Program-made: the position numbers and the translations under genes
The notes under the pieces: model-generated
What the model saw: the letters and a program-made list of their open reading frames with translations, nothing else
Databases searched by the model: none
What the model was told of the DNA's origin: nothing
Shown here: positions 1 to 64,000 of the stretch, piece after piece
Layout of the letters: each line of letters opens with the position of its first letter
Position numbering within the stretch: the stretch's first letter is position 1
DNA from: an uncultured SAR116 cluster alpha proteobacterium
Lineage (GTDB): Bacteria > Pseudomonadota > Alphaproteobacteria > Puniceispirillales > Marisalimonadaceae
Length of the DNA: 64,000 bases
NCBI GenBank assembly: GCA_902517275.1
Contig: CABYBQ010000001.1
Location: 24,224 to 88,223, forward strand
Direction: 5' to 3'

Positions 1-603
1 GTAAATCATAATAAGTTAACTAAAGATCACCTAGTAGTGTCTAATGCTTCTTGTACAACGAACTGTCTAGCTCCAGTTGCAATGGTTATTAATCAGGGGG
101 TAGGAATTTCTCAAGGATTTATGACTACAATTCATTCTTACACTGGTGATCAACCAACACTGGATACTATGCATTCTGATATGTATAGAGCAAGAGCCGC
201 TGCAGGTAATATGATACCAACATCAACTGGAGCTGCAAAAGCAGTAGGTTTAGTTTTACCAGAATTAAATGGAAAGTTAGATGGTGTCTCAATGAGAGTA
301 CCAACTCAAAATGTATCAGTTGTGGACTTTAAATTTAACGCTGTAAAATCCACCTCTGTAGATGAGATTAATAATCTTATTAAAAAAGCTTCTAATAGTG
401 AACTTTCAAATATTCTTGGATATACAGATGAACCTCTTGTATCAAGTGATTTTAACCATGATTCAAGATCATCCGTTTTTCATATGGACCAAACAAAGGT
501 GATGGATGGATCATTTGTAAGAGTTTTAAGCTGGTACGATAATGAATGGGGTTTTTCTAATAGAATGTCAGATACAGCTGTGGCTATGAGCAAAACAATT
601 TAG
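1..603 (+). CDS. gap: glyceraldehyde-3-phosphate dehydrogenase, C-terminal part (truncated by window start)
   Basis: Frame open from base 1; SNASCTTNCLAP active-site motif, NMIPTSTGAAKAVG, WYDNEWGFSNRM. Confidence 0.97.
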   Translation, partial: VNHNKLTKDHLVVSNASCTTNCLAPVAMVINQGVGISQGFMTTIHSYTGDQPTLDTMHSDMYRARAAAGNMIPTSTGAAKAVGLVLPELNGKLDGVSMRVPTQNVSVVDFKFNAVKSTSVDEINNLIKKASNSELSNILGYTDEPLVSSDFNHDSRSSVFHMDQTKVMDGSFVRVLSWYDNEWGFSNRMSDTAVAMSKTI

Positions 604-642
604 TTTGTTGTTACTATTCTATTTTTGAAGGAAATAAATTAA

Positions 643-1302
643 ATGAAAGAAGTTATTATTGCGCCTTCAATATTATCTGCTGATTTTGGTTCATTAGCAA
701 ATGATGTTAAACTGGTTGATGAAGCTGGTGCTGATTGGATACACTTGGATGTAATGGATGGTCATTTTGTACCAAACCTTACTTTTGGTCCTCCAATTAT
801 TAAATCGATAAGACCATATTCTGAAAAACCTTTTGATGCACATCTCATGGTTACAAACCCTGATGATTTATTAGAAGAATATGTAGCCGCTGGCGTCAAC
901 ATGATTACTGTCCATAAGGAAGTTACTCCACATCTTGATAGAACTCTAACTAGAATAAGAAATTTAGGCTGTAAAGCTGGAGTTTCTATAAATCCAGGGA
1001 CATCTCTTTCTGGATTGGAATTCTTGTTAGAAAAACTTGATTTAATACTTATTATGAGTGTTAACCCTGGATTTGGTGGACAATCATTTATAAATTCTTC
1101 AATAGATAAAATTATAGCTGTTAGAGACCTGGTTTCATGTAAACCTATAAATATTCAAGTTGATGGAGGCATAAATAATGAAATTGCACCTCAAGTTATT
1201 AAAGCAGGCGCCAATGTATTAGTTGCTGGATCCGCTATTTTTTCAGGGTCTAATCTTATAAGTTATCGAAAGAATATTGCTTCACTTCGGAATATACCTT
1301 AA
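643..1302 (+). CDS. rpe: ribulose-phosphate 3-epimerase
   Basis: APSILSADFGSL, HLDVMDGHFVPNLTFGP, MSVNPGFGGQSFI, QVDGGIN motifs. Confidence 0.97.
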   Translation: MKEVIIAPSILSADFGSLANDVKLVDEAGADWIHLDVMDGHFVPNLTFGPPIIKSIRPYSEKPFDAHLMVTNPDDLLEEYVAAGVNMITVHKEVTPHLDRTLTRIRNLGCKAGVSINPGTSLSGLEFLLEKLDLILIMSVNPGFGGQSFINSSIDKIIAVRDLVSCKPINIQVDGGINNEIAPQVIKAGANVLVAGSAIFSGSNLISYRKNIASLRNIP

Positions 1303-1305
1303 ATT

Positions 1306-1983
1306 ATGGGGTATCTTAATTATAATATAATTTTTGATTTAGATGGGACTTTAGTTCATTCAGTTCCGGACATGCATAATGCAATAAATAAAACTTTAAC
1401 CCAATATAAATTAGCAAATATATCAGAACAAAAGCTACAAACTTTTGTAGGAGAAGGAATGTTGTCTTTATCAAAAAAAGTAGTAGATTATTGTGGAGGC
1501 AATGAAGAGTTGTATGAAACTGTTTTTAAGAGTTATAGACAGAATTATTCGATTGAGCCTTATAAATATAGTACTCTAATGCCTGGCGTAATGAACGCTC
1601 TTAATTATTTTTATGACCAAAAAATTCCTATGGGAATATGTACTAATAAAAGACAATTTGTTACTGAAAAACTAATTAAACAGATGAGTTTAGACAAATT
1701 TTTTGACGTTGTCATTGGAGCACAAGATAATATACCACTTAAGCCAAAACCTGACATGATACAGTTAACAATTAATCAATTTAATTCAATCAAGGGCTCT
1801 TTTTTTATGGTGGGTGACACTTCTAATGATATAGATGCTGCTAAATCTGCAAATATTAAGTCTATTGCCGTTAATGGAGGTTATACACACGTTGATATAA
1901 ATTCTCTAGGTGCAGATTATACTTTAGACACAATGGAGGAGATTATTGATCTTTTCAGGTCGTTTAAATTGGGTCCCAACTAA
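1306..1983 (+). CDS. gph: phosphoglycolate phosphatase, HAD family
   Basis: FDLDGTLVHSVPD, GICTNK, KPKPDM, MVGDTSNDIDAAKSA HAD motifs; follows rpe. Confidence 0.88.
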   Translation: MGYLNYNIIFDLDGTLVHSVPDMHNAINKTLTQYKLANISEQKLQTFVGEGMLSLSKKVVDYCGGNEELYETVFKSYRQNYSIEPYKYSTLMPGVMNALNYFYDQKIPMGICTNKRQFVTEKLIKQMSLDKFFDVVIGAQDNIPLKPKPDMIQLTINQFNSIKGSFFMVGDTSNDIDAAKSANIKSIAVNGGYTHVDINSLGADYTLDTMEEIIDLFRSFKLGPN

Positions 1984-2884
1984 AGACATCACCACTCCTG
2001 TCATTAGGTGTCATTGAACTTCTAAGTGACGGATAAGCTCTCTCAGCTATTTCATGAGGGGTCCAGCCTGAATCAGAGTGGATACTTTTTATAGGTCTGT
2101 TTTGATTATATATAAAAAGTTCATTTAATCTTGCACTGAAAATTTGTCCAGTAACTTCATTTGCAGCGGCAGATGCTAAGAAAACAGCTAAAGGAGCATT
2201 CTTTTCAGGAGTCATTTTTTTAAGTCTTTCGACTCTTTCTTTTTCAGACTCTGTAGTTGAAGGAATTGAGTTTGTCATTCTGCTCCAAGCAAATGGAGCA
2301 ATACAATTCGATCTGACATTGTATCTACTCATATCTAATGCAATAGATTTTGATAACCCAGCAATACCTAGTTTAGCAGCTGAATAATTAGCTTGGCCAA
2401 AATTACCAATTAAACCAGATGTACTGGTCATATGAACATACGAGCCTGATTTTTGCTCACGGAAATAAGGAGCAGCCGCTCGGCTAACGTAAAAACCACC
2501 ATTCAAATGGACGTTAATAACACTTTCCCAGTCAGATGGTTCCATTTTATGAAAAATTGTATCTCTTAAAATACCCGCATTGTTAATAACAATATCAATT
2601 TTGCCAAATGTATCTATAGCCTTTTTAACGATCAATTGAGCACTTTCCCAAGTAGAAACACTCTCGTTACTAATAACTGCTTTACCTCCCTTTTGTGTAA
2701 TTAACCCAGTAGTCTCTTCAGCGGGAGAATTTGAACCACCCTCGCCAGTCAATGAAACTCCTATATCATTTACAACTATAGATGTTCCTTCAGCAGCTAG
2801 TGCTAAAGCTATTTCTCGACCGATACCTCCACCTGCACCAGTTACAATAGCTACTTTATCCTTAAGTTCTAAATCAATACTCAT
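1964..2884 (-). CDS. SDR family oxidoreductase (peroxisomal-type 3-hydroxyacyl-CoA dehydrogenase-like)
   Basis: VTGAGGGIGREIA, NNAGILRD, YSAAKLGIAGLSKSIA. Confidence 0.85.
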   Translation of the reverse strand: MSIDLELKDKVAIVTGAGGGIGREIALALAAEGTSIVVNDIGVSLTGEGGSNSPAEETTGLITQKGGKAVISNESVSTWESAQLIVKKAIDTFGKIDIVINNAGILRDTIFHKMEPSDWESVINVHLNGGFYVSRAAAPYFREQKSGSYVHMTSTSGLIGNFGQANYSAAKLGIAGLSKSIALDMSRYNVRSNCIAPFAWSRMTNSIPSTTESEKERVERLKKMTPEKNAPLAVFLASAAANEVTGQIFSARLNELFIYNQNRPIKSIHSDSGWTPHEIAERAYPSLRSSMTPNDRSGDVFSWDPI

Positions 2885-3007
2885 GAGTCAAATTCCTAAA
2901 TAGTTCAATATTTATAATATAAATTTTGAGTTATCAAGTCACCAAAAATATTTTGAATAACCTAACTGTTGATAATAAGAAATTATATGATATTAACTAA
3001 AGTGAAT

Positions 3008-3084
3008 GACCTCGTAGCTCATCTGGATAGAGCGCAAGATTCCTAATCTTGAGGTAACAGGTTCGAGTCCTGTCGAGGTCACCA
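3008..3084 (+). tRNA. tRNA-Arg (anticodon CCT), CCA encoded
   Basis: Cloverleaf: GACCTCG/CGAGGTC acceptor, CAAGA-TTCCTAA-TCTTG anticodon arm, ACAGG-TTCGAGT-CCTGT T arm, A+CCA 3' end. Confidence 0.95.
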
Positions 3085-3167
3085 TCATTCAATAAAATCA
3101 ATGGTTTAATGTTTAGTCTTTAAACAAACTTATAAATTATCTCATTAAAAATTTATGTTTATTCCAT

Positions 3168-3556
3168 TTAAAACAGAGTCTTTTTAAATTCAATATATGA
3201 AAATGGAGAATTATTGTAGATAATTTTATCATTGACTTTTGAAGGGTTCATTTGAAACGACTGTTCATTTCCAAAACTATAAATTATTTTATTTTTAGAT
3301 TTAATTTTAAAAGTATGTTTTGAGCTTTTTGTATCGCTATTAGAATATCCATTTTTTGTTTCTAACGATTTATTAGCTTTTAGATTTCTTAATGAGAAAA
3401 ATAATTTTAAATATTTATTTATTTTATCATCATATTGATAATCATTAAAAAATTTGCTGGCAATTTTTCAATATCGTTACCAAAAACTACAGAAGTGTTC
3501 GTTAAAAAGTGGCCACTACTATAAATTTGATTAATTTTGAACTTAGTAACATTAAA
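3168..3556 (-). pseudogene. decayed protein-coding remnant, unknown family
   Basis: Minus strand reads ...NVTKFKINQIYSSGHFLTNTSVVFGNDIEK then, after a one-base shift in an A-run, IASKFFNDYQYDDKINKYLKLFFSLRNLKANKSLETKNGYSNSDTKSSKHTFKIKSKNKIIYSFGNEQSFQMNPSKVNDKIIYNNSPFSYIEFKKTLF*. No ATG start. Confidence 0.4.
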
Positions 3557-3741
3557 GTGTAACCCCTAATTTAATGTCTATTCTATAAGTAATTAGTAAT
3601 AAATAAATATTAACAAGATTCAAAAATTAGAAATTTATTAGTCTGTGATTGTATTAAAGTATCTTATACTTATATCTAGATAGTAAGTAAAATTGCACCT
3701 TAATATCTAATGCTTATATTTTTAACATTCACACTCATATC

Positions 3742-4644
3742 TTGGACAGTATAATAATTATGGATTTTTTTAATGATTTCAAAATATCTTTTGTAGAAAT
3801 CAAAAGAGGTGCAATAAGATATAGAAGGGGTGGAAGTGGTCCTCCTCTATTAATGTTACATGGTAATCCACAAACGCATGCAATGTGGCATAAAGTTGCG
3901 CCAGCTGTTGTAAAGAATTTTACAGTAATTTGTCCCGATATTCCTGGTTATGGTAAATCATTCAAACCTAATTTATCAGAAGACCATAAAGAGTATTCAA
4001 AAGTCAGTATGGCTAATGACTTAATAGAATTTATGAAATTATTAGGTTTTACGTCTTTTTACATAATTGCACACGATAGAGGAGCAAGAATAGCTCATCG
4101 ATTAGCTTTAGATTTTCCAGATAAAGTTTTAAAAATGATATTACTAGATATTATTCCTACCATTGAGCATTTTGAAAGAACAAACATGGATTTTGCAATG
4201 GGTTATTATCATTGGTTTTGGTTGGCGCAGAGAAATCCTATCCCTGAGTCTTTAATAAATAAAGCGCCTGAAGAGTGGTTTTTTGCACACACATCAAGAG
4301 AAAAGAAGAAAAAAGATTTTTTTTCAAAAAAAGCTTTGAATGATTATATCGAATGTGTAAAAAATCCAGAAACTATAAATGCAATATGTGAAGATTATAG
4401 AGCTGCTGCCTCAATTGACTTAAAAGATGATAAAATAAGTAGAGAAAATAAAATTAAGATAAGTGTACCTATATTAGTTTTATGGGGGAAAAAAGGTAAG
4501 ATTGGGCAATGGTACAAACCTTTATCTATTTGGAAAGAGTATTGCTCTAACGAAGTAAAAGGGTATGGAATTGACACAGGGCACTATTTAGCTGAAGAAA
4601 ATCCTGAGGAAATCATTATAAATATTAAAGAGTTTTTAACATAG
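3742..4644 (+). CDS. alpha/beta hydrolase, fluoroacetate/haloacetate dehalogenase-like
   Basis: LMLHGNPQTHAMWHKVAP, HDRGARIAHRLALDFP, YYHWFWLAQ, CEDYRAAA, DTGHYLAEENPE resemble the haloacetate dehalogenase family. Confidence 0.8.
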   Translation: MDSIIIMDFFNDFKISFVEIKRGAIRYRRGGSGPPLLMLHGNPQTHAMWHKVAPAVVKNFTVICPDIPGYGKSFKPNLSEDHKEYSKVSMANDLIEFMKLLGFTSFYIIAHDRGARIAHRLALDFPDKVLKMILLDIIPTIEHFERTNMDFAMGYYHWFWLAQRNPIPESLINKAPEEWFFAHTSREKKKKDFFSKKALNDYIECVKNPETINAICEDYRAAASIDLKDDKISRENKIKISVPILVLWGKKGKIGQWYKPLSIWKEYCSNEVKGYGIDTGHYLAEENPEEIIINIKEFLT

Positions 4645-4670
4645 ATAAGAATGAGGTTTTAAATTTAAAA

Positions 4671-6461
4671 ATGAATGAAATTAAATTAAATGAAATGAAT
4701 AATCAGTTGCCAAATTGGGATCTTTCAGAAATATATAAGGATATCAAGGACCCAAATATTGCAAAAGATATAAAAGAAATTAAAGCGTTATCTGATGATT
4801 TCTTAACAAAATGGAAAGGGAAAATAAATAAACTAGGTGCGTCTGATTTTGTAATTTGTATAGAAAAGTATCAAGCAATAAACGAAGCTATCTACAAAAT
4901 TGGAACGCACAGCAGCTTAATATTTGCCACAAATATGGAAGATCCTGAAATTACGAGATATAATTCTTCCATTTCGGACCAAATAACTGAGACACTCTCT
5001 TCTTTAATTTTTTTCACATTAGAATTGTCAAAAATAGATGAAAAGACAATTGACAAATGGATGAAAGATAAAAGTGCGCAAACATGGCAACCATTTCTAA
5101 AAATATTGAGAAAAAGAAATCCATATCTCTTAGATCCATTAGTAGAAGAAATTTTAATTGAAAAATCTGCTACTGGAAGATCTGCTTGGGTTAGACTTTT
5201 TGATGAAACTTCAGCAGCTCTTCGCTTTCCTTTTAGAAAAGATTTGCTAAGTGAAGCTGAAATTCTAAATCTTTTATCGGATAAGGATCCAGAAAATAGA
5301 AAAATTGCAGGTAAATCTCTTTCAGAAATTTTAGATAAAAATAAGCGTACATTATCAACGATACTGAATGTAATTTCCCGAGATAGATATATTGAGGATA
5401 ACAAAAGAGGATTTCACAGGATAATATCTTCCCGCAATTTGGATAATGATGTCGAAGATGAAGTAGTTGATGCACTTGTAAACACTGTCGATAAAGCAAT
5501 GCCAAAGCTCACGCATAGATATTATAAATGGAAGGCTAAACAGTTTGGTAAAAGTAAGTTGGATTGGTGGGATAGGAATGCTCCACTACCTCAAACATCA
5601 GATATAAACATTAAGTGGTTAGATGCTAAGAGTATTATTCTAGATTCTTTTTCTTCCTTTCATCCAAAAATTTCTAACTTGGCAGAATTATTTTTTAAAA
5701 ATAACTGGATAGATGCAAGTGTGAGGCAGGGTAAAGCATCAGGTGCTTTTGCACATCCATCAGTACCTTCTTTACACCCTTATATTTTAGTTAACTACCA
5801 AGGTAAAATAAGAGACGTCATGACTCTGGCCCATGAATTAGGACACGGAGTTCATCAAATTTTAGCAGCTAAAAATGGTTTGTTAATGGCCGAAACACCT
5901 TTAACACTTGCAGAAACGGCATCAGTTTTTGGTGAAATGTTAGTATTTAGAAAACTATTGGGTGAAAGCTCAGTAGAACAAAAAAAACAATTATTAGCAG
6001 GTAAAATTGAGGATATGTTAAATACTGTTGCTAGACAAATTGGTTTTCATCAATTTGAAGTTAAATTCCATGAAGCAAGAATAAAATCTGAATTAACGCC
6101 CGATGAAATAGGTGATATTTGGATGGAAACTCAGAAAAATGCCGTTGGACCATATGTTAACCTTAACAATGATTATAGAGTATTATGGGGTTATATCCCG
6201 CATTTTGTACATACTCCATTTTACGTGTACGCATACGCATTTGGAGATGGTTTAGTTAATGCTCTTTGGTACGCCTATCAAAAAAGTGATAAAGATGAAT
6301 TTTCAAAAAAGTATATTGAGATGTTATCTTCAGGCGGGACAAAAAGTCACAACGATTTACTAAGACCATTTAATTTAAGCGCTTATGAAGATAGTTTTTG
6401 GGATAAAGGCATTTCCATGATTACTGGCTTAATTGATGAGTTGGAGGCTTTGCAAAACTAA
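4671..6461 (+). CDS. pepF: oligoendopeptidase F (M3 family)
   Basis: HELGHGVHQ zinc motif; overall M3 layout. Confidence 0.93.
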   Translation: MNEIKLNEMNNQLPNWDLSEIYKDIKDPNIAKDIKEIKALSDDFLTKWKGKINKLGASDFVICIEKYQAINEAIYKIGTHSSLIFATNMEDPEITRYNSSISDQITETLSSLIFFTLELSKIDEKTIDKWMKDKSAQTWQPFLKILRKRNPYLLDPLVEEILIEKSATGRSAWVRLFDETSAALRFPFRKDLLSEAEILNLLSDKDPENRKIAGKSLSEILDKNKRTLSTILNVISRDRYIEDNKRGFHRIISSRNLDNDVEDEVVDALVNTVDKAMPKLTHRYYKWKAKQFGKSKLDWWDRNAPLPQTSDINIKWLDAKSIILDSFSSFHPKISNLAELFFKNNWIDASVRQGKASGAFAHPSVPSLHPYILVNYQGKIRDVMTLAHELGHGVHQILAAKNGLLMAETPLTLAETASVFGEMLVFRKLLGESSVEQKKQLLAGKIEDMLNTVARQIGFHQFEVKFHEARIKSELTPDEIGDIWMETQKNAVGPYVNLNNDYRVLWGYIPHFVHTPFYVYAYAFGDGLVNALWYAYQKSDKDEFSKKYIEMLSSGGTKSHNDLLRPFNLSAYEDSFWDKGISMITGLIDELEALQN

Positions 6462-6490
6462 TAACAATTTTCGATAGAGTTTTAACAATA

Positions 6491-7861
6491 ATGAAAAACA
6501 AAAATAATTTTCGAGATGAACTAAGTTCCTCAATGACTGGAGGAAGACTTAGACGTTATGCAAAAGTTACCTCTGCAATGGGAGGGCTGGCAGCTAGGTT
6601 GGCTGGTGAAAAATATTTGGGAATAAAAATAGATAGGGAGCAACATGCTTCTGACTTAAGAGCAGCCCTTGGTGGATTAAAAGGACCTTTAATGAAAGTT
6701 GCTCAGATTTTAGCTACTATCCCTGATGCACTTCCTAAAGAATATGTTAATGAGCTATCGCATCTCCAAGCAGATGCCCCATCAATGGGTTGGCTTTTTG
6801 TCAAAAGAAGAATGAAAGCCGAATTAGGTGAGAATTGGTTAACTAACTTTAAAGATTTTGATAAACAAGCCTCTGCTGCTGCTTCACTTGGTCAAGTTCA
6901 TTTTGCTGAAAGTATTGATGGAAAGGAACTAGCCTGTAAATTACAATACCCTGATATGGGTTCAGCAGTCCAAGCTGATTTAAAACAGTTGAAACTAATT
7001 TTTTCATTATATGAAAAGTATGACTCAGCTATATCAACTGAAGCTATACACGAAGAATTGTCTGATCGATTAAAAGAAGAACTCGATTATTCACACGAAA
7101 TTAAAAATTTAAAATTATACAGGCACATGTTATCAGATTATAGTGAAATCAGTTTGCCAGATCCTATTGAAGACGTGTCTACTAGTAGACTTCTTACTAT
7201 GACGAAGGTTCATGGTGTAAAAATTATGGACTTTATTGCTAATAATTCTGGAATAAAAATGAGAAATCAAGTTGCTATGAATATGTTTAAAGCTTGGTAC
7301 ATACCCTTTTACAAATTTGGCGTCATTCACGGTGACCCGCATTTAGGAAATTACACAATTCGACCTGATGGTGGTGTTAATCTAATGGATTTTGGATGCA
7401 TAAGAATATTTAGACCAGACTTTGTTACAGGTGTAATCGAGTTATATCAAGCTCTTAGGGATGGAGATGAAGAACAGGCAGTTAATGCTTATAAGAGATG
7501 GGGTTTTGAAAATCCCTCAAAAGAACTAATCAGTGTATTAAATATATGGGCTAATTTCATTTACCAACCTTTATTAGAAGATAAAGTGAGATTAATTAAT
7601 CCAAGTGAATCAGGTCAATATGGAAGAGAAACTGCAGAGAAAGTCCATGAAGAACTAAAAAAGATAGGAGGTGTAAAGCCTCCTAGAGAATTTGTTTTAA
7701 TGGATAGAGCTGCAGTTGGATTAGGCTCAGTTTTTATGCATTTGAAAGCAGAAGTTAATTGGTATAGAATTTTCCACGATTTAGTCGGTAACTTTAATGA
7801 AGCAACATTAACCAAAAGACAACAGCAGGCTATAAAAAAATCAGGTTTAGATAGTAAATAA
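6491..7861 (+). CDS. ABC1 kinase-like/UbiB (AarF) family protein
   Basis: AAASLGQVHFA, ELACKLQYPDM, FGVIHGDPHLGNYTI, NLMDFGCIR. Confidence 0.92.
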   Translation: MKNKNNFRDELSSSMTGGRLRRYAKVTSAMGGLAARLAGEKYLGIKIDREQHASDLRAALGGLKGPLMKVAQILATIPDALPKEYVNELSHLQADAPSMGWLFVKRRMKAELGENWLTNFKDFDKQASAAASLGQVHFAESIDGKELACKLQYPDMGSAVQADLKQLKLIFSLYEKYDSAISTEAIHEELSDRLKEELDYSHEIKNLKLYRHMLSDYSEISLPDPIEDVSTSRLLTMTKVHGVKIMDFIANNSGIKMRNQVAMNMFKAWYIPFYKFGVIHGDPHLGNYTIRPDGGVNLMDFGCIRIFRPDFVTGVIELYQALRDGDEEQAVNAYKRWGFENPSKELISVLNIWANFIYQPLLEDKVRLINPSESGQYGRETAEKVHEELKKIGGVKPPREFVLMDRAAVGLGSVFMHLKAEVNWYRIFHDLVGNFNEATLTKRQQQAIKKSGLDSK

Positions 7862-7864
7862 TCA

Positions 7865-9247
7865 TCAGCTAATATTTTGTAATATTGTGTCTAAAGATTT
7901 TTTTGCATCACCATAAACCATTCTAGAATTTTCTTTAAAAAATAGAGGATTTTCAATGCCAGAATATCCTTTACCTTGTCCCCTTTTTGAAATAAAAACT
8001 TGTTTAGCTTTCCAAACTTCTAAAACGGGCATTCCCGCAATCGGGCTATTGGGGTCCTCCTGGGCGGCTGGATTTACAATATCATTTGCTCCAAGTATCA
8101 TGACAACATCAGTTACAGGAAAATCAGAATTAATTTCATCCATTTCTAATACAATGTCATATGGTACTTTAGCTTCAGCAAGTAGAACATTCATGTGACC
8201 TGGAAGACGACCTGCAACTGGATGAATCCCGAATCGAACTTCTTTCTTTTTTGCTCTTAATCGCGATGTTAATTCAGAAACAGCGCTTTGCGCTTGTGCT
8301 ACGGCCATCCCATAACCTGGAACAATTATTATTTTATTTGCTTCATTTAACGCAGATGCAACAGATTCTATATCTATTGGTTTCATTTCGCCTTCTATAT
8401 CCATAGCAGGTCCGCTTGTATCACCCCACCCACCAAGAATAACTGAAAGAAAATTTCTATTCATTGCTTTGCACATTATATATGAAAGTATAGCGCCTGA
8501 AGATCCAACAAGAGCACCAGTAACAATTAAAAGGTCATTTCCGAGCATAAAACCAGTGGCAGCAGCTGCCCAACCAGAATATGAATTGAGCATTGAGACA
8601 ACAACTGGCATGTCTGCGCCACCAATTGCGAGGACGAGATGCGCTCCTATAACAAAGGCAATAATTGTCATTATAATTAATGTCCAGTTACCTTCATGAC
8701 TTAGGAACATATAACCAAGAAATAAACATCCAAACAACATGGCTAAATTTAAAGCATGTCTCCCAGGTAAGATTAGCGCCTTACCTGTAATAATTTCGGA
8801 TAGTTTTCCAAAAGCTACAATAGATCCTGTAAAAGTAATTGCACCAATAAACACACCTATAAAAACCTCAACATTATGTATTGTTAGCTGAGAAGAGGAC
8901 ATTTCTATATGCGGCAACATAGCTGAATTTATTCCAATAAAGACAGCTGCCAATCCTACAAAAGAATGGAGAGCAGCAACTAGTTGAGGCATACCTGTCA
9001 TTTGAACTTTTTTAGCTACAATGGCTCCTATCAATGAGCCAATAACTATGGCACCGATTAACCAATGAAGCCATTTTGTTAAAAAAACTTGATTACCAAA
9101 GATAGTAGCTACCACGGCAATTACCATTCCTACTATGCCATACCATACAGCCCTTTTTGCTTTTTCTTGATTGCTTAAGCCTCCTAAAGCAAGAATAAAA
9201 AGCACACTAGAAGTAATATATGAAGCAGTTAGTATTCCAATAGTCAT
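7865..9247 (-). CDS. pntB: NAD(P) transhydrogenase subunit beta
   Basis: NADP-binding domain [46 protein letters not shown]. Confidence 0.97.
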
Positions 9248-9262
9248 TTCTAAATCCTTTAC

Positions 9263-10840
9263 TTAGCTTCTTTGAAACATTGCTAACATCCGTTTAGTAA
9301 CCATAAAACCTCCAACAATATTAATTGTTGCGATAAAAATAGAGACTAATGCTAAGATACTAACAATATCATTATCAGTTTTCATCTGTAATAAAGCACC
9401 AATTATAATAATACTTGAAATAGCATTTGTTACTGCCATAAGAGGTGTATGAAGAGAATGTGATACATTCCAAATAACTTGATAACCGACAAAACATGAT
9501 AATATAAAAACTATAAAATGTTGCATAAAATCAGCAGGTGCATAAATGCCTATAAACCAAGTTGTTAGAGCTCCGAGAACTAAAAGCATGACTTGCAATT
9601 TACCAGCTTTCTTTTCAGCATCTATTTTATCTTTATTAATTTCTTCGACAGTTTTTTGTTTTGTTTCCTTGTGAGTATGTTTTGCTATAGCGGTTATTTT
9701 TGGCTTTGGGGGAGGGAAGGTTATCTCTCCATTATGAAGTACAGTTGCGCCTCTGATTACATCATCTTCCATATTAGTTATTGGTACACCATTCTTTTCA
9801 GGTGTTAAATCATCAATCATATGCCGAATATTTGTTGAATATAAATTGGATGACTGTGTAGCCATTCTACTTGGTAAATCTGTATACCCAATCACTCTCA
9901 CTTTATTTTTTGTTTCCACCATTTTATGAGGCTTGGTTACATCACAGTTTCCACCTTGTTCAGCAGCTAGATCGACTACAACGGAACCCGGTTTCATTAA
10001 GTCTACCATTTCCTTAGGCCAAAGTTTTGGTGCAGGCATTCCAGGAATAAGAGCTGTAGTGATTACTATGTCTATCTCAGGAGCCTGCTCTCTAAATAAC
10101 TCCATTTCTTTTTTAATAAATTCTTTAGAGGCTGGCTTTGCATAACCACCATCGCCAGTACCGTCGGACTTAAAATCAAGCATTAGGAATTCTGCTCCCA
10201 TTGATTCGATTTGTTCCGCGACTTCTGGTCTTACATCAAATGCTCTAACTATAGCACCCATGGACTGAGCAGTACCAATTGCTGCAAGTCCTGCAACTCC
10301 AGCACCTATTACAAGTATTTTAGCAGGTGGAACTTTTCCAGCAGCAGTAATTTGTCCAGTGAAAAATCTTCCAAATTGATTTCCAGCTTCAATAATAGCT
10401 CTGTATCCTGCAATATTAGCCATTGAAGATAAAGCATCCATTTTTTGGGCCCTACTTATCCGGGGGATCATATCCATTGCTTGGACTGTTACCTTTTTCT
10501 TTTTTAAATTTTCAAGTAAAGGTTTGTTTTGTCCAGGCCAAATAAAACTTATAATATGTTGATTTACTTTAACTTTTGTAAGCTCTGTCTTTTCAGGACC
10601 TCTTACTTTTAATATAATGTCTGACTCTTTCCAAAGTTGGCTAGCATTTTTAACAATCTTGACCCCTGCGTCTTTATAATCTTTATCTGAAAAATTAGAA
10701 TTAATTCCCGCGTTAGATTCTAAAATACATTGATAACCTAATTTTTGAAGTTGCTTTGCACTTTCAGGTGTCATAGCAACTCTGTTTTCACCTTTAAAAA
10801 TTTCTTTTGGACTTCCAATGATCATATATAATGTCCTCAT
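9263..10840 (-). CDS. pntA: NAD(P) transhydrogenase subunit alpha (single-chain alpha; start probably at the internal Met of MIIGSPKE)
   Basis: GSPKEIFKGENRVAMTPES, VIGAGVAGLAAIGTA; C-terminal hydrophobic helices in the same ORF; adjacent to pntB. Confidence 0.96.
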   Translation of the reverse strand: MRTLYMIIGSPKEIFKGENRVAMTPESAKQLQKLGYQCILESNAGINSNFSDKDYKDAGVKIVKNASQLWKESDIILKVRGPEKTELTKVKVNQHIISFIWPGQNKPLLENLKKKKVTVQAMDMIPRISRAQKMDALSSMANIAGYRAIIEAGNQFGRFFTGQITAAGKVPPAKILVIGAGVAGLAAIGTAQSMGAIVRAFDVRPEVAEQIESMGAEFLMLDFKSDGTGDGGYAKPASKEFIKKEMELFREQAPEIDIVITTALIPGMPAPKLWPKEMVDLMKPGSVVVDLAAEQGGNCDVTKPHKMVETKNKVRVIGYTDLPSRMATQSSNLYSTNIRHMIDDLTPEKNGVPITNMEDDVIRGATVLHNGEITFPPPKPKITAIAKHTHKETKQKTVEEINKDKIDAEKKAGKLQVMLLVLGALTTWFIGIYAPADFMQHFIVFILSCFVGYQVIWNVSHSLHTPLMAVTNAISSIIIIGALLQMKTDNDIVSILALVSIFIATINIVGGFMVTKRMLAMFQRS

Positions 10841-10896
10841 TATAATGTGTTGAATAATATGTTAATATCAAATAACAAAATATTGATAAAGTTTTA

Positions 10897-10931
10897 CAAA
10901 AAAAAACCGCAATTAATATTTATGCGGTTTA
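10897..10931 (-). terminator. rho-independent terminator downstream of rpsU
   Basis: AAACCGCA...TGCGGTTT stem followed on the minus strand by a T-run; 26 bp after the rpsU stop. Confidence 0.8.
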
Positions 10932-10956
10932 GTTAGGTTACAATAATATTTTTATC

Positions 10957-11160
10957 CTAGTAACCCTCTCTCTCTAATCTCTTCCTCATAAGTTTCCTAA
11001 CCCTTCTAGTACTTTCGGCCATTTCTCTTGCTCTTCTTTCAGAAGGTTTTTCGTAAGCTCTTCTATTTTTCATTTCTCTAAACATACCTTCTCTTTGCAT
11101 TTTCTTTTTTAATACTCTAAGAGCTTGGTCAACATTATTGTCACGGACAGACACATACAT
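10957..11160 (-). CDS. rpsU: 30S ribosomal protein S21
   Basis: [41 protein letters not shown]. Confidence 0.97.
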
Positions 11161-11322
11161 ATTATAAACTTTCGATTATTATAATTAGGAAATAGCGAAA
11201 TAACACATTTTATAAGGTTATGGCAAGTGTTTTAAATATTAACAATCATTATATTTATATTCAATTGTTGCGATATATGCGATAAGTTAATATATATTTC
11301 TTAAAATTAATTAATAATGTGA

Positions 11323-12051
11323 ATGATGAAAAAGCAAACAGATTATATTCAAGCCAAAATTGATTTAGTCAAAGCAATGCTTCCGCATGTTCCCTTTGAT
11401 GGATGGAGTTTTAAAGCTCTAGAACATGGAGCTATCGATATAGAGTTTGAACAAGATAAAAGTATTGATGTTCGTATGGATATTTTTAAAGATTTATTCA
11501 AGAATGGTTCTATTGATTTTATAGATGTTTTTTCAGATATGATAGATATGGAAGTAAAAAACAATTATCAAATGATAGACCCTAAACCTGAAAGGGTCCC
11601 AGAAAAAGTAAAAAAAATTATTTTGATGAGACTTTCACTTTGTCAAAAATATAAAGAGGCTGTCAGATCATCGTTACCACTAACTGCACTTCCTAAAAAT
11701 TCCAAAAAATCAATAAATATACTTTATAGGACTTGCAACAGCATCTGGAGAATGATTGGAGATAAGTCTACAGACTTTTCTTTTTATACCAAAAGGTTTT
11801 CATTAGCAGCTGTATATTCATCTACTTTACTTTTTTGGTTAAATGACGCCTCTAGTGATCAAGAAGAGACGTCGTTTTTTTTAGATAGAAGATTAAGTGA
11901 TATAAGTAAAATACCTAACTTAAAAAAACCTTTTTCTTTCATTAAAAAAATTTCAGATAATGTCAATAAAACAAAAAGTACTCTGAAAATAAAATCTGTT
12001 TTTGATGTTTTAAAGAAATTAAACCATATAAAAAAATCTAGTTTTAGTTAA
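11323..12051 (+). CDS. COQ9 family protein (ubiquinone biosynthesis)
   Basis: ALPHVPFDGWSFKAL-type N-terminus, WLNDASSDQEETSFFLDRRL C-terminal motif; divergent from rpsU as in many alphaproteobacteria. Confidence 0.85.
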   Translation: MMKKQTDYIQAKIDLVKAMLPHVPFDGWSFKALEHGAIDIEFEQDKSIDVRMDIFKDLFKNGSIDFIDVFSDMIDMEVKNNYQMIDPKPERVPEKVKKIILMRLSLCQKYKEAVRSSLPLTALPKNSKKSINILYRTCNSIWRMIGDKSTDFSFYTKRFSLAAVYSSTLLFWLNDASSDQEETSFFLDRRLSDISKIPNLKKPFSFIKKISDNVNKTKSTLKIKSVFDVLKKLNHIKKSSFS

Positions 12052-12077
12052 ATAATATAATTTTCAATTAAAATATA

Positions 12078-12998
12078 ATGCCAATTAAAATACATGATAA
12101 TTTACCTGCAAGAGAATTACTTCTAAATGAAGTTGTTGACGTAATTAACAGTAGTAGTGCTGAAAAGCAAGATATCAGACCTTTAAAGTTTTTATTATTA
12201 AACTTGATGCCAAAAAAACTTCAAACCGAAGTTCAATTTGCACGACTTCTTGGAGCATCTCCATTACAAATAGAACTCACCTTAATGACTACAGAAACTT
12301 ATATCCCTAAAAATACAAAGAAAGAGCATTTAATTGAATTTTATAAGACTTTGGATGATATCAAACATAATCTTTATGACGTATTAATAATTACTGGTGC
12401 ACCAGTTGAGACTGTTCCATTCGAGAATGTAAAGTATTGGCAAGAATTAAAGGAAATTATTTTATGGTCATCAACCAATGTGTTCAGAAAAGTTGGAATT
12501 TGTTGGGGCGCTCAAGCTTTATTAAAAATACTTCATAATATTGATAAACACGCAATGAAAGAAAAATTATTTGGAGTATTTGATCATAATTTAAATCAAG
12601 AAAATCAATATAGGCTTCTTCAAGGTTTTATAAATAGATTTCCAATGCCAGTGTCACGTTATACTGAAAATAAGGAACATGAAATTGTTAGCTCTGGCCT
12701 AGAAATTTTAGCTTTTTCTCAAAATTCAGGAATAGGCATGGTCAGATGTCCTAAGACAAAAGATTTATTTATCCTAAACCATCTAGAATATGACGCTGTA
12801 ACTCTTAAAGAAGAGTTTTTAAGGGATAAAATTGAGAATATACAGACAGAAATTCCAGCGAACTATTTTCCTAATGATGATACAACTAAGGACCCAATAA
12901 ACAGGTGGCGACCTTATGCATTCTTGTTATTCACTAACTTTATAAATGAAGTTTATCAGGATGTACCTTTTGATTATGTTACAAAGAATATTACGTAA
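12078..12998 (+). CDS. metA: homoserine O-acyltransferase MetA family
   Basis: MPIKIHDNLPARELL, LNLMPKKLQTEVQFARLL, ITGAPVE, GICWGAQA, FDHNLN. Confidence 0.95.
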   Translation: MPIKIHDNLPARELLLNEVVDVINSSSAEKQDIRPLKFLLLNLMPKKLQTEVQFARLLGASPLQIELTLMTTETYIPKNTKKEHLIEFYKTLDDIKHNLYDVLIITGAPVETVPFENVKYWQELKEIILWSSTNVFRKVGICWGAQALLKILHNIDKHAMKEKLFGVFDHNLNQENQYRLLQGFINRFPMPVSRYTENKEHEIVSSGLEILAFSQNSGIGMVRCPKTKDLFILNHLEYDAVTLKEEFLRDKIENIQTEIPANYFPNDDTTKDPINRWRPYAFLLFTNFINEVYQDVPFDYVTKNIT

Positions 12999-14079
12999 TT
13001 CTTTTATTATAATGTCCCATTTTTCTATCTGGCTTTATTTGTTTTTTATTATATAAATGTAATATATAATCTTGGTTATTGATTATTTCTCCAATATTTT
13101 TAACTTCTTCTCCAATTAAATTAGTCATTTCCCATTTTCCACTACATTCAACGTCTTTTACAGGTAAACCACATATCGTTCTAATCAAAATATCAAATTG
13201 ACTATTATCACATCCGTCCATAGTCCAGTGAAATGAGTTATGAGGTCTCGGTGCTATTTCATTGAACAGGATACTGCCGTCTAAAAGTTCAAAGAGTTCA
13301 ATAGCCAAAACTCCATAAAAGTTTAGATTGTGTGATAATTCTTTTGTTTTTAATCTTAAATCTTTTTCAATGATATTATCTATAGTTGCCGGAGCAATAG
13401 TTCTATTTAAAATACCATGTTTGTGGGAATTTTCTGATATTGGAAAAAAACCATCACTATTGTCAAAGCTTTTAAAGTACATTATAGAAATTTCTCTTTT
13501 GAATTCTAGTTCTTCTTCTAAAACACACTCAACAGATCCTAGGCTTTCCCACAATTCAAACAAATTTGAAGTTTTGCTAATCCTTACTTGTCCTTTACCA
13601 TCATAACCTAAGGAGTTGGTTTTTAATACACCTTTATTGCCAAGAGATTTAGAGGCTGTTATTAAATCGTCAGAGTTCTTAATCAAATACCATTTAGGTG
13701 TTTTAAAACCAGATTTAACAGCCATTTCCTTTTCTTTTGACCGTATTTGCGCACATCTGAATACAATACTGCTGGGAATTACTTTGGTTTTATTAGCTAA
13801 TAATTCAAGGGATTTAGAGGGGATGTTTTCAAATTCTGAAGTTGCACATACGACGTTATTTGAAAATTCCACTAGCTTTTCAAAGTCGTTCCACTCGCCG
13901 TTGGTTACTTTACTAACAACTGTTTCAGCTGGATTATCGCCTTTGGGACAATATAAATGAGTTTTGTATCCTGCTCTTTTTGCAGATAAGGCAATCATTT
14001 TACCTAATTGCCCACCCCCAAGAATACCAATTATATTTTCATCCACAGGTAATATTGGAAGATCAGTGTTATTAATCAT
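12991..14079 (-). CDS. purK: 5-(carboxyamino)imidazole ribonucleotide synthase
   Basis: IGILGGGQLGKMIALSAKRAG, GYDGKGQ, FNEIAPRPHNSFHWTMD. Confidence 0.96.
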   Translation of the reverse strand: MINNTDLPILPVDENIIGILGGGQLGKMIALSAKRAGYKTHLYCPKGDNPAETVVSKVTNGEWNDFEKLVEFSNNVVCATSEFENIPSKSLELLANKTKVIPSSIVFRCAQIRSKEKEMAVKSGFKTPKWYLIKNSDDLITASKSLGNKGVLKTNSLGYDGKGQVRISKTSNLFELWESLGSVECVLEEELEFKREISIMYFKSFDNSDGFFPISENSHKHGILNRTIAPATIDNIIEKDLRLKTKELSHNLNFYGVLAIELFELLDGSILFNEIAPRPHNSFHWTMDGCDNSQFDILIRTICGLPVKDVECSGKWEMTNLIGEEVKNIGEIINNQDYILHLYNKKQIKPDRKMGHYNKRIT

Positions 14080-14575
14080 TTTTTTTTGGATTTTCTGGCA
14101 CTTTATTAGTTTGATTAGAAAGCCATTTGTTTAAAATAATGCCAATATTATCATTAGATAAGCTTAAAATTTTAGCAGCATAAATAGCTGCGTTAATAGC
14201 GCCGGCCTTACCTATAGACATAGTTGCTACGGGAACACCAGCTGGCATTTGTACTATTGAAAGAAGACTATCCATTCCGTTTAAAGCTGAGCTTTGAATA
14301 GGAACACCTATTACAGGCAAATTTGAATGAGAAGCAATCATACCGGGTAAATGAGCAGAACCACCAGCACCGGCAATTATAACTTGGATAGAAGTGTTTT
14401 CAGCTTGTTTTGCAAAATCATGCATTCTATCAGGAGTTCTATGGGCAGAAATAATTTTGGCAATAAATGGGATTTTTAACTGGTTCAATGTTTGTTCTGA
14501 GAATTTCATAGTTTCCCAGTCACTTTGACTGCCCATTATCAGAGCAACAATAGGTTTTCCATTGATTTGTTCCAT
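14072..14575 (-). CDS. purE: 5-(carboxyamino)imidazole ribonucleotide mutase
   Basis: IMGSQSDWETM, SAHRTPDRM, AGAGGSAHLPGMIAS. Confidence 0.97.
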   Translation of the reverse strand: MEQINGKPIVALIMGSQSDWETMKFSEQTLNQLKIPFIAKIISAHRTPDRMHDFAKQAENTSIQVIIAGAGGSAHLPGMIASHSNLPVIGVPIQSSALNGMDSLLSIVQMPAGVPVATMSIGKAGAINAAIYAAKILSLSNDNIGIILNKWLSNQTNKVPENPKKND

Positions 14576-14642
14576 ATTTATACTCTTAATAGGTTAATAT
14601 AACTATAAATTTATTTACAAATCATCTCTAGTTTTAGGTAGA

Positions 14643-15182
14643 TTAATTTTCATCATTATTAGTCTCTATTGATCCACCAGCTTTAATAATAGCATTCTCA
14701 AGATCCTCTTGAGTACACAAACTTAATAAAACAGGGTGTTTAGCTGTAATATTCGAAATATTCCAGTGACTTCTAGTACGAATTTTTTCAATAGTATCTT
14801 TTGTTGTCCCTATTAATTTTGATATTTGATTATTTTTCACTTCAGGATGATTTTTAACAATCCAAGCGATGGCATCAGGTTTATCCCCTCTTCTTGCTAA
14901 AGGAATATACTTAGGCCCTTTATTTTTATTCTCTGGTAATGAGGAAGAAGATTTTTTAAGAGATAATGTCGTGTCATTACAGCAATTATCAATTTCTTTT
15001 TGGGTAAGTTGACCATTAAGTATGGGGTCAAAGCCTAAAATACCCTGACCAACATCACCATCTGCAATAGCTTGAACTTCAAGTACATGAAGATTACAAA
15101 ACTCAGAAATTTGTTCAAATGTTAATGTTGTATTATCAATTAACCATACTGCTGTTGCTTTAGGCATAAGTAATGAGGACAT
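14643..15182 (-). CDS. DUF1013 family protein (TrcR-like cell cycle transcriptional regulator)
   Basis: MPKATAVWLIDNTTLTFEQISEFCNLHVLEVQAIADGDVGQGILGFDPI; alphaproteobacterial family signature. Confidence 0.85.
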   Translation of the reverse strand: MSSLLMPKATAVWLIDNTTLTFEQISEFCNLHVLEVQAIADGDVGQGILGFDPILNGQLTQKEIDNCCNDTTLSLKKSSSSLPENKNKGPKYIPLARRGDKPDAIAWIVKNHPEVKNNQISKLIGTTKDTIEKIRTRSHWNISNITAKHPVLLSLCTQEDLENAIIKAGGSIETNNDEN

Positions 15183-15337
15183 TTTTTAAACTCCAATTAA
15201 CCTTATTTAAACATTTTATAAGAATAAGATTATTACATACAATAGCATTAAATTATATTGTGTATCATTATACTTATTAATTTCATGAAACATTTAAATA
15301 ATTAAGTTGAAACACTTAGTTTGTCAATCTAAGAAGT

Positions 15338-16252
15338 TTAGATTTTTTTGGGAAGAGGAAGCATGTATTTTGGAAAATTAATTTTAATTTGTTCATTTAA
15401 AAAATCACCCTCTAATGTATTGTCCTCCTCAAAACTATACAAATGAGACAATGTAATTTTGGCTATTCCATACCAAAGATCATCATCCTTGTTATATAAT
15501 AAGGAAACTATCTCTCCAATTTCTTTACTATTTAAAAATATTTTTTTCACATTAAGTTCAATTAGCTTTAAATATGATAATTTTTTACTTTTAAAAGTAA
15601 CTGGAACATATTTTCTTTTAACTAAACCCCTCCATTTAATTCTTGCATTCACTTCTTGACCTATGAAGCAACCTTTTTCAAAACTAATTCCACCTAATAA
15701 ATCTAAATTAGTTTCTAAAGGAAGAGAGACATTTGTTTTTATTTCTTTTGAGCCTTCTAAAATACAGTTTTTATATCTTAATAAATCATACCAATTTATA
15801 TTTTCATTATCATTCACATTGTTATTTTTATCTTTAGACAGGTTCTTAACATAAACTCTTCTGAGATCTACGTTAAAAAATCTTTTATCAATCAGGGTAT
15901 GTGTAGAATTCTCATTCTTAATTGTTACTAAAACTTCATAACTTGTTTTTTCTATCGAAACTTCTCTCCTTAAATTATACATATTTAGTTTTTTAATTAA
16001 TTCGTCTTGCTGGTCTTTATCATATTCAATATAAATTGACTTATCATATAAAGAATTCTCAACAATAATTGAACTTACTAACATATCAAATAATATTCTA
16101 CCTTGGGGTGATAGTAATGCACTTGGTAAAAGTTCTTTTGGTTTTAACTTGGTGATATCAGATGTCAGAATGTTGTTTAAGAATTCAATGCTATTTTTAC
16201 CTGATACTTTTAAAACTTTTCTGTTCTTTAGATGAATCTTTTTATTTTCCAT
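15338..16252 (-). CDS. YgfZ/GcvT domain folate-binding protein
   Basis: FLNNILTSDITKL, LLSPQGRILFDML, FEKGCFIGQEVNARIKWRGLVKRK (K-G-C-[FY]-x-G-Q-E motif). Confidence 0.9.
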   Translation of the reverse strand: MENKKIHLKNRKVLKVSGKNSIEFLNNILTSDITKLKPKELLPSALLSPQGRILFDMLVSSIIVENSLYDKSIYIEYDKDQQDELIKKLNMYNLRREVSIEKTSYEVLVTIKNENSTHTLIDKRFFNVDLRRVYVKNLSKDKNNNVNDNENINWYDLLRYKNCILEGSKEIKTNVSLPLETNLDLLGGISFEKGCFIGQEVNARIKWRGLVKRKYVPVTFKSKKLSYLKLIELNVKKIFLNSKEIGEIVSLLYNKDDDLWYGIAKITLSHLYSFEEDNTLEGDFLNEQIKINFPKYMLPLPKKI

Positions 16253-16258
16253 AATTAG

Positions 16259-17926
16259 TTAAGATTCAATTTTGTTAATTGCGCTTATAACAGCAAGAAT
16301 TGGCGCAACAGTTATGCTTGTATCAATTCCACATCCAAAAATAGAATCTTGGCCATTATTAAATTTAAGTTCAACATATGCTGCTGATTCAGCTTTTGAA
16401 GTTGCACTTCTGGTATTCTGACCAAAATCTTCTAACGTAAATTGTAAGTCAAAATTTTCACGTACTCCATTTATAAACGCAGAAATAGGTCCATTACCTT
16501 GTGAAGAAAACTGAATAATTTTATTTTTATAACTAATTTTAGCATTAATTATCTCTAAGTTTGTTTCTCTATTGGCCCCTTCAACTTTAAAATCAATTAG
16601 TTCAAATGGTTTTTTTACAATGAAGTTTTCATTAAAAGTTTGCCAAATTATATTACTTGTAATCTCGTTTCCAGTCTTATCTGCAATTTTTTGAACACTG
16701 GCTGACAATTCTATTTCTGCACCTTTTGGCAATTTTACTTGATAATCTGTTTCTAATAACCAAGAAGTTCCACCTTTTCCAGACTGACTATTAACTCGAA
16801 TAATTGCCTCATATGTTCGACCAATGTCAGCTGGATCAATAGGTAAATATGGGACAGCCCATTGCTCACTTTTAGAGTTTTCTATATTATCCATTCCTTT
16901 TCTTATAGCATCTTGATGACTGCCTGAAAATGCTGTGTGAACTAGCGATCCTGCATAGGGATGTCTTTCATGAACTGGAAGTCTGTTACAAAACTCTGCA
17001 GTATCTATTAAATTATTGATTTTGCTAAAATCTAGATTTGGATTTATACCTTGGGTAAATAGGTTAAGCCCTAATGTTACTAAGTCGACGTTACCCGTAC
17101 GCTCTCCATTTCCAAACAAAGTTCCTTCTACTCTATCTGCACCTGCCATTAATCCTAGTTCGGTTGCAGCTATAGCCGTTCCCCGATCATTATGAGGATG
17201 TAGTGATAAAATCACCCTTTTTCTCTCGCTAAAATTATTTCCCATCCATTCTATTTGATCTGCATGAATATTTGGGGTGGACATTTCAACAGTAGCTGGA
17301 AGATTAATTATTACTGGCTTATCAACACTAGCTTTCCATACATCTAACACATTTTCACAAACTTCTAAGGCGTATGGTAGTTCTGTTCCTGTAAAACTCT
17401 CAGGAGAATATTGTAATCTTATATTAGATGAAACTAATTGATCCAAATTATCGGCAATTATTTTAGCTCCATCAGTTGCTATTTTTTTAACACCCTCCAT
17501 CGTCTCTTTGAAAACAACTTCTCTTTGTAAAGTGCTAGTAGAATTGTAAAGATGGATAATTGCATTTTCACACCCTTTTAGACTTTCTATAGTCTTTATA
17601 ATTAGTGGTTCTCTTGATTGAGTTAGTACTTGGACGGTTACATCATCGGGTATGTGTCCTTCAATTATCAATTCCCTAACAAAATTAAAATCGGTTTCAG
17701 ATGCAGATGGAAAGCCTATTTCAATTTCTTTAAAGCCCATTTTGACTAATTGCTTAAACATACGCATTTTTCTTGTTGAATCCATAGGCTCAATTAGCGC
17801 CTGATTACCATCTCGCAAATCAACTGAGCACCAAGTTGGTGCTTTAGTTATTATTTTATTAGGCCATTGCCTATTTGAAATTTGTACGGCAGGATATGGA
17901 TTATATTTATTGTAGTTCTTATTCAT
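16259..17926 (-). CDS. leuA: 2-isopropylmalate synthase
   Basis: KAPTWCSVDLRDGNQALIEPMD, LHPHNDRGTAIAATELGLMAGADRVEGTLFGNGERTGNVDL. Confidence 0.97.
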   Translation of the reverse strand: MNKNYNKYNPYPAVQISNRQWPNKIITKAPTWCSVDLRDGNQALIEPMDSTRKMRMFKQLVKMGFKEIEIGFPSASETDFNFVRELIIEGHIPDDVTVQVLTQSREPLIIKTIESLKGCENAIIHLYNSTSTLQREVVFKETMEGVKKIATDGAKIIADNLDQLVSSNIRLQYSPESFTGTELPYALEVCENVLDVWKASVDKPVIINLPATVEMSTPNIHADQIEWMGNNFSERKRVILSLHPHNDRGTAIAATELGLMAGADRVEGTLFGNGERTGNVDLVTLGLNLFTQGINPNLDFSKINNLIDTAEFCNRLPVHERHPYAGSLVHTAFSGSHQDAIRKGMDNIENSKSEQWAVPYLPIDPADIGRTYEAIIRVNSQSGKGGTSWLLETDYQVKLPKGAEIELSASVQKIADKTGNEITSNIIWQTFNENFIVKKPFELIDFKVEGANRETNLEIINAKISYKNKIIQFSSQGNGPISAFINGVRENFDLQFTLEDFGQNTRSATSKAESAAYVELKFNNGQDSIFGCGIDTSITVAPILAVISAINKIES

Positions 17927-17961
17927 AATTCTAGACCTTTATTATAAGTTCAAAACTTAAT

Positions 17962-18054
17962 TTAATTATTTAACAAAATTAACCCGAACTCCTTAGAGCA
18001 CGGGTTTCTTAATAAAATAAGAACTTTTACAGGATTTGAATTATTATTTTTCAT
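17962..18054 (-). CDS. candidate leu leader peptide MKNNNSNPVKVLILLRNPCSKEFGLILLNN (not in ORF track)
   Basis: Minus-strand ATG at 18054, 30 codons, V-x-V-L-I-L-L run directly before a GC-rich hairpin, 35 bp upstream of leuA. Confidence 0.6.
   Translation of the reverse strand: MKNNNSNPVKVLILLRNPCSKEFGLILLNN
17981..18006 (-). promoter_or_regulatory. candidate attenuator hairpin upstream of leuA
   Basis: Minus strand AACCCG-tg-CTC-taag-GAG-tt-CGGGTT, then aattttgtt; inside the leader ORF, right after the Leu codons. Confidence 0.55.
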
Positions 18055-18063
18055 AGTAAAAAG

Positions 18064-18093
18064 ACTTTATCAATTGTATAATTATTTAGTCAA
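18064..18093 (-). promoter_or_regulatory. candidate sigma70-type promoter for leader/leuA
   Basis: Minus strand TTGACT - 18 nt - TAAAGT; implied start site falls a few nt before the leader ATG. Confidence 0.4.
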
Positions 18094-18200
18094 GTTCTAA
18101 GAAATATTTTAAAATTTTTAACGTTGCCAAAAAGTATGTTTAAAACTATTTTGCAGTGAGATAATTAAAGTTAGAATTTATTTTGAATTGTAGGATTTTA

Positions 18201-20003
18201 ATGACAGATATTAATCTAATAAGAAATTTTTCTATTATAGCTCATATTGATCATGGTAAATCAACACTTGCAGATAGGTTGATACAAGAATGCAAAGGTT
18301 TAGCGGATAGGGAGATGAAGGAGCAAGTCCTTGATAATATGGAAATTGAAAGAGAAAGAGGAATTACCATAAAGGCTCAAACTGTTAGACTATTATACAA
18401 ACATACAGATGATAAAACCTATATATTGAATTTAATGGATACCCCTGGGCATGTCGATTTTGCTTATGAAGTTTCTAGATCTTTGTCAGCGTGTGAAGGA
18501 TCATTGCTTGTTGTAGATTCTTCTCAAGGTGTGGAGGCACAGACCCTCGCAAATGTTTATCAGGCAATCGAAGTTAATCATGAAATTGTAACTGTGCTTA
18601 ATAAAATAGATTTACCAGCTTCTGAGCCTGAAAGAATAAGAAAACAAATCGAAGATGTTATAGGTTTACCTGCTGAAGAAGGAATAGAAGTTTCTGCAAA
18701 AACAGGTTTAGGAATAAAAGAAGTTTTATCTTCATTGGTAGAAAACTTAGATCCACCTGTTGGAGATGCAAGTGCCTCTTTACAAGCCCTTCTCATAGAT
18801 AGTTGGTACGATCCTTATTTAGGAGTTCTTACATTAGTTAGAGTTGTAAATGGAACATTAAAAAGGGGTCAAAAAATTCGTTTTATGTCAACAAAAGTAT
18901 CACACACAATTGAAAAACTAGGTATATTTACTCCTAAAATAATGAATGTGGATATGCTTGGTCCAGGTGAAATTGGTTTTATAACTGCCTCTGTAAAAAC
19001 TGTGGCTGATTGTAAGGTTGGAGATACTATAACTGAAGATCGTAATCCTGTGGAAAGTATGTTGCCTGGATTTAAACCTTCAGTGCCAGTTGTTTTTTGC
19101 GGTCTTTTTCCTATGGATAATGCTCAGTTTTCTGATTTAAGAGAAGCATTAAGTAAATTGTCTTTAAATGATGCATCTTTTAGTTTTGAAGCTGAAACTT
19201 CAGCGGCCTTAGGCTTTGGTTTTAGGTGTGGTTTTTTAGGTCTTTTACATATGGAAATAATAAGAGAGAGATTGACTAGAGAATTTGACTTAGAGCTAAT
19301 CTCCACCGCTCCTTCAGTAGTTTATAAAGTTCAAAAAAGCGATAATACGAATGAGTTGCTTCACAATCCAGCAGATTTACCAGATATAAACCATATCAAT
19401 TACATAGAAGAACCATGGATCAAGGCCACTATAATGGTTCCAGACGAATATGTTGGCTCAGTATTAACACTTTGTACTGAAAGAAGGGGGGAGCAAATAG
19501 ATTTAACATACGCCGGAACCAGAGCTATGATTGTTTATAAATTGCCTCTGAACGAAGTGGTTTTTGATTTCTATGATAAATTGAAAAGTATGACCTCAGG
19601 TTATGCGAGTTTTGATTATCAAATGGATAATTATAAGAAGGGGGATCTTGTACGTGTGTCAATATTAGTTAATGGGGATCCTGTTGATGCCTTAGCCATG
19701 ATAAGTCATAGGGATCAAGCAGAAAATAGAGGTCGTGCTATATGTACAAGATTAAAAGATTTAATACCACGGCAACTTTTTAAGGTTGCTTTACAAGCTG
19801 CCATTGGTGGGAAAGTAATTGCAAGAGAAACTATATCAGCTATGAGAAAAGATGTCACAGCCAAATGTTATGGTGGTGATATCAGTCGTAAAAAGAAACT
19901 ATTAGAAAAACAAAAAGCAGGTAAAAAAAGAATGAGGCAGTTTGGTAGCGTTGAGATACCTCAGAATGCGTTCTTTGAAGCATTAAAAATGGGTGATAAT
20001 TAA
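18201..20003 (+). CDS. lepA: elongation factor 4 (LepA); ORF track begins at TTG 18183, ATG 18201 preferred
   Basis: [44 protein letters not shown]-terminal [28 protein letters not shown]. Confidence 0.98.
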
Positions 20004-20004
20004 A

Positions 20005-20379
20005 TTAAGCTCTTTTTGAATTAGATGTTTGATTACTTATTTTTTTCCTGGCTGACTTTTTTATTCCAAATCCTATGAATAGAAAACTTAATAGTGCCAG
20101 AAAAGGAGCTGCTGGCAATAATAATATTGATGATATAAAGGGATGCCAGATAAATCCAGAGCAATTTAATACTTCTAGAGCTGAGCAAGGATCAATATAT
20201 CTGCTGACTAAAGCTTCAGCCACTTGCAGACTATTTGGAGCAAAATAAAACCAAAATTGTCCCAACTGAGTAATTTCATTTTTATTATCAATTTGTAAAA
20301 TTATATCAAAGTAGTTGCTAATAAGTGTTAGAATAAAAAAACTTATGCCTAAAAGTATGAAAATTCTTCCTATTATCAA
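20005..20379 (-). CDS. hypothetical membrane protein
   Basis: 124-aa ORF with two hydrophobic segments near the termini; occupies the lepA/tRNA-Ser interval. Confidence 0.6.
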   Translation of the reverse strand: MIIGRIFILLGISFFILTLISNYFDIILQIDNKNEITQLGQFWFYFAPNSLQVAEALVSRYIDPCSALEVLNCSGFIWHPFISSILLLPAAPFLALLSFLFIGFGIKKSARKKISNQTSNSKRA

Positions 20380-20460
20380 CTTTAAAATCCTAGAAGTTCA
20401 GTTGTATATTAATTTAAGACTTATAATTACAATTACAATGAAATAATAGCTTATATTAAC

Positions 20461-20489
20461 TTGCTCGTTAAAAATTGTTGGTGTAAAAT
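20461..20489 (+). promoter_or_regulatory. candidate promoter of tRNA-Ser
   Basis: TTGCTC - 17 nt - TAAAAT, about 11 nt before the tRNA 5' end. Confidence 0.55.
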
Positions 20490-20500
20490 GCTATCTTTTT

Positions 20501-20590
20501 GGAGGGGTGGCCGAGCGGTTTAAGGCGCACGCCTGGAAAGCGTGTTGGGGTTAACGCCTCTCAAGGGTTCGAATCCCTTCCTCTCCGCCA
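20501..20590 (+). tRNA. tRNA-Ser (anticodon GGA), CCA encoded
   Basis: GGAGGGG/CCTCTCC acceptor, CACGC-CTGGAAA-GCGTG anticodon arm, long variable arm, GGG-TTCGAAT-CCC T arm, G+CCA. Confidence 0.95.
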
Positions 20591-20941
20591 TGATATATTA
20601 ATAATACACTGATTTATTTTATTTTTATTTTTATCAAAATTATTACTCACAACAAAGAGTAATATTAGACACAAATATTGTTAAGGGGGTTACTGCATTC
20701 TTTTCCTAATTAAGATTCATCTTTGGTCAGAGGTAGGTCAGCCTATTCAGTGTTCAAGGCTGGATTGGTGTGGTTGGTGAAGTGTTATTTTATTTTTTAA
20801 TAGATTTAAATTATTACAATTTTGTTACGCTAAAATATTAAATAAAGATTGTTATTTTAAAAGAAAAATTATTATAAATGGTTGAGGACAATATTTAATT
20901 TTCAATAAAACTTAATTCGAAAAGACTTTTTAGAACTTAAA

Positions 20942-22075
20942 ATGAATAAAAATATTCAAAAAGAATTATTAAATTTATTAAAAGAACTTGTTAAAATAAA
21001 TACTTGTTATCCTCCAGGGAGTAGTAAAGATTTTGGTGATTTTATAAATTTATATCTTAAAGATAGTGGGTTAAAGGTTAAATCTTTTGGTGTTAATAAA
21101 GAAAAAATTAATATTGTAGCTTCAAATTATAAAGGTTTAAAAAAGTCAATTGTCTTTAACTCACATATAGACACTGTTAGGCCGATTTTGAGCGAGTGGA
21201 AAAGTGACCCATATAGTCTTAAAATAGAAAAAGATTATTCATATGGTCTTGGTGCTGTTAATTGCAAATCAAGTGCAGCAGTACATTTATATTTAGCAAA
21301 AAATTTTAAAAGATTATTTCCTAATATTAAAGAAAATATAGATTTTACTTTTGTAACAGATGAAGAGAATTTAGGACCAGATGGTACAGAATATCTAAGA
21401 AGATCAAAGAAAATAAAACCACATACGCTAATTCTAGGTGCTCCAACTAATAATAATTTTGTTATAGAAGAAAGGGGTGTATTTTGGGTAGAGGTTAATA
21501 TTATAGGTAAAACTTCTCACGCAGGTGAGCCTCATAAAGGGAAAAACGCAATTGAAAAATCTGCAAAAATAATAAGTGAACTTAGTTCTAAATTTAAAAA
21601 AGAACTAAAAAAATATGACTCTGGAACACATAAATCTACAATTAATATAGGGGTTGTATCTGGCGGAGAAAACGTAAATGTTGTGCCTGCTAAAACTGAT
21701 ATAATTATTGATAGACGAATTACTCATAAAGAAGATGTAAAGAAAGCTTTTACTGAAATTAAGAATTTTATTTTAAAAATTGATAAATCTGCAAAAATTA
21801 AATTTCTTACTGGTACAAACCCATTTAAGTCAAATAAATCTAATATTTATTTGAAAAAATTATCTATTTCTAAACAAGTTATTACAGGTAAAAAACCAAA
21901 ATTTTTATCGTCCATTGGAGTTAGTGATGGTAGGTATTTTGCAGATGATGGTGTTAATATAATTAATATTGGACCTGGAACAGGATCTGAAGGCCATAAA
22001 TCCAATGAAAAATTAATTAACAAAGATCTTCTTGATTATTTTTTCATTTTGGAACACTTTTTACTTAAGATTTAA
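20942..22075 (+). CDS. M20 family metallopeptidase (ArgE/DapE/carboxypeptidase G2-like)
   Basis: FNSHIDTV, TDEENLGPDGTEYL, GKTSHAGEPHKGKNAIEK. Confidence 0.88.
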   Translation: MNKNIQKELLNLLKELVKINTCYPPGSSKDFGDFINLYLKDSGLKVKSFGVNKEKINIVASNYKGLKKSIVFNSHIDTVRPILSEWKSDPYSLKIEKDYSYGLGAVNCKSSAAVHLYLAKNFKRLFPNIKENIDFTFVTDEENLGPDGTEYLRRSKKIKPHTLILGAPTNNNFVIEERGVFWVEVNIIGKTSHAGEPHKGKNAIEKSAKIISELSSKFKKELKKYDSGTHKSTINIGVVSGGENVNVVPAKTDIIIDRRITHKEDVKKAFTEIKNFILKIDKSAKIKFLTGTNPFKSNKSNIYLKKLSISKQVITGKKPKFLSSIGVSDGRYFADDGVNIINIGPGTGSEGHKSNEKLINKDLLDYFFILEHFLLKI

Positions 22076-22098
22076 GTTGATATTATCTGGTTACGCAA

Positions 22099-22422
22099 AT
22101 GTATGTAAGAATCGTGAAATTATCTTTTATGAATGACTTCTCAAAAGAAGCTGCATCAAATCTTTTATCCCAAATAGGAAAAACAAAGGGGTTTGCAGAA
22201 GGAATGCTCTTAAGGTTGTCTGTAGATGTTTCTGATACACAAAGATATTCTATGACAGTTTGGCCAAACAAAAAAATTGAAGAAAAAACATGGAAATTAT
22301 TTGGTGAAGAGGTTCTAAAAAAATTAAGAGACACTGGAGCAAGAGTTGAAATTTCAAAAGGAGAAGTAAATGACATTAATATTTCTAAAGATTTGGAGTT
22401 TAGTAATTTTTTAATTGACTGA
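22099..22422 (+). CDS. hypothetical protein (107 aa)
   Basis: Mixed-composition ORF without low-complexity bias; preferred over antisense ORF 22083..22457. Confidence 0.55.
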   Translation: MYVRIVKLSFMNDFSKEAASNLLSQIGKTKGFAEGMLLRLSVDVSDTQRYSMTVWPNKKIEEKTWKLFGEEVLKKLRDTGARVEISKGEVNDINISKDLEFSNFLID

Positions 22423-23313
22423 TTTTTTAGTTTTGTTGAATGGTTTTGTTGCAACAATATATATACCAGACACTATGAAAATTAGGGCTAAAACATCTAA
22501 CCATGAGAATTTAACATCTACAAAAATATAATCTACTAGTATGGCTAAAATGGGAACTGCCATGATTGATATAGATGTTACGTTAACTGAAAATTTTTGT
22601 AAAATTGTAAAATAAGCCCAATAGGTATATGCGCTTGACAAAAATATACCGTATAAAATAATAAAAAAATGTATATAATTTAAAGATCCAAAATTGTTTT
22701 GATCAAAATATAAAGCAAATGGTATGATAGGGATTATTCCAATAATTTGCTGCCAACCTGCCACAATTAATCCATCAGATTTAATACCACCATACTTTAC
22801 TATCATAGTCCCTACTGCCCAGCTTAAGCCAGCAGATAAGGTGATGAGAAAACCAAAAATATTTTCAAAAACATTTATTTCAATGGAAAGAAAAAAAATG
22901 CCCATCATTCCTAAAACTAAAGAAAATATAATAGAAATATTAATTCTTTCATAACCAAAAATAGCTGCAAAAATTGTTGCCCATACAGGCATTGTATACG
23001 TTAAAACAGCAGCTCTTCCTCCACCAAGCATACTTATTCCATACAACATTAATACTTGCCATAAGGTGACATTAAAAAAACTTATCAATATTAAAGGTTT
23101 CCAATCACCTTTAGGAACATTAATTGTTTTAACCTTTTTAAAACCAAGAATTAATAATAAAATAAAAGCTGGTATTCCAATAATAACTCTAAAACTTAGA
23201 GGTGGAACGACTTCTATTGCAATTTTAAATAAAGACCAAACTGAAGTCCAAACCAGAATTAAAATTATTAAAAGGACAATAGGTAAAGTTTTTTTGGAGG
23301 AAAGTAATTCCAT
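22411..23313 (-). CDS. EamA/DMT family transporter
   Basis: Ten-helix hydrophobic pattern, two EamA repeats, YWAYFTILQKFSVNVTS. Confidence 0.87.
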   Translation of the reverse strand: MELLSSKKTLPIVLLIILILVWTSVWSLFKIAIEVVPPLSFRVIIGIPAFILLLILGFKKVKTINVPKGDWKPLILISFFNVTLWQVLMLYGISMLGGGRAAVLTYTMPVWATIFAAIFGYERINISIIFSLVLGMMGIFFLSIEINVFENIFGFLITLSAGLSWAVGTMIVKYGGIKSDGLIVAGWQQIIGIIPIIPFALYFDQNNFGSLNYIHFFIILYGIFLSSAYTYWAYFTILQKFSVNVTSISIMAVPILAILVDYIFVDVKFSWLDVLALIFIVSGIYIVATKPFNKTKKSVN

Positions 23314-23463
23314 TGATTGACCAAGATTAAAAAATACTAATTTATTTTTTAGATTTTTAACATATTAATTGGATGTGGGTAATTTTTATTTAGAACAAAA
23401 TCCGTCATCTAGACTTTTCTAAGTATATGCATTATTTTAATTAAAATAATAACGGAGAAAAAA

Positions 23464-24213
23464 ATGTTAGTAGTCGTTTCCCCAGCGAAAAAACTTAATA
23501 TGCACCCTATTAATAAGGTTAAAGAAACCAAACCACTTTTTGCTGAAAACGTAAATGATTTGATTTTTGAAGTCAGAAAATTAAGCTCAGATAATTTAAA
23601 AGATTTAATGGGAATCAGCACTCAATTAGCAGAACTAAATAAGAAAAGATTTACGGATTTTGGTAAGCAAGATAAAAAAGCTGCAGCCTTTGCCTTTGCA
23701 GGAGATACGTATAAAGGTTTAGATATAGAAAAGATGGATCAACATGACCTTGAATGGGCTCAAAAACATCTTAGAATTTTGTCTGGTTTGTATGGTTTAT
23801 TGCGACCACTTGATTCAATTGAACCCTACCGTTTAGAAATGGGGAGTAAATTAAAAGGATCTCACGGTAATTCATTATATGAATATTGGGACCGTAAAAT
23901 TTCTAATAATCTAAATCAACACGCAAAAAAAATTGGAACAGATACTTTAGTAAATTGTGCTTCAAATGAATATTTTAATGCGATAAATCTTAAAAATTTA
24001 TCATTAAATATCATCACACCTGTCTTCATGGAACGTAAAAATGGTAAAGAAAAAATTATAAGTTTCTACGCTAAAAATGCTAGGGGAGCTATGGCTCGGT
24101 TCATAATTCAAAATCGTTTGGTAAATGAAGAAGATTTGAAAAAATTCAACTTAGACGGATATTCGTATAATGTTGAAAAATCAAAAGATGGCAAATTTGT
24201 TTTTCTTAGGTAA
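23464..24213 (+). CDS. yaaA: YaaA family (peroxide stress, DUF328) protein
   Basis: MLVVVSPAKKLN, AFAGDTYKGL, LRILSGLYGLLRPLDSIEPYRLEMG. Confidence 0.95.
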   Translation: MLVVVSPAKKLNMHPINKVKETKPLFAENVNDLIFEVRKLSSDNLKDLMGISTQLAELNKKRFTDFGKQDKKAAAFAFAGDTYKGLDIEKMDQHDLEWAQKHLRILSGLYGLLRPLDSIEPYRLEMGSKLKGSHGNSLYEYWDRKISNNLNQHAKKIGTDTLVNCASNEYFNAINLKNLSLNIITPVFMERKNGKEKIISFYAKNARGAMARFIIQNRLVNEEDLKKFNLDGYSYNVEKSKDGKFVFLR

Positions 24214-24305
24214 TTTCTTTTAATTTAAATTTTAGTGTTTCTTAAATTCATTTATTTAATAGTTAAATCAATCATATTTATTTAAAAAATATTGGATGTT
24301 AAAAA

Positions 24306-25583
24306 ATGTCAAAAAATACAATGCCTCTTCATAAGGAAGCATGGATTGAAGAATTAGCTATAAAAATTTTTAACGAAATTGAGGCATTAACCAGAGATAA
24401 AGTTGGCGTTTCTAGAGAATCTTATGGTAAAGGAGAAACCATAAGCATAAATTACATGATAAATTTAGCAAAAGAATTTGGGTTCTATATTGAAAAAGAT
24501 GCTGCTGCAAATGTTTATTTATCATTAGAACAATCTATAAAAAATAATCATATACTAATTGGATCACACATAGACTCTGTTCCTCAAGGAGGTAATTTTG
24601 ATGGACTTGCCGGAGTAATCGCTGGTTTCTTAATTCTAGTTTATTTAAAAGAAAAAAAAGTCAAAACTTCTTTGCCCATAAAATTGTTATTATTAAGAGG
24701 TGAAGAAAGTGCTTGGTATGGAAAAAACTGCATTGGTTCTAAAGCATTGTTTGGTTTAATATCCCAAGAAGATTTAAATTCTACTCATAGAAGCAATGGA
24801 AAAAAATTATCAAAAGCTATGACAGAGTCTGGTGTAAAATTAGATCAGATTAGAAAATGTAAAACTTTGATAAATAAAAATGAGGTTGAAGCTTTTATAG
24901 AAATACATATTGAACAAGGCCCTATTCTAGTGGATAAAAATTGGCCAATTGCTGTTGTTACTGGGATTCGAGGTAATTATCGCCATCACAAAATAAGATG
25001 TAAGGGTACAGCTGGACATTCCGGCACTATTCCAAGATATTTAAGAAAAGATGCTGTTTTTGCTGGTGCCGATTTAATAACTCGTATGGACGATCATTGG
25101 AATACAATAGAACAACATGGTGGTGATCTTGTTCTAACTTCAGGTATTTTTCATACAGATGTTGATAATCAGGCTATGTCTAGAATACCTGGAGAAATTT
25201 TATTTAGTTTTGAATCAAGGAGCCAAGATATTTCAACTTTGGAAGCATTAGAAGGATTATTAAGATCGGAATGTAAAACAATAGAAAGAGAAAAAGGAGT
25301 TTATTTTGAGTTTGACAATGTAATTAAATCAGATCCAGCTGAATGTAATCAAGAAATTGTAAAAAAACTTTTAGATGCAAGTGAGTCTCTGGGTTTTCCG
25401 AGGGTTTCTGTAGCAAGTGGCGCAACTCATGATGCCGCTATATTTTCAAATCAGGGTATAAAAACAGGAATGATTTTTATAAGAAATGACAAGGGATCTC
25501 ATAATCCAGATGAAAGAATGGAGATAAAAGATTTTATGAAAAGTGTTTCAACATTAAATAAATTTTTAAATGATTATCAATAA
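24306..25583 (+). CDS. Zn-dependent M20 hydrolase, N-carbamoyl-amino acid/allantoate amidohydrolase type
   Basis: GSHIDSVPQGGNFDGLAGV, EIHIEQGPIL, GTAGHSGTIP, SGATHDAA. Confidence 0.87.
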   Translation: MSKNTMPLHKEAWIEELAIKIFNEIEALTRDKVGVSRESYGKGETISINYMINLAKEFGFYIEKDAAANVYLSLEQSIKNNHILIGSHIDSVPQGGNFDGLAGVIAGFLILVYLKEKKVKTSLPIKLLLLRGEESAWYGKNCIGSKALFGLISQEDLNSTHRSNGKKLSKAMTESGVKLDQIRKCKTLINKNEVEAFIEIHIEQGPILVDKNWPIAVVTGIRGNYRHHKIRCKGTAGHSGTIPRYLRKDAVFAGADLITRMDDHWNTIEQHGGDLVLTSGIFHTDVDNQAMSRIPGEILFSFESRSQDISTLEALEGLLRSECKTIEREKGVYFEFDNVIKSDPAECNQEIVKKLLDASESLGFPRVSVASGATHDAAIFSNQGIKTGMIFIRNDKGSHNPDERMEIKDFMKSVSTLNKFLNDYQ

Positions 25584-25734
25584 TATATTTTAGTGATACA
25601 TGACTCTATTTTTAAATATTCATTTAATCATTTATCTGAATACTTTATATTTTGAAAATGTTAGGTAAGTAAATATTTCAAATGTATGAAGATTAAATAC
25701 TCAATAAACATGTTTAGATAAGGAAAAATTAAAA

Positions 25735-26430
25735 ATGTTTTCAACTAGTTTCCCCGAAAAAAGTGTTATATCAAGGATAACTGCTAAAATGTTAATAGAA
25801 GTTGAAGCAGTAAGATTTAGTGCTAAAGACCCGTTCAAATTTACTTCAGGTTGGGCAAGTCCAGTTTACATAGATTGTAGAAAACTCATTTCTTATCCTA
25901 GAGTAAGACATACATTAATGGATTTTGCAGCTTCTGAAATAACACGTAATATTGGGTTTGAGAGTATTGACTCAATTGCTGGAGGAGAAACGGCAGGTAT
26001 TCCATTTGCAGCATGGATAGCTGATAGAATGATGCTACCTATGCAATATGTTAGAAAAAAGGCAAAAGGATTTGGAAGAAATGCTCAAATTGAGGGTGAT
26101 TTCGAAAATAACTCACATATACTTTTGGTTGAAGATTTAACTACAGATGGAAATAGCAAAATAAAGTTTTGTCAAGCACTTCGCCAAGCTGGCGCCAAAG
26201 TTGATCACACCTTCGTAGTTTTTTATTATGATATATTTCCACAAACAAAGAAAACATTAGAAGATATTGGCCTGCAGATGCATTCACTGGCCACTTGGTG
26301 GGATGTTTTAAAAGTAGCTAAGGAATTTAATTACTTTGAAAACAATGAGATTGCGGAGGTAGAAAGTTTTTTGAATGATCCAATGAAATGGTCTGCTGAT
26401 CACGGTGGCGCCTCATCATTATCTGGATAG
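25735..26430 (+). CDS. pyrE: orotate phosphoribosyltransferase
   Basis: [49 protein letters not shown]. Confidence 0.93.
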
Positions 26431-26442
26431 ATCTTTTGTTAT

Positions 26443-27318
26443 TTATTTTAATTTTGATTCTCGCCATGCAATGTATGATGTTGAACCAATTATTAAAAAT
26501 CCACCTATCCATAGTGTAATCTCTGGTTCTTCTGCAAATAATGCATAACCAATAAGAACTGACCATATCAATCTTAAAAAATCAAAAGGCAGAAGCAAAG
26601 CTAATTCCCCTTTTTCAAATGCAAAATTCATTATTGTTTGAGCTAAAGTTCCGGTTATGGCTATGAATATTAAAATTATGAATTGTCTTAAATCAATCAT
26701 TTCAAAAACAGGAAACGCCATAACAAAAGTAGCGGGGATCATTCCTATTCCAAAATAAAGAGAAATGGTAATTGCACTGTCAGTTTCTGTAAGTTTTTTT
26801 ATATATATCAGACAAACAGACCATAAAAAAGAAGAAAAAATAATTAAAACGGCACCTAATTCAATTGAAATATCTGGTCGCATAACAATTAACGTACCAA
26901 CAAAACCAATGATTAAAGCGCTTGTTCTTCGCAACCTAATTTTTTCTTTCATAAAAACAACAGCCAAAATGGTTGTAAATATTGGTACAGTAAAACCTAA
27001 TGTAGTCAATTGAGCTAGTGGAGTAGAAGAAATTCCGTAAAAAAAACATAACATAGCTACGGAATTAGTTGTAATTCGTAGAAACTGAATTTTAGGCTGT
27101 CCGGTAACGAAGACACTTTTACCTTGTTGTAAAATTATTGGTGCCAGTACAAAAATTACTAAAGCACATCGAAAAAATGCGATCTCAAAAATATGTACTT
27201 CTTTTGATAAATATTTAACAGCACTATGCATAAAGACAAAAAATAAACCTGATATAACCATTAGACTTATTGCGATTAGTGGTTTTGGGAATTTATTTAA
27301 TATACCAGCGAAATGCAC
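26443..27318 (-). CDS. EamA/DMT family transporter
   Basis: Multi-helix protein with EamA motifs (ISSTPLAQLTTLGFTVPIFTTILAVVFMKEKI). Confidence 0.88.
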   Translation of the reverse strand: MHFAGILNKFPKPLIAISLMVISGLFFVFMHSAVKYLSKEVHIFEIAFFRCALVIFVLAPIILQQGKSVFVTGQPKIQFLRITTNSVAMLCFFYGISSTPLAQLTTLGFTVPIFTTILAVVFMKEKIRLRRTSALIIGFVGTLIVMRPDISIELGAVLIIFSSFLWSVCLIYIKKLTETDSAITISLYFGIGMIPATFVMAFPVFEMIDLRQFIILIFIAITGTLAQTIMNFAFEKGELALLLPFDFLRLIWSVLIGYALFAEEPEITLWIGGFLIIGSTSYIAWRESKLK

Positions 27319-27519
27319 TAAACATCCTTCATTGTTAAACTAAGATATATTTATACATTTTTTTTAAAATAAGGTTCAAATAATAGTATCAATAAAACTC
27401 AACATAAAAAACTTGTTGCGGATCCAATAATGTAATCTAATTAATTAAAAGATGAGCAAAGATCAATATAGTAAAGCTAGAGGAACGTACCTAATGTGTA
27501 TGCAAAATACATTATATAA

Positions 27520-28176
27520 TTGTACAAAAAAATTAGATTTATTTCAAAAAGGTTGATTTTGAAGAAAAGAGAACAAATAGAGTTTGGTTTAAGAACTATA
27601 ATTAAAGGCTCAAAAAAAAATGTTTTTGTCAAACTCTCATTATCAGAACTTATAAAAACCTCCAGAAGAATGTATGTTATCTTTGAGAATTATAAGTCTG
27701 GTGAAAAATTTAAAATTAATAACAATGATGAAAATATTCTTTTATTGAATAAAATCGTATCAGATTTTCAACAACTTAATTCAAAACTTACAAATATACC
27801 AACACCCATAAAAGATTTACTGAATAGAAAATGGGAGCAAGAACCAAATTCTAAAGAGAGTACCGATGGCTCTACTGAACTTATCCTAAAAAAGCTTTCT
27901 TATTTACAAAATGATTTTAAAAATTTAGTAAATGTATTAGTGACAGACACTAAAAATGGAACGATTAATAATATAGATCCTATTCCGATTGCAATTGTAC
28001 ATAGTGCTATGACCATTTGGGTGGAAGTTTTAAAGAATAAATATAATTTAAAGAACAAAAAAATATTGAGTAAAAATCTTTTAATTTACTTAGAAAGAGT
28101 TTTAGAGGCATTTGGTTATGATGCTGATATTAAAAAAAGTTATTATAATTGGCACGAATTAAAAAATATGTCTTAG
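27520..28176 (+). CDS. hypothetical protein, start uncertain (TTG at 27520, 27553 or 27559)
   Basis: 218-aa ORF with ordinary coding composition, no ATG near the N-terminus, no family recognised. Confidence 0.55.
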   Translation: MYKKIRFISKRLILKKREQIEFGLRTIIKGSKKNVFVKLSLSELIKTSRRMYVIFENYKSGEKFKINNNDENILLLNKIVSDFQQLNSKLTNIPTPIKDLLNRKWEQEPNSKESTDGSTELILKKLSYLQNDFKNLVNVLVTDTKNGTINNIDPIPIAIVHSAMTIWVEVLKNKYNLKNKKILSKNLLIYLERVLEAFGYDADIKKSYYNWHELKNMS

Positions 28177-28212
28177 TATTTTAAATAAAATATAACTTGG
28201 AGATTAAATTAA

Positions 28213-29067
28213 ATGGGATCATTCCTAAGTAAATCTGAAACTTCTGATTTCCATAAGAATGGTTATGTTATAGTTAAAAATTTTTTTAATGAAAAAGAAA
28301 CGGAACTTTTACAGAATGCCTCAATTCAGGATCCAGCCATAAGGGATCATTTATATGATAGAAAAGATTCTGAAGGTTTAACAACAAAAATGATGGCATG
28401 GAACCATCCTGACGACAGTATTTATGGCGTCACGGCAAGATCAGAAAAAATTGTTGATACGATGGAAAGTTTACTAGGAGGTGAAGTTTACCACTATCAC
28501 TCCAAAATCACTGCTAAAGAACCTTATGAAGGAGGCGCTTGGGAGTGGCATCAAGATTATGGTTACTGGTACAACAATGGATGTTTATTTCCACTTATGG
28601 CAACTGTAATGATTGCTTTGGATAAATGTACTAGAGAAAATGGATGTTTACAGGTTTTATCAGGTTCAAACAACTTGGGTAGAATTGACCATGCTTTGCT
28701 TGAGAGTGGACAAGTAGGAGTGGATCTCAAAAGAGTTGAGGAGGCAAAAAAACATCTAAATTTGGTTTATTGTGAAATGGACCCAGGCGATGTTTTGTTC
28801 TTTCATTGTAATACTCTCCATAGATCAGATAAAAATAATTCTCCTGATAGACGTTGGACGCTTTTGTGTTGTTATAATGCAGCAAGAAATAATCCTTTTG
28901 TAGAGCATCATCATCCAAAATACACTCCTCTAAAAAAATTAACGAATGATGAAATTATAAAAGCAGGAGATAAGTTTTTGGATGTTAACGATGTTGAGAC
29001 GTTCTTAAAGAGGCCAACAGCACCACCTGAACTTTCAAAAAAAAGTGGAAAGTTATTTAATAGTTAA
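28213..29067 (+). CDS. phytanoyl-CoA dioxygenase (PhyH) family Fe(II)/2OG oxygenase
   Basis: WHQDYGYWYNNG (HxD), ENGCLQVLSGSNNLGRIDH, GDVLFFHCNTLHRSDKNNSPDRRW. Confidence 0.9.
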   Translation: MGSFLSKSETSDFHKNGYVIVKNFFNEKETELLQNASIQDPAIRDHLYDRKDSEGLTTKMMAWNHPDDSIYGVTARSEKIVDTMESLLGGEVYHYHSKITAKEPYEGGAWEWHQDYGYWYNNGCLFPLMATVMIALDKCTRENGCLQVLSGSNNLGRIDHALLESGQVGVDLKRVEEAKKHLNLVYCEMDPGDVLFFHCNTLHRSDKNNSPDRRWTLLCCYNAARNNPFVEHHHPKYTPLKKLTNDEIIKAGDKFLDVNDVETFLKRPTAPPELSKKSGKLFNS

Positions 29068-29873
29068 AGCGATTTGTTGAACTCTTTTTGAAGGTATAAG
29101 GATAAATCTCTATCATTCAAATTAGGTAAGGATTGACTTTTTAAATATTTCAAAACTTTGAATTGCATTGGTTTATCTAAACTTTTCTTAATTTCATATA
29201 AATATAAACTTTGCTTTATAGTTTGATGAACACGAGACGCCAACTGGAATGCCTTGGAGTTTTGACCGTCAAATTTTGTCATTATGAGATCGCAATTTGA
29301 ATCATTGATTAGTCTTCCAAGCATAGGTTTCCAATCATCCTCTTGAATAGGCAACCCTTTTTTTCTTGACCAAGCCACTCCTCCAGCTGGAAAAATTGCA
29401 ACAACCCCACCATTTTTTAAAATTTTAATTGCTGTCTGTCTTGTCACAACGTTATTTCTCATTGCATTTTTACTATTACTAAAATCAATAGGAAGAATAT
29501 TGTCTGCAAGTATAGGTTCTTGTCTGAGCACTCCATGAGCAATAACTTTAAAATTTTCATCTAATGTTGAGGCAAACCATGATAAAAAAACTCCATCTGC
29601 AACTCCAAAAGGGTGATTTGCTACTATAATTACTCCTTTTGATTTTGCTCTTTTAGGAATAGGATCTAATGTAGGTGTTTGAATACCCATAGAGTTTAAT
29701 GCGTGTTTCCAAAGATCTGTTCCTCTTTTGTCTTGGCATAATGAAATAAAATTCTTATATCTTTTTTCAAGAGATATCCTGGCTGATAAAAGTTCTACTG
29801 TATGAATTAAAAATCTGTGATGTATAGGTAACCATGATTCGGCATATGTTATTTTTACATTTGATTTAAACAT
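29064..29873 (-). CDS. PlsC-like 1-acyl-glycerol-3-phosphate acyltransferase family protein
   Basis: VANHPFGVADGVFLS (NHx4D), VAIFPAGGVAWS. Confidence 0.8.
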   Translation of the reverse strand: MFKSNVKITYAESWLPIHHRFLIHTVELLSARISLEKRYKNFISLCQDKRGTDLWKHALNSMGIQTPTLDPIPKRAKSKGVIIVANHPFGVADGVFLSWFASTLDENFKVIAHGVLRQEPILADNILPIDFSNSKNAMRNNVVTRQTAIKILKNGGVVAIFPAGGVAWSRKKGLPIQEDDWKPMLGRLINDSNCDLIMTKFDGQNSKAFQLASRVHQTIKQSLYLYEIKKSLDKPMQFKVLKYLKSQSLPNLNDRDLSLYLQKEFNKSL

Positions 29874-29969
29874 ATTTTAGCACTTCATAATTAATAATCA
29901 TGATTCTATAATATTATAAATTTAATTTTCAATATTTATTTTTAAACCAAGATTATAAAAAATTTTTAA

Positions 29970-31370
29970 CTATGAATTTGGCAATATAGGCTTAATTTCA
30001 GGAAAAAAATTTTCTAACTCATATCCTACATTTAACAAAATATCTTCTCTATATTTTCTTGTAATAAATTGAACTCCCAGTGGTATATTGGAAGCAATTT
30101 TATTTGTTGAAAATGTTAAACCTGGAAGTCCTAAATATGGAGGTGCAATTTGAGGAAGCATTGAATCAAAAACTAAATCAAAAGACTCAGGTGATTCTAG
30201 GTCCTTTAAGTCTGGAAAAGGTAAATCTCCAGTTACAGGGCACAAAATCAAAGGGTAATTATCAAAGAAATTGTTCCACTCTCTACTTATTCTTGCCCTG
30301 TTTTGAAGGGCATCCATAAAGTTTTCTAAACTTGTGTCCGGACATCTTCTGGACATTTGATCATAAATAAAATTTGCGTCAGGATCATTTTCTTTTTTTA
30401 TGGCTTCCCCCCCAGTTCTTCTAAATTCCCCAAGCCATAAAGCAGCTTGAAATTTAGCAGCTTCTTGAAAATCTGGAGCATCCGGTTCTTCGATTATCCA
30501 ACCAATATCTTCTAGATGTTTTGCAACGTTTTTTAATTCATCTTTTATTATTGGATCAATTTTTAACCCTTTAATTTCTGTTATTAAGGCTAATTTTTTT
30601 TGTGGTGCTTCAAATGTAAATGGTATAGGAGCCCACCATGGATCGTCATAATCCTCAATACTCATAGCTTTTAAACCGAGTTCAAGATCTTTGATTGATC
30701 TAGCAAGTGGGCCAGATACAGCCATTATTTGTCCACCAATATGTCTGTCAGGGGTAGTGTAATTTATCATTGGGACACGACCTAAACTTGGTCTCAAACC
30801 ATGTATGCCACAAGCATAAGCAGGGTAACGAATAGAGCCAGCAATATCAGTGCCGTGACCAATGGCTCCCATTCCTGAAGCTGTAGCAGCTGCGGCTCCA
30901 CCCGAAGAACCACCTGGTGTTATATTCTTGTTATGTGGGTTAAGGGTATGTCCGTGTAAACTATTTCTGGTAAACCAGTGTATGCTAAACGCAGGTGTAT
31001 TTGTTTTACCTACAATAAGAGCGTCAGATTTTTTTAGATTATTAACAACAGGACTATCTTTTTTTGCTATAAGATCTTTTTGTATCCTTAAACCATTTGT
31101 GCTTGCGTAACCTATTTGATCTGTATTTACTTTAACAGTAACAGGTACGCCTGCAAGTTTTCCCAAATTTTCTTTGTTATTTAATTTTTTATCTAATGAA
31201 AGAGCTGTATTTTTGGCCTCAGTAAAAGTATCTATGACTATTGCATTTATTTTGGGGTTTGTATTTTCAATATGCTTTATTGTTTCGTTACAAATCTCAA
31301 CTGCGGAAATTTCTTTTTTTGTGAATAACTCTACTATTTTAAATCCTGGTAGTTCCCAAATCTCATTCAT
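29970..31370 (-). CDS. amidase (amidase signature family)
   Basis: TPGGSSGGAAAATASGMGAIGHGTDIAGSIRYPA with Ser-Ser-Lys residues. Confidence 0.93.
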   Translation of the reverse strand: MNEIWELPGFKIVELFTKKEISAVEICNETIKHIENTNPKINAIVIDTFTEAKNTALSLDKKLNNKENLGKLAGVPVTVKVNTDQIGYASTNGLRIQKDLIAKKDSPVVNNLKKSDALIVGKTNTPAFSIHWFTRNSLHGHTLNPHNKNITPGGSSGGAAAATASGMGAIGHGTDIAGSIRYPAYACGIHGLRPSLGRVPMINYTTPDRHIGGQIMAVSGPLARSIKDLELGLKAMSIEDYDDPWWAPIPFTFEAPQKKLALITEIKGLKIDPIIKDELKNVAKHLEDIGWIIEEPDAPDFQEAAKFQAALWLGEFRRTGGEAIKKENDPDANFIYDQMSRRCPDTSLENFMDALQNRARISREWNNFFDNYPLILCPVTGDLPFPDLKDLESPESFDLVFDSMLPQIAPPYLGLPGLTFSTNKIASNIPLGVQFITRKYREDILLNVGYELENFFPEIKPILPNS

Positions 31371-31543
31371 AATAAGATGCCTATAACAATATTTTAATAT
31401 TAAAAATTAATAAATAATAAATCTACTTTAAAACAAAAGTGATAAAATAACTTTATTTTTTTTTAGTATAGGTAATAATAGCCAATGGGAGATAGATTGA
31501 GTTCATCCATTATGGTAATAACACCAAACTTCTCAGAGCTTGC

Positions 31544-32773
31544 ATGGTGCATAAACTTACAAAGCTAGAAAATGCTAAAAATAAATTAATAAAATTGATT
31601 AGTTCTATAGATTGTAAAACTAAAGTATTGGTTAATGAATCTACTCAAAGAATTAATTATAATCTAATTAAAAGTTCAATAAATCTTCCAGAAACACTTA
31701 ATTCTGCTGTTGATGGTTATGGCATATTACACAAAAGTTTAATAAAAGACCCTAAAACTGAATTTGAAGTAGTGGGTGTAGCAAAGGCGGGTTTACCCTT
31801 CAATAATAAAATTAAAATTAATCAGGCTATTGAAATTTATACTGGATCTATTTTACCCAAAGGTGTTGATACTGTGGTTATGCAGGAGAATTGTAAAAGA
31901 AAAGGTTCAAAAGTTATAATAAAGGGAGATATCAAGGCTCAACAAAATGTAAGGCCTATTGGCGAAAATCTCAAAAAAGGCGAATTAATTGTTAAGAAAG
32001 GTGAAATTTTAAATTCATCCAACATTGGCCAGTTGTCTGCATCAGGCATTAATAAAATTGAGGTATATGATAAAATTAAAATTTCAATTATATCAACAGG
32101 GAATGAATTGATAGACCCTAGATATAGTAAGATTATTAATGGCCAAATTTATGATTCAAATAGACCAATGCTTAAATCTTTATTTCAAACAAATAATACT
32201 GAAATTATAGATATGGGTATTGTCAAAGATAATAGATCAGATTTAGCATCTAAATATCTAGACTGTCTTTCTAAAAGTGACGTAGTTATATCAACAGGTG
32301 GTGCCTCTGAAGGTATTGAAGATCATACCCAAATTGCATTGAGAGATATTGGAGCTGAAAGTTTAGTTTGGCAATTAGCCATGAAACCAGGCAAACCAAT
32401 GGGTATTGGGATGCTTCATAAAAAACTAATATTTTGTCTTCCTGGAAATCCAGTTGCTGCATTTGTATGCTCTAAATTATTAATCAACCCTATCATAAAT
32501 AAACTAGCTGGTGGAATTAACTTAAATCCAGTTTTTTTCAAATTACCGTCGGGGTTTGAACATAAAAAAAAGATAGGTAGGACAGAATTTCTAAGAGCTA
32601 AAATAAATAATAGTTCATCAAAATCAGAAATAATTTTACATGGCAGAAAAGGATCAGGTGTTATTTCATCACTTATTGGAGCGGATGGTTTAGTTGAAAT
32701 ACCTTATGACAGTTTTGAAGTTAAAAAAGGCAAACTATTAAAATTTTATCCATTTGATCACAGAAGTATATAA
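31544..32773 (+). CDS. moeA: molybdopterin molybdotransferase
   Basis: SAVDGYGI, IYTGSILPKGVDTVVMQE, STGGASEGIEDH, MKPGKPMGIG, LPGNPVAAFV. Confidence 0.94.
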   Translation: MVHKLTKLENAKNKLIKLISSIDCKTKVLVNESTQRINYNLIKSSINLPETLNSAVDGYGILHKSLIKDPKTEFEVVGVAKAGLPFNNKIKINQAIEIYTGSILPKGVDTVVMQENCKRKGSKVIIKGDIKAQQNVRPIGENLKKGELIVKKGEILNSSNIGQLSASGINKIEVYDKIKISIISTGNELIDPRYSKIINGQIYDSNRPMLKSLFQTNNTEIIDMGIVKDNRSDLASKYLDCLSKSDVVISTGGASEGIEDHTQIALRDIGAESLVWQLAMKPGKPMGIGMLHKKLIFCLPGNPVAAFVCSKLLINPIINKLAGGINLNPVFFKLPSGFEHKKKIGRTEFLRAKINNSSSKSEIILHGRKGSGVISSLIGADGLVEIPYDSFEVKKGKLLKFYPFDHRSI

Positions 32774-32791
32774 ATCAAATAATTTAGAAAA

Positions 32792-33934
32792 TTACTCTAA
32801 AGAATATTTATGAATTAAGAAATTTGTTATTGAGTTTATATTATTTAAATCAAGTGAGGGTATTGCAGTGACTTTTGCATTGTCAGAAGCTATGGCAAAT
32901 ATGTTTTTATCATTCTTAAAAAGGAATGGTTTATTAATAATAGATCTATGAACTTCAAGCTTCGGAATATTTTCATTTTTATAGCCCTCTACAACAATAA
33001 TGTCGCATTTATTTATAGGTTCTTTAGAAAACATTTCCACCATTTTGAACAAGCTTTTTTCTTCATTTTGATCATTTTCTTGAATTAGAGCAAACCTTTC
33101 TTTAGATGAAATAATTATGGGTCTTGCTCCAGCTTTTCTTAAGTTGTAAGAGTCTTTTCCTGGTTTATCTATATCAAACTTGTGATGAGCATGTTTTAGA
33201 GTACCCACATTAATACCTATTTTAGTAAAATTTCTAATTAATTTTGTTGATAAAGTTGTTTTGCCTGATCCAGACCAACCTGCAAGTCCAAACAAAGGTG
33301 GTAATTTGCCAAGGATTTGTTGTGCAAGTATAAGATCTTGAGGTGAATTTAAATTAGTAAAAGGATCAAATTCTGAATTTTGTATGTTATCAAAGTCAAC
33401 ATAAGAAATGTTTAGTTGAGCTGTGAAAATATCTATTTTTCTAACACCTTCATTTAGAGCATTTTGTAATTTGTTATTAATATCTGATTTCCATAAAGCA
33501 ATTACTGGATGATTAAAGCCTCTTGATTTTGCAACCACTAAATCAACCTCTGGAGTTTTATTCTTTGCTTCGACCATAGATTGGACTAGATTCTTAGGAA
33601 GAAATGGGGTGTCGCATGGTAAAGTCAAAACCCAATCTTGATTTATCTCCTTTGCCCAATTTAATGATGCTAAAATTCCAGCCAGGGGCCCCAAATGACC
33701 TTTGATAGGATCCTTAATTATCTTATAACCAAACTTTTGAAAGTTATCAAAATTCGTATTTATATTTAATGCAATAGGTGCAACTTTGCCTGATACTTTT
33801 TCTAAAACATAAGATAAAAGTGGTCTATCCAAAAGATGGATCAAAGCTTTTTCTTTACCACCCATTCTTCTACCTTTGCCTCCTGCTAAAATGACACACG
33901 GTATTATTTCCTTTAATGTTTCCAAATTATTCAA
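32792..33934 (-). CDS. MobA-MobB fusion (molybdenum cofactor guanylyltransferase + GTP-binding adaptor)
   Basis: N-terminal VILAGGKGRRMGGKEKAL ... LPCDTPFLP (MobA); C-terminal GLAGWSGSGKTTL ... TLKHAHH ... VVEGYKNENIPKLEVHR (MobB). Confidence 0.94.
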   Translation of the reverse strand: MNNLETLKEIIPCVILAGGKGRRMGGKEKALIHLLDRPLLSYVLEKVSGKVAPIALNINTNFDNFQKFGYKIIKDPIKGHLGPLAGILASLNWAKEINQDWVLTLPCDTPFLPKNLVQSMVEAKNKTPEVDLVVAKSRGFNHPVIALWKSDINNKLQNALNEGVRKIDIFTAQLNISYVDFDNIQNSEFDPFTNLNSPQDLILAQQILGKLPPLFGLAGWSGSGKTTLSTKLIRNFTKIGINVGTLKHAHHKFDIDKPGKDSYNLRKAGARPIIISSKERFALIQENDQNEEKSLFKMVEMFSKEPINKCDIIVVEGYKNENIPKLEVHRSIINKPFLFKNDKNIFAIASDNAKVTAIPSLDLNNINSITNFLIHKYSLE

Positions 33935-34184
33935 CCTTTAGTTGATTAAAAACCTTTGTGCAGACATTACATCTTCATTTGCAACTGCCTTGATGTCAGT
34001 ATCAAAAATCACTTCATTATAACTATTTGCTATCCATTCGATTTAAAAGCCGAAAATTCATAAAATAAATTTTAAAACTACTCAATTTTTACAAAATCTT
34101 AGATAAAATAACTTATCCTACAACTTTAGTATTTATTAACCTTACAGTTATTTATTTGATAATGTAAAATTTACTTCTGATATT

Positions 34185-34583
34185 TCATCGTTTACTTTTA
34201 ACTTTTTTTTGATACGCCCAACTAATAAATTCTTTAGATTCAATTGATAAATGCTTACATAAATCAAAATATCTTTTTAATAGATCTTTACCAAAAGAAG
34301 AAACTTTTGTTCCCTTATTACCCATTTTTTTTTCTAAAATCGGAGTATGAAAAGCATCTTCAATAGTCTTAAGAAGTAAGTTTGCTCTTCTTATGCTCAT
34401 TCCCATAACCTTTGCAGCAGATCTAACGGAACCTTTTTTAGCAACGAGCTTCAGCAGCTCCATTTTACCTGGTCCTATCATATGGCCTTCAAGATAAACT
34501 TTGACCTTTACACCATTTCCAATAATTGAATTTTGTCCCAATGAGGAAAGATTACTAGTTGTTAATCGACTTTTCATTAACAA
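34185..34583 (-). CDS. ModE-type N-terminal winged HTH protein (no molybdate-binding domain)
   Basis: GPGKMELLKLVAKKGSVRSAAKVMGMSIRRANLLLKTIEDAF; ORF ends after the HTH domain. Confidence 0.82.
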   Translation of the reverse strand: MLMKSRLTTSNLSSLGQNSIIGNGVKVKVYLEGHMIGPGKMELLKLVAKKGSVRSAAKVMGMSIRRANLLLKTIEDAFHTPILEKKMGNKGTKVSSFGKDLLKRYFDLCKHLSIESKEFISWAYQKKVKSKR

Positions 34584-34670
34584 ATGATAGAATGAAATAA
34601 TAAAATAAACTAAATATTTTTTATATTATCTATTTAAAAACAAATTGCTAAAAGTTAATAGGTTATCAAA

Positions 34671-34775
34671 ATGTTTAAAGAAATTGGTAAGGGGTTGTTA
34701 GGTGTTGCAATAATACTTACTCTATTTTTTTTCTTTTTAGGGGCCAAAACATTTATTTTTACTTCTTTAGTTTAA
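34671..34775 (+). CDS. candidate 34-aa single-helix membrane microprotein MFKEIGKGLLGVAIILTLFFFFLGAKTFIFTSLV (not in ORF track)
   Basis: ATG..TAA, charged N-terminus plus one hydrophobic segment, ends 8 bp before the next CDS. Confidence 0.4.
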   Translation: MFKEIGKGLLGVAIILTLFFFFLGAKTFIFTSLV

Positions 34776-34783
34776 GGTTTTAA

Positions 34784-36010
34784 ATGAAAATTACTGGAAT
34801 AGAAACAATACAAAATACTAAATATTCTAATCTTGTTTGGATTAAACTTTATACTGATGAGGGTTTGACGGGCTTAGGAGAAACATTTAGGAACCCTCAA
34901 GCTATAATATCTTATTTGCATGAAACATGTGCGCCCTATCTAATTGGCAGGGACCCCCTTAGAATAAATGAACATTCAGATAACCTAATTAACTGGACAG
35001 CTAACAGATATATTGGATACCCAACAAGATCAGTTGAATATAGAGGAAATTCTGCGGTTGATATAGCACTTTGGGATTTAAAGTCTAAAGCTAGTAATTT
35101 GAGTTTAGTAGACATGTTAGGAGGTCTAAGTCGAGATTACATACCAATATATAATACATGTGCTGCTGATGGGTATAACTGGAATGCAAATTCGCGATCT
35201 CGGTCAGTAGGATCAACTGTTGTAAAAAAAGAAAAAAATAATTATGACGATTTAGAAATGCAAGCTCAAAACCCAGGGGAATTAGCACAGAGTCTCTTGG
35301 ATGAGGGTGTTTCAGCAATGAAAATTTGGCCATTTGATGAATTTGCATTTCCAACGAAAGGTCAAATGATATCCTTGGAAAATTTAAAGGAAGGTATAAA
35401 TAGAATTGAAAAAATACGTAAAGCTGTTGGAAATAAGATTGATATAATGCTTGAATATCATTCATTATGGCAATTAGCGCCAGCTTTAAAAATAGCCCGT
35501 CAAGTAGATGAATTTGATGTTTTTTGGCACGAAGACCCTATAAACATGGCTCACTTAAAAGATCTTGCTGAGTTTAGAAAAAATATCATAGCTCCTGTTG
35601 CAGGTAGTGAAGCCTTAGGGACAGCTTTATGGTATCGTGATGCTCTAGCTTTAGACGCTATAGATTACATGCATTATGACTTAGGTTGGATTGGGGGAAT
35701 TTCAGAAGCTATAAAAATATCTGGTATAGCTCACGCCAATAACAGAATGATGTGTCCCCATGATTGTACTGGGCCGATTGTCTGGATTGCTAATCTTCAT
35801 ATAAGTCTTGCATTTTCAAGCTCAATGATTTTAGAAAGTGTAAGGTCCTATTATAATGGCTTTTATAAAAAGTTAGTAAATAACCTTCCAAAGATTGAAA
35901 AAGGGTTTGCATTCCCTATGGATGGAATTGGCTTAGGCACAGAATTGCAGGACTCCCTTCTAAAATCACCAAATACGATTATTAGAAAAACTTCAAAAAA
36001 TGATTTATGA
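34784..36010 (+). CDS. mandelate racemase/muconate lactonizing enzyme family (enolase superfamily sugar-acid dehydratase-like)
   Basis: Capping domain, SAVDIALWDLKSKA, VSAMKIWPFDEF, MLEYHSLW, FWHEDPI, SEALGT, CPHDCTGP. Confidence 0.9.
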   Translation: MKITGIETIQNTKYSNLVWIKLYTDEGLTGLGETFRNPQAIISYLHETCAPYLIGRDPLRINEHSDNLINWTANRYIGYPTRSVEYRGNSAVDIALWDLKSKASNLSLVDMLGGLSRDYIPIYNTCAADGYNWNANSRSRSVGSTVVKKEKNNYDDLEMQAQNPGELAQSLLDEGVSAMKIWPFDEFAFPTKGQMISLENLKEGINRIEKIRKAVGNKIDIMLEYHSLWQLAPALKIARQVDEFDVFWHEDPINMAHLKDLAEFRKNIIAPVAGSEALGTALWYRDALALDAIDYMHYDLGWIGGISEAIKISGIAHANNRMMCPHDCTGPIVWIANLHISLAFSSSMILESVRSYYNGFYKKLVNNLPKIEKGFAFPMDGIGLGTELQDSLLKSPNTIIRKTSKNDL

Positions 36011-36891
36011 AAATTTTAAAAGTAATTACCCTACAAAATAAGAAAATTAAATTAGATCTTTTACCTGAAATTGGTGGAAGAATTAGTAGTTTAATTTTTG
36101 ACGATTTTCATGTTTTACGTCCAATACCTCTCCATGATCTAAAGTCTATTCATTTGTTTAAAGGTGGCAGTTTTCCATTAGCTCCATTTTCTAATAGAAT
36201 TAAAAATGCAAAATTTATATTTAATGGATTAGAATATAACTTGAATCAAAATGCTTTTCCTCATGCAATTCATGGTCATGGATACTTAAGTGAATGGAGT
36301 ATTGTAGAACAATCAAATGCTTCTGTTATTTTAATTTATCGACATGAAGCAGACAAATTCGGTTGGCCTTGGTCATATCAAATAACTCAATCAATTTATT
36401 TGACTGCGATCTCATGCAAAATTGAATTAAAACTCCTGAATAATTCAAAAAACATCATGCCTTTTGGATTTGGGATACACCCATTTTTTAATTTTAATGA
36501 TGAGATTAAATTAAGCTTCAATGCTTCAAGAGAATGGGAAGGGCAACCAGAAGATTTTCCAACCAAAACCAAGCCTATAGAAAATAATTTTAATTTTAGA
36601 AATGGAAAAGCATTGTGGAATGATGAAAAAACGGTGTGTTATGAAAATTTTAGTGGAAAGGTTCAAATTATTTGGCCCAATAAAAAGAAAAAAATTACAA
36701 TGAAAGTGGATAAAATTTTCAACCATTTAATTGTCCATGTTCCAAAAGCAGAGGAATATTTTTGCATTGAGCCAGTAAGTCATCCAACTGACGGCTTTAA
36801 CTTAATGCAAGGAAAAAAAGAAAATATAGATTGCAAGTTTCTGGGACCAAATGAATACACAAGCGGTTTGATAGAGTTAGATTTAGAATAA
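36007..36891 (+). CDS. aldose 1-epimerase family protein
   Basis: GGRISSLIFDDF, PFSNRIKNAKFIFNG, HGHGYLSEWSI, GIHPFF, CIEPVSHPTDGFN. Confidence 0.9.
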   Translation: MKILKVITLQNKKIKLDLLPEIGGRISSLIFDDFHVLRPIPLHDLKSIHLFKGGSFPLAPFSNRIKNAKFIFNGLEYNLNQNAFPHAIHGHGYLSEWSIVEQSNASVILIYRHEADKFGWPWSYQITQSIYLTAISCKIELKLLNNSKNIMPFGFGIHPFFNFNDEIKLSFNASREWEGQPEDFPTKTKPIENNFNFRNGKALWNDEKTVCYENFSGKVQIIWPNKKKKITMKVDKIFNHLIVHVPKAEEYFCIEPVSHPTDGFNLMQGKKENIDCKFLGPNEYTSGLIELDLE

Positions 36892-36896
36892 TAGTT

Positions 36897-37793
36897 TTAT
36901 CCAAAAAAGGGAAATTGCATTCCTTTAACTCCAGGAACTTTCAAAGCAAATATTCCTCCTGCTAAAGGTTGTTTTTCTTCTGTTCCTCTAGTTATATCTT
37001 TTCCAATAGATGTGACATAAATAATATCTAGATCTTTCCCTCCAAAGGCAATTTTAGTAGGTTTCTCTACTGGCATTTTTATAATCATATCAATGTTGCC
37101 CTTTGGTGTAAGTCTTACTATTTCCCAACCAGAAACTCCAGCCATCCAATAACAACCGTCTGTGTCAACACAACCGCCATCTGGTCTACCTGCAGTATCC
37201 TTAGTATCAAAAAAAATACGTTTGTTAGACCAAATACCTTCATCTAAATCATAATCATATGCCCATATAGTTCTGATCCAAGGAGCACTATCAGATATGT
37301 AAGCTGTTCTACCTTCAGGTGAAAAAGCTAAGCCATTAATAGTATGAAAACCTGCCATAGTTTTTTTTGCTCTACCAGACTTATCAAGGCAATAAAGACT
37401 ACCTTTAGGTTCAGCATTTATATTTGAACCATTAATCGCCATTGTTCCGGCGTAGAACCTACCCTTTAAGTCAACGGTTCCATCATTAAATCTATTATCT
37501 AAAATATTATTCTCTGGATTATTTATGAATTTCATACCTTTATCATTTTGGTTTAATTCAAAAAAACCACTAGTAAGAGCTAATATAATATTAAGGTTCT
37601 TTTTAATTGCAAAACATCCAATTGGTTTACCAACATTTATAGTTTTATTTTTACCATTTATGGGATTGAACTTGTTTAGTTGGCAGTTATTTATATCAAC
37701 CCAGTAAAGATTTTGATCTGCAGTTGACCAAATAGGACCTTCTCCTAAATTTGCTTTTATATCTAACACGCAATCTACGTGAATGTTGTTCAA
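36897..37793 (-). CDS. SMP-30/gluconolactonase family protein
   Basis: LGEGPIWSTADQNLYWVDI, NDGTVDLKGRFYAGTM, NGLAFSPEGRTAYISDS, GRPDGGCVDTDGCYW. Confidence 0.94.
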   Translation of the reverse strand: MNNIHVDCVLDIKANLGEGPIWSTADQNLYWVDINNCQLNKFNPINGKNKTINVGKPIGCFAIKKNLNIILALTSGFFELNQNDKGMKFINNPENNILDNRFNDGTVDLKGRFYAGTMAINGSNINAEPKGSLYCLDKSGRAKKTMAGFHTINGLAFSPEGRTAYISDSAPWIRTIWAYDYDLDEGIWSNKRIFFDTKDTAGRPDGGCVDTDGCYWMAGVSGWEIVRLTPKGNIDMIIKMPVEKPTKIAFGGKDLDIIYVTSIGKDITRGTEEKQPLAGGIFALKVPGVKGMQFPFFG

Positions 37794-37832
37794 TTTATTT
37801 TCTCCAAAATTACAAAAATTTAAATAAGATAA

Positions 37833-39113
37833 CTATTTTATTAAATTTGGTAAAGTTAAGGATATAGCAGGTATAAAAGTAGTAAGCATAAGTGCAATAA
37901 AGATTGCAAAATAAAATGGCCAAATTGTTTTTACAACTCGTTCAATTGGTACTTTACCAATTGCACAGCCGACAAAAAGACAGGCACCTACTGGAGGTGT
38001 ACATAAACCAAGTCCTAAGTTCATCATCAATACCATACCAAATTGAAGGGGATCCATCCCTAAAGATACAGCTAATGGTAAAAAAATTGGCGTGCAAATT
38101 AGGATCAATGCGGCCATATCCATAATCATTCCCAAGACTAATAACATTATGTTTATCATCAATAAAATAACAATAGGATTACTTGATATACCATTCATAA
38201 AGGTTATCATTTGGGATGGAACTTGATAAAAAGTTAACATGTAACCAAAAGCAGATGCACTAGCAACTAGTATCATAACCATAGATGTAGTCTTAACAGA
38301 ATTAATCACAGCAATTTTAAAATTTTCCCAAGTTAAAGCCCTATAAACAAAAACTGTAACTAGGAAAGCATAAAGAGTCCCAAATGCACCTGATTCTGTT
38401 ACTGTAAAAATACCTGATAATACTCCCCCCACTATTATAACTGCAGTAAACAGTCCTGGTAGTGCAGTTACAAAATGTAAAAATAGAGCATAGTATCCCG
38501 GAAAAACTTCTGATTTGTAACCTCTTTGAACAGCCACCAAGTAAGCAACTAAAGCTAAACAAACACACATGACAACGCCTGGTATTATCCCAGATAAAAA
38601 GAGTTGAGTGATTGACACCCCACCGCCAGTCGCAACAGCAAATAAAATCATATTGTGGCTAGGCGGTATCATGATGCCTGCAATAGAAGATGTGACAGTT
38701 ACATTTACCGCGTAGTCTTCGTCATATCCTTTTTCCTTCATCACTGGAATTAATATTGAACCAAGAGCTGAAACGTCGGCAACTGCTGATCCTGAAATTC
38801 CTCCAAAAAGCATAGATGCAAAAACGTTTACGACACCAAGACCTCCTCTTACAGCACCAACTGCAGAGGAGGCTAATCTAACTAACCTTACTGCTATACC
38901 TCCATGGAACATTAATTCTCCTGCAAAAATAAAAAAAGGAATGGCAAGTAAAGAAAAAACATTTATTCCAGAAATAATTCTTTGAAAAGCAATAATTAAG
39001 GGTAATCCTTCGAAGTAGAAAACTGACACTGCTCCAATGCCGAGAGCAAAGGCTACAGGAACTCCGATAACTACTCCAAAAGCAAAAATTCCCATCATTA
39101 TTAATAAGCCCAT
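37833..39113 (-). CDS. dctM: TRAP transporter large permease (DctM)
   Basis: GVPVAFALGIGA, FFIFAGELM, GGISGSAVADVSALG, LGLGLCTPPVGACLFVGCAIG. Confidence 0.95.
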   Translation of the reverse strand: MGLLIMMGIFAFGVVIGVPVAFALGIGAVSVFYFEGLPLIIAFQRIISGINVFSLLAIPFFIFAGELMFHGGIAVRLVRLASSAVGAVRGGLGVVNVFASMLFGGISGSAVADVSALGSILIPVMKEKGYDEDYAVNVTVTSSIAGIMIPPSHNMILFAVATGGGVSITQLFLSGIIPGVVMCVCLALVAYLVAVQRGYKSEVFPGYYALFLHFVTALPGLFTAVIIVGGVLSGIFTVTESGAFGTLYAFLVTVFVYRALTWENFKIAVINSVKTTSMVMILVASASAFGYMLTFYQVPSQMITFMNGISSNPIVILLMINIMLLVLGMIMDMAALILICTPIFLPLAVSLGMDPLQFGMVLMMNLGLGLCTPPVGACLFVGCAIGKVPIERVVKTIWPFYFAIFIALMLTTFIPAISLTLPNLIK

Positions 39114-39123
39114 ATTTTCTACC

Positions 39124-39546
39124 TCATTTAGGCTTGATATTCTTAGTAATGGTACCTTTATAATTTAACAAATGACCAATCGAAAAAAGTAAAATTAATC
39201 CTCCACAAATCATAATAGGGACTGCTCTTAGTCCCTCAGGAATATGAATTAAAGGAATTTGTGTGCTCCATTTGAAAACAACTAATTTATAACTATATAC
39301 CATCATAACATAACCAAATATCATGAGCATAAAATGAGTTGTTAAGTCAAAAATAATTTTTAATACAATAGGCATTCTGTCTCTAAAGTAGGATACTCCT
39401 AAATGTGTTCTTTTGTGAATTCCTATAGCTGCACCTAAAAAACCAATTAGGACTACAAGCAAAAGAGAAACTTGTTCTACCCATGTTGGTGTAGAGTTTA
39501 AAACATATCTGCCATAAACCAACCAGCTGAAAATTACTGTCATCAC
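39124..39546 (-). CDS. dctQ: TRAP transporter small permease (DctQ); true N-terminus probably extends to about 39645
   Basis: FSWLVYGRYVLNSTPTWVEQVSLLLVVLIGFLGAAIGIHKRTHLGVSYF; homologous-looking coding sequence continues upstream of the called GTG. Confidence 0.88.
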   Translation of the reverse strand: MMTVIFSWLVYGRYVLNSTPTWVEQVSLLLVVLIGFLGAAIGIHKRTHLGVSYFRDRMPIVLKIIFDLTTHFMLMIFGYVMMVYSYKLVVFKWSTQIPLIHIPEGLRAVPIMICGGLILLFSIGHLLNYKGTITKNIKPK

Positions 39547-39675
39547 AATCAGAGCAAATCCAGTTACAATATTACAAACGTAAGCAATTTTTTCTAGTAG
39601 GGTATTATAAATTTCTAATAATTTAAGAGATTTTTTATTGATAATTAATCTCCATGTAAATATTTGTCAAATTTG

Positions 39676-39704
39676 TTATTGGCCATATTAAATATGGCCA
39701 ATAA
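39676..39704 (-). promoter_or_regulatory. strong hairpin between dctP and dctQ
   Basis: Perfect 13-bp inverted repeat TTATTGGCCATAT-taa-ATATGGCCAATAA. Confidence 0.7.
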
Positions 39705-39714
39705 AATTAAAGTT

Positions 39715-40701
39715 TTATTTAGTATTTTTAATTAAGTTTACCAATGGAACTAAATCAGGATTCGCTGACAAGTATTTTGTGTGAACAGGCTTCATAGCGT
39801 CCATAAAAGCTTGCTTATTTGGAATTTCATTAAATTTAACCCCAGCTTTCATTACTTTATCACGGCTAGAAATAGCTCTTTTTTCCCACAAAGCTCTTTG
39901 TAATTCTGCTGATTCTCTTGCAGCTTCCTTTACAGCCTTTTTATTTTTAGCAGATAAGTTATTATATACTTTATCATTTATACATACACATTCAGGTATA
40001 ATTAAATGTTGAGAAAGTGAATAATATTTTGCTACTTCAAAATGACCTGTTGATTCATAAGAAGGCCAATTATTTTCAGCTCCATCAACCACACCGGTTT
40101 TTAGTGATTGGAAAACTTCAGAAAAAGCCATCGGTGATGGATTCCCTCCCAAAGCAGAAATCATTCCTGAGTATAGGTCGTTATTCATAACTCTTACCTT
40201 TAAACCTTTTACGTCTGATGGCTTCATAATTGGTTTTTTAGAATTGTAGAATGAACGGGCTCCTGAGTCATACCACGCGAGCGCAACTATTCCTATTTTT
40301 TCCATCCCAGCACTAATTTTGTCTCCTGCAGCACCATCTAAAGCTCTATGCATATGACCCATGTCCTTAAATATAAAAGGCAATGAAACTACGTTTGCCT
40401 CTGCAGCCATAGGCCCTATTGGACCAAGATTGAAGTTACCAATAGCTAGTCCTCCTACTCTAACTTGTTCAATAGCATCAGGTTGGTTTCCCAATACGCC
40501 TGAATGAAACATTTTTAAAGTAATCTCGCCGCCAGTTTTTTCCTTTAACAATTCGGCAAACTTGTCCATAGCTACAGTATTTGGATACCCTGGTTTATGA
40601 ATATTCCATCCACGCCATTCTTCTGCTATAGCATTTATTGATAAGGTTGAGGCAACAGCCAACGCCGACACACCTAAAATTATTTTTTTTAAATTTTTCA
40701 T
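39715..40701 (-). CDS. dctP: TRAP transporter solute-binding protein (DctP)
   Basis: Signal peptide; KTGGEITLKMFHSGVLGNQPDAIEQVRVGGLAIG, GLKVRVMNNDLYSGMISALGGNPSPMAFSEVFQSLKTGVVDGAENN. Confidence 0.96.
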   Translation of the reverse strand: MKNLKKIILGVSALAVASTLSINAIAEEWRGWNIHKPGYPNTVAMDKFAELLKEKTGGEITLKMFHSGVLGNQPDAIEQVRVGGLAIGNFNLGPIGPMAAEANVVSLPFIFKDMGHMHRALDGAAGDKISAGMEKIGIVALAWYDSGARSFYNSKKPIMKPSDVKGLKVRVMNNDLYSGMISALGGNPSPMAFSEVFQSLKTGVVDGAENNWPSYESTGHFEVAKYYSLSQHLIIPECVCINDKVYNNLSAKNKKAVKEAARESAELQRALWEKRAISSRDKVMKAGVKFNEIPNKQAFMDAMKPVHTKYLSANPDLVPLVNLIKNTK

Positions 40702-40808
40702 TTCAACTCCCCTATGAAAATTAATCTCTAATGGTGCGTTTGAAATGGTATAGAAGTCAACCTTTATTAATCTTATTCATTCAAATTAATTAAACTGATC
40801 ATATAAAA

Positions 40809-41840
40809 CTAGAATATTAATTGAACCTTCATACTATTTTCTTTTTCATCCATTGCAATTTTGAAACCTTGTTCGGCGTTTTGAAAAGGAATACTGTGAG
40901 TAATAAGAGGTTTAACATCAATTAGTTTCTTTTTCATCATCTTGACAGCTAATTCAAACTCCGAATGAAACCTAAATGATCCTTTAATATTTAATTCTTT
41001 TGTTGTTACAGAAACTAATGGCATAAGAACATCCCCGCCTAAACCCAGTTGTATTAAAGTACCTTTTGGTTTTAAACATTTAATAGCATCATTTATACCT
41101 GAGGCAGAGCCAGAACATTCAATTGCAAGATCAAAATAACCTTTGCCAACTTGAAATTTTTCAATTTGAGGATAGTTTTTTGAAGTATTTATTACTTTGT
41201 CTGCTCCTACTAAATTTGAGAATTTTAGTGCTTTATCTGAAATGTCAGTAACAAATATTTCTTCTGCTCCTGCACGTCTGGCCGATAAAACACTCAGCGC
41301 ACCAATAGGGCCAGATCCAATTATTAATACTTTTTTCCCCAAAACATCACCTGCTTGTTTTATTGCATGTAGACAAACTGCCAAAGGTTCTGCCATTGCC
41401 GCTTCTTCTGGTGAAAGATCGTCTGCTGGTATACATTGATAATCTTCAGCAATTAGTTTTTCCCTAAATGCTCCTTGAATATGAGGAAAGGGCATTGCAG
41501 AGCCATAAAATTTCATGTTTATGCAATGGTTCTGATTTCCTTCTAAACAGAATACACATTTGTTACATGGCCTAGAGGGTGATACTGATACGAGTTGTCC
41601 AACAGACAAGTTAGTTACTTTTGATCCTAATTTAGTAATATGGCCAGATACCTCATGTCCTAAAACCATTGGTTCTTTAAGCTTGATATGGCCGAACCCA
41701 CCATGTTTATAATAATGAAGGTCAGTTCCACATATACCCCCTGTTGCAATAGAAATTTCAACCTGATTAGAAGATAATTTTTCTAATGGATAATCGTCTA
41801 TTCTTAAGTCCATAGCCCCATGAATTTTTAATGATTTCAT
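40809..41840 (-). CDS. zinc-dependent alcohol dehydrogenase, L-idonate 5-dehydrogenase-like
   Basis: GICGTDLHYYKHGGFGHIKLKEPMVLGHEVSG, CNKCVFCLEGNQNHC, GSGPIGAL. Confidence 0.9.
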   Translation of the reverse strand: MKSLKIHGAMDLRIDDYPLEKLSSNQVEISIATGGICGTDLHYYKHGGFGHIKLKEPMVLGHEVSGHITKLGSKVTNLSVGQLVSVSPSRPCNKCVFCLEGNQNHCINMKFYGSAMPFPHIQGAFREKLIAEDYQCIPADDLSPEEAAMAEPLAVCLHAIKQAGDVLGKKVLIIGSGPIGALSVLSARRAGAEEIFVTDISDKALKFSNLVGADKVINTSKNYPQIEKFQVGKGYFDLAIECSGSASGINDAIKCLKPKGTLIQLGLGGDVLMPLVSVTTKELNIKGSFRFHSEFELAVKMMKKKLIDVKPLITHSIPFQNAEQGFKIAMDEKENSMKVQLIF

Positions 41841-41952
41841 ATCGATTACCTATATTACAAATTCAGAACTTAAAGTTAAATTTTTGAAAGATGATTAGCA
41901 ATATTTTTATTATTTATATATATTTAATCTCTATTCAATTTGGAGATAATGA

Positions 41953-42723
41953 ATGACTACTGGGATTGAATTATTCAACTTAAAAGGTAAAAGAGCTCTC
42001 ATTACGGGGTCATCTCAAGGAATAGGTTATGCTTTAGCTAAAGGCCTTGATGAAGCTGGGGCAGAAATTATTTTGAATGGAAGGAATAAAGAAAAATTAG
42101 GTAAAGCGGCAAAAGCTCTTACCCCACAAAATAATTTGTATCAATTATCTTTTGATGTTACTGACCAAAATGAGACCGATAATGTTGTTAATAAATTTGA
42201 AAGCGAAATAGGCCCAATTGAAATATTAATAAATAATGCTGGAATGCAACATCGAGCACCACTCGAAGACTTTCCACCTGATATGTTTGAACAATTATTG
42301 AGAACAAATATTTCATCAATTTTTAACGTGAGCCAAGTAGTAGCCAGGCATATGATAAAAAGGGGCTCAGGAAAAATCATAAACGTAGCAAGTGTTCAAA
42401 CATCATTGGCAAGGCCAGGAATAGCTCCTTATACAGCAACTAAAGGGGCTGTAGGAAATCTTACCAAGGGAATGGCAACTGATTGGGCAAAGTATGGTAT
42501 TCAGTGTAACGCTATTGCACCAGGATATTTTGATACTCCATTAAATGCTGCTCTTGTTGCTGACAAAGAATTCACATCTTGGTTAGAAAAAAGAACTCCT
42601 ACTGGAAGATGGGGTAAAGTTGAAGAGTTAGTGGGTGCAAGTATTTTTTTAAGTTCCAACGCATCTAGTTTTGTTAATGGTCACACACTTTATATTGATG
42701 GAGGAATTACAGCCTCGCTATAA
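41953..42723 (+). CDS. SDR family oxidoreductase, gluconate 5-dehydrogenase-like
   Basis: ALITGSSQGIGYALAKGL, NNAGMQHRAPLEDFP, YTATKGAVGNLTKGMATDWAKYGIQCNAIAPGYF. Confidence 0.9.
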   Translation: MTTGIELFNLKGKRALITGSSQGIGYALAKGLDEAGAEIILNGRNKEKLGKAAKALTPQNNLYQLSFDVTDQNETDNVVNKFESEIGPIEILINNAGMQHRAPLEDFPPDMFEQLLRTNISSIFNVSQVVARHMIKRGSGKIINVASVQTSLARPGIAPYTATKGAVGNLTKGMATDWAKYGIQCNAIAPGYFDTPLNAALVADKEFTSWLEKRTPTGRWGKVEELVGASIFLSSNASSFVNGHTLYIDGGITASL

Positions 42724-42882
42724 CTTATTTGTTATTTTAATATAACAAAAAATTAATAGATTAGTATCTGAAATAGTATTTTTAAAATATTAAATGTTAG
42801 AGGAAAAATCTCATAGATAATTTTTTAGAAATAAAAATCATAAAGATAAAAAAGTATCTTTTTAAAACTGTTTTATAAAATC

Positions 42883-44052
42883 CTATTTCAAAAGAATAGT
42901 TTCAGCTAAATTTGCCCAATATTCAGCGCCAATTGGTAATAGTTCGTCATTGAAATCATAGTATGGGCTGTGAAGTTTTTCTGCATCCTCACCTGCTCCT
43001 AGCCAAATGTAAGCTCCAGGTTTCTCTTTAAGCATATACGAAAAATCTTCAGAACCCATAGTTGGAGTTTCTTTAACATTGATCAAAGCTTCACCAAAAG
43101 TATTTTTAAAAATTTCTGATGCTAATTTTGCACTTTTTTTGTCGTTTATTGTTGATGGATATCCTGGCCTAATTTCAATGTTAACTTTGCAGTTAGAAAT
43201 TGCGCATGCGTTTAATGCAACTTTCTTAATCTTCTTTAGCATGTCATCTCTTATGATTGTATTGGTTGACCTCAGGGTTCCTCCAATTGTTACTGTATCG
43301 GGTATTACATTAAAAGCTGACCCACCTTCAATTTTAGTAAGTGATAAAACAGCATTTTTAAATGGATCTAATTGTCTTGAAATTAAACTTTGAAGAGCTG
43401 TAATAGTTAAACCGGCGGCTACCATTGGATCATTAGAATATTGAGGCTGTGCTGCATGCCCTCCTTTTCCTTCAATTGTAAAAATAATTATATCTCCCCC
43501 AGCCATTGCAAAACCCTCATGAATGACAGCTTGGCCTAGAGGTATTCCTGGCCAATTATGTATTCCCCAGACAGTGTCAATCTTAAATTTTTTAAAAAGA
43601 CCATCATTAATCATTGCCTTTGCACCTGCGTTGCCACCTTCTTCTGCTGGCTGAAAAATACAATAAACTGTTCCATGAAAATTTCGTGTTTCTGCTAGGT
43701 ATTTTGCTGCACCCAATAACATTGTTGAATGACCATCATGACCGCACGCATGCATAGATCCTTCATTTTTTGATGCATAGGGTAAATTAGTCTTTTCTGT
43801 CATAGGAAGAGCATCCATATCAGCTCTTATTCCTATTGCCTTTTTTAAATTACTATTTTTACCTCTTATAATTCCAACAATACCAGTCTTACCAATACCC
43901 TGATGCACTTCTATGCCAAATTCATTTAGCTTCTTTGAGATAAAGTCAGAGGTATCTTTTTCTTGGTACGCCACTTCAGGTTTTTCGTGGATACTATGTC
44001 GCCATTCAATCATTGTGGGAGTTATTTGTTTAATTTTTTGCTTGATATTCAT
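42883..44052 (-). CDS. M20D family amidohydrolase (hippurate hydrolase/N-acyl-amino acid deacylase type)
   Basis: WRHSIHEKPEVAYQE, HACGHDGHSTMLLGAAKYLAE, QPAEEGGNAGAKAMI, MGSEDFSYM. Confidence 0.94.
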   Translation of the reverse strand: MNIKQKIKQITPTMIEWRHSIHEKPEVAYQEKDTSDFISKKLNEFGIEVHQGIGKTGIVGIIRGKNSNLKKAIGIRADMDALPMTEKTNLPYASKNEGSMHACGHDGHSTMLLGAAKYLAETRNFHGTVYCIFQPAEEGGNAGAKAMINDGLFKKFKIDTVWGIHNWPGIPLGQAVIHEGFAMAGGDIIIFTIEGKGGHAAQPQYSNDPMVAAGLTITALQSLISRQLDPFKNAVLSLTKIEGGSAFNVIPDTVTIGGTLRSTNTIIRDDMLKKIKKVALNACAISNCKVNIEIRPGYPSTINDKKSAKLASEIFKNTFGEALINVKETPTMGSEDFSYMLKEKPGAYIWLGAGEDAEKLHSPYYDFNDELLPIGAEYWANLAETILLK

Positions 44053-44101
44053 TTTTTATACACTCAATAATTAGGTATTATTTTAAAATTTGGAGCTTCA
44101 A

Positions 44102-44968
44102 ATGTTTGATAATATCCTAAACGTCGAAGGAGATGAAGGTCAATCTATTCCTTTAATAATTGATTCTCCTCATAGTGGCACTGAATATCCATTAGATTTC
44201 AATCATCAAGCAGAACTTTCAAAACTAAGACAAGCTGAAGATACTCATGTTAATGAGCTATATGAATATGTTTCATCTATTGGTGGAGTTTTTATAGAAG
44301 CTAAATTTCCAAGGTCATATATTGATCCTAATAGATCAGAAACCGATTTCATATTTGAAGATTTAAATGAAAAAAATAACAGTATTAGCGAAATAAAATT
44401 TAATCCCACTATTAAAAGTGAACTTGGCATTGGTTTAGTTTGGATAAAAATTCCTCCAAATGGAGAGCCAATGTATAAAGATAAAATTACACTAAAACAA
44501 TTAATGGATAGAGTTAATATATATCATAGACCATATCATAAAATACTTAAACACACACTAAACGAAACTTATAAAAATTATGGTAAGTTTTACCATGTAA
44601 ATGCTCACTCCATGCAAAATCAAGCTACAGCAATGTCAGATCAATCACAGGGCACAACAAGACCAGACTTTGTAATAGGAGATAGAGAAGGAACATCTTG
44701 TCATAGAAGGTTTACAGACCTAATTGTAGATTTTTTGAGGGGTTTAAACTACTCTGTAGATATCAATTATCCATATAAAGGTATGGAGCTTGTAAAAGCA
44801 TACAGTGATCCTTTGCAAAATAAGAATTCAGTTCAAATTGAGGTAAATAGAAAATTATATATGAATGAAGAAACAAGAAAAAAAACAGACAACTTCAAAA
44901 TTTTAAAAAAAGATTTAGAAAAACTAATTAATAAAATAAAAAAAGAAATTGATGAGGGTTACTTATGA
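44102..44968 (+). CDS. N-formylglutamate amidohydrolase family protein (ORF track start TTG 44090)
   Basis: PLIIDSPHSGTEYP, AEDTHVNELYEY, FPRSYIDPNRSETD, IEVNRKLYMNE. Confidence 0.92.
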   Translation: MFDNILNVEGDEGQSIPLIIDSPHSGTEYPLDFNHQAELSKLRQAEDTHVNELYEYVSSIGGVFIEAKFPRSYIDPNRSETDFIFEDLNEKNNSISEIKFNPTIKSELGIGLVWIKIPPNGEPMYKDKITLKQLMDRVNIYHRPYHKILKHTLNETYKNYGKFYHVNAHSMQNQATAMSDQSQGTTRPDFVIGDREGTSCHRRFTDLIVDFLRGLNYSVDINYPYKGMELVKAYSDPLQNKNSVQIEVNRKLYMNEETRKKTDNFKILKKDLEKLINKIKKEIDEGYL

Positions 44969-46860
44969 ATGAGTCAGGTTTACAAAGTAAAAAAAATAAC
45001 TCCTTACCTGTAATAGAAGTAAAAGATCTTAGAGTTCATTTTAATTTAAAAGATCAAGTGGTTAAAGCTGTTGATGGAGTATCATTCGATATCAAAAAAG
45101 GAGAAACAATTGCTATTGTTGGCGAATCTGGTTCAGGTAAATCTGTCACTGCATTATCACTAATGAGACTTGTTGATTTTTCAGGTGGAAACATAATTTC
45201 AGGAGAAATTAATCTAGAAACTAAAAATAAAATAAATCTAGATTTAGCTCAACAGAGCCAAGATGTAATGAAAGATATTAGAGGTAACGATATTTCTATG
45301 ATTTTTCAAGAACCCATGACATCGTTAAATCCAGTATTCACAATACGAATGCAAATGACAGAAACAATTTTAAAGCATCAGGGAAAAACTAGGGCGGAAG
45401 CTCTAGAAATAGCATTAGAAATGTTGAAGTTAGTTAGAATACCTGAACCTGAAAAGAGATTAAACCAATATCCGCATGAGCTCTCAGGGGGTATGAGACA
45501 AAGAGTCATGATAGCTATGGCATTAAGTTGTAAACCTTCTTTACTAATTGCTGATGAACCCACAACTGCGCTTGATGTTACAATACAGGCTCAAATACTA
45601 GATTTAATTAAATTGTTACAACGTGATATAGGAATGTCGGTAATTTTTATTACTCATGATATGGGAGTGGTTGCAGAAATTGCTGATAGGGTTGTTGTAA
45701 TGTTTGCTGGAAAAAAAGTTGAAGAAGGATCTGCTTTAGAAATCTTCAATAATCCACAACATCCTTATACAAAATCATTGCTTGCAGCCGTTCCAAAATT
45801 AGGAAGTATGAAAGGTAAGTTACTACCCGCAAAATTTATGAATGTAGATATAAATTCATCAGACAATCAGCAATTAAAAACAACAACTCAAAATAAAATA
45901 ATTGAAATAAAAGATACTGTAAATCGAGTTTCCAATCCGTTACTTCAGGTTAGAGGATTAACAACAAGGTTTTCTATAAAACAGGATTTTGGAACAAAAA
46001 AAGGTAATATTCATGCTGTTGAAAATATTGATCTTAGTTTGCAACCTGGAGAAACTTTCGGGCTGGTTGGTGAAAGTGGATGTGGAAAATCTACAACTGG
46101 AAGAAGTATTATAGGTTTAACATCACCAACAAGAGGGAGTGTTGTTTTTGAGGGGGTAGAATTAACCAACTTAAATAATAAAGAGATGATTCAATATAGA
46201 AAACAAATGCAAATGATATTTCAAGATCCTTTTGCATCTTTGAATCCTCGTATGACAGTTGGACAGATAATAGCTGAACCTATTTTAGTACATGGATTAG
46301 ATGAAAAATTAGGATCAACTGAGAAAGTTATGCAATTGTTAAATCGTGTAGGATTGAACGAACAATATGCCTTGAGATTTCCACACGAACTTTCGGGGGG
46401 GCAGAGGCAGAGAATTGGGATTGCAAGAGCACTTGCTTTAGAACCAAAATTAATTATTGCTGATGAAGCTGTTTCCGCCCTAGATGTCTCAATTCAAGCA
46501 CAAGTAGTTAACTTAATGATGGAACTTCAAGAAGAATTTGGCCTGTCTTACCTCTTTATAAGTCATGATATGGCAGTAGTTGAAAGAGTTAGTCATAGAA
46601 TAGGTGTAATGTATCTAGGTGAGATAGTTGAAATTGGACTAAGAAGTGAAATTTTTGAAAATCCACAACACCCATATACAAAAAAGTTAATGGCTGCAGT
46701 GCCAATAGCAGATCCCAGTAAAAGAAAAACAAAGTTAAATTTGATGAGTGACGAAATTCCTAGTCTTTTAAAACCACACGGTTATGAGCCTGAAAAAATA
46801 GAAATGGTAAAATTGAGTGAAGAGCATTTTGTTAAACCGTTTGAAGGAATGATTAATTAA
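44965..46860 (+). CDS. dipeptide/oligopeptide ABC transporter, fused dual ATPase
   Basis: Two Walker A (GESGSGKS, GESGCGKS) and two signature motifs (LSGGMRQR, LSGGQRQR). Confidence 0.96.
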   Translation: MNESGLQSKKNNSLPVIEVKDLRVHFNLKDQVVKAVDGVSFDIKKGETIAIVGESGSGKSVTALSLMRLVDFSGGNIISGEINLETKNKINLDLAQQSQDVMKDIRGNDISMIFQEPMTSLNPVFTIRMQMTETILKHQGKTRAEALEIALEMLKLVRIPEPEKRLNQYPHELSGGMRQRVMIAMALSCKPSLLIADEPTTALDVTIQAQILDLIKLLQRDIGMSVIFITHDMGVVAEIADRVVVMFAGKKVEEGSALEIFNNPQHPYTKSLLAAVPKLGSMKGKLLPAKFMNVDINSSDNQQLKTTTQNKIIEIKDTVNRVSNPLLQVRGLTTRFSIKQDFGTKKGNIHAVENIDLSLQPGETFGLVGESGCGKSTTGRSIIGLTSPTRGSVVFEGVELTNLNNKEMIQYRKQMQMIFQDPFASLNPRMTVGQIIAEPILVHGLDEKLGSTEKVMQLLNRVGLNEQYALRFPHELSGGQRQRIGIARALALEPKLIIADEAVSALDVSIQAQVVNLMMELQEEFGLSYLFISHDMAVVERVSHRIGVMYLGEIVEIGLRSEIFENPQHPYTKKLMAAVPIADPSKRKTKLNLMSDEIPSLLKPHGYEPEKIEMVKLSEEHFVKPFEGMIN

Positions 46861-46884
46861 CAATGTAATTTAGAGATAATAATT

Positions 46885-47868
46885 ATGAATGACCCAAGAC
46901 TAGATTATGCTAATGAGTTCCCGGTAGAATTAACTGCTCCTGACATATCAAGTTATAAAAAATCTAATACAGGAGTAGATTATATATTATCACTTGATAG
47001 CGGTATGAGTGGTCCTCATGTTTTTATTTCTTCAATAGTACATGGGAATGAGCCTTGTGGAGCTATTGCTTTAGATTGGTTTTTAAAAAATAATTTTAGA
47101 CCTAAATCAGGTAAATTAACTCTAGGTTTCATGAATGTTGAAGCTTATTTTGCTTTTGATCCCAAAAATCCAAATAGAACTAGATGGGTTGATGAAGATT
47201 TTAACAGATTATGGGCAGATGGTGTCTTGGAAGATACTACCAGAAAAAAGACTAGTGAATTTTTTAGAGCTAATGAAGTCAAGAGCATAATATCACAAGC
47301 TGATTATTTATTAGATATTCATTCAATGCAAAAACCATGTGTTCCACTTATGATGGCGGGTACATTAGAAAAAGGCATTAACTTTGCTAAATCTGTTGGA
47401 ATGAGCATGCCCATTATTTCTGACACAGGCCATAAAGAGGGTATGAGAATGAGAGATTACTTGGACTTCTCAAGAAAAGAGAGTAATAAAAATGCACTCC
47501 TAGTTGAATGTGGTCAACATTGGGAAAAACTGTCTGAAAGAATAGCAATTGAAACTCTTATAAGATTTCTTAGAAGCACAAGCACTATGGATAAAAAATT
47601 TGGTGAAGAGTTTCTAAATGAACTAAAGCCTAAAAAATTTCAAAAAGAGGTTTATCGGGTAGGAGAAATTATCACTATAAAGACAGATAAATTTAAATTT
47701 TCCAGTGACTGGCAAGGCTTTGAAGTTCTAAAAAAAGGGACTGTTATTGGTAAAGATGACCAGGAATTTGTTTATGCCCCATATGACGAAACAATTTTAA
47801 TAATGCCTACTAAAAGGTTATTCAAAGGTAAAACGGCTGTTAGGCTAGCATACAGAATTGAAGATTAA
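46885..47868 (+). CDS. succinylglutamate desuccinylase/aspartoacylase family protein
   Basis: SSIVHGNEPCGAIA (HxxE), FNRLWADG, YLLDIHSMQKP. Confidence 0.9.
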   Translation: MNDPRLDYANEFPVELTAPDISSYKKSNTGVDYILSLDSGMSGPHVFISSIVHGNEPCGAIALDWFLKNNFRPKSGKLTLGFMNVEAYFAFDPKNPNRTRWVDEDFNRLWADGVLEDTTRKKTSEFFRANEVKSIISQADYLLDIHSMQKPCVPLMMAGTLEKGINFAKSVGMSMPIISDTGHKEGMRMRDYLDFSRKESNKNALLVECGQHWEKLSERIAIETLIRFLRSTSTMDKKFGEEFLNELKPKKFQKEVYRVGEIITIKTDKFKFSSDWQGFEVLKKGTVIGKDDQEFVYAPYDETILIMPTKRLFKGKTAVRLAYRIED

Positions 47869-47883
47869 GCAATTATTTATTTT

Positions 47884-48762
47884 TTAATGAAGTCGAGGAT
47901 TAAACATATCTCTTAAATGGTCTCCAACTAAGTTTATGGAAGCAACTGTAATGAGTAGCGCCACACCGGGAAAGATGCTAATCCAATAATCACCGCTATA
48001 CATATATTCAAATCCATTGCCAATAAGAAGACCTAAAGAAGGCTCTGTAATAGGTAATCCGAGACCAAGAAAACTTAGCGTTGCTTCCAATGAAATAGCA
48101 TGAGCTGTTTGAAGAGTACCAACAACAATTAGCGGTGCCATACAATTTGGTAGAATATGTTTAAACATGATCCTGGTATTACTAAAAGCCAAACATCTCG
48201 CTGCATCAACATATTCTTTATTTAACTCTACTAAAGCACTTGAACGAGCAGTTCTTGCATAATAGGCCCATTGGACTAAAATTAATGCAATAATAGTTTT
48301 TTCAACTCCTTTTCCAAAAGCAGCTAAAATTATCAGAGCAACTAAAATTGATGGAAAACTTAGTTGAATATCAACTATCCTCATAACTACAGATTCGTAT
48401 TTTCCTCCAAAAAAAGCTGCTGAAATTCCAAAAAAAGATCCAATAATTAGAGCAAAAATGCCTGAAAGCACACCAACGCCTAGACTAACACGTAAACCAT
48501 AAAATATAGCAGAAACCATATCTCTTCCAGCTCCGTCGGTGCCAAGTAAAAAATAATTCCCAGAAAAATCTTCCGAAAAAGGGGCTAGCCTACTGTTCAT
48601 TATACTTACAGTATTTAGATCATATGGGTCAGTTGGTGAAACTAAAGGTGCAAAAACAGCAACAAATAAAATTAACATAAAAACTATTAAAGATACTACA
48701 GCAACTTTATTGGATGAAAAATCTTTCCAAAACTCTTTGATTTTTTTTATTTTGGGGTTCAT
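47884..48762 (-). CDS. peptide ABC transporter permease (DppC type)
   Basis: LLGTDGAGRDMVSAIFYGLRVSLGVG, EYVDAARCLAFSNTRIMFKHILPNCMAPL. Confidence 0.95.
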   Translation of the reverse strand: MNPKIKKIKEFWKDFSSNKVAVVSLIVFMLILFVAVFAPLVSPTDPYDLNTVSIMNSRLAPFSEDFSGNYFLLGTDGAGRDMVSAIFYGLRVSLGVGVLSGIFALIIGSFFGISAAFFGGKYESVVMRIVDIQLSFPSILVALIILAAFGKGVEKTIIALILVQWAYYARTARSSALVELNKEYVDAARCLAFSNTRIMFKHILPNCMAPLIVVGTLQTAHAISLEATLSFLGLGLPITEPSLGLLIGNGFEYMYSGDYWISIFPGVALLITVASINLVGDHLRDMFNPRLH

Positions 48763-49736
48763 TGACTGTCACCTTTAATTCTCACTCTAGGGTCTAAAAA
48801 TGTATAAAGAATATCGACAATAAGGTTTAAAAAAACAAAAAATGTTACAATGATCATCAGATAAGCGACAATAACTGGTCTATCAAGATTATAAATTGAG
48901 TCAATGATTAGTTTACCCATTCCAGGCCACGCAAATACTGTTTCAGTTACAGTTGAAAATGCGATTAGTGATCCAAATTCAAGTCCAACAACTGTTACAA
49001 TGGGAATTAGAATGTTCTTTAGTATATGTACTAAAACTATTCTTTTTTCAGACAAACCTTTTGATCGAGCAAAAGTAATATAATCTTGAAGAATTATTTC
49101 TCTTGTTCCAGCTCTAGTTAAGCGGATCACCGATGAAATTTTAAATAATGCTAAATTCAAAGCAGGTAGAAAAACGTGTGATAGCCCATTTAAGGTAAAT
49201 AAAGAGCTATTAATCCCTAAAAATGTACCAATCTCACCTCTTCCAGTTGATGGTAACCATCCAAGATGGACTGCAAAAATCATAATAAAGATAATACCTA
49301 CCCAAAATGTTGGCATTGAAAAACCTAAAATTGAACCACCCATTATTATTTTGCTAGTTTTACTCTCTGGCTTGTAGCCTGCATAAATACCAAGAGGTAT
49401 TGCTATGACAAGTGAAATAAAAAGAGAAAATAATGCTAACTCTAGTGTCGCCGGCATTCTTTGAATAATCAGTTTTAATGCTGGTTCACCAAAAATAAAT
49501 GAATCTCCAAGATCCCCTTTAAAAGCATTTACTAAGAAATACCAATATTGTTCTGTAACAGGTCTATCTAATCCTAACTCTCTTATAACTCTTTCTACTT
49601 CGGCTTGATCAGCTTCGGGGTTAATCAGCATTTCAACTGGATCCCCTACTAGATTAACCCCTCCAAATACCAAGAGTGACATTATAAATAATACGAGCAC
49701 ACTCTGGGCTAATCTTGTAAATATAAATGGGGTCAT
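48759..49736 (-). CDS. peptide ABC transporter permease (DppB type)
   Basis: ELGLDRPVTEQYWYFL, RMPATLELALFSL, DYITFARSKGLSEKRIVLVHILKN, VFAWPGMGKL. Confidence 0.95.
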   Translation of the reverse strand: MTPFIFTRLAQSVLVLFIMSLLVFGGVNLVGDPVEMLINPEADQAEVERVIRELGLDRPVTEQYWYFLVNAFKGDLGDSFIFGEPALKLIIQRMPATLELALFSLFISLVIAIPLGIYAGYKPESKTSKIIMGGSILGFSMPTFWVGIIFIMIFAVHLGWLPSTGRGEIGTFLGINSSLFTLNGLSHVFLPALNLALFKISSVIRLTRAGTREIILQDYITFARSKGLSEKRIVLVHILKNILIPIVTVVGLEFGSLIAFSTVTETVFAWPGMGKLIIDSIYNLDRPVIVAYLMIIVTFFVFLNLIVDILYTFLDPRVRIKGDSQ

Positions 49737-49752
49737 GTTTTCATCATTAAAT

Positions 49753-49784
49753 TAAAAAAAACCAGAGCATAACTGCTCTGGTTT
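49753..49784 (-). terminator. intrinsic terminator/hairpin between the ABC binding protein and permease genes
   Basis: AACCAGAGCA-gtta-TGCTCTGGTT then T-run on the minus strand. Confidence 0.85.
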
Positions 49785-49796
49785 AAATTGTTCTAA

Positions 49797-51386
49797 TTAC
49801 TTACAGTTTACGTAAGTTGCAATAGTTCTCTCATCTGTTCGAGGAGTGTAGCTACAGCCGGATTTAGATGCCCAAGTATTCATTTGATAATGTATTGGGA
49901 TAACACCATAATTTTTACCTACTGCTACTTCCGTTGCTTCAGCAAGAAGTTTTCCTCTTGCATCAGAATCAACGGTTCCAAGAGCTTCTTGAACTAGTTT
50001 GTCGACAACAGGATCAGAATGTCTTCCTCTATTGGCTCTTCCCATTCCTATAGACTTATCATAAGTATGCAAAAGTGCTCTCAAAGGAGATGAAGCTTCT
50101 CCGGAACCAGCCCCCCATCCAAGAACCATAAAACTGAATTCTGGACTTTTATTAGGACCACCACGTGATGCTCTTTTGAAATAGACAGCTTTTGGCATTG
50201 TTTCAACTTTTGCTTTAATACCAATTCTAGAGAACATTTGAGCTAAAGCTTCTGCAATTTTAGCATCATTAATGTATCTATCATTTGGTCCGTGAATTGT
50301 CATTTCAAAACCATTGCCATAACCAGCTTCCTTCAAAAGCATTTTTGCTGTATCTGGATCATAAGGATCAGGTTTCATTTTTGTTGAAACTCCATGAAAA
50401 CCTGCAGGTAATAATTGGCCTGCTTTAACAGCTATACCTTCCATTACCTTCGCAACCATTGCGTCACGATTAATTGCTAATGATAAAGCTTTCCTAACTC
50501 TAACATCCATTAATGGGTTTTTAATTTTTCCACCACCAATAGCAGTGATGTGAGGTGAATCTTCTCTAAATTGGTCCATATGTAAATAAATAACACGGTT
50601 AGATGGACCACTATTTAATTTGATTGTAGGATTTTTTTTCATTTTTCCAACATTCAAAGGAGGAACGTTGTCAATAAAATCAACATCCTTTGCTAATAGT
50701 GCTGCTATTCTGGCTGGACCAGATTTAATAGGCTTAAAAAGTACATTTTCAAACTGTGCCATTCCAGTACCGGCTCCATGATAATCTTTATTAGCTTTTA
50801 AGACAATCTTATCACCAGGCACCCATTCAACAAATTTGTAAGGCCCAGTTCCTATGGCAGCTTTTCCACTATTGTAGTCACCTGTTGTAGCACCGTCACC
50901 ATTTTTCTTTGAAATAATTTTAACAGTCATTATGTCATTAGGCATTAGAGGATAGGGCTTTTTTGTTTTAATATGTATAGTATGACTATCTATTTTAATA
51001 AACTCTTTCCCTTTTAAATAAGTACCAAATCCTGATGGGGATTTTGGAACATTTTGTGCTCTTTCAGCAGTAAATATAACATCGTCAGCTGTAAAATCAC
51101 TGCCATCATGAAATTTTACACCTTTTCTAAGTTTAAATTCCCATGTTGTATCATTTATAGGCTTCCATGACGTAGCTAAGTCAGGATAGTGTTGTTGGTT
51201 TTCGTCTGATCCAACTAAAGTTCCGTAAATATGTGTTGCGAAAGCGTTATTAGGACCAAGATTATGGTAATGTGGATCAATTGAGCTAGGCTCAGATTTT
51301 AATCCAACAGTAAGATCTTTTGCCAAAGCCACAGTAGACAAAAGACAACTTATCATCACTATAAAAAGTCTGTTGATTAATTTCAT
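49797..51386 (-). CDS. peptide ABC transporter substrate-binding protein (SBP_bac_5)
   Basis: Signal peptide; LTVGLKSEPSSIDPHYHN, TWEFKLRKGVKFHDGSDFTADDV, VRKALSLAINRDAM. Confidence 0.95.
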   Translation of the reverse strand: MKLINRLFIVMISCLLSTVALAKDLTVGLKSEPSSIDPHYHNLGPNNAFATHIYGTLVGSDENQQHYPDLATSWKPINDTTWEFKLRKGVKFHDGSDFTADDVIFTAERAQNVPKSPSGFGTYLKGKEFIKIDSHTIHIKTKKPYPLMPNDIMTVKIISKKNGDGATTGDYNSGKAAIGTGPYKFVEWVPGDKIVLKANKDYHGAGTGMAQFENVLFKPIKSGPARIAALLAKDVDFIDNVPPLNVGKMKKNPTIKLNSGPSNRVIYLHMDQFREDSPHITAIGGGKIKNPLMDVRVRKALSLAINRDAMVAKVMEGIAVKAGQLLPAGFHGVSTKMKPDPYDPDTAKMLLKEAGYGNGFEMTIHGPNDRYINDAKIAEALAQMFSRIGIKAKVETMPKAVYFKRASRGGPNKSPEFSFMVLGWGAGSGEASSPLRALLHTYDKSIGMGRANRGRHSDPVVDKLVQEALGTVDSDARGKLLAEATEVAVGKNYGVIPIHYQMNTWASKSGCSYTPRTDERTIATYVNCK

Positions 51387-51536
51387 TTTTCCCTCCTGAA
51401 ATTCTAGATTAAAAAACTTTGTAGTAAAAATGGAATAGAGTCAAAATAAAAGATATAAGTATATTATTAATATTAATTTTAACTTTTTTAAAACTCATTC
51501 ATAAAGTATTTTTGTTTAATTTTTGGAGTTAGCCAT

Positions 51537-52361
51537 TTGCATTTTATAGAAATAATTAATCAATTGCCGCAATTAAAAATATTTAAGGACAACACATACA
51601 ATATAAAAATTTCTTACAGATACCAAAAATTTAATGAAGAAATTCCAATATTATTTTTACATGGATTTAATGGAAATAGTAAAAGTTGGGCATATCAATT
51701 TGATTATTTTAAAGGTAGAAGATCAGTTATAGCCATTGACGCACCAGGTTTTGGCCAGTCTGATCCTTCAGATTTAGATATGTTGTCTATATCACGTATT
51801 GTTTATAACTTATTAAAAAGTATAAATGTTTCAAAGTGTGATCTGGTAGGTCATTCAATGGGCGGAATGCTTGCTCAAATAGTTGCATCAAAACATAGCA
51901 AATTAATTAATAAGGTAATTCTATCTTGTACTCATAAAGGTTATGCGATGCCCGTAGGAAGTTCTCTGAGAGATCCATATAAATTAAGGCTAGAAGAGCG
52001 AAAACAAATGTCTAATAAAGAATTTGGTCAATTAAGAATCCAAAAAATGTTACCTGAATTAAAAAATCCAGAGATCTTCAATTTTTTATCTTTAATAAGT
52101 GAAGAAATTACGGAAGGTTCTATCAAATCTGGTGGAATGGCCATGCAGACTTTAGATACAACAGATTATTTATCAAATATCAAACAAGATTGTCTTATAT
52201 TAAAGGGTTCAAAAGATATTGTTGTATCCAAAGAACGTTCTTATCAGTTAGAAATTTTATTGAGGCACGCAAAAATTAGAGAAATACCTAATGTTGGACA
52301 TGCGCCTTATTGTGAAGATAAAAAAACTTTCAATGCCGAAGTAGAAAATTTTTTCAAATAA
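51537..52361 (+). CDS. alpha/beta hydrolase
   Basis: LFLHGFNGNSKSWAYQ, DAPGFGQSD, VGHSMGGMLAQ, NVGHAPYCE. Confidence 0.87.
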   Translation: MHFIEIINQLPQLKIFKDNTYNIKISYRYQKFNEEIPILFLHGFNGNSKSWAYQFDYFKGRRSVIAIDAPGFGQSDPSDLDMLSISRIVYNLLKSINVSKCDLVGHSMGGMLAQIVASKHSKLINKVILSCTHKGYAMPVGSSLRDPYKLRLEERKQMSNKEFGQLRIQKMLPELKNPEIFNFLSLISEEITEGSIKSGGMAMQTLDTTDYLSNIKQDCLILKGSKDIVVSKERSYQLEILLRHAKIREIPNVGHAPYCEDKKTFNAEVENFFK

Positions 52362-53560
52362 TGACTGCCTTATCAAACAAGCCTTTTACTTTATATTTTC
52401 TCAGTAATACAATCGCTCTTTTAGGCCTTTGGATACAAAAAATTGGAGTTGGTTGGCTTACATGGGAAATTACTGAATCAACTTTTTGGACAAGTTTTGT
52501 TACTTTAGCTTTGATGGCTCCAGCAGGAGTTATAGGTCCTCTATTTGCTGTTTTTGCCGAAAATTGGAATATGAGAACAGCAAGTATTATATTGAAGGTG
52601 CTAATGTTTATGACTGGAGGTATAATCTGGTTTTTGCAGTATTTAGATATGCATTCGCTTTTCACTCTAGCTTTTTTATCAATTTTGCAAGGTTTATTAA
52701 GTGCATGTTATCATCCAGTAAGACTAGTTTTTGTGTCTATAGTTGTTCCTAGAAATTTGTTATCCAGTGCAGTAGGGCTTAATTCAGCCTCTTTTAATGG
52801 ATCAAGAGTTGTAGGGCCAGCTTTCGCTGGTGTCACAATAGCTTTATTTAACCTCGAAACAACTTTTTTTATTGCTATGCTTACTTATATTCCACTCATT
52901 CCAGTTTTAATTTATATGCCGCTTAGAGATAGAGTTAAATCCTCAAATGTACATGATAATTTTCTCAAACGTTTGTTAGAGGGTGGAAAAGTTGCATTGA
53001 AAACTCCAATTATAGCTAGGGGTTTATTTGTAGTTTTTGTCAGTGCATTCTTTGTACGTGGAATGCTTGAGATACAACCTACTATTGCAGGAGAAATTTT
53101 AAATAAAGGTAGTATTGGATTGTCTTTAATTACAGCAACTGCTGGATTTGGGGCTTTACTTGCTTCTATCTGGATAGGTTTGCGAACTAATACTGAAGTA
53201 AAAATTGAAACTAAATTGGTCCCAATGTTAACTCTAGGACTAGTAGTAAGTTTCATACTTGGTTTTATCTCAGAAATGTACTTAATGGCATTTGCTTTTA
53301 CAATTGTTGGTTTTACTACGACAGTTGTAGGCATTGGTACACAAACAGTTATACAATTAGAGGTTAATGAAATTTATCGAGCTAGGGTTTTAACTTGGTG
53401 GTCCAGTGTTTCTTTTGGTTCTCTAACAATTGGAGGAATATTGTTGGGTCTTGCAGGGGAATTTATCCCTCTGAATGTTGGTATGATGATAATGCCAATT
53501 CTAGGATATCTGATATTTAAATTAGTGGTTTATTCTCATTTTAAAAACGACTTTATGTAG
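52361..53560 (+). CDS. MFS transporter (MFS_3/EntS-like)
   Basis: LGLWIQKIGVGWLTWEIT, NSASFNGSRVVGPAFAGV, ARVLTWWSSVSFGSLTIGG. Confidence 0.9.
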   Translation: MTALSNKPFTLYFLSNTIALLGLWIQKIGVGWLTWEITESTFWTSFVTLALMAPAGVIGPLFAVFAENWNMRTASIILKVLMFMTGGIIWFLQYLDMHSLFTLAFLSILQGLLSACYHPVRLVFVSIVVPRNLLSSAVGLNSASFNGSRVVGPAFAGVTIALFNLETTFFIAMLTYIPLIPVLIYMPLRDRVKSSNVHDNFLKRLLEGGKVALKTPIIARGLFVVFVSAFFVRGMLEIQPTIAGEILNKGSIGLSLITATAGFGALLASIWIGLRTNTEVKIETKLVPMLTLGLVVSFILGFISEMYLMAFAFTIVGFTTTVVGIGTQTVIQLEVNEIYRARVLTWWSSVSFGSLTIGGILLGLAGEFIPLNVGMMIMPILGYLIFKLVVYSHFKNDFM

Positions 53561-54440
53561 TTTTTTTTATTTCAGCTTCCCTTTTAAAAATATATAAACC
53601 TGAAATAGTTATTATAATGCCGCCTAATATTGTAGAGAAAATTGGATATGTATTCCAAATCAAAAAATCAAAAATTATTGCCCAAACAATACCTGTATAA
53701 TTAAATGGACTGACTATTGACGCAGGGGCTTTTTGAAGTGAGTAAGTCATTAATAGTTGTGTTAAAAAGGCAGAAACGCCTAAACCAATAAATAATAACA
53801 TGACTTGTATAGATGGCTGTTTCCAAAAAAATGGTTGAAAAAATGAAGTAACGATTACGCTGACTAACATAAAAAAGAATACTGTTTTAACTGGATGTTC
53901 AGTAGTACCAAGTAATCTTAAAAAAATAATTGTTGTAGACCACATAAGAGTTCCAATTAATGCATAAATAGAGGCTATGGCAATTTGTCCGGATGGATTT
54001 ATAGCTATGATGACACCTAAAAAGCCAATAAAAATTGCCGTCCATCTACGCCAACCTATAGTCTCTCTTAGAAAAAAAATTGCAAAAATACATGCAAAAA
54101 TAGGGACTGCTTGAGAGATAACAGTTACATCTGCAACTGGAAGTCTTTGAAAGGCTAGGAAGAACATTATATTGCCAATCAGACCTGCAATTCCTCTAAA
54201 GAAATGTGTCTTTGGTTTTTTAGTTTTAAGAAAATTAAATCCACCTAATTTGTAGATAATAGGTGACAATAGAATTAAAACTACGATAGCTCTTGCAAAA
54301 GCAATTTGAACTGGGTGGTATTCTATACCAATTAACTTAGCTTGGACACTCATAATAGTGACACATAAAACAGCTAAAATCATAGCTGTAATAGCTTTAA
54401 AATTGTCGTTCATATTTTTATAAATATCAACTATTCGCAA
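53553..54440 (-). CDS. EamA/DMT family transporter
   Basis: FRGIAGLIGNIMFFLAFQRLPVADVTVISQAVPIFACIFAIFFLRETIGWRRW. Confidence 0.9.
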   Translation of the reverse strand: MRIVDIYKNMNDNFKAITAMILAVLCVTIMSVQAKLIGIEYHPVQIAFARAIVVLILLSPIIYKLGGFNFLKTKKPKTHFFRGIAGLIGNIMFFLAFQRLPVADVTVISQAVPIFACIFAIFFLRETIGWRRWTAIFIGFLGVIIAINPSGQIAIASIYALIGTLMWSTTIIFLRLLGTTEHPVKTVFFFMLVSVIVTSFFQPFFWKQPSIQVMLLFIGLGVSAFLTQLLMTYSLQKAPASIVSPFNYTGIVWAIIFDFLIWNTYPIFSTILGGIIITISGLYIFKREAEIKKTT

Positions 54441-54441
54441 T

Positions 54442-55719
54442 TTATTTTTGGTTTCGCATGTCTGTAAGCTTTTTCGATTCTCTTAAAAAGAAAAAACACA
54501 AAAAAGCTGACAAGAAAGGGTATAGTGCTGACATTCTAATAGTAAACAATAAGTCATATCCTAAGTCCATTGCCAAAGCAAATGGCATTGCTCCAATAGA
54601 TGCACCTACGACCAAAACCATTTGACCTGTTCCTTGGATACTTCCAACATGAAGTCGACCAAAATATCTAGGCCATATATATCCAAATAATGCCAAATTA
54701 AAAGCGTTATTAATTCCAAAAATTACTGAATATATTATTGCAAAAGTGATGTTTGATGAAAAAGTAATTAAAATTAAAGATCCAGTTGTTACTAGAAGAG
54801 ATGTTCCAATTACATTATGTGTTTTAAATCTGTCTAAAAGTTTTCCAGCTAATGGGATAAATATAATCATTGTAATCATGGTAGGTATAAACAACGCAGC
54901 AGCTTCCCTACTTGGGAGACTAAAATACTGATTTAATATTGTAACTTGGAAAAAATGGAGGGCAGTAACTAGAGAAGATATAGAGAAAAAAGAAAATGAC
55001 AAAATATAAAAACTTTTTTCTTTAAGTGCTTCATTTAAATTTAAACCAAAAATTTTAGTGTTTTCATTGAATACCTTTTGTTTAATACCATCAGGTTTTT
55101 CATTAACATCTTCTGGTTTGTCAATAGCTAAAAATATCAATGGTGGAAGCATTAAAATCCATGTAGACAAACCTATAATTACCCATGCATTTCTCCAACC
55201 ATAATTAGTAATTAAAAAGTCAGAAATAAGTGGATGTAATCCCATTGAAAAAGCAAAACCTAATCCCATCAAGCCAAGTGCGATACCACGCTTTTTATCA
55301 AACCACTGGGTAATAATATTTGCTGAACCTAACATTAAAGTTCCTTGACCAAAAAATCTTAAAAAACCAAATGCGACGGCTAACATTAAAAAGTTTGATG
55401 CCGCACCAAATGCTAAACAGCCAATACCAAGAAATATTGTTGTATAAATTAGGATTATCCTAGGCCCGTACTTGTCAACTAATTTTCCTATTTGTGGAAG
55501 TAAAAAAGCGGCAAATAAGGTAGCAATCATGTAGGCAGTTGTAATAGATGTACTAGAAATTTGTAAATCTTTAGATATTACTGGAATAAAAGGGCTAAAA
55601 GTATGTGATTGACCGGCACCACTAGTGAAAATGCCGAGGCTGCCAATCCCAACGATTGTCCAACCATAAAAAATTTTTTGATTAACTTTATTGTAGATTA
55701 GTTTGTTTATATAAAACAT
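54442..55719 (-). CDS. MFS transporter (monocarboxylate/OFA-like)
   Basis: FYGWTIVGIGSLGIFTSGAGQSHTFSPFI, GKLVDKYGPR, WFDKKRGIALGLMGLG. Confidence 0.9.
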   Translation of the reverse strand: MFYINKLIYNKVNQKIFYGWTIVGIGSLGIFTSGAGQSHTFSPFIPVISKDLQISSTSITTAYMIATLFAAFLLPQIGKLVDKYGPRIILIYTTIFLGIGCLAFGAASNFLMLAVAFGFLRFFGQGTLMLGSANIITQWFDKKRGIALGLMGLGFAFSMGLHPLISDFLITNYGWRNAWVIIGLSTWILMLPPLIFLAIDKPEDVNEKPDGIKQKVFNENTKIFGLNLNEALKEKSFYILSFSFFSISSLVTALHFFQVTILNQYFSLPSREAAALFIPTMITMIIFIPLAGKLLDRFKTHNVIGTSLLVTTGSLILITFSSNITFAIIYSVIFGINNAFNLALFGYIWPRYFGRLHVGSIQGTGQMVLVVGASIGAMPFALAMDLGYDLLFTIRMSALYPFLSAFLCFFFLRESKKLTDMRNQK

Positions 55720-55766
55720 ATAAGGATAATATAATAAATTAATATGTTAATCATTATAATATTAGC

Positions 55767-56654
55767 TTATTTATGATTTAAAGCCTCTACATACATGTCA
55801 AGTGCCTCTCTAAGCGAACGATTTTGATTAACAGTTTCTCGTGTTTCGTTTGCAATTGGAGTTTTGTTTGCCAAAGACATAATATCTGCAGATCCTTGAT
55901 GGAATTTTGGTGTAACTCCAGCATCAGAAAATGTATTAGCAATTTCATGCATTTCACCTTCCCATCTTGCTGCATCTAAGGGAATTCTTGGGATCATTCT
56001 TTCCATGGCGGATAAAATGTCAGGTTTACTATATTTTAATTCGTCAAAATACTCAGAAGATAAACCTAGCTTATGAGCGGTTGTTAAAACAGCAGCGTGA
56101 AGTGCAAAAGTACCTTTTGTTGCACTAGCATAAACCATTTTCATAGCTGAGGCTTTTCCAACTTTATTTCCTAAATCCTTTATTACAAAACCCTTATTGT
56201 GAAGAATTTTAACCGGTTTAGTATTAAGTCCTGAAACATATAATCTTGTTTGACCCTTTTCTACAACCGGGTTAAAGCCAATAATGCCAGCATCAATAAA
56301 GGTGCAATATTTACTAGAAATTGTGTTGTGTATCTTTTCTGCGGTTTTTGGAGAGACAGCATTACAATCAACGTAAGTAATATATTTTTTTTTCTCTAAA
56401 ATTATTCTGTTAACAATTATCGACTGTTTAAGTGCTGCTTCGGGAGGTAAAATAGAAAGGATGACATCAGAAAAGTTCACTACATTTTCAACTGTTTCAA
56501 CATCCTCTATCCCAGCATTTTTAGATAAAGTTTTTGTTCTATCACTTCTACCATTGAGGGATGTAACAACCCTGAAGTTATTTTCTATAAATACTTTGCC
56601 ACACCCATGGCCCATGTCACCAGGCATTAAAATACCAATTGTTTTTTTGGACAT
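55767..56654 (-). CDS. NAD(P)-binding 6-phosphogluconate dehydrogenase-like protein with DUF1932-type C-terminus
   Basis: IGILMPGDMGHGCGKVF, VDCNAVSPKTAEKI, FIDAGIIG, KASAMKMVYASATKG. Confidence 0.85.
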   Translation of the reverse strand: MSKKTIGILMPGDMGHGCGKVFIENNFRVVTSLNGRSDRTKTLSKNAGIEDVETVENVVNFSDVILSILPPEAALKQSIIVNRIILEKKKYITYVDCNAVSPKTAEKIHNTISSKYCTFIDAGIIGFNPVVEKGQTRLYVSGLNTKPVKILHNKGFVIKDLGNKVGKASAMKMVYASATKGTFALHAAVLTTAHKLGLSSEYFDELKYSKPDILSAMERMIPRIPLDAARWEGEMHEIANTFSDAGVTPKFHQGSADIMSLANKTPIANETRETVNQNRSLREALDMYVEALNHK

Positions 56655-56681
56655 TATTTCACCATAATAGAATTGAAAAAA

Positions 56682-57056
56682 CTACTTCTTCATAGGGCCA
56701 CCATTTTTTTCCCATTCAGGTATTCCTCCAACATTCAGAACATTTTTATAGCCCATTTCTAAAAGGGTTTTTCCTGTCAATGCTGCTTGACCACCAACTC
56801 CGCACACTAAAATAATTTCGGAATCTTTTTTAAGATTTTTATTATAAAGTGGTGTGGCTTCGTCTGCTACGAACTCAATTAATCCTCTAGGTATTTCTAA
56901 TCCATTTAGTATCGTTCCAGTTTTTTTTATATCTGAACTGTCTCGGACATCTATAAAAATGGAAGACCCAGACTTATGTTTTTCAATAGCTTCATTAACA
57001 TCAATTTTTGGTACCACTTCGTTTGCTTCCTTTAGATAATCTTTAGCTGTTTTCAT
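56682..57056 (-). CDS. rhodanese-like domain protein (start chosen at MKTAKDYLKEA to reduce overlap)
   Basis: FIDVRDSSDIKKTGTI, IILVCGVGGQAALTGKTLLEMGYKNVLNVGGIPEWEKNGGP. Confidence 0.9.
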   Translation of the reverse strand: MKTAKDYLKEANEVVPKIDVNEAIEKHKSGSSIFIDVRDSSDIKKTGTILNGLEIPRGLIEFVADEATPLYNKNLKKDSEIILVCGVGGQAALTGKTLLEMGYKNVLNVGGIPEWEKNGGPMKK

Positions 57057-57076
57057 GATTTCCTCTTTGTTAAAGT

Positions 57077-57535
57077 TTAATTTAATAGCCCTATGAATTG
57101 GGGTTGGGTTACAGAAGTAGTCATCCAACAATTTTTGCAATTTTGATCAAGCGCAGCTTTTTCTAAAACCCAAGTTAAGTTGTAACGTTTATTATCATAT
57201 GCGTCTATATCTACTGAATATTTGGCAATTTTTTTATTTTTTGAAATTAAATTAGTTTTAAATTTGAGAGAATTTAATAAAACCTTATATGAAGTGTCAG
57301 CAATCATTCTTTTAAAATTTGAAAAAGGACCAGTATATTTTTTATTTTCTGGATGAGCAAAAAGCCAGCATTGATAAATGCCTGCGTTATTTACTTTCGA
57401 GTTTGTTTGCAAGGAGTTCATTTGTAATTCAATAACCTCAACAGAAGAAAAGATGTCATTGGGCAAAACGTTACTTAAAGCTTTATCATTTTTAAGAAAA
57501 AACAAAGTTATTGTAATTAGAAGTATATATTTCAT
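57077..57535 (-). CDS. hypothetical secreted protein
   Basis: N-terminal signal-like MKYILLITITLFFLKNDKALS; several Cys and Trp in the mature part. Confidence 0.6.
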   Translation of the reverse strand: MKYILLITITLFFLKNDKALSNVLPNDIFSSVEVIELQMNSLQTNSKVNNAGIYQCWLFAHPENKKYTGPFSNFKRMIADTSYKVLLNSLKFKTNLISKNKKIAKYSVDIDAYDNKRYNLTWVLEKAALDQNCKNCWMTTSVTQPQFIGLLN

Positions 57536-57605
57536 CGGTTACCTAGTATAAAATTTTTTATTCCATATATATACATCATAATACTTTTTGTAAATGGAGT
57601 GAAAA

Positions 57606-58106
57606 TTGTTAAAAAAAATAAAACCATATTTAATCATCAATAAAATTAATACTTTTGTAATTTTTTTCTTATTTAGTTTTTCAGCGCTTTCAGCAGGTGG
57701 AGGTGATGATGATAAAAAAGACACATCTGTTAAATCAGCCTACTATTATAAGGCAGTTAAATTAATAAAGAAAAAGTCTTTTAATCTTGCAATTGAAAAC
57801 CTCTTGAAAGCTGAAAAAAATAATAAAACTGATCCTGATATATACAATTACCTTGGTTTTTCGTTTAGGAAAACTGGAAACTTAGAAAAAGCGGGAATGT
57901 ATTATAATAAGGCATTAACTATATCTCCTAAGCATAAAGGTGCACTTGAATATCAAGGAGAAATGTTTTTAACATTAGGACAATTACAAAAAGCAGAGTC
58001 GAATTTAAAAAAATTAGAAAAAATTTGTTTTCTTGGTTGTGAAGAAGAAAAAATGTTAAAAGCATCTATTTCAAAATACAAAAAAGGGAAAAAGAGTAAT
58101 TATTAG
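57606..58106 (+). CDS. TPR-repeat protein with N-terminal signal/anchor
   Basis: Hydrophobic N-terminus; PDIYNYLGFSFRKTGNLEKAGMYYNKALTISPKHKGALEYQGEMFLTLGQLQKAESNLKKLE. Confidence 0.82.
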   Translation: MLKKIKPYLIINKINTFVIFFLFSFSALSAGGGDDDKKDTSVKSAYYYKAVKLIKKKSFNLAIENLLKAEKNNKTDPDIYNYLGFSFRKTGNLEKAGMYYNKALTISPKHKGALEYQGEMFLTLGQLQKAESNLKKLEKICFLGCEEEKMLKASISKYKKGKKSNY

Positions 58107-58137
58107 TTAACATCACAAATTAGAATGGAATTTAAAA

Positions 58138-58953
58138 ATGAAGTCATTTGACGAATTATCCTTGAAAGAAATTGTTGATGAAGTTCAAGATGGATTTATA
58201 TTAGGAATACCAGCTGATTATTCAGGTGTTCCTATGAAATTTACAAAGGAACTAATAAAAAAAGGTGTCAAAAATTTAAAATTGTACTGTCTTCCATTGA
58301 CGACAATTCAAGGTGACATGTTAATTGGAAGTGGGTGTGTATCTGAAATTGAAGCTGCAGCTGTAACATTAGGCGAATTCGGAATGGCGCCTAGATTTTC
58401 CGAAGCTGTTGAAAATGGTAAAATTTTAATTAAAGACTCAACCTGTCCAGCATTACATGCTCAACTTCAAGCAACTGAAAAATCTGTTCCATTCATGCCT
58501 TTGAGGGGAGTAATTGGATCTGATATTCAAAAACATAGAAAAGATTGGCATGTTATCGAAAACCCCATGAGATCATCAGGAGTTAGAGAAGAGCCTGTAT
58601 TATTACTTCCTGCTGTTCAGTTAGATATATTAGTTTTTCATGCCCCCTGTTCTGATAGAAACGGAAATATACAAATTGGACGAAGAAGAGAATTGGCTAC
58701 TTTAGCACATGCTTCAAAAAAAGTATTTGTAACTGTAGAAAAAATTCTAGATATAGATTTTTTTGAAGATGAATTATCTGCAGCTACTTGTCTTCCTGCT
58801 CTATATGTAAATGGTATTTCAATTGTTAAAAATGGTGCTTGGCCATGCGCGCTTCCTGGCGTTTATAGCTCAGATAATGAAGAAATAAAAAAATATTCTT
58901 TAGCAGCTAAGACTAAAGAAGGTTTTGGAGAATATATGAGATATTATCTGTAA
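58138..58953 (+). CDS. CoA-transferase family subunit A-like protein
   Basis: LTTIQGDMLIGSGCVSEIEAAAVTLGEFGMAPRFSEAVENG, FMPLRGVIGSD. Confidence 0.85.
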   Translation: MKSFDELSLKEIVDEVQDGFILGIPADYSGVPMKFTKELIKKGVKNLKLYCLPLTTIQGDMLIGSGCVSEIEAAAVTLGEFGMAPRFSEAVENGKILIKDSTCPALHAQLQATEKSVPFMPLRGVIGSDIQKHRKDWHVIENPMRSSGVREEPVLLLPAVQLDILVFHAPCSDRNGNIQIGRRRELATLAHASKKVFVTVEKILDIDFFEDELSAATCLPALYVNGISIVKNGAWPCALPGVYSSDNEEIKKYSLAAKTKEGFGEYMRYYL

Positions 58954-58975
58954 AAATAGTTTCAAGGTAATAAAA

Positions 58976-59716
58976 GTGAACTTAGACATTCAAAGGGAAG
59001 AACTTTTAATAAGTCAATTAGCTGATTTATTAAAAAACGATAAACACGTAGCCGTTGGTGCTGCTTCTCCTATACCAGGTGCTGCGGCTTTACTTGCTAA
59101 AGAAGAAGCAAAGTTTTTGAATAAAAGGTTAAGAGTAACTATTCTTCATTCAAATAAATATAACAATTTTACAGATGGGGCGAGAGAACTTTTTGATTGT
59201 GCCGCTCAGGGACGAATAGACACTTTTTTCTTAGGAGGTGTTCAAATTGATGGTCAAGCAAACATTAATTTAGTAGGAACTGGGGAGTATCCAAAAATAA
59301 AAAAAAGATTTCCTGGTTCATTTGGTTCAGCACTGATGTATTTTGTAGTTCCACAAATAATTTTATTTAGAGAAGAACATTCTCCACGGACTTTAGTAAA
59401 AAAAGTTGATTTTATATCTGCGCCTGGGGTCTCTGAAAGAGGAGTCTATAGGCCAGGAGGTCCCAAATATTTACTAACGAACAGAGCTTTATTTAAGTTT
59501 AATAAAAACTTACAAAAGTTTTCTTTATTTAAAATTAATGAAAAAGAAACTGTTAAAAATTTAATTAAACTGACAGGTTTTGATTTTGATGTAGATAATA
59601 AAATTTCTCAAATGTCTAATCCCAACACTAATAGAATAAATATTTTGAGAAATAAGATTGCACCCATGGTTTCAGAATTTTATCCAGAATTCGCAAACAA
59701 GATCTGGGGTGTTTAA
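58976..59716 (+). CDS. CoA-transferase family subunit B-like protein
   Basis: GRIDTFFLGGVQIDGQANINLVGTGEYPKIKKRFPGSFGSA, VKKVDFISAPGVSERG. Confidence 0.85.
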   Translation: MNLDIQREELLISQLADLLKNDKHVAVGAASPIPGAAALLAKEEAKFLNKRLRVTILHSNKYNNFTDGARELFDCAAQGRIDTFFLGGVQIDGQANINLVGTGEYPKIKKRFPGSFGSALMYFVVPQIILFREEHSPRTLVKKVDFISAPGVSERGVYRPGGPKYLLTNRALFKFNKNLQKFSLFKINEKETVKNLIKLTGFDFDVDNKISQMSNPNTNRINILRNKIAPMVSEFYPEFANKIWGV

Positions 59717-59722
59717 CTCATA

Positions 59723-60400
59723 ATGAAAAAGCTAATTTTTCTTATATTTATTTTAATTTTAGTTTTCTCAATTTCATATTTTTATCTTCAAGAAATTTTG
59801 AATTTAGATAGTTTAAAACAAAATATTAAGTGGTTGATAATATGGGCTAACGAAGAGTTTTTATTATCTAGATTAGTTTTTTTCATTTCTTATATTATTT
59901 TTGCAGGCTTATCCTTTCCATTATTACCTAGTGTATTAACTATTGCTGCTGGGGCTTTATTTGGTGTTTTGGAAGGTGTGATAATAGTATCCTTTGCTTC
60001 AACAATTGGAGCTTGTTTGTGTTTCTTAATATCTAGATATTTCTTGTCTGATTTCGTTAATGACAAATTTTTAAAAAAAAAATCTGTAATAATAAAAAAA
60101 TTTAATGAAGACTGTTCATTGTATCTATTAAGTTTAAGGTTAATTCCAACTATTTCATTTATATTAATTAACTTAGTAATGGGTGTCTTGCCCATTAGCC
60201 TTAAAAAATTTTATTATATAAGCCAATTAGGTATGTTGCCAGCCACAATAGTTTATGTGAATGCAGGTTCAGAAATATCAAAGGTAAATAATATGCATGA
60301 TATTATGTCTTTTTCACTCTTACTGAGCTTTACTCTAATAGCTGTATTTCCTTTTTTGACAAAATGGTTAATGAATTATTTTAATACGAGAAAAAAATAA
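59723..60400 (+). CDS. TVP38/TMEM64 (SNARE-associated/DedA-like) membrane protein
   Basis: LPSVLTIAAGALFGVLEGVIIVSFASTIGACLCFLISRYF, LRLIPTISFILINLVMGVLPISLKKFYYISQLGMLPATIVYVNAGSEI. Confidence 0.9.
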   Translation: MKKLIFLIFILILVFSISYFYLQEILNLDSLKQNIKWLIIWANEEFLLSRLVFFISYIIFAGLSFPLLPSVLTIAAGALFGVLEGVIIVSFASTIGACLCFLISRYFLSDFVNDKFLKKKSVIIKKFNEDCSLYLLSLRLIPTISFILINLVMGVLPISLKKFYYISQLGMLPATIVYVNAGSEISKVNNMHDIMSFSLLLSFTLIAVFPFLTKWLMNYFNTRKK

Positions 60401-60404
60401 AATA

Positions 60405-62345
60405 TTAAATATTCTTTCTGTTTTCCACTAAGTTTTCTACAACTAATGGGTCAGCTAAAGTAGATACATCACCAAGTTCGTCATGCTCGTTTGCCGCAAT
60501 TTTTCTCAAAATACGCCTCATTATTTTGCCAGATCTTGTTTTAGGAAGCCCTGGTGCAAATTGAATTAAGTCAGGAGTAGCAATAGGTCCTATCTCCTTT
60601 CTAACCCACTTTTTAAGTTCTAATAACAATTCCTCTGAGCTTTCAACATTAATGTTTACTGTAACATACGCGTAGATACCTTGACCTTTAATATCGTGCG
60701 GGTAGCCAACTACTGCAGCTTCCGCAACATCAGAATGAGCAACAAGTGCAGATTCAACTTCTGCTGTTCCCATTCTATGGCCAGACACATTAATCACGTC
60801 ATCAACTCTTCCAGTAATCCAAAAATATCCATCTTTGTCTCTTCTACAACCATCTCCAGAGAAGTATCTTCCAGGAAAAGTCGAAAAATATGTGTCAATA
60901 AAACGTTGATGGTCACCATATACTGTTCTCATTTGTCCTGGCCAAGACATATTTATACATAAGTTGCCTTCAGCAGCTCCTTCTAACTCATTATTTTCAG
61001 CATCGACAAGAACTGGGAAAATACCAAAAAAAGGTTTAGTAGCAGAGCCAGGTTTTGTTGGAGTTGCGCCAGGTAAAGGTGTTATCAATATTCCGCCAGT
61101 TTCAGTTTGCCACCAAGTATCAACTATCGGGCATTTATTATTTCCAACAACATTATTGTACCAATTCCATGCCTCTGGATTAATCGGTTCACCAACACTA
61201 CCTAATATCCTTAAGCTGTTTCGTTTTGTTTTCTTAACTGGATCATCTCCTTCAGCCATCAATGCTCTTATTGCTGTTGGCGCAGTATAAAAAATATTTA
61301 CTTGGTGTTTATCAACAATTTCCCAAAATCGACTTACAGTTGGATAATTAGGAACACCTTCAAACATAAGAGTTGTGGCACCATTAGAAAGTGGTCCGTA
61401 GACTATATAAGAATGACCTGTAACCCAGCCAACATCAGCAGTACACCAATAAATTTCGTTTTCCTGATAATCAAAAACATAATGATGTGTCATAGAAGCA
61501 TAAACCATATAACCACCAGTAGAATGAAGAACTCCTTTTGGTTTACCAGTAGATCCAGAGGTATATAAAATGAACATTGGGTCTTCAGCACTCATTTCAG
61601 CTGGAGGACAATCAGGAGAGGCCTTTTCCATTTCTTTGTGATACCAAATATCTTGTCCTTCAATCCAATTAATTTCTGATCCTGTTCTTTTAACAACAAT
61701 TGTAGTTTTACACATTTTTGCCTTAGATATAGCCTCATCAGTATTGGACTTGAGAGGTATTACTTTGCCACCCCGTATACCTTTGTCAGCGGTTATAATA
61801 ATTGAAGAATTACAATCTTCTATTCTTCCAGCAAGTGCATCTGGAGAAAATCCACCAAAAACTACAGAGTGAATTGCTCCAATTCTAGTACAAGCTAACA
61901 TTGCAATTGTTGCTTCAGGAATCATAGGCATATAAATAGTTATACGATCTCCTTTTTTGGCGCCAGCATCCTTTAAGACATTAGAAAATTTACAAACATC
62001 TGTGTAGAGGTCATTGTAACTTATATGTTTAGATTCGTTTGGATTATCACCCTCCCAAATAATTGCAGTATTTTTACCTTTTGTTTTCAGGTGTCTATCT
62101 AAGCAGTTAAAACTTGCATTTAGAGTCCCATCTTCATACCAATTAATGTGAAGATTTTCTTTTTTATATGATACATCCTTAACTTTTGTATACGGCTTTA
62201 TCCAATCAATCCGCTGACCATGTTCTTTCCAAAACTCTTCTGGAGAGTTAATAGATTCACTATACATTTTTTCATAAATTTTTTCATTGGCATGGGAGTT
62301 TTTAACAATGTCTAATGCTGGTTTATATAAATCTTTATCTGTCAT
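60405..62345 (-). CDS. acs: acetyl-CoA synthetase
   Basis: [57 protein letters not shown]. Confidence 0.97.
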
Positions 62346-62360
62346 CTTCTACTCCACTTT

Positions 62361-62936
62361 TTATATATTATCTTCTAATATTAAATCTGCATTTTCAATA
62401 TCTTTTATATTTATTACTTTTCGAATTACTTCTAACGTAAATCCTTTTCTTGAGAGAGCCCCAAACCATTTTTCTCTTAGAGTGTACTCATTAGTTTCAT
62501 CTTTTATTTTTTCATTTTTATAATAAATACCTATATTTTTTTTCTTAATAAATTTTAAAGCAGCAATCATTTCTGCGTCTTCATGCCCTTCATCTACTAT
62601 GTCAATAGCAGATTGTATCACATCATTTGATAGTCCTTTTCCTTTTAATTTGGCGTAAATTAATCTTTGTGAATTGCCTTGTCGTCTCATTGAACGTACT
62701 TTAATTTCAGCAAAACGTTTATCATCAATAAATTTAGCAGAGATCATTTCTTTTTTAATTAAATCAATAAATTTAATTGATTCTGTTACACTTAAATCAT
62801 GTTGAAAATTAGATAATTTTCTCTTCATAGTATTTTCAAATTGATGAATTGAAACTTCATAACGTGCTAAATATGACATAGCTGAATTTCTTAATCTTTT
62901 AATAATTTTCTTTTCGTTACTCATTAAATGGATCAT
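62361..62936 (-). CDS. recX: RecX family regulatory protein
   Basis: AMSYLARYEVSIHQFENTMKRKL, FIDDKRFAEIKVRSMRRQGNSQRLIYAKLKGKGLS, RKGFTLEVIRKVI. Confidence 0.87.
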   Translation of the reverse strand: MIHLMSNEKKIIKRLRNSAMSYLARYEVSIHQFENTMKRKLSNFQHDLSVTESIKFIDLIKKEMISAKFIDDKRFAEIKVRSMRRQGNSQRLIYAKLKGKGLSNDVIQSAIDIVDEGHEDAEMIAALKFIKKKNIGIYYKNEKIKDETNEYTLREKWFGALSRKGFTLEVIRKVINIKDIENADLILEDNI

Positions 62937-63000
62937 TTATGTTTATTAAAGCTGACTAGTTATGACTATATATATATTATAAAAATTATAAATATTTAAG

Positions 63001-63825
63001 TTGAGGAGTAAAAGTTTGACAAAGACAAATTTTGACCTGGGAGTAAAACGTGAAATAGGAACAGTTAACTGGACTGGTTTGTTTACTCTTTATTTGAAAG
63101 AGGTAAAGCGATTCTCAAATGTTTTTTTACAAACTATTACTGCTCCAATGGTAACCACTTTACTTTTCGTAATTGTTTTTTCTATTGCCATTGACAGAAG
63201 TGCAGGATTTAAAGGAATTTCTTTTATTACATTCTTGGTTCCTGGTTTGATAATGATGAGTGTCTTACAAAATTCATTTGCAAATGTTTCCTCAGCATTT
63301 ATGACTGCAAAAGTTCAAGGCTCAATAGTAGATCTGTTAATGTCCCCATTGGGACCAATAGAAATATTAATTGCACATGCTATGGCTGGTGTGACAAGAG
63401 GTTTATGTGTTTTTATTGCGTCTTTCATTCTGCTCTGGGGATTGGGCATTTTAAATTTTCCTAATCATTTTATCTGGATGACATTATTTTTATTACAAGG
63501 AGCATTTTTTTTAGCAATAATAGGAATGTTAGCAGGTATCTGGGCACAAAAATTTGATCAGCTGGCTATTATTTCAAACTTTGTTATTCAACCATTAGCG
63601 TTTCTATCTGGAACTTTCTATTCTATTGAAAGACTTCCAGATTCTCTTAAAGTAGTAGCTTATTGTAATCCAATTTTCTATGCGATTGATGGATTAAGAT
63701 ATAGTTTTTTAGGATTGAGTGATGCTTCTCCTATTACAGGAAGTATCATTTTACTTTTTTGTAATTTAGGACTAAGTTGTTTTGCCTGGTATATACTCAA
63801 AACAGGCTACAGACTTCGTGCATAG
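63001..63825 (+). CDS. ABC-2 type transporter permease (start uncertain; no ATG at N-terminus, TTG at 63001/63016)
   Basis: VPGLIMMSVLQNSFANVSSAFMTAKVQGSIVDLLMSPLGPIEI, LSGTFYSIERLPDSLKVVAYCNPIFYAIDGLRY. Confidence 0.92.
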   Translation: MRSKSLTKTNFDLGVKREIGTVNWTGLFTLYLKEVKRFSNVFLQTITAPMVTTLLFVIVFSIAIDRSAGFKGISFITFLVPGLIMMSVLQNSFANVSSAFMTAKVQGSIVDLLMSPLGPIEILIAHAMAGVTRGLCVFIASFILLWGLGILNFPNHFIWMTLFLLQGAFFLAIIGMLAGIWAQKFDQLAIISNFVIQPLAFLSGTFYSIERLPDSLKVVAYCNPIFYAIDGLRYSFLGLSDASPITGSIILLFCNLGLSCFAWYILKTGYRLRA

Positions 63826-63843
63826 AATAATAATAATTTTTTT

Positions 63844-64000
63844 ATGGAAATTTTCAAAATGGACATAGTTCAAAAAATACCTGGTATTTTATCAAGTCAA
63901 GAACTTCTAGAATTAATTAATAAAAATATTATTATTAGTGATCACAAGATTGAAAAAGACATAATTCAACCAGCTTCCATTGATTTAAGGCTGGGAATAA
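63844..64000 (+). CDS. dcd: dCTP deaminase, N-terminal part (truncated by window end)
   Basis: MEIFKMDIVQKIPGILSSQELLELINKNIIISDHKIEKDIIQPASIDLRLGI; PASIDLRLG signature. Confidence 0.8.
   Translation, partial: MEIFKMDIVQKIPGILSSQELLELINKNIIISDHKIEKDIIQPASIDLRLGI

Follow-up and report, generated by a model that had tools for sequence, protein, structure and literature searches.

The leuA leader described here belongs to an alphaproteobacterium of the SAR116 cluster, as do, by their records, the close relatives in which leuA was found. It lies within a 64,000-nucleotide stretch of DNA, referred to below as the window. The presumed regulated gene, leuA, encodes a 2-isopropylmalate synthase of 555 amino acids on the minus strand (16259-17926), and its product matches TIGR00970 with 755.6 bits against a cut-off of 697.4. 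All features of the leader are on this same strand, in the order promoter, leader ATG, the codons CTT, TTA and TTA, a GC-rich hairpin, the stop of a short ORF and the leuA start. The promoter (18064-18093) is of the sigma-70 type. Its -35 element, TTGACT (18093-18088), is separated by an 18-nt spacer from the -10 element TAAAGT (18069-18064), which is preceded by TG. The leader ORF (17962-18054) has 30 codons and a TAA stop and encodes MKNNNSNPVKVLILLRNPCSKEFGLILLNN. Its ATG (18054-18052) starts 9 nt past the -10 element, and leuA starts 35 bp beyond its end. The putative regulatory Leu codons (18010-18021) are CTT (18021-18019), then, after an ATT, TTA (18015-18013) and TTA (18012-18010). They are followed by the apical hairpin P5 (17983-18004), with the sequence CCCG-UG-CUC-UAAG-GAG-UU-CGGG.

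The promoter, the 30-codon ORF, the Leu codons and the hairpin upstream of leuA had been reported in a first-pass annotation, and each is present where it was described. That annotation had extended the hairpin by additional AA/TT pairs. These pairs are real in the window but are not conserved in relatives. The lepA gene is divergent from the leader, with its start at 18183 or 18201, and both promoters lie within the same intergenic DNA of about 130-150 bp (window positions 18054-18201).

Within the genus (g1), leuA was detected in 30 of 40 genomes, and the gene start is unassembled in three of the 30. The genomes were searched with R1, a covariance model for the leader. The remaining 27, in which the leuA start is assembled, each carry a single copy of the element, solely at leuA, and the R1 search returned no extra copies elsewhere in the genus genomes. 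Two genomes of a sister genus were matched as well; nine SAR116 genomes of other families gave no match. At ilvB, no leader comparable to that of leuA is present in the nine genomes inspected. Several genomes have a recurring TTGACG block and then a TTGTTAAC-like sequence before ilvB (L190-L195), without a comparable leader ORF.

When the leuA upstream regions of the relatives are aligned, the ORF, the Leu codons, the hairpin and the spacing between promoter and ATG are all conserved. The ORF is found in every relative, with a variable 3' end that yields lengths of 16-34 codons. The conserved leader ATG lies 39 nt from the start of the -35 element in 26 of 28 aligned leaders and 36 nt from it in the other two. 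(For L011, L019, L021 and L024, automatic selection gave an ATG further upstream, and the conserved ATG at 39 nt was read from the alignment.) Because the 6-9 nt between the -10 element and the ATG leave no room for a Shine-Dalgarno (SD) sequence, the leader ORF is probably leaderless, as judged from promoter spacing. The fixed 36- or 39-nt distance is consistent with the earlier suggestion of a possibly leaderless ORF. Transcription is predicted from the promoter position to start at about 18057-18054, which is 0-3 nt before the leader ATG.

Codon conservation just upstream of the hairpin argues for translation of the leader. In a codon table of 30 rows, two of which (L056 and L167) share one leader sequence and are probably one genome, all rows have Leu at the fifth codon before the hairpin, encoded variously by CTA, CTT, CTC or TTA. 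The second codon before the hairpin is TTA in every row, and the third is Leu in all rows but two. By contrast, the ORF codons lying over the hairpin vary non-synonymously among relatives, and in L013 the ORF is ended by a TGA immediately before the hairpin. On this comparison the Leu codons are preserved as codons and the hairpin is preserved as RNA. Retention of Leu codons through synonymous change, combined with variability of the ORF over the hairpin, argues that the Leu codons are what the leader is translated for. Searches of the leader peptides against Pfam and NCBIfam gave no match.

A consensus fold of 24 g1 leaders computed with RNAalifold is a single long imperfect hairpin in which three helices lie below P5 at the tip. 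P1 pairs AUAAUUC (18038-18044), from leader codons 4-6, with GAAUUAU (17925-17931) in the leuA start region. It spans the leuA AUG, taking in the A and the U of this codon, and its pairs are possible in 28 of 28 leaders. P2 is formed by CCU (18031-18033), a Pro codon that acts in the fold as an anti-Shine-Dalgarno and pairs with AGG (17938-17936) of the leuA SD, AAAGG (17936-17940); these pairs are kept in 97.6% of cells of the alignment. P3 pairs AAGUUC (18021-18026), which overlaps the Val-Leu codons, with GAACUU (17946-17951). The g1 consensus fold has z = -11.5 relative to full column shuffling. When the GC hairpin is fixed and only the other columns are shuffled, z is -6.1 and 2 of 500 shuffles are as good. 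The leader region of the window itself folds at z = -2.8. Ensembles of single sequences give P1 values of about 0.9 or above for most genomes, the exceptions being the window, L006 and L032. Covariation of the long-range helices within a genus is no better than in shuffles, and is uninformative at this level because these helices hardly vary. That the leader ORF pairs over a long range with the leuA ribosome binding site (RBS) goes beyond what the first-pass annotation had described.

Three further genera, g11, g12 and g13, make up the rest of the family, and Leu codons before a leuA hairpin recur in all four genera. The g12 leaders keep the g1-type element. The 11 genomes of g13 have a leader of only 14 codons, for example MKLYNLSIYNLLIL and stop, which differs in sequence from that of g1 and has the same layout. 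Its Leu codons are at positions 3, 6, 11, 12 and 14, and its stop lies just upstream of the hairpin CCCUG-U-CUC-UUUG-GAG-C-CAGGG. In the g13 consensus fold UUUGUCA:UGACAAA covers the leuA start and AUCCUAU:AUAGGAU covers the SD. This fold has z = -6.8 relative to column shuffles, of which 0 of 500 are as good. In one g13 leader (L180), single changes on both sides convert G.U pairs to G-C. The g11 leader, MSKSHNYMIGTILALLICPVSKEPGIK and stop, has the same hairpin core, and its GUCGCAUAAU lies opposite AUUAUGAUGAC at the leuA start. A third g11 species (L179) has the leader MMVIKSHNFFLKSFLVLHYYADLKKSRGL and stop, and a GACUU-AAAG-AAGUC hairpin replaces the GC hairpin; pairing with the leuA start is nonetheless retained in this leader.

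The first-pass annotation had proposed compensatory stem changes as a check, and they are present in the hairpin between genera. Among 18 distinct hairpins from the four genera, the fourth pair changes from G-C to U-A, with a covariation score higher than that of any of 500 shuffles. Since the genera are related, these compensatory changes amount to few events. An SD-like AAGGAG in the hairpin was considered as a standby site and rejected, as it is not conserved in g13 (UUUGGAG).

The hairpin tip, CUC-UNNG-GAG, is nearly invariant across the four genera. This might be expected if the leader were a metabolite- or protein-binding RNA, such as a riboswitch, a T-box or the target of an RNA-binding regulator that recognizes this hairpin, with the ORF being incidental. 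Such a reading is very improbable. Seven leuA loci have no Rfam match at gathering score, and a search of the window region by E-value gave only three sub-threshold hits, at chance level. Moreover, the third g11 species has another hairpin at this place, and the conserved Leu codons and leader start favour translation as the relevant process.

Leu codons that directly abut a stable hairpin are also reminiscent of known attenuators that act on transcription. By such a mechanism, abundant leucine would lead to termination of transcription by the GC hairpin, or by Rho downstream of it, and a stalled ribosome would avert this. The sequence AAUUUU(U)G follows the hairpin in the window's subclade, and a Rho-dependent variant is compatible with the sequence. 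However, a scan found no intrinsic terminator in the window or in one g13 leader. The downstream T-run, described earlier as weak, is missing in the larger g1 subclade and in most g13 leaders, so that most relatives have no U-tract after the hairpin. Between P5 and leuA there is no second GC-rich hairpin or competing antiterminator, and the consensus folds consist of one nested long hairpin without an alternative terminator or antiterminator. Termination would also give no reason for the pairing of the leuA SD and start with the leader's 5' half, which recurs in separate genera. Transcription attenuation is for these reasons an unlikely account of the leader. The lack of a U-tract in most relatives and the conserved pairing of the leader ORF to the leuA RBS agree with the earlier remark that the mechanism may differ from a 1:2/3:4 scheme.

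The extent to which the leader masks the leuA start can be estimated from the predicted cost of opening the RBS. This cost averages 5.1 kcal/mol (sd 2.4) for 352 genes from 400 kb of a relative and 5.05 kcal/mol for 57 genes in the window. For leuA the mean is 7.9 kcal/mol in g1, 9.6 in g12 and 10.4 in g13. Deleting the 5' half of the leader lowers the cost from 7.6-7.9 to 3.5 (g1B) or 3.3 (g13) kcal/mol. Synonymous recoding of g13 leaders reduces it from 10.4 to 5.5 kcal/mol (z about 3). The effect of recoding has a z of 1.8 in g12 and is weak in g1 (mean z 0.75). The window is at the weak end of this masking, since leuA codons 2-5 take part in its best fold instead. Over -16..+3 its cost is only 3.5 kcal/mol, below the mean of about 5.1 for other genes, and in its subclade the deletion of the 5' half barely alters the value. 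When the first leuA codons are included (-16..+13), the window's cost is 8.0 kcal/mol, compared to 4.1 without the leader 5' half. In these models, masking of the leuA start by the leader is convincing across the family and weak in the window's own sequence.

Masking of the RBS by the leader is the strongest signal, and the RBS would be opened by whichever ribosome occupies the 5' half. The translation state of the leader could thus control leuA non-specifically, either as a general sensor of translation or growth rate or through a structure that sets a low level of leuA expression. This is improbable given that the Leu codons are conserved through synonymous changes, keep a constant position ahead of the hairpin and recur in all four genera, and that the element occurs solely at a gene of the leucine pathway.

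A leader ORF with Leu codons, a leaderless start and a masked RBS together fit translational attenuation. The leuA leader is likely to be a leucine-responsive translational attenuator whose ORF is probably leaderless. With transcription starting 0-3 nt before the leader ATG, 70S ribosomes would load directly at the 5' end of the RNA. When leucine is plentiful, ribosomes would pass the Leu codons and depart from the leader. Its ribosome-free 5' half would then pair with the leuA SD and start codon, as comparison and folding suggest, with the GC hairpin serving as a clamp, and the paired leuA start would be poorly translated. When leucyl-tRNA is short, a ribosome would stall at the Leu codons that immediately precede the hairpin. 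This ribosome, together with a second one queued at the 5' end, would keep the leader off the RBS and permit translation of leuA.

Ribosome footprint modelling bears on the last of these steps, with support in g13, partial support in g1 and none in g11. Blocking nucleotides lowers the cost of opening the RBS by construction, and hence only the dependence on position is informative. In the g13 model the RBS is most open when the A-site is at codons 9-12, which include the Leu pair 11-12, and it closes when the A-site is at 13-15; a ribosome modelled at Leu11/12 brings the cost to 3.9-4.4 kcal/mol. For g1, a ribosome stalled at the Leu codons with a 5' reach of 12 nt leaves P1 uncovered, at a modelled cost of 5.7-6.6 kcal/mol. 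A reach of 15 nt gives 4.1-5.6 kcal/mol, and the presence of a second ribosome at the 5' end gives 3.4. A lone stalled ribosome would accordingly open the g1 RBS only if it reaches about 15 nt in the 5' direction or is joined by a queued second ribosome. In g11 a single stall has little effect on the RBS in the model.

Self-masking of this kind probably extends to the whole family. Codons that sense leucine would reside within a leaderless ORF that doubles as the anti-RBS strand, and each genus would have evolved a leader matching its own leuA start.

Different leuA leaders are present elsewhere. Another SAR116 family, f2 (L028, L029, L030, L061 and L148), has leaders such as MMFMQNTLSLRL or MTRMLNTLLLRL, each followed by a stop. 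The stop codon of the f2 leader runs into GCCCGGCUC...GGGUCGGG, with AUGCCC:GGGCAU as an alternative pairing. No terminator was found in the leuA leader of L061. In Rhizobiales, leader ORFs at leuA loci (for example L102 at about 1213-1335, L078 and L097) end in LLLLGLIGDRRVR and stop, followed by CGCCCGGCGGUCG, which is able to pair back to the ORF. These represent Leu-rich leaders at leuA in another alphaproteobacterial order.

Control of amino acid synthesis by leader peptides is usually taught as transcription attenuation. E. coli leuL resembles the SAR116 leader in that a short ORF places cognate codons just before an RNA structure upstream of leuA. Unlike leuL, the SAR116 leader has no terminator or 1:2/3:4 arrangement, and its apparent target is translation initiation. 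The rnTrpL attenuator of Sinorhizobium meliloti acts by transcription termination, which also gives rise to an sRNA. The leader of this trpL system (peTrpL/rnTrpL) is likewise alphaproteobacterial and leaderless, and it has 14 codons (PMC10117765), as does that of g13. It differs in responding to tryptophan rather than leucine.

Two other systems appear closest in logic. Mycobacterial polycysteine leaderless short ORFs regulate downstream translation in response to the cognate amino acid, as described in papers (PMC9031893, PMC13236596) that cite Canestrari et al. 2020 (Mol Microbiol 114:93). By that description, they share with the SAR116 case a leaderless leader with codons for the amino acid that the downstream operon synthesizes. 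The SAR116 case differs from them in involving leucine, leuA and Alphaproteobacteria. In the SAR116 leader the anti-RBS strand is part of the ORF, and a GC hairpin comes after the Leu codons. In the actinobacterial LEU element an ORF with Leu codons precedes leuA, and pairing between leader codons and the SD has been proposed (Seliverstov et al. 2005, PMC1262725). LEU is based on a pseudoknot and on a run of Leu codons that pairs with the SD, and mutations of the Leu codons reportedly did not produce classical attenuation (PMC1262725). The SAR116 leader is instead a simple hairpin in predicted folds, and the partner of the g1 SD is the Pro codon CCU. In the g13 consensus fold, the region of the last Leu codon, AUCCUAU, pairs with AUAGGAU. 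The likeness to LEU is one of layout.

No earlier record of the SAR116 leuA leader was found in the literature searched, which lacked the Vitreschak 2004 and Canestrari 2020 originals, and no paper in it names SAR116 together with a leader peptide. The SAR116 case suggests that, in abundant uncultivated marine bacteria, the sensing logic of transcription attenuation is applied to the initiation of translation by way of an ORF probably lacking a 5' UTR. It is also an example of a regulatory element that keeps its architecture while its sequence is replaced between genera, and such elements are missed by sequence-based RNA libraries. The case yields a concise prediction, open to experimental test, of how SAR116 uses leaderless translation and controls leucine synthesis. 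If the proposed mechanism is true, the leader would be an alphaproteobacterial amino-acid-responsive translational attenuator that needs neither a terminator nor a protein.
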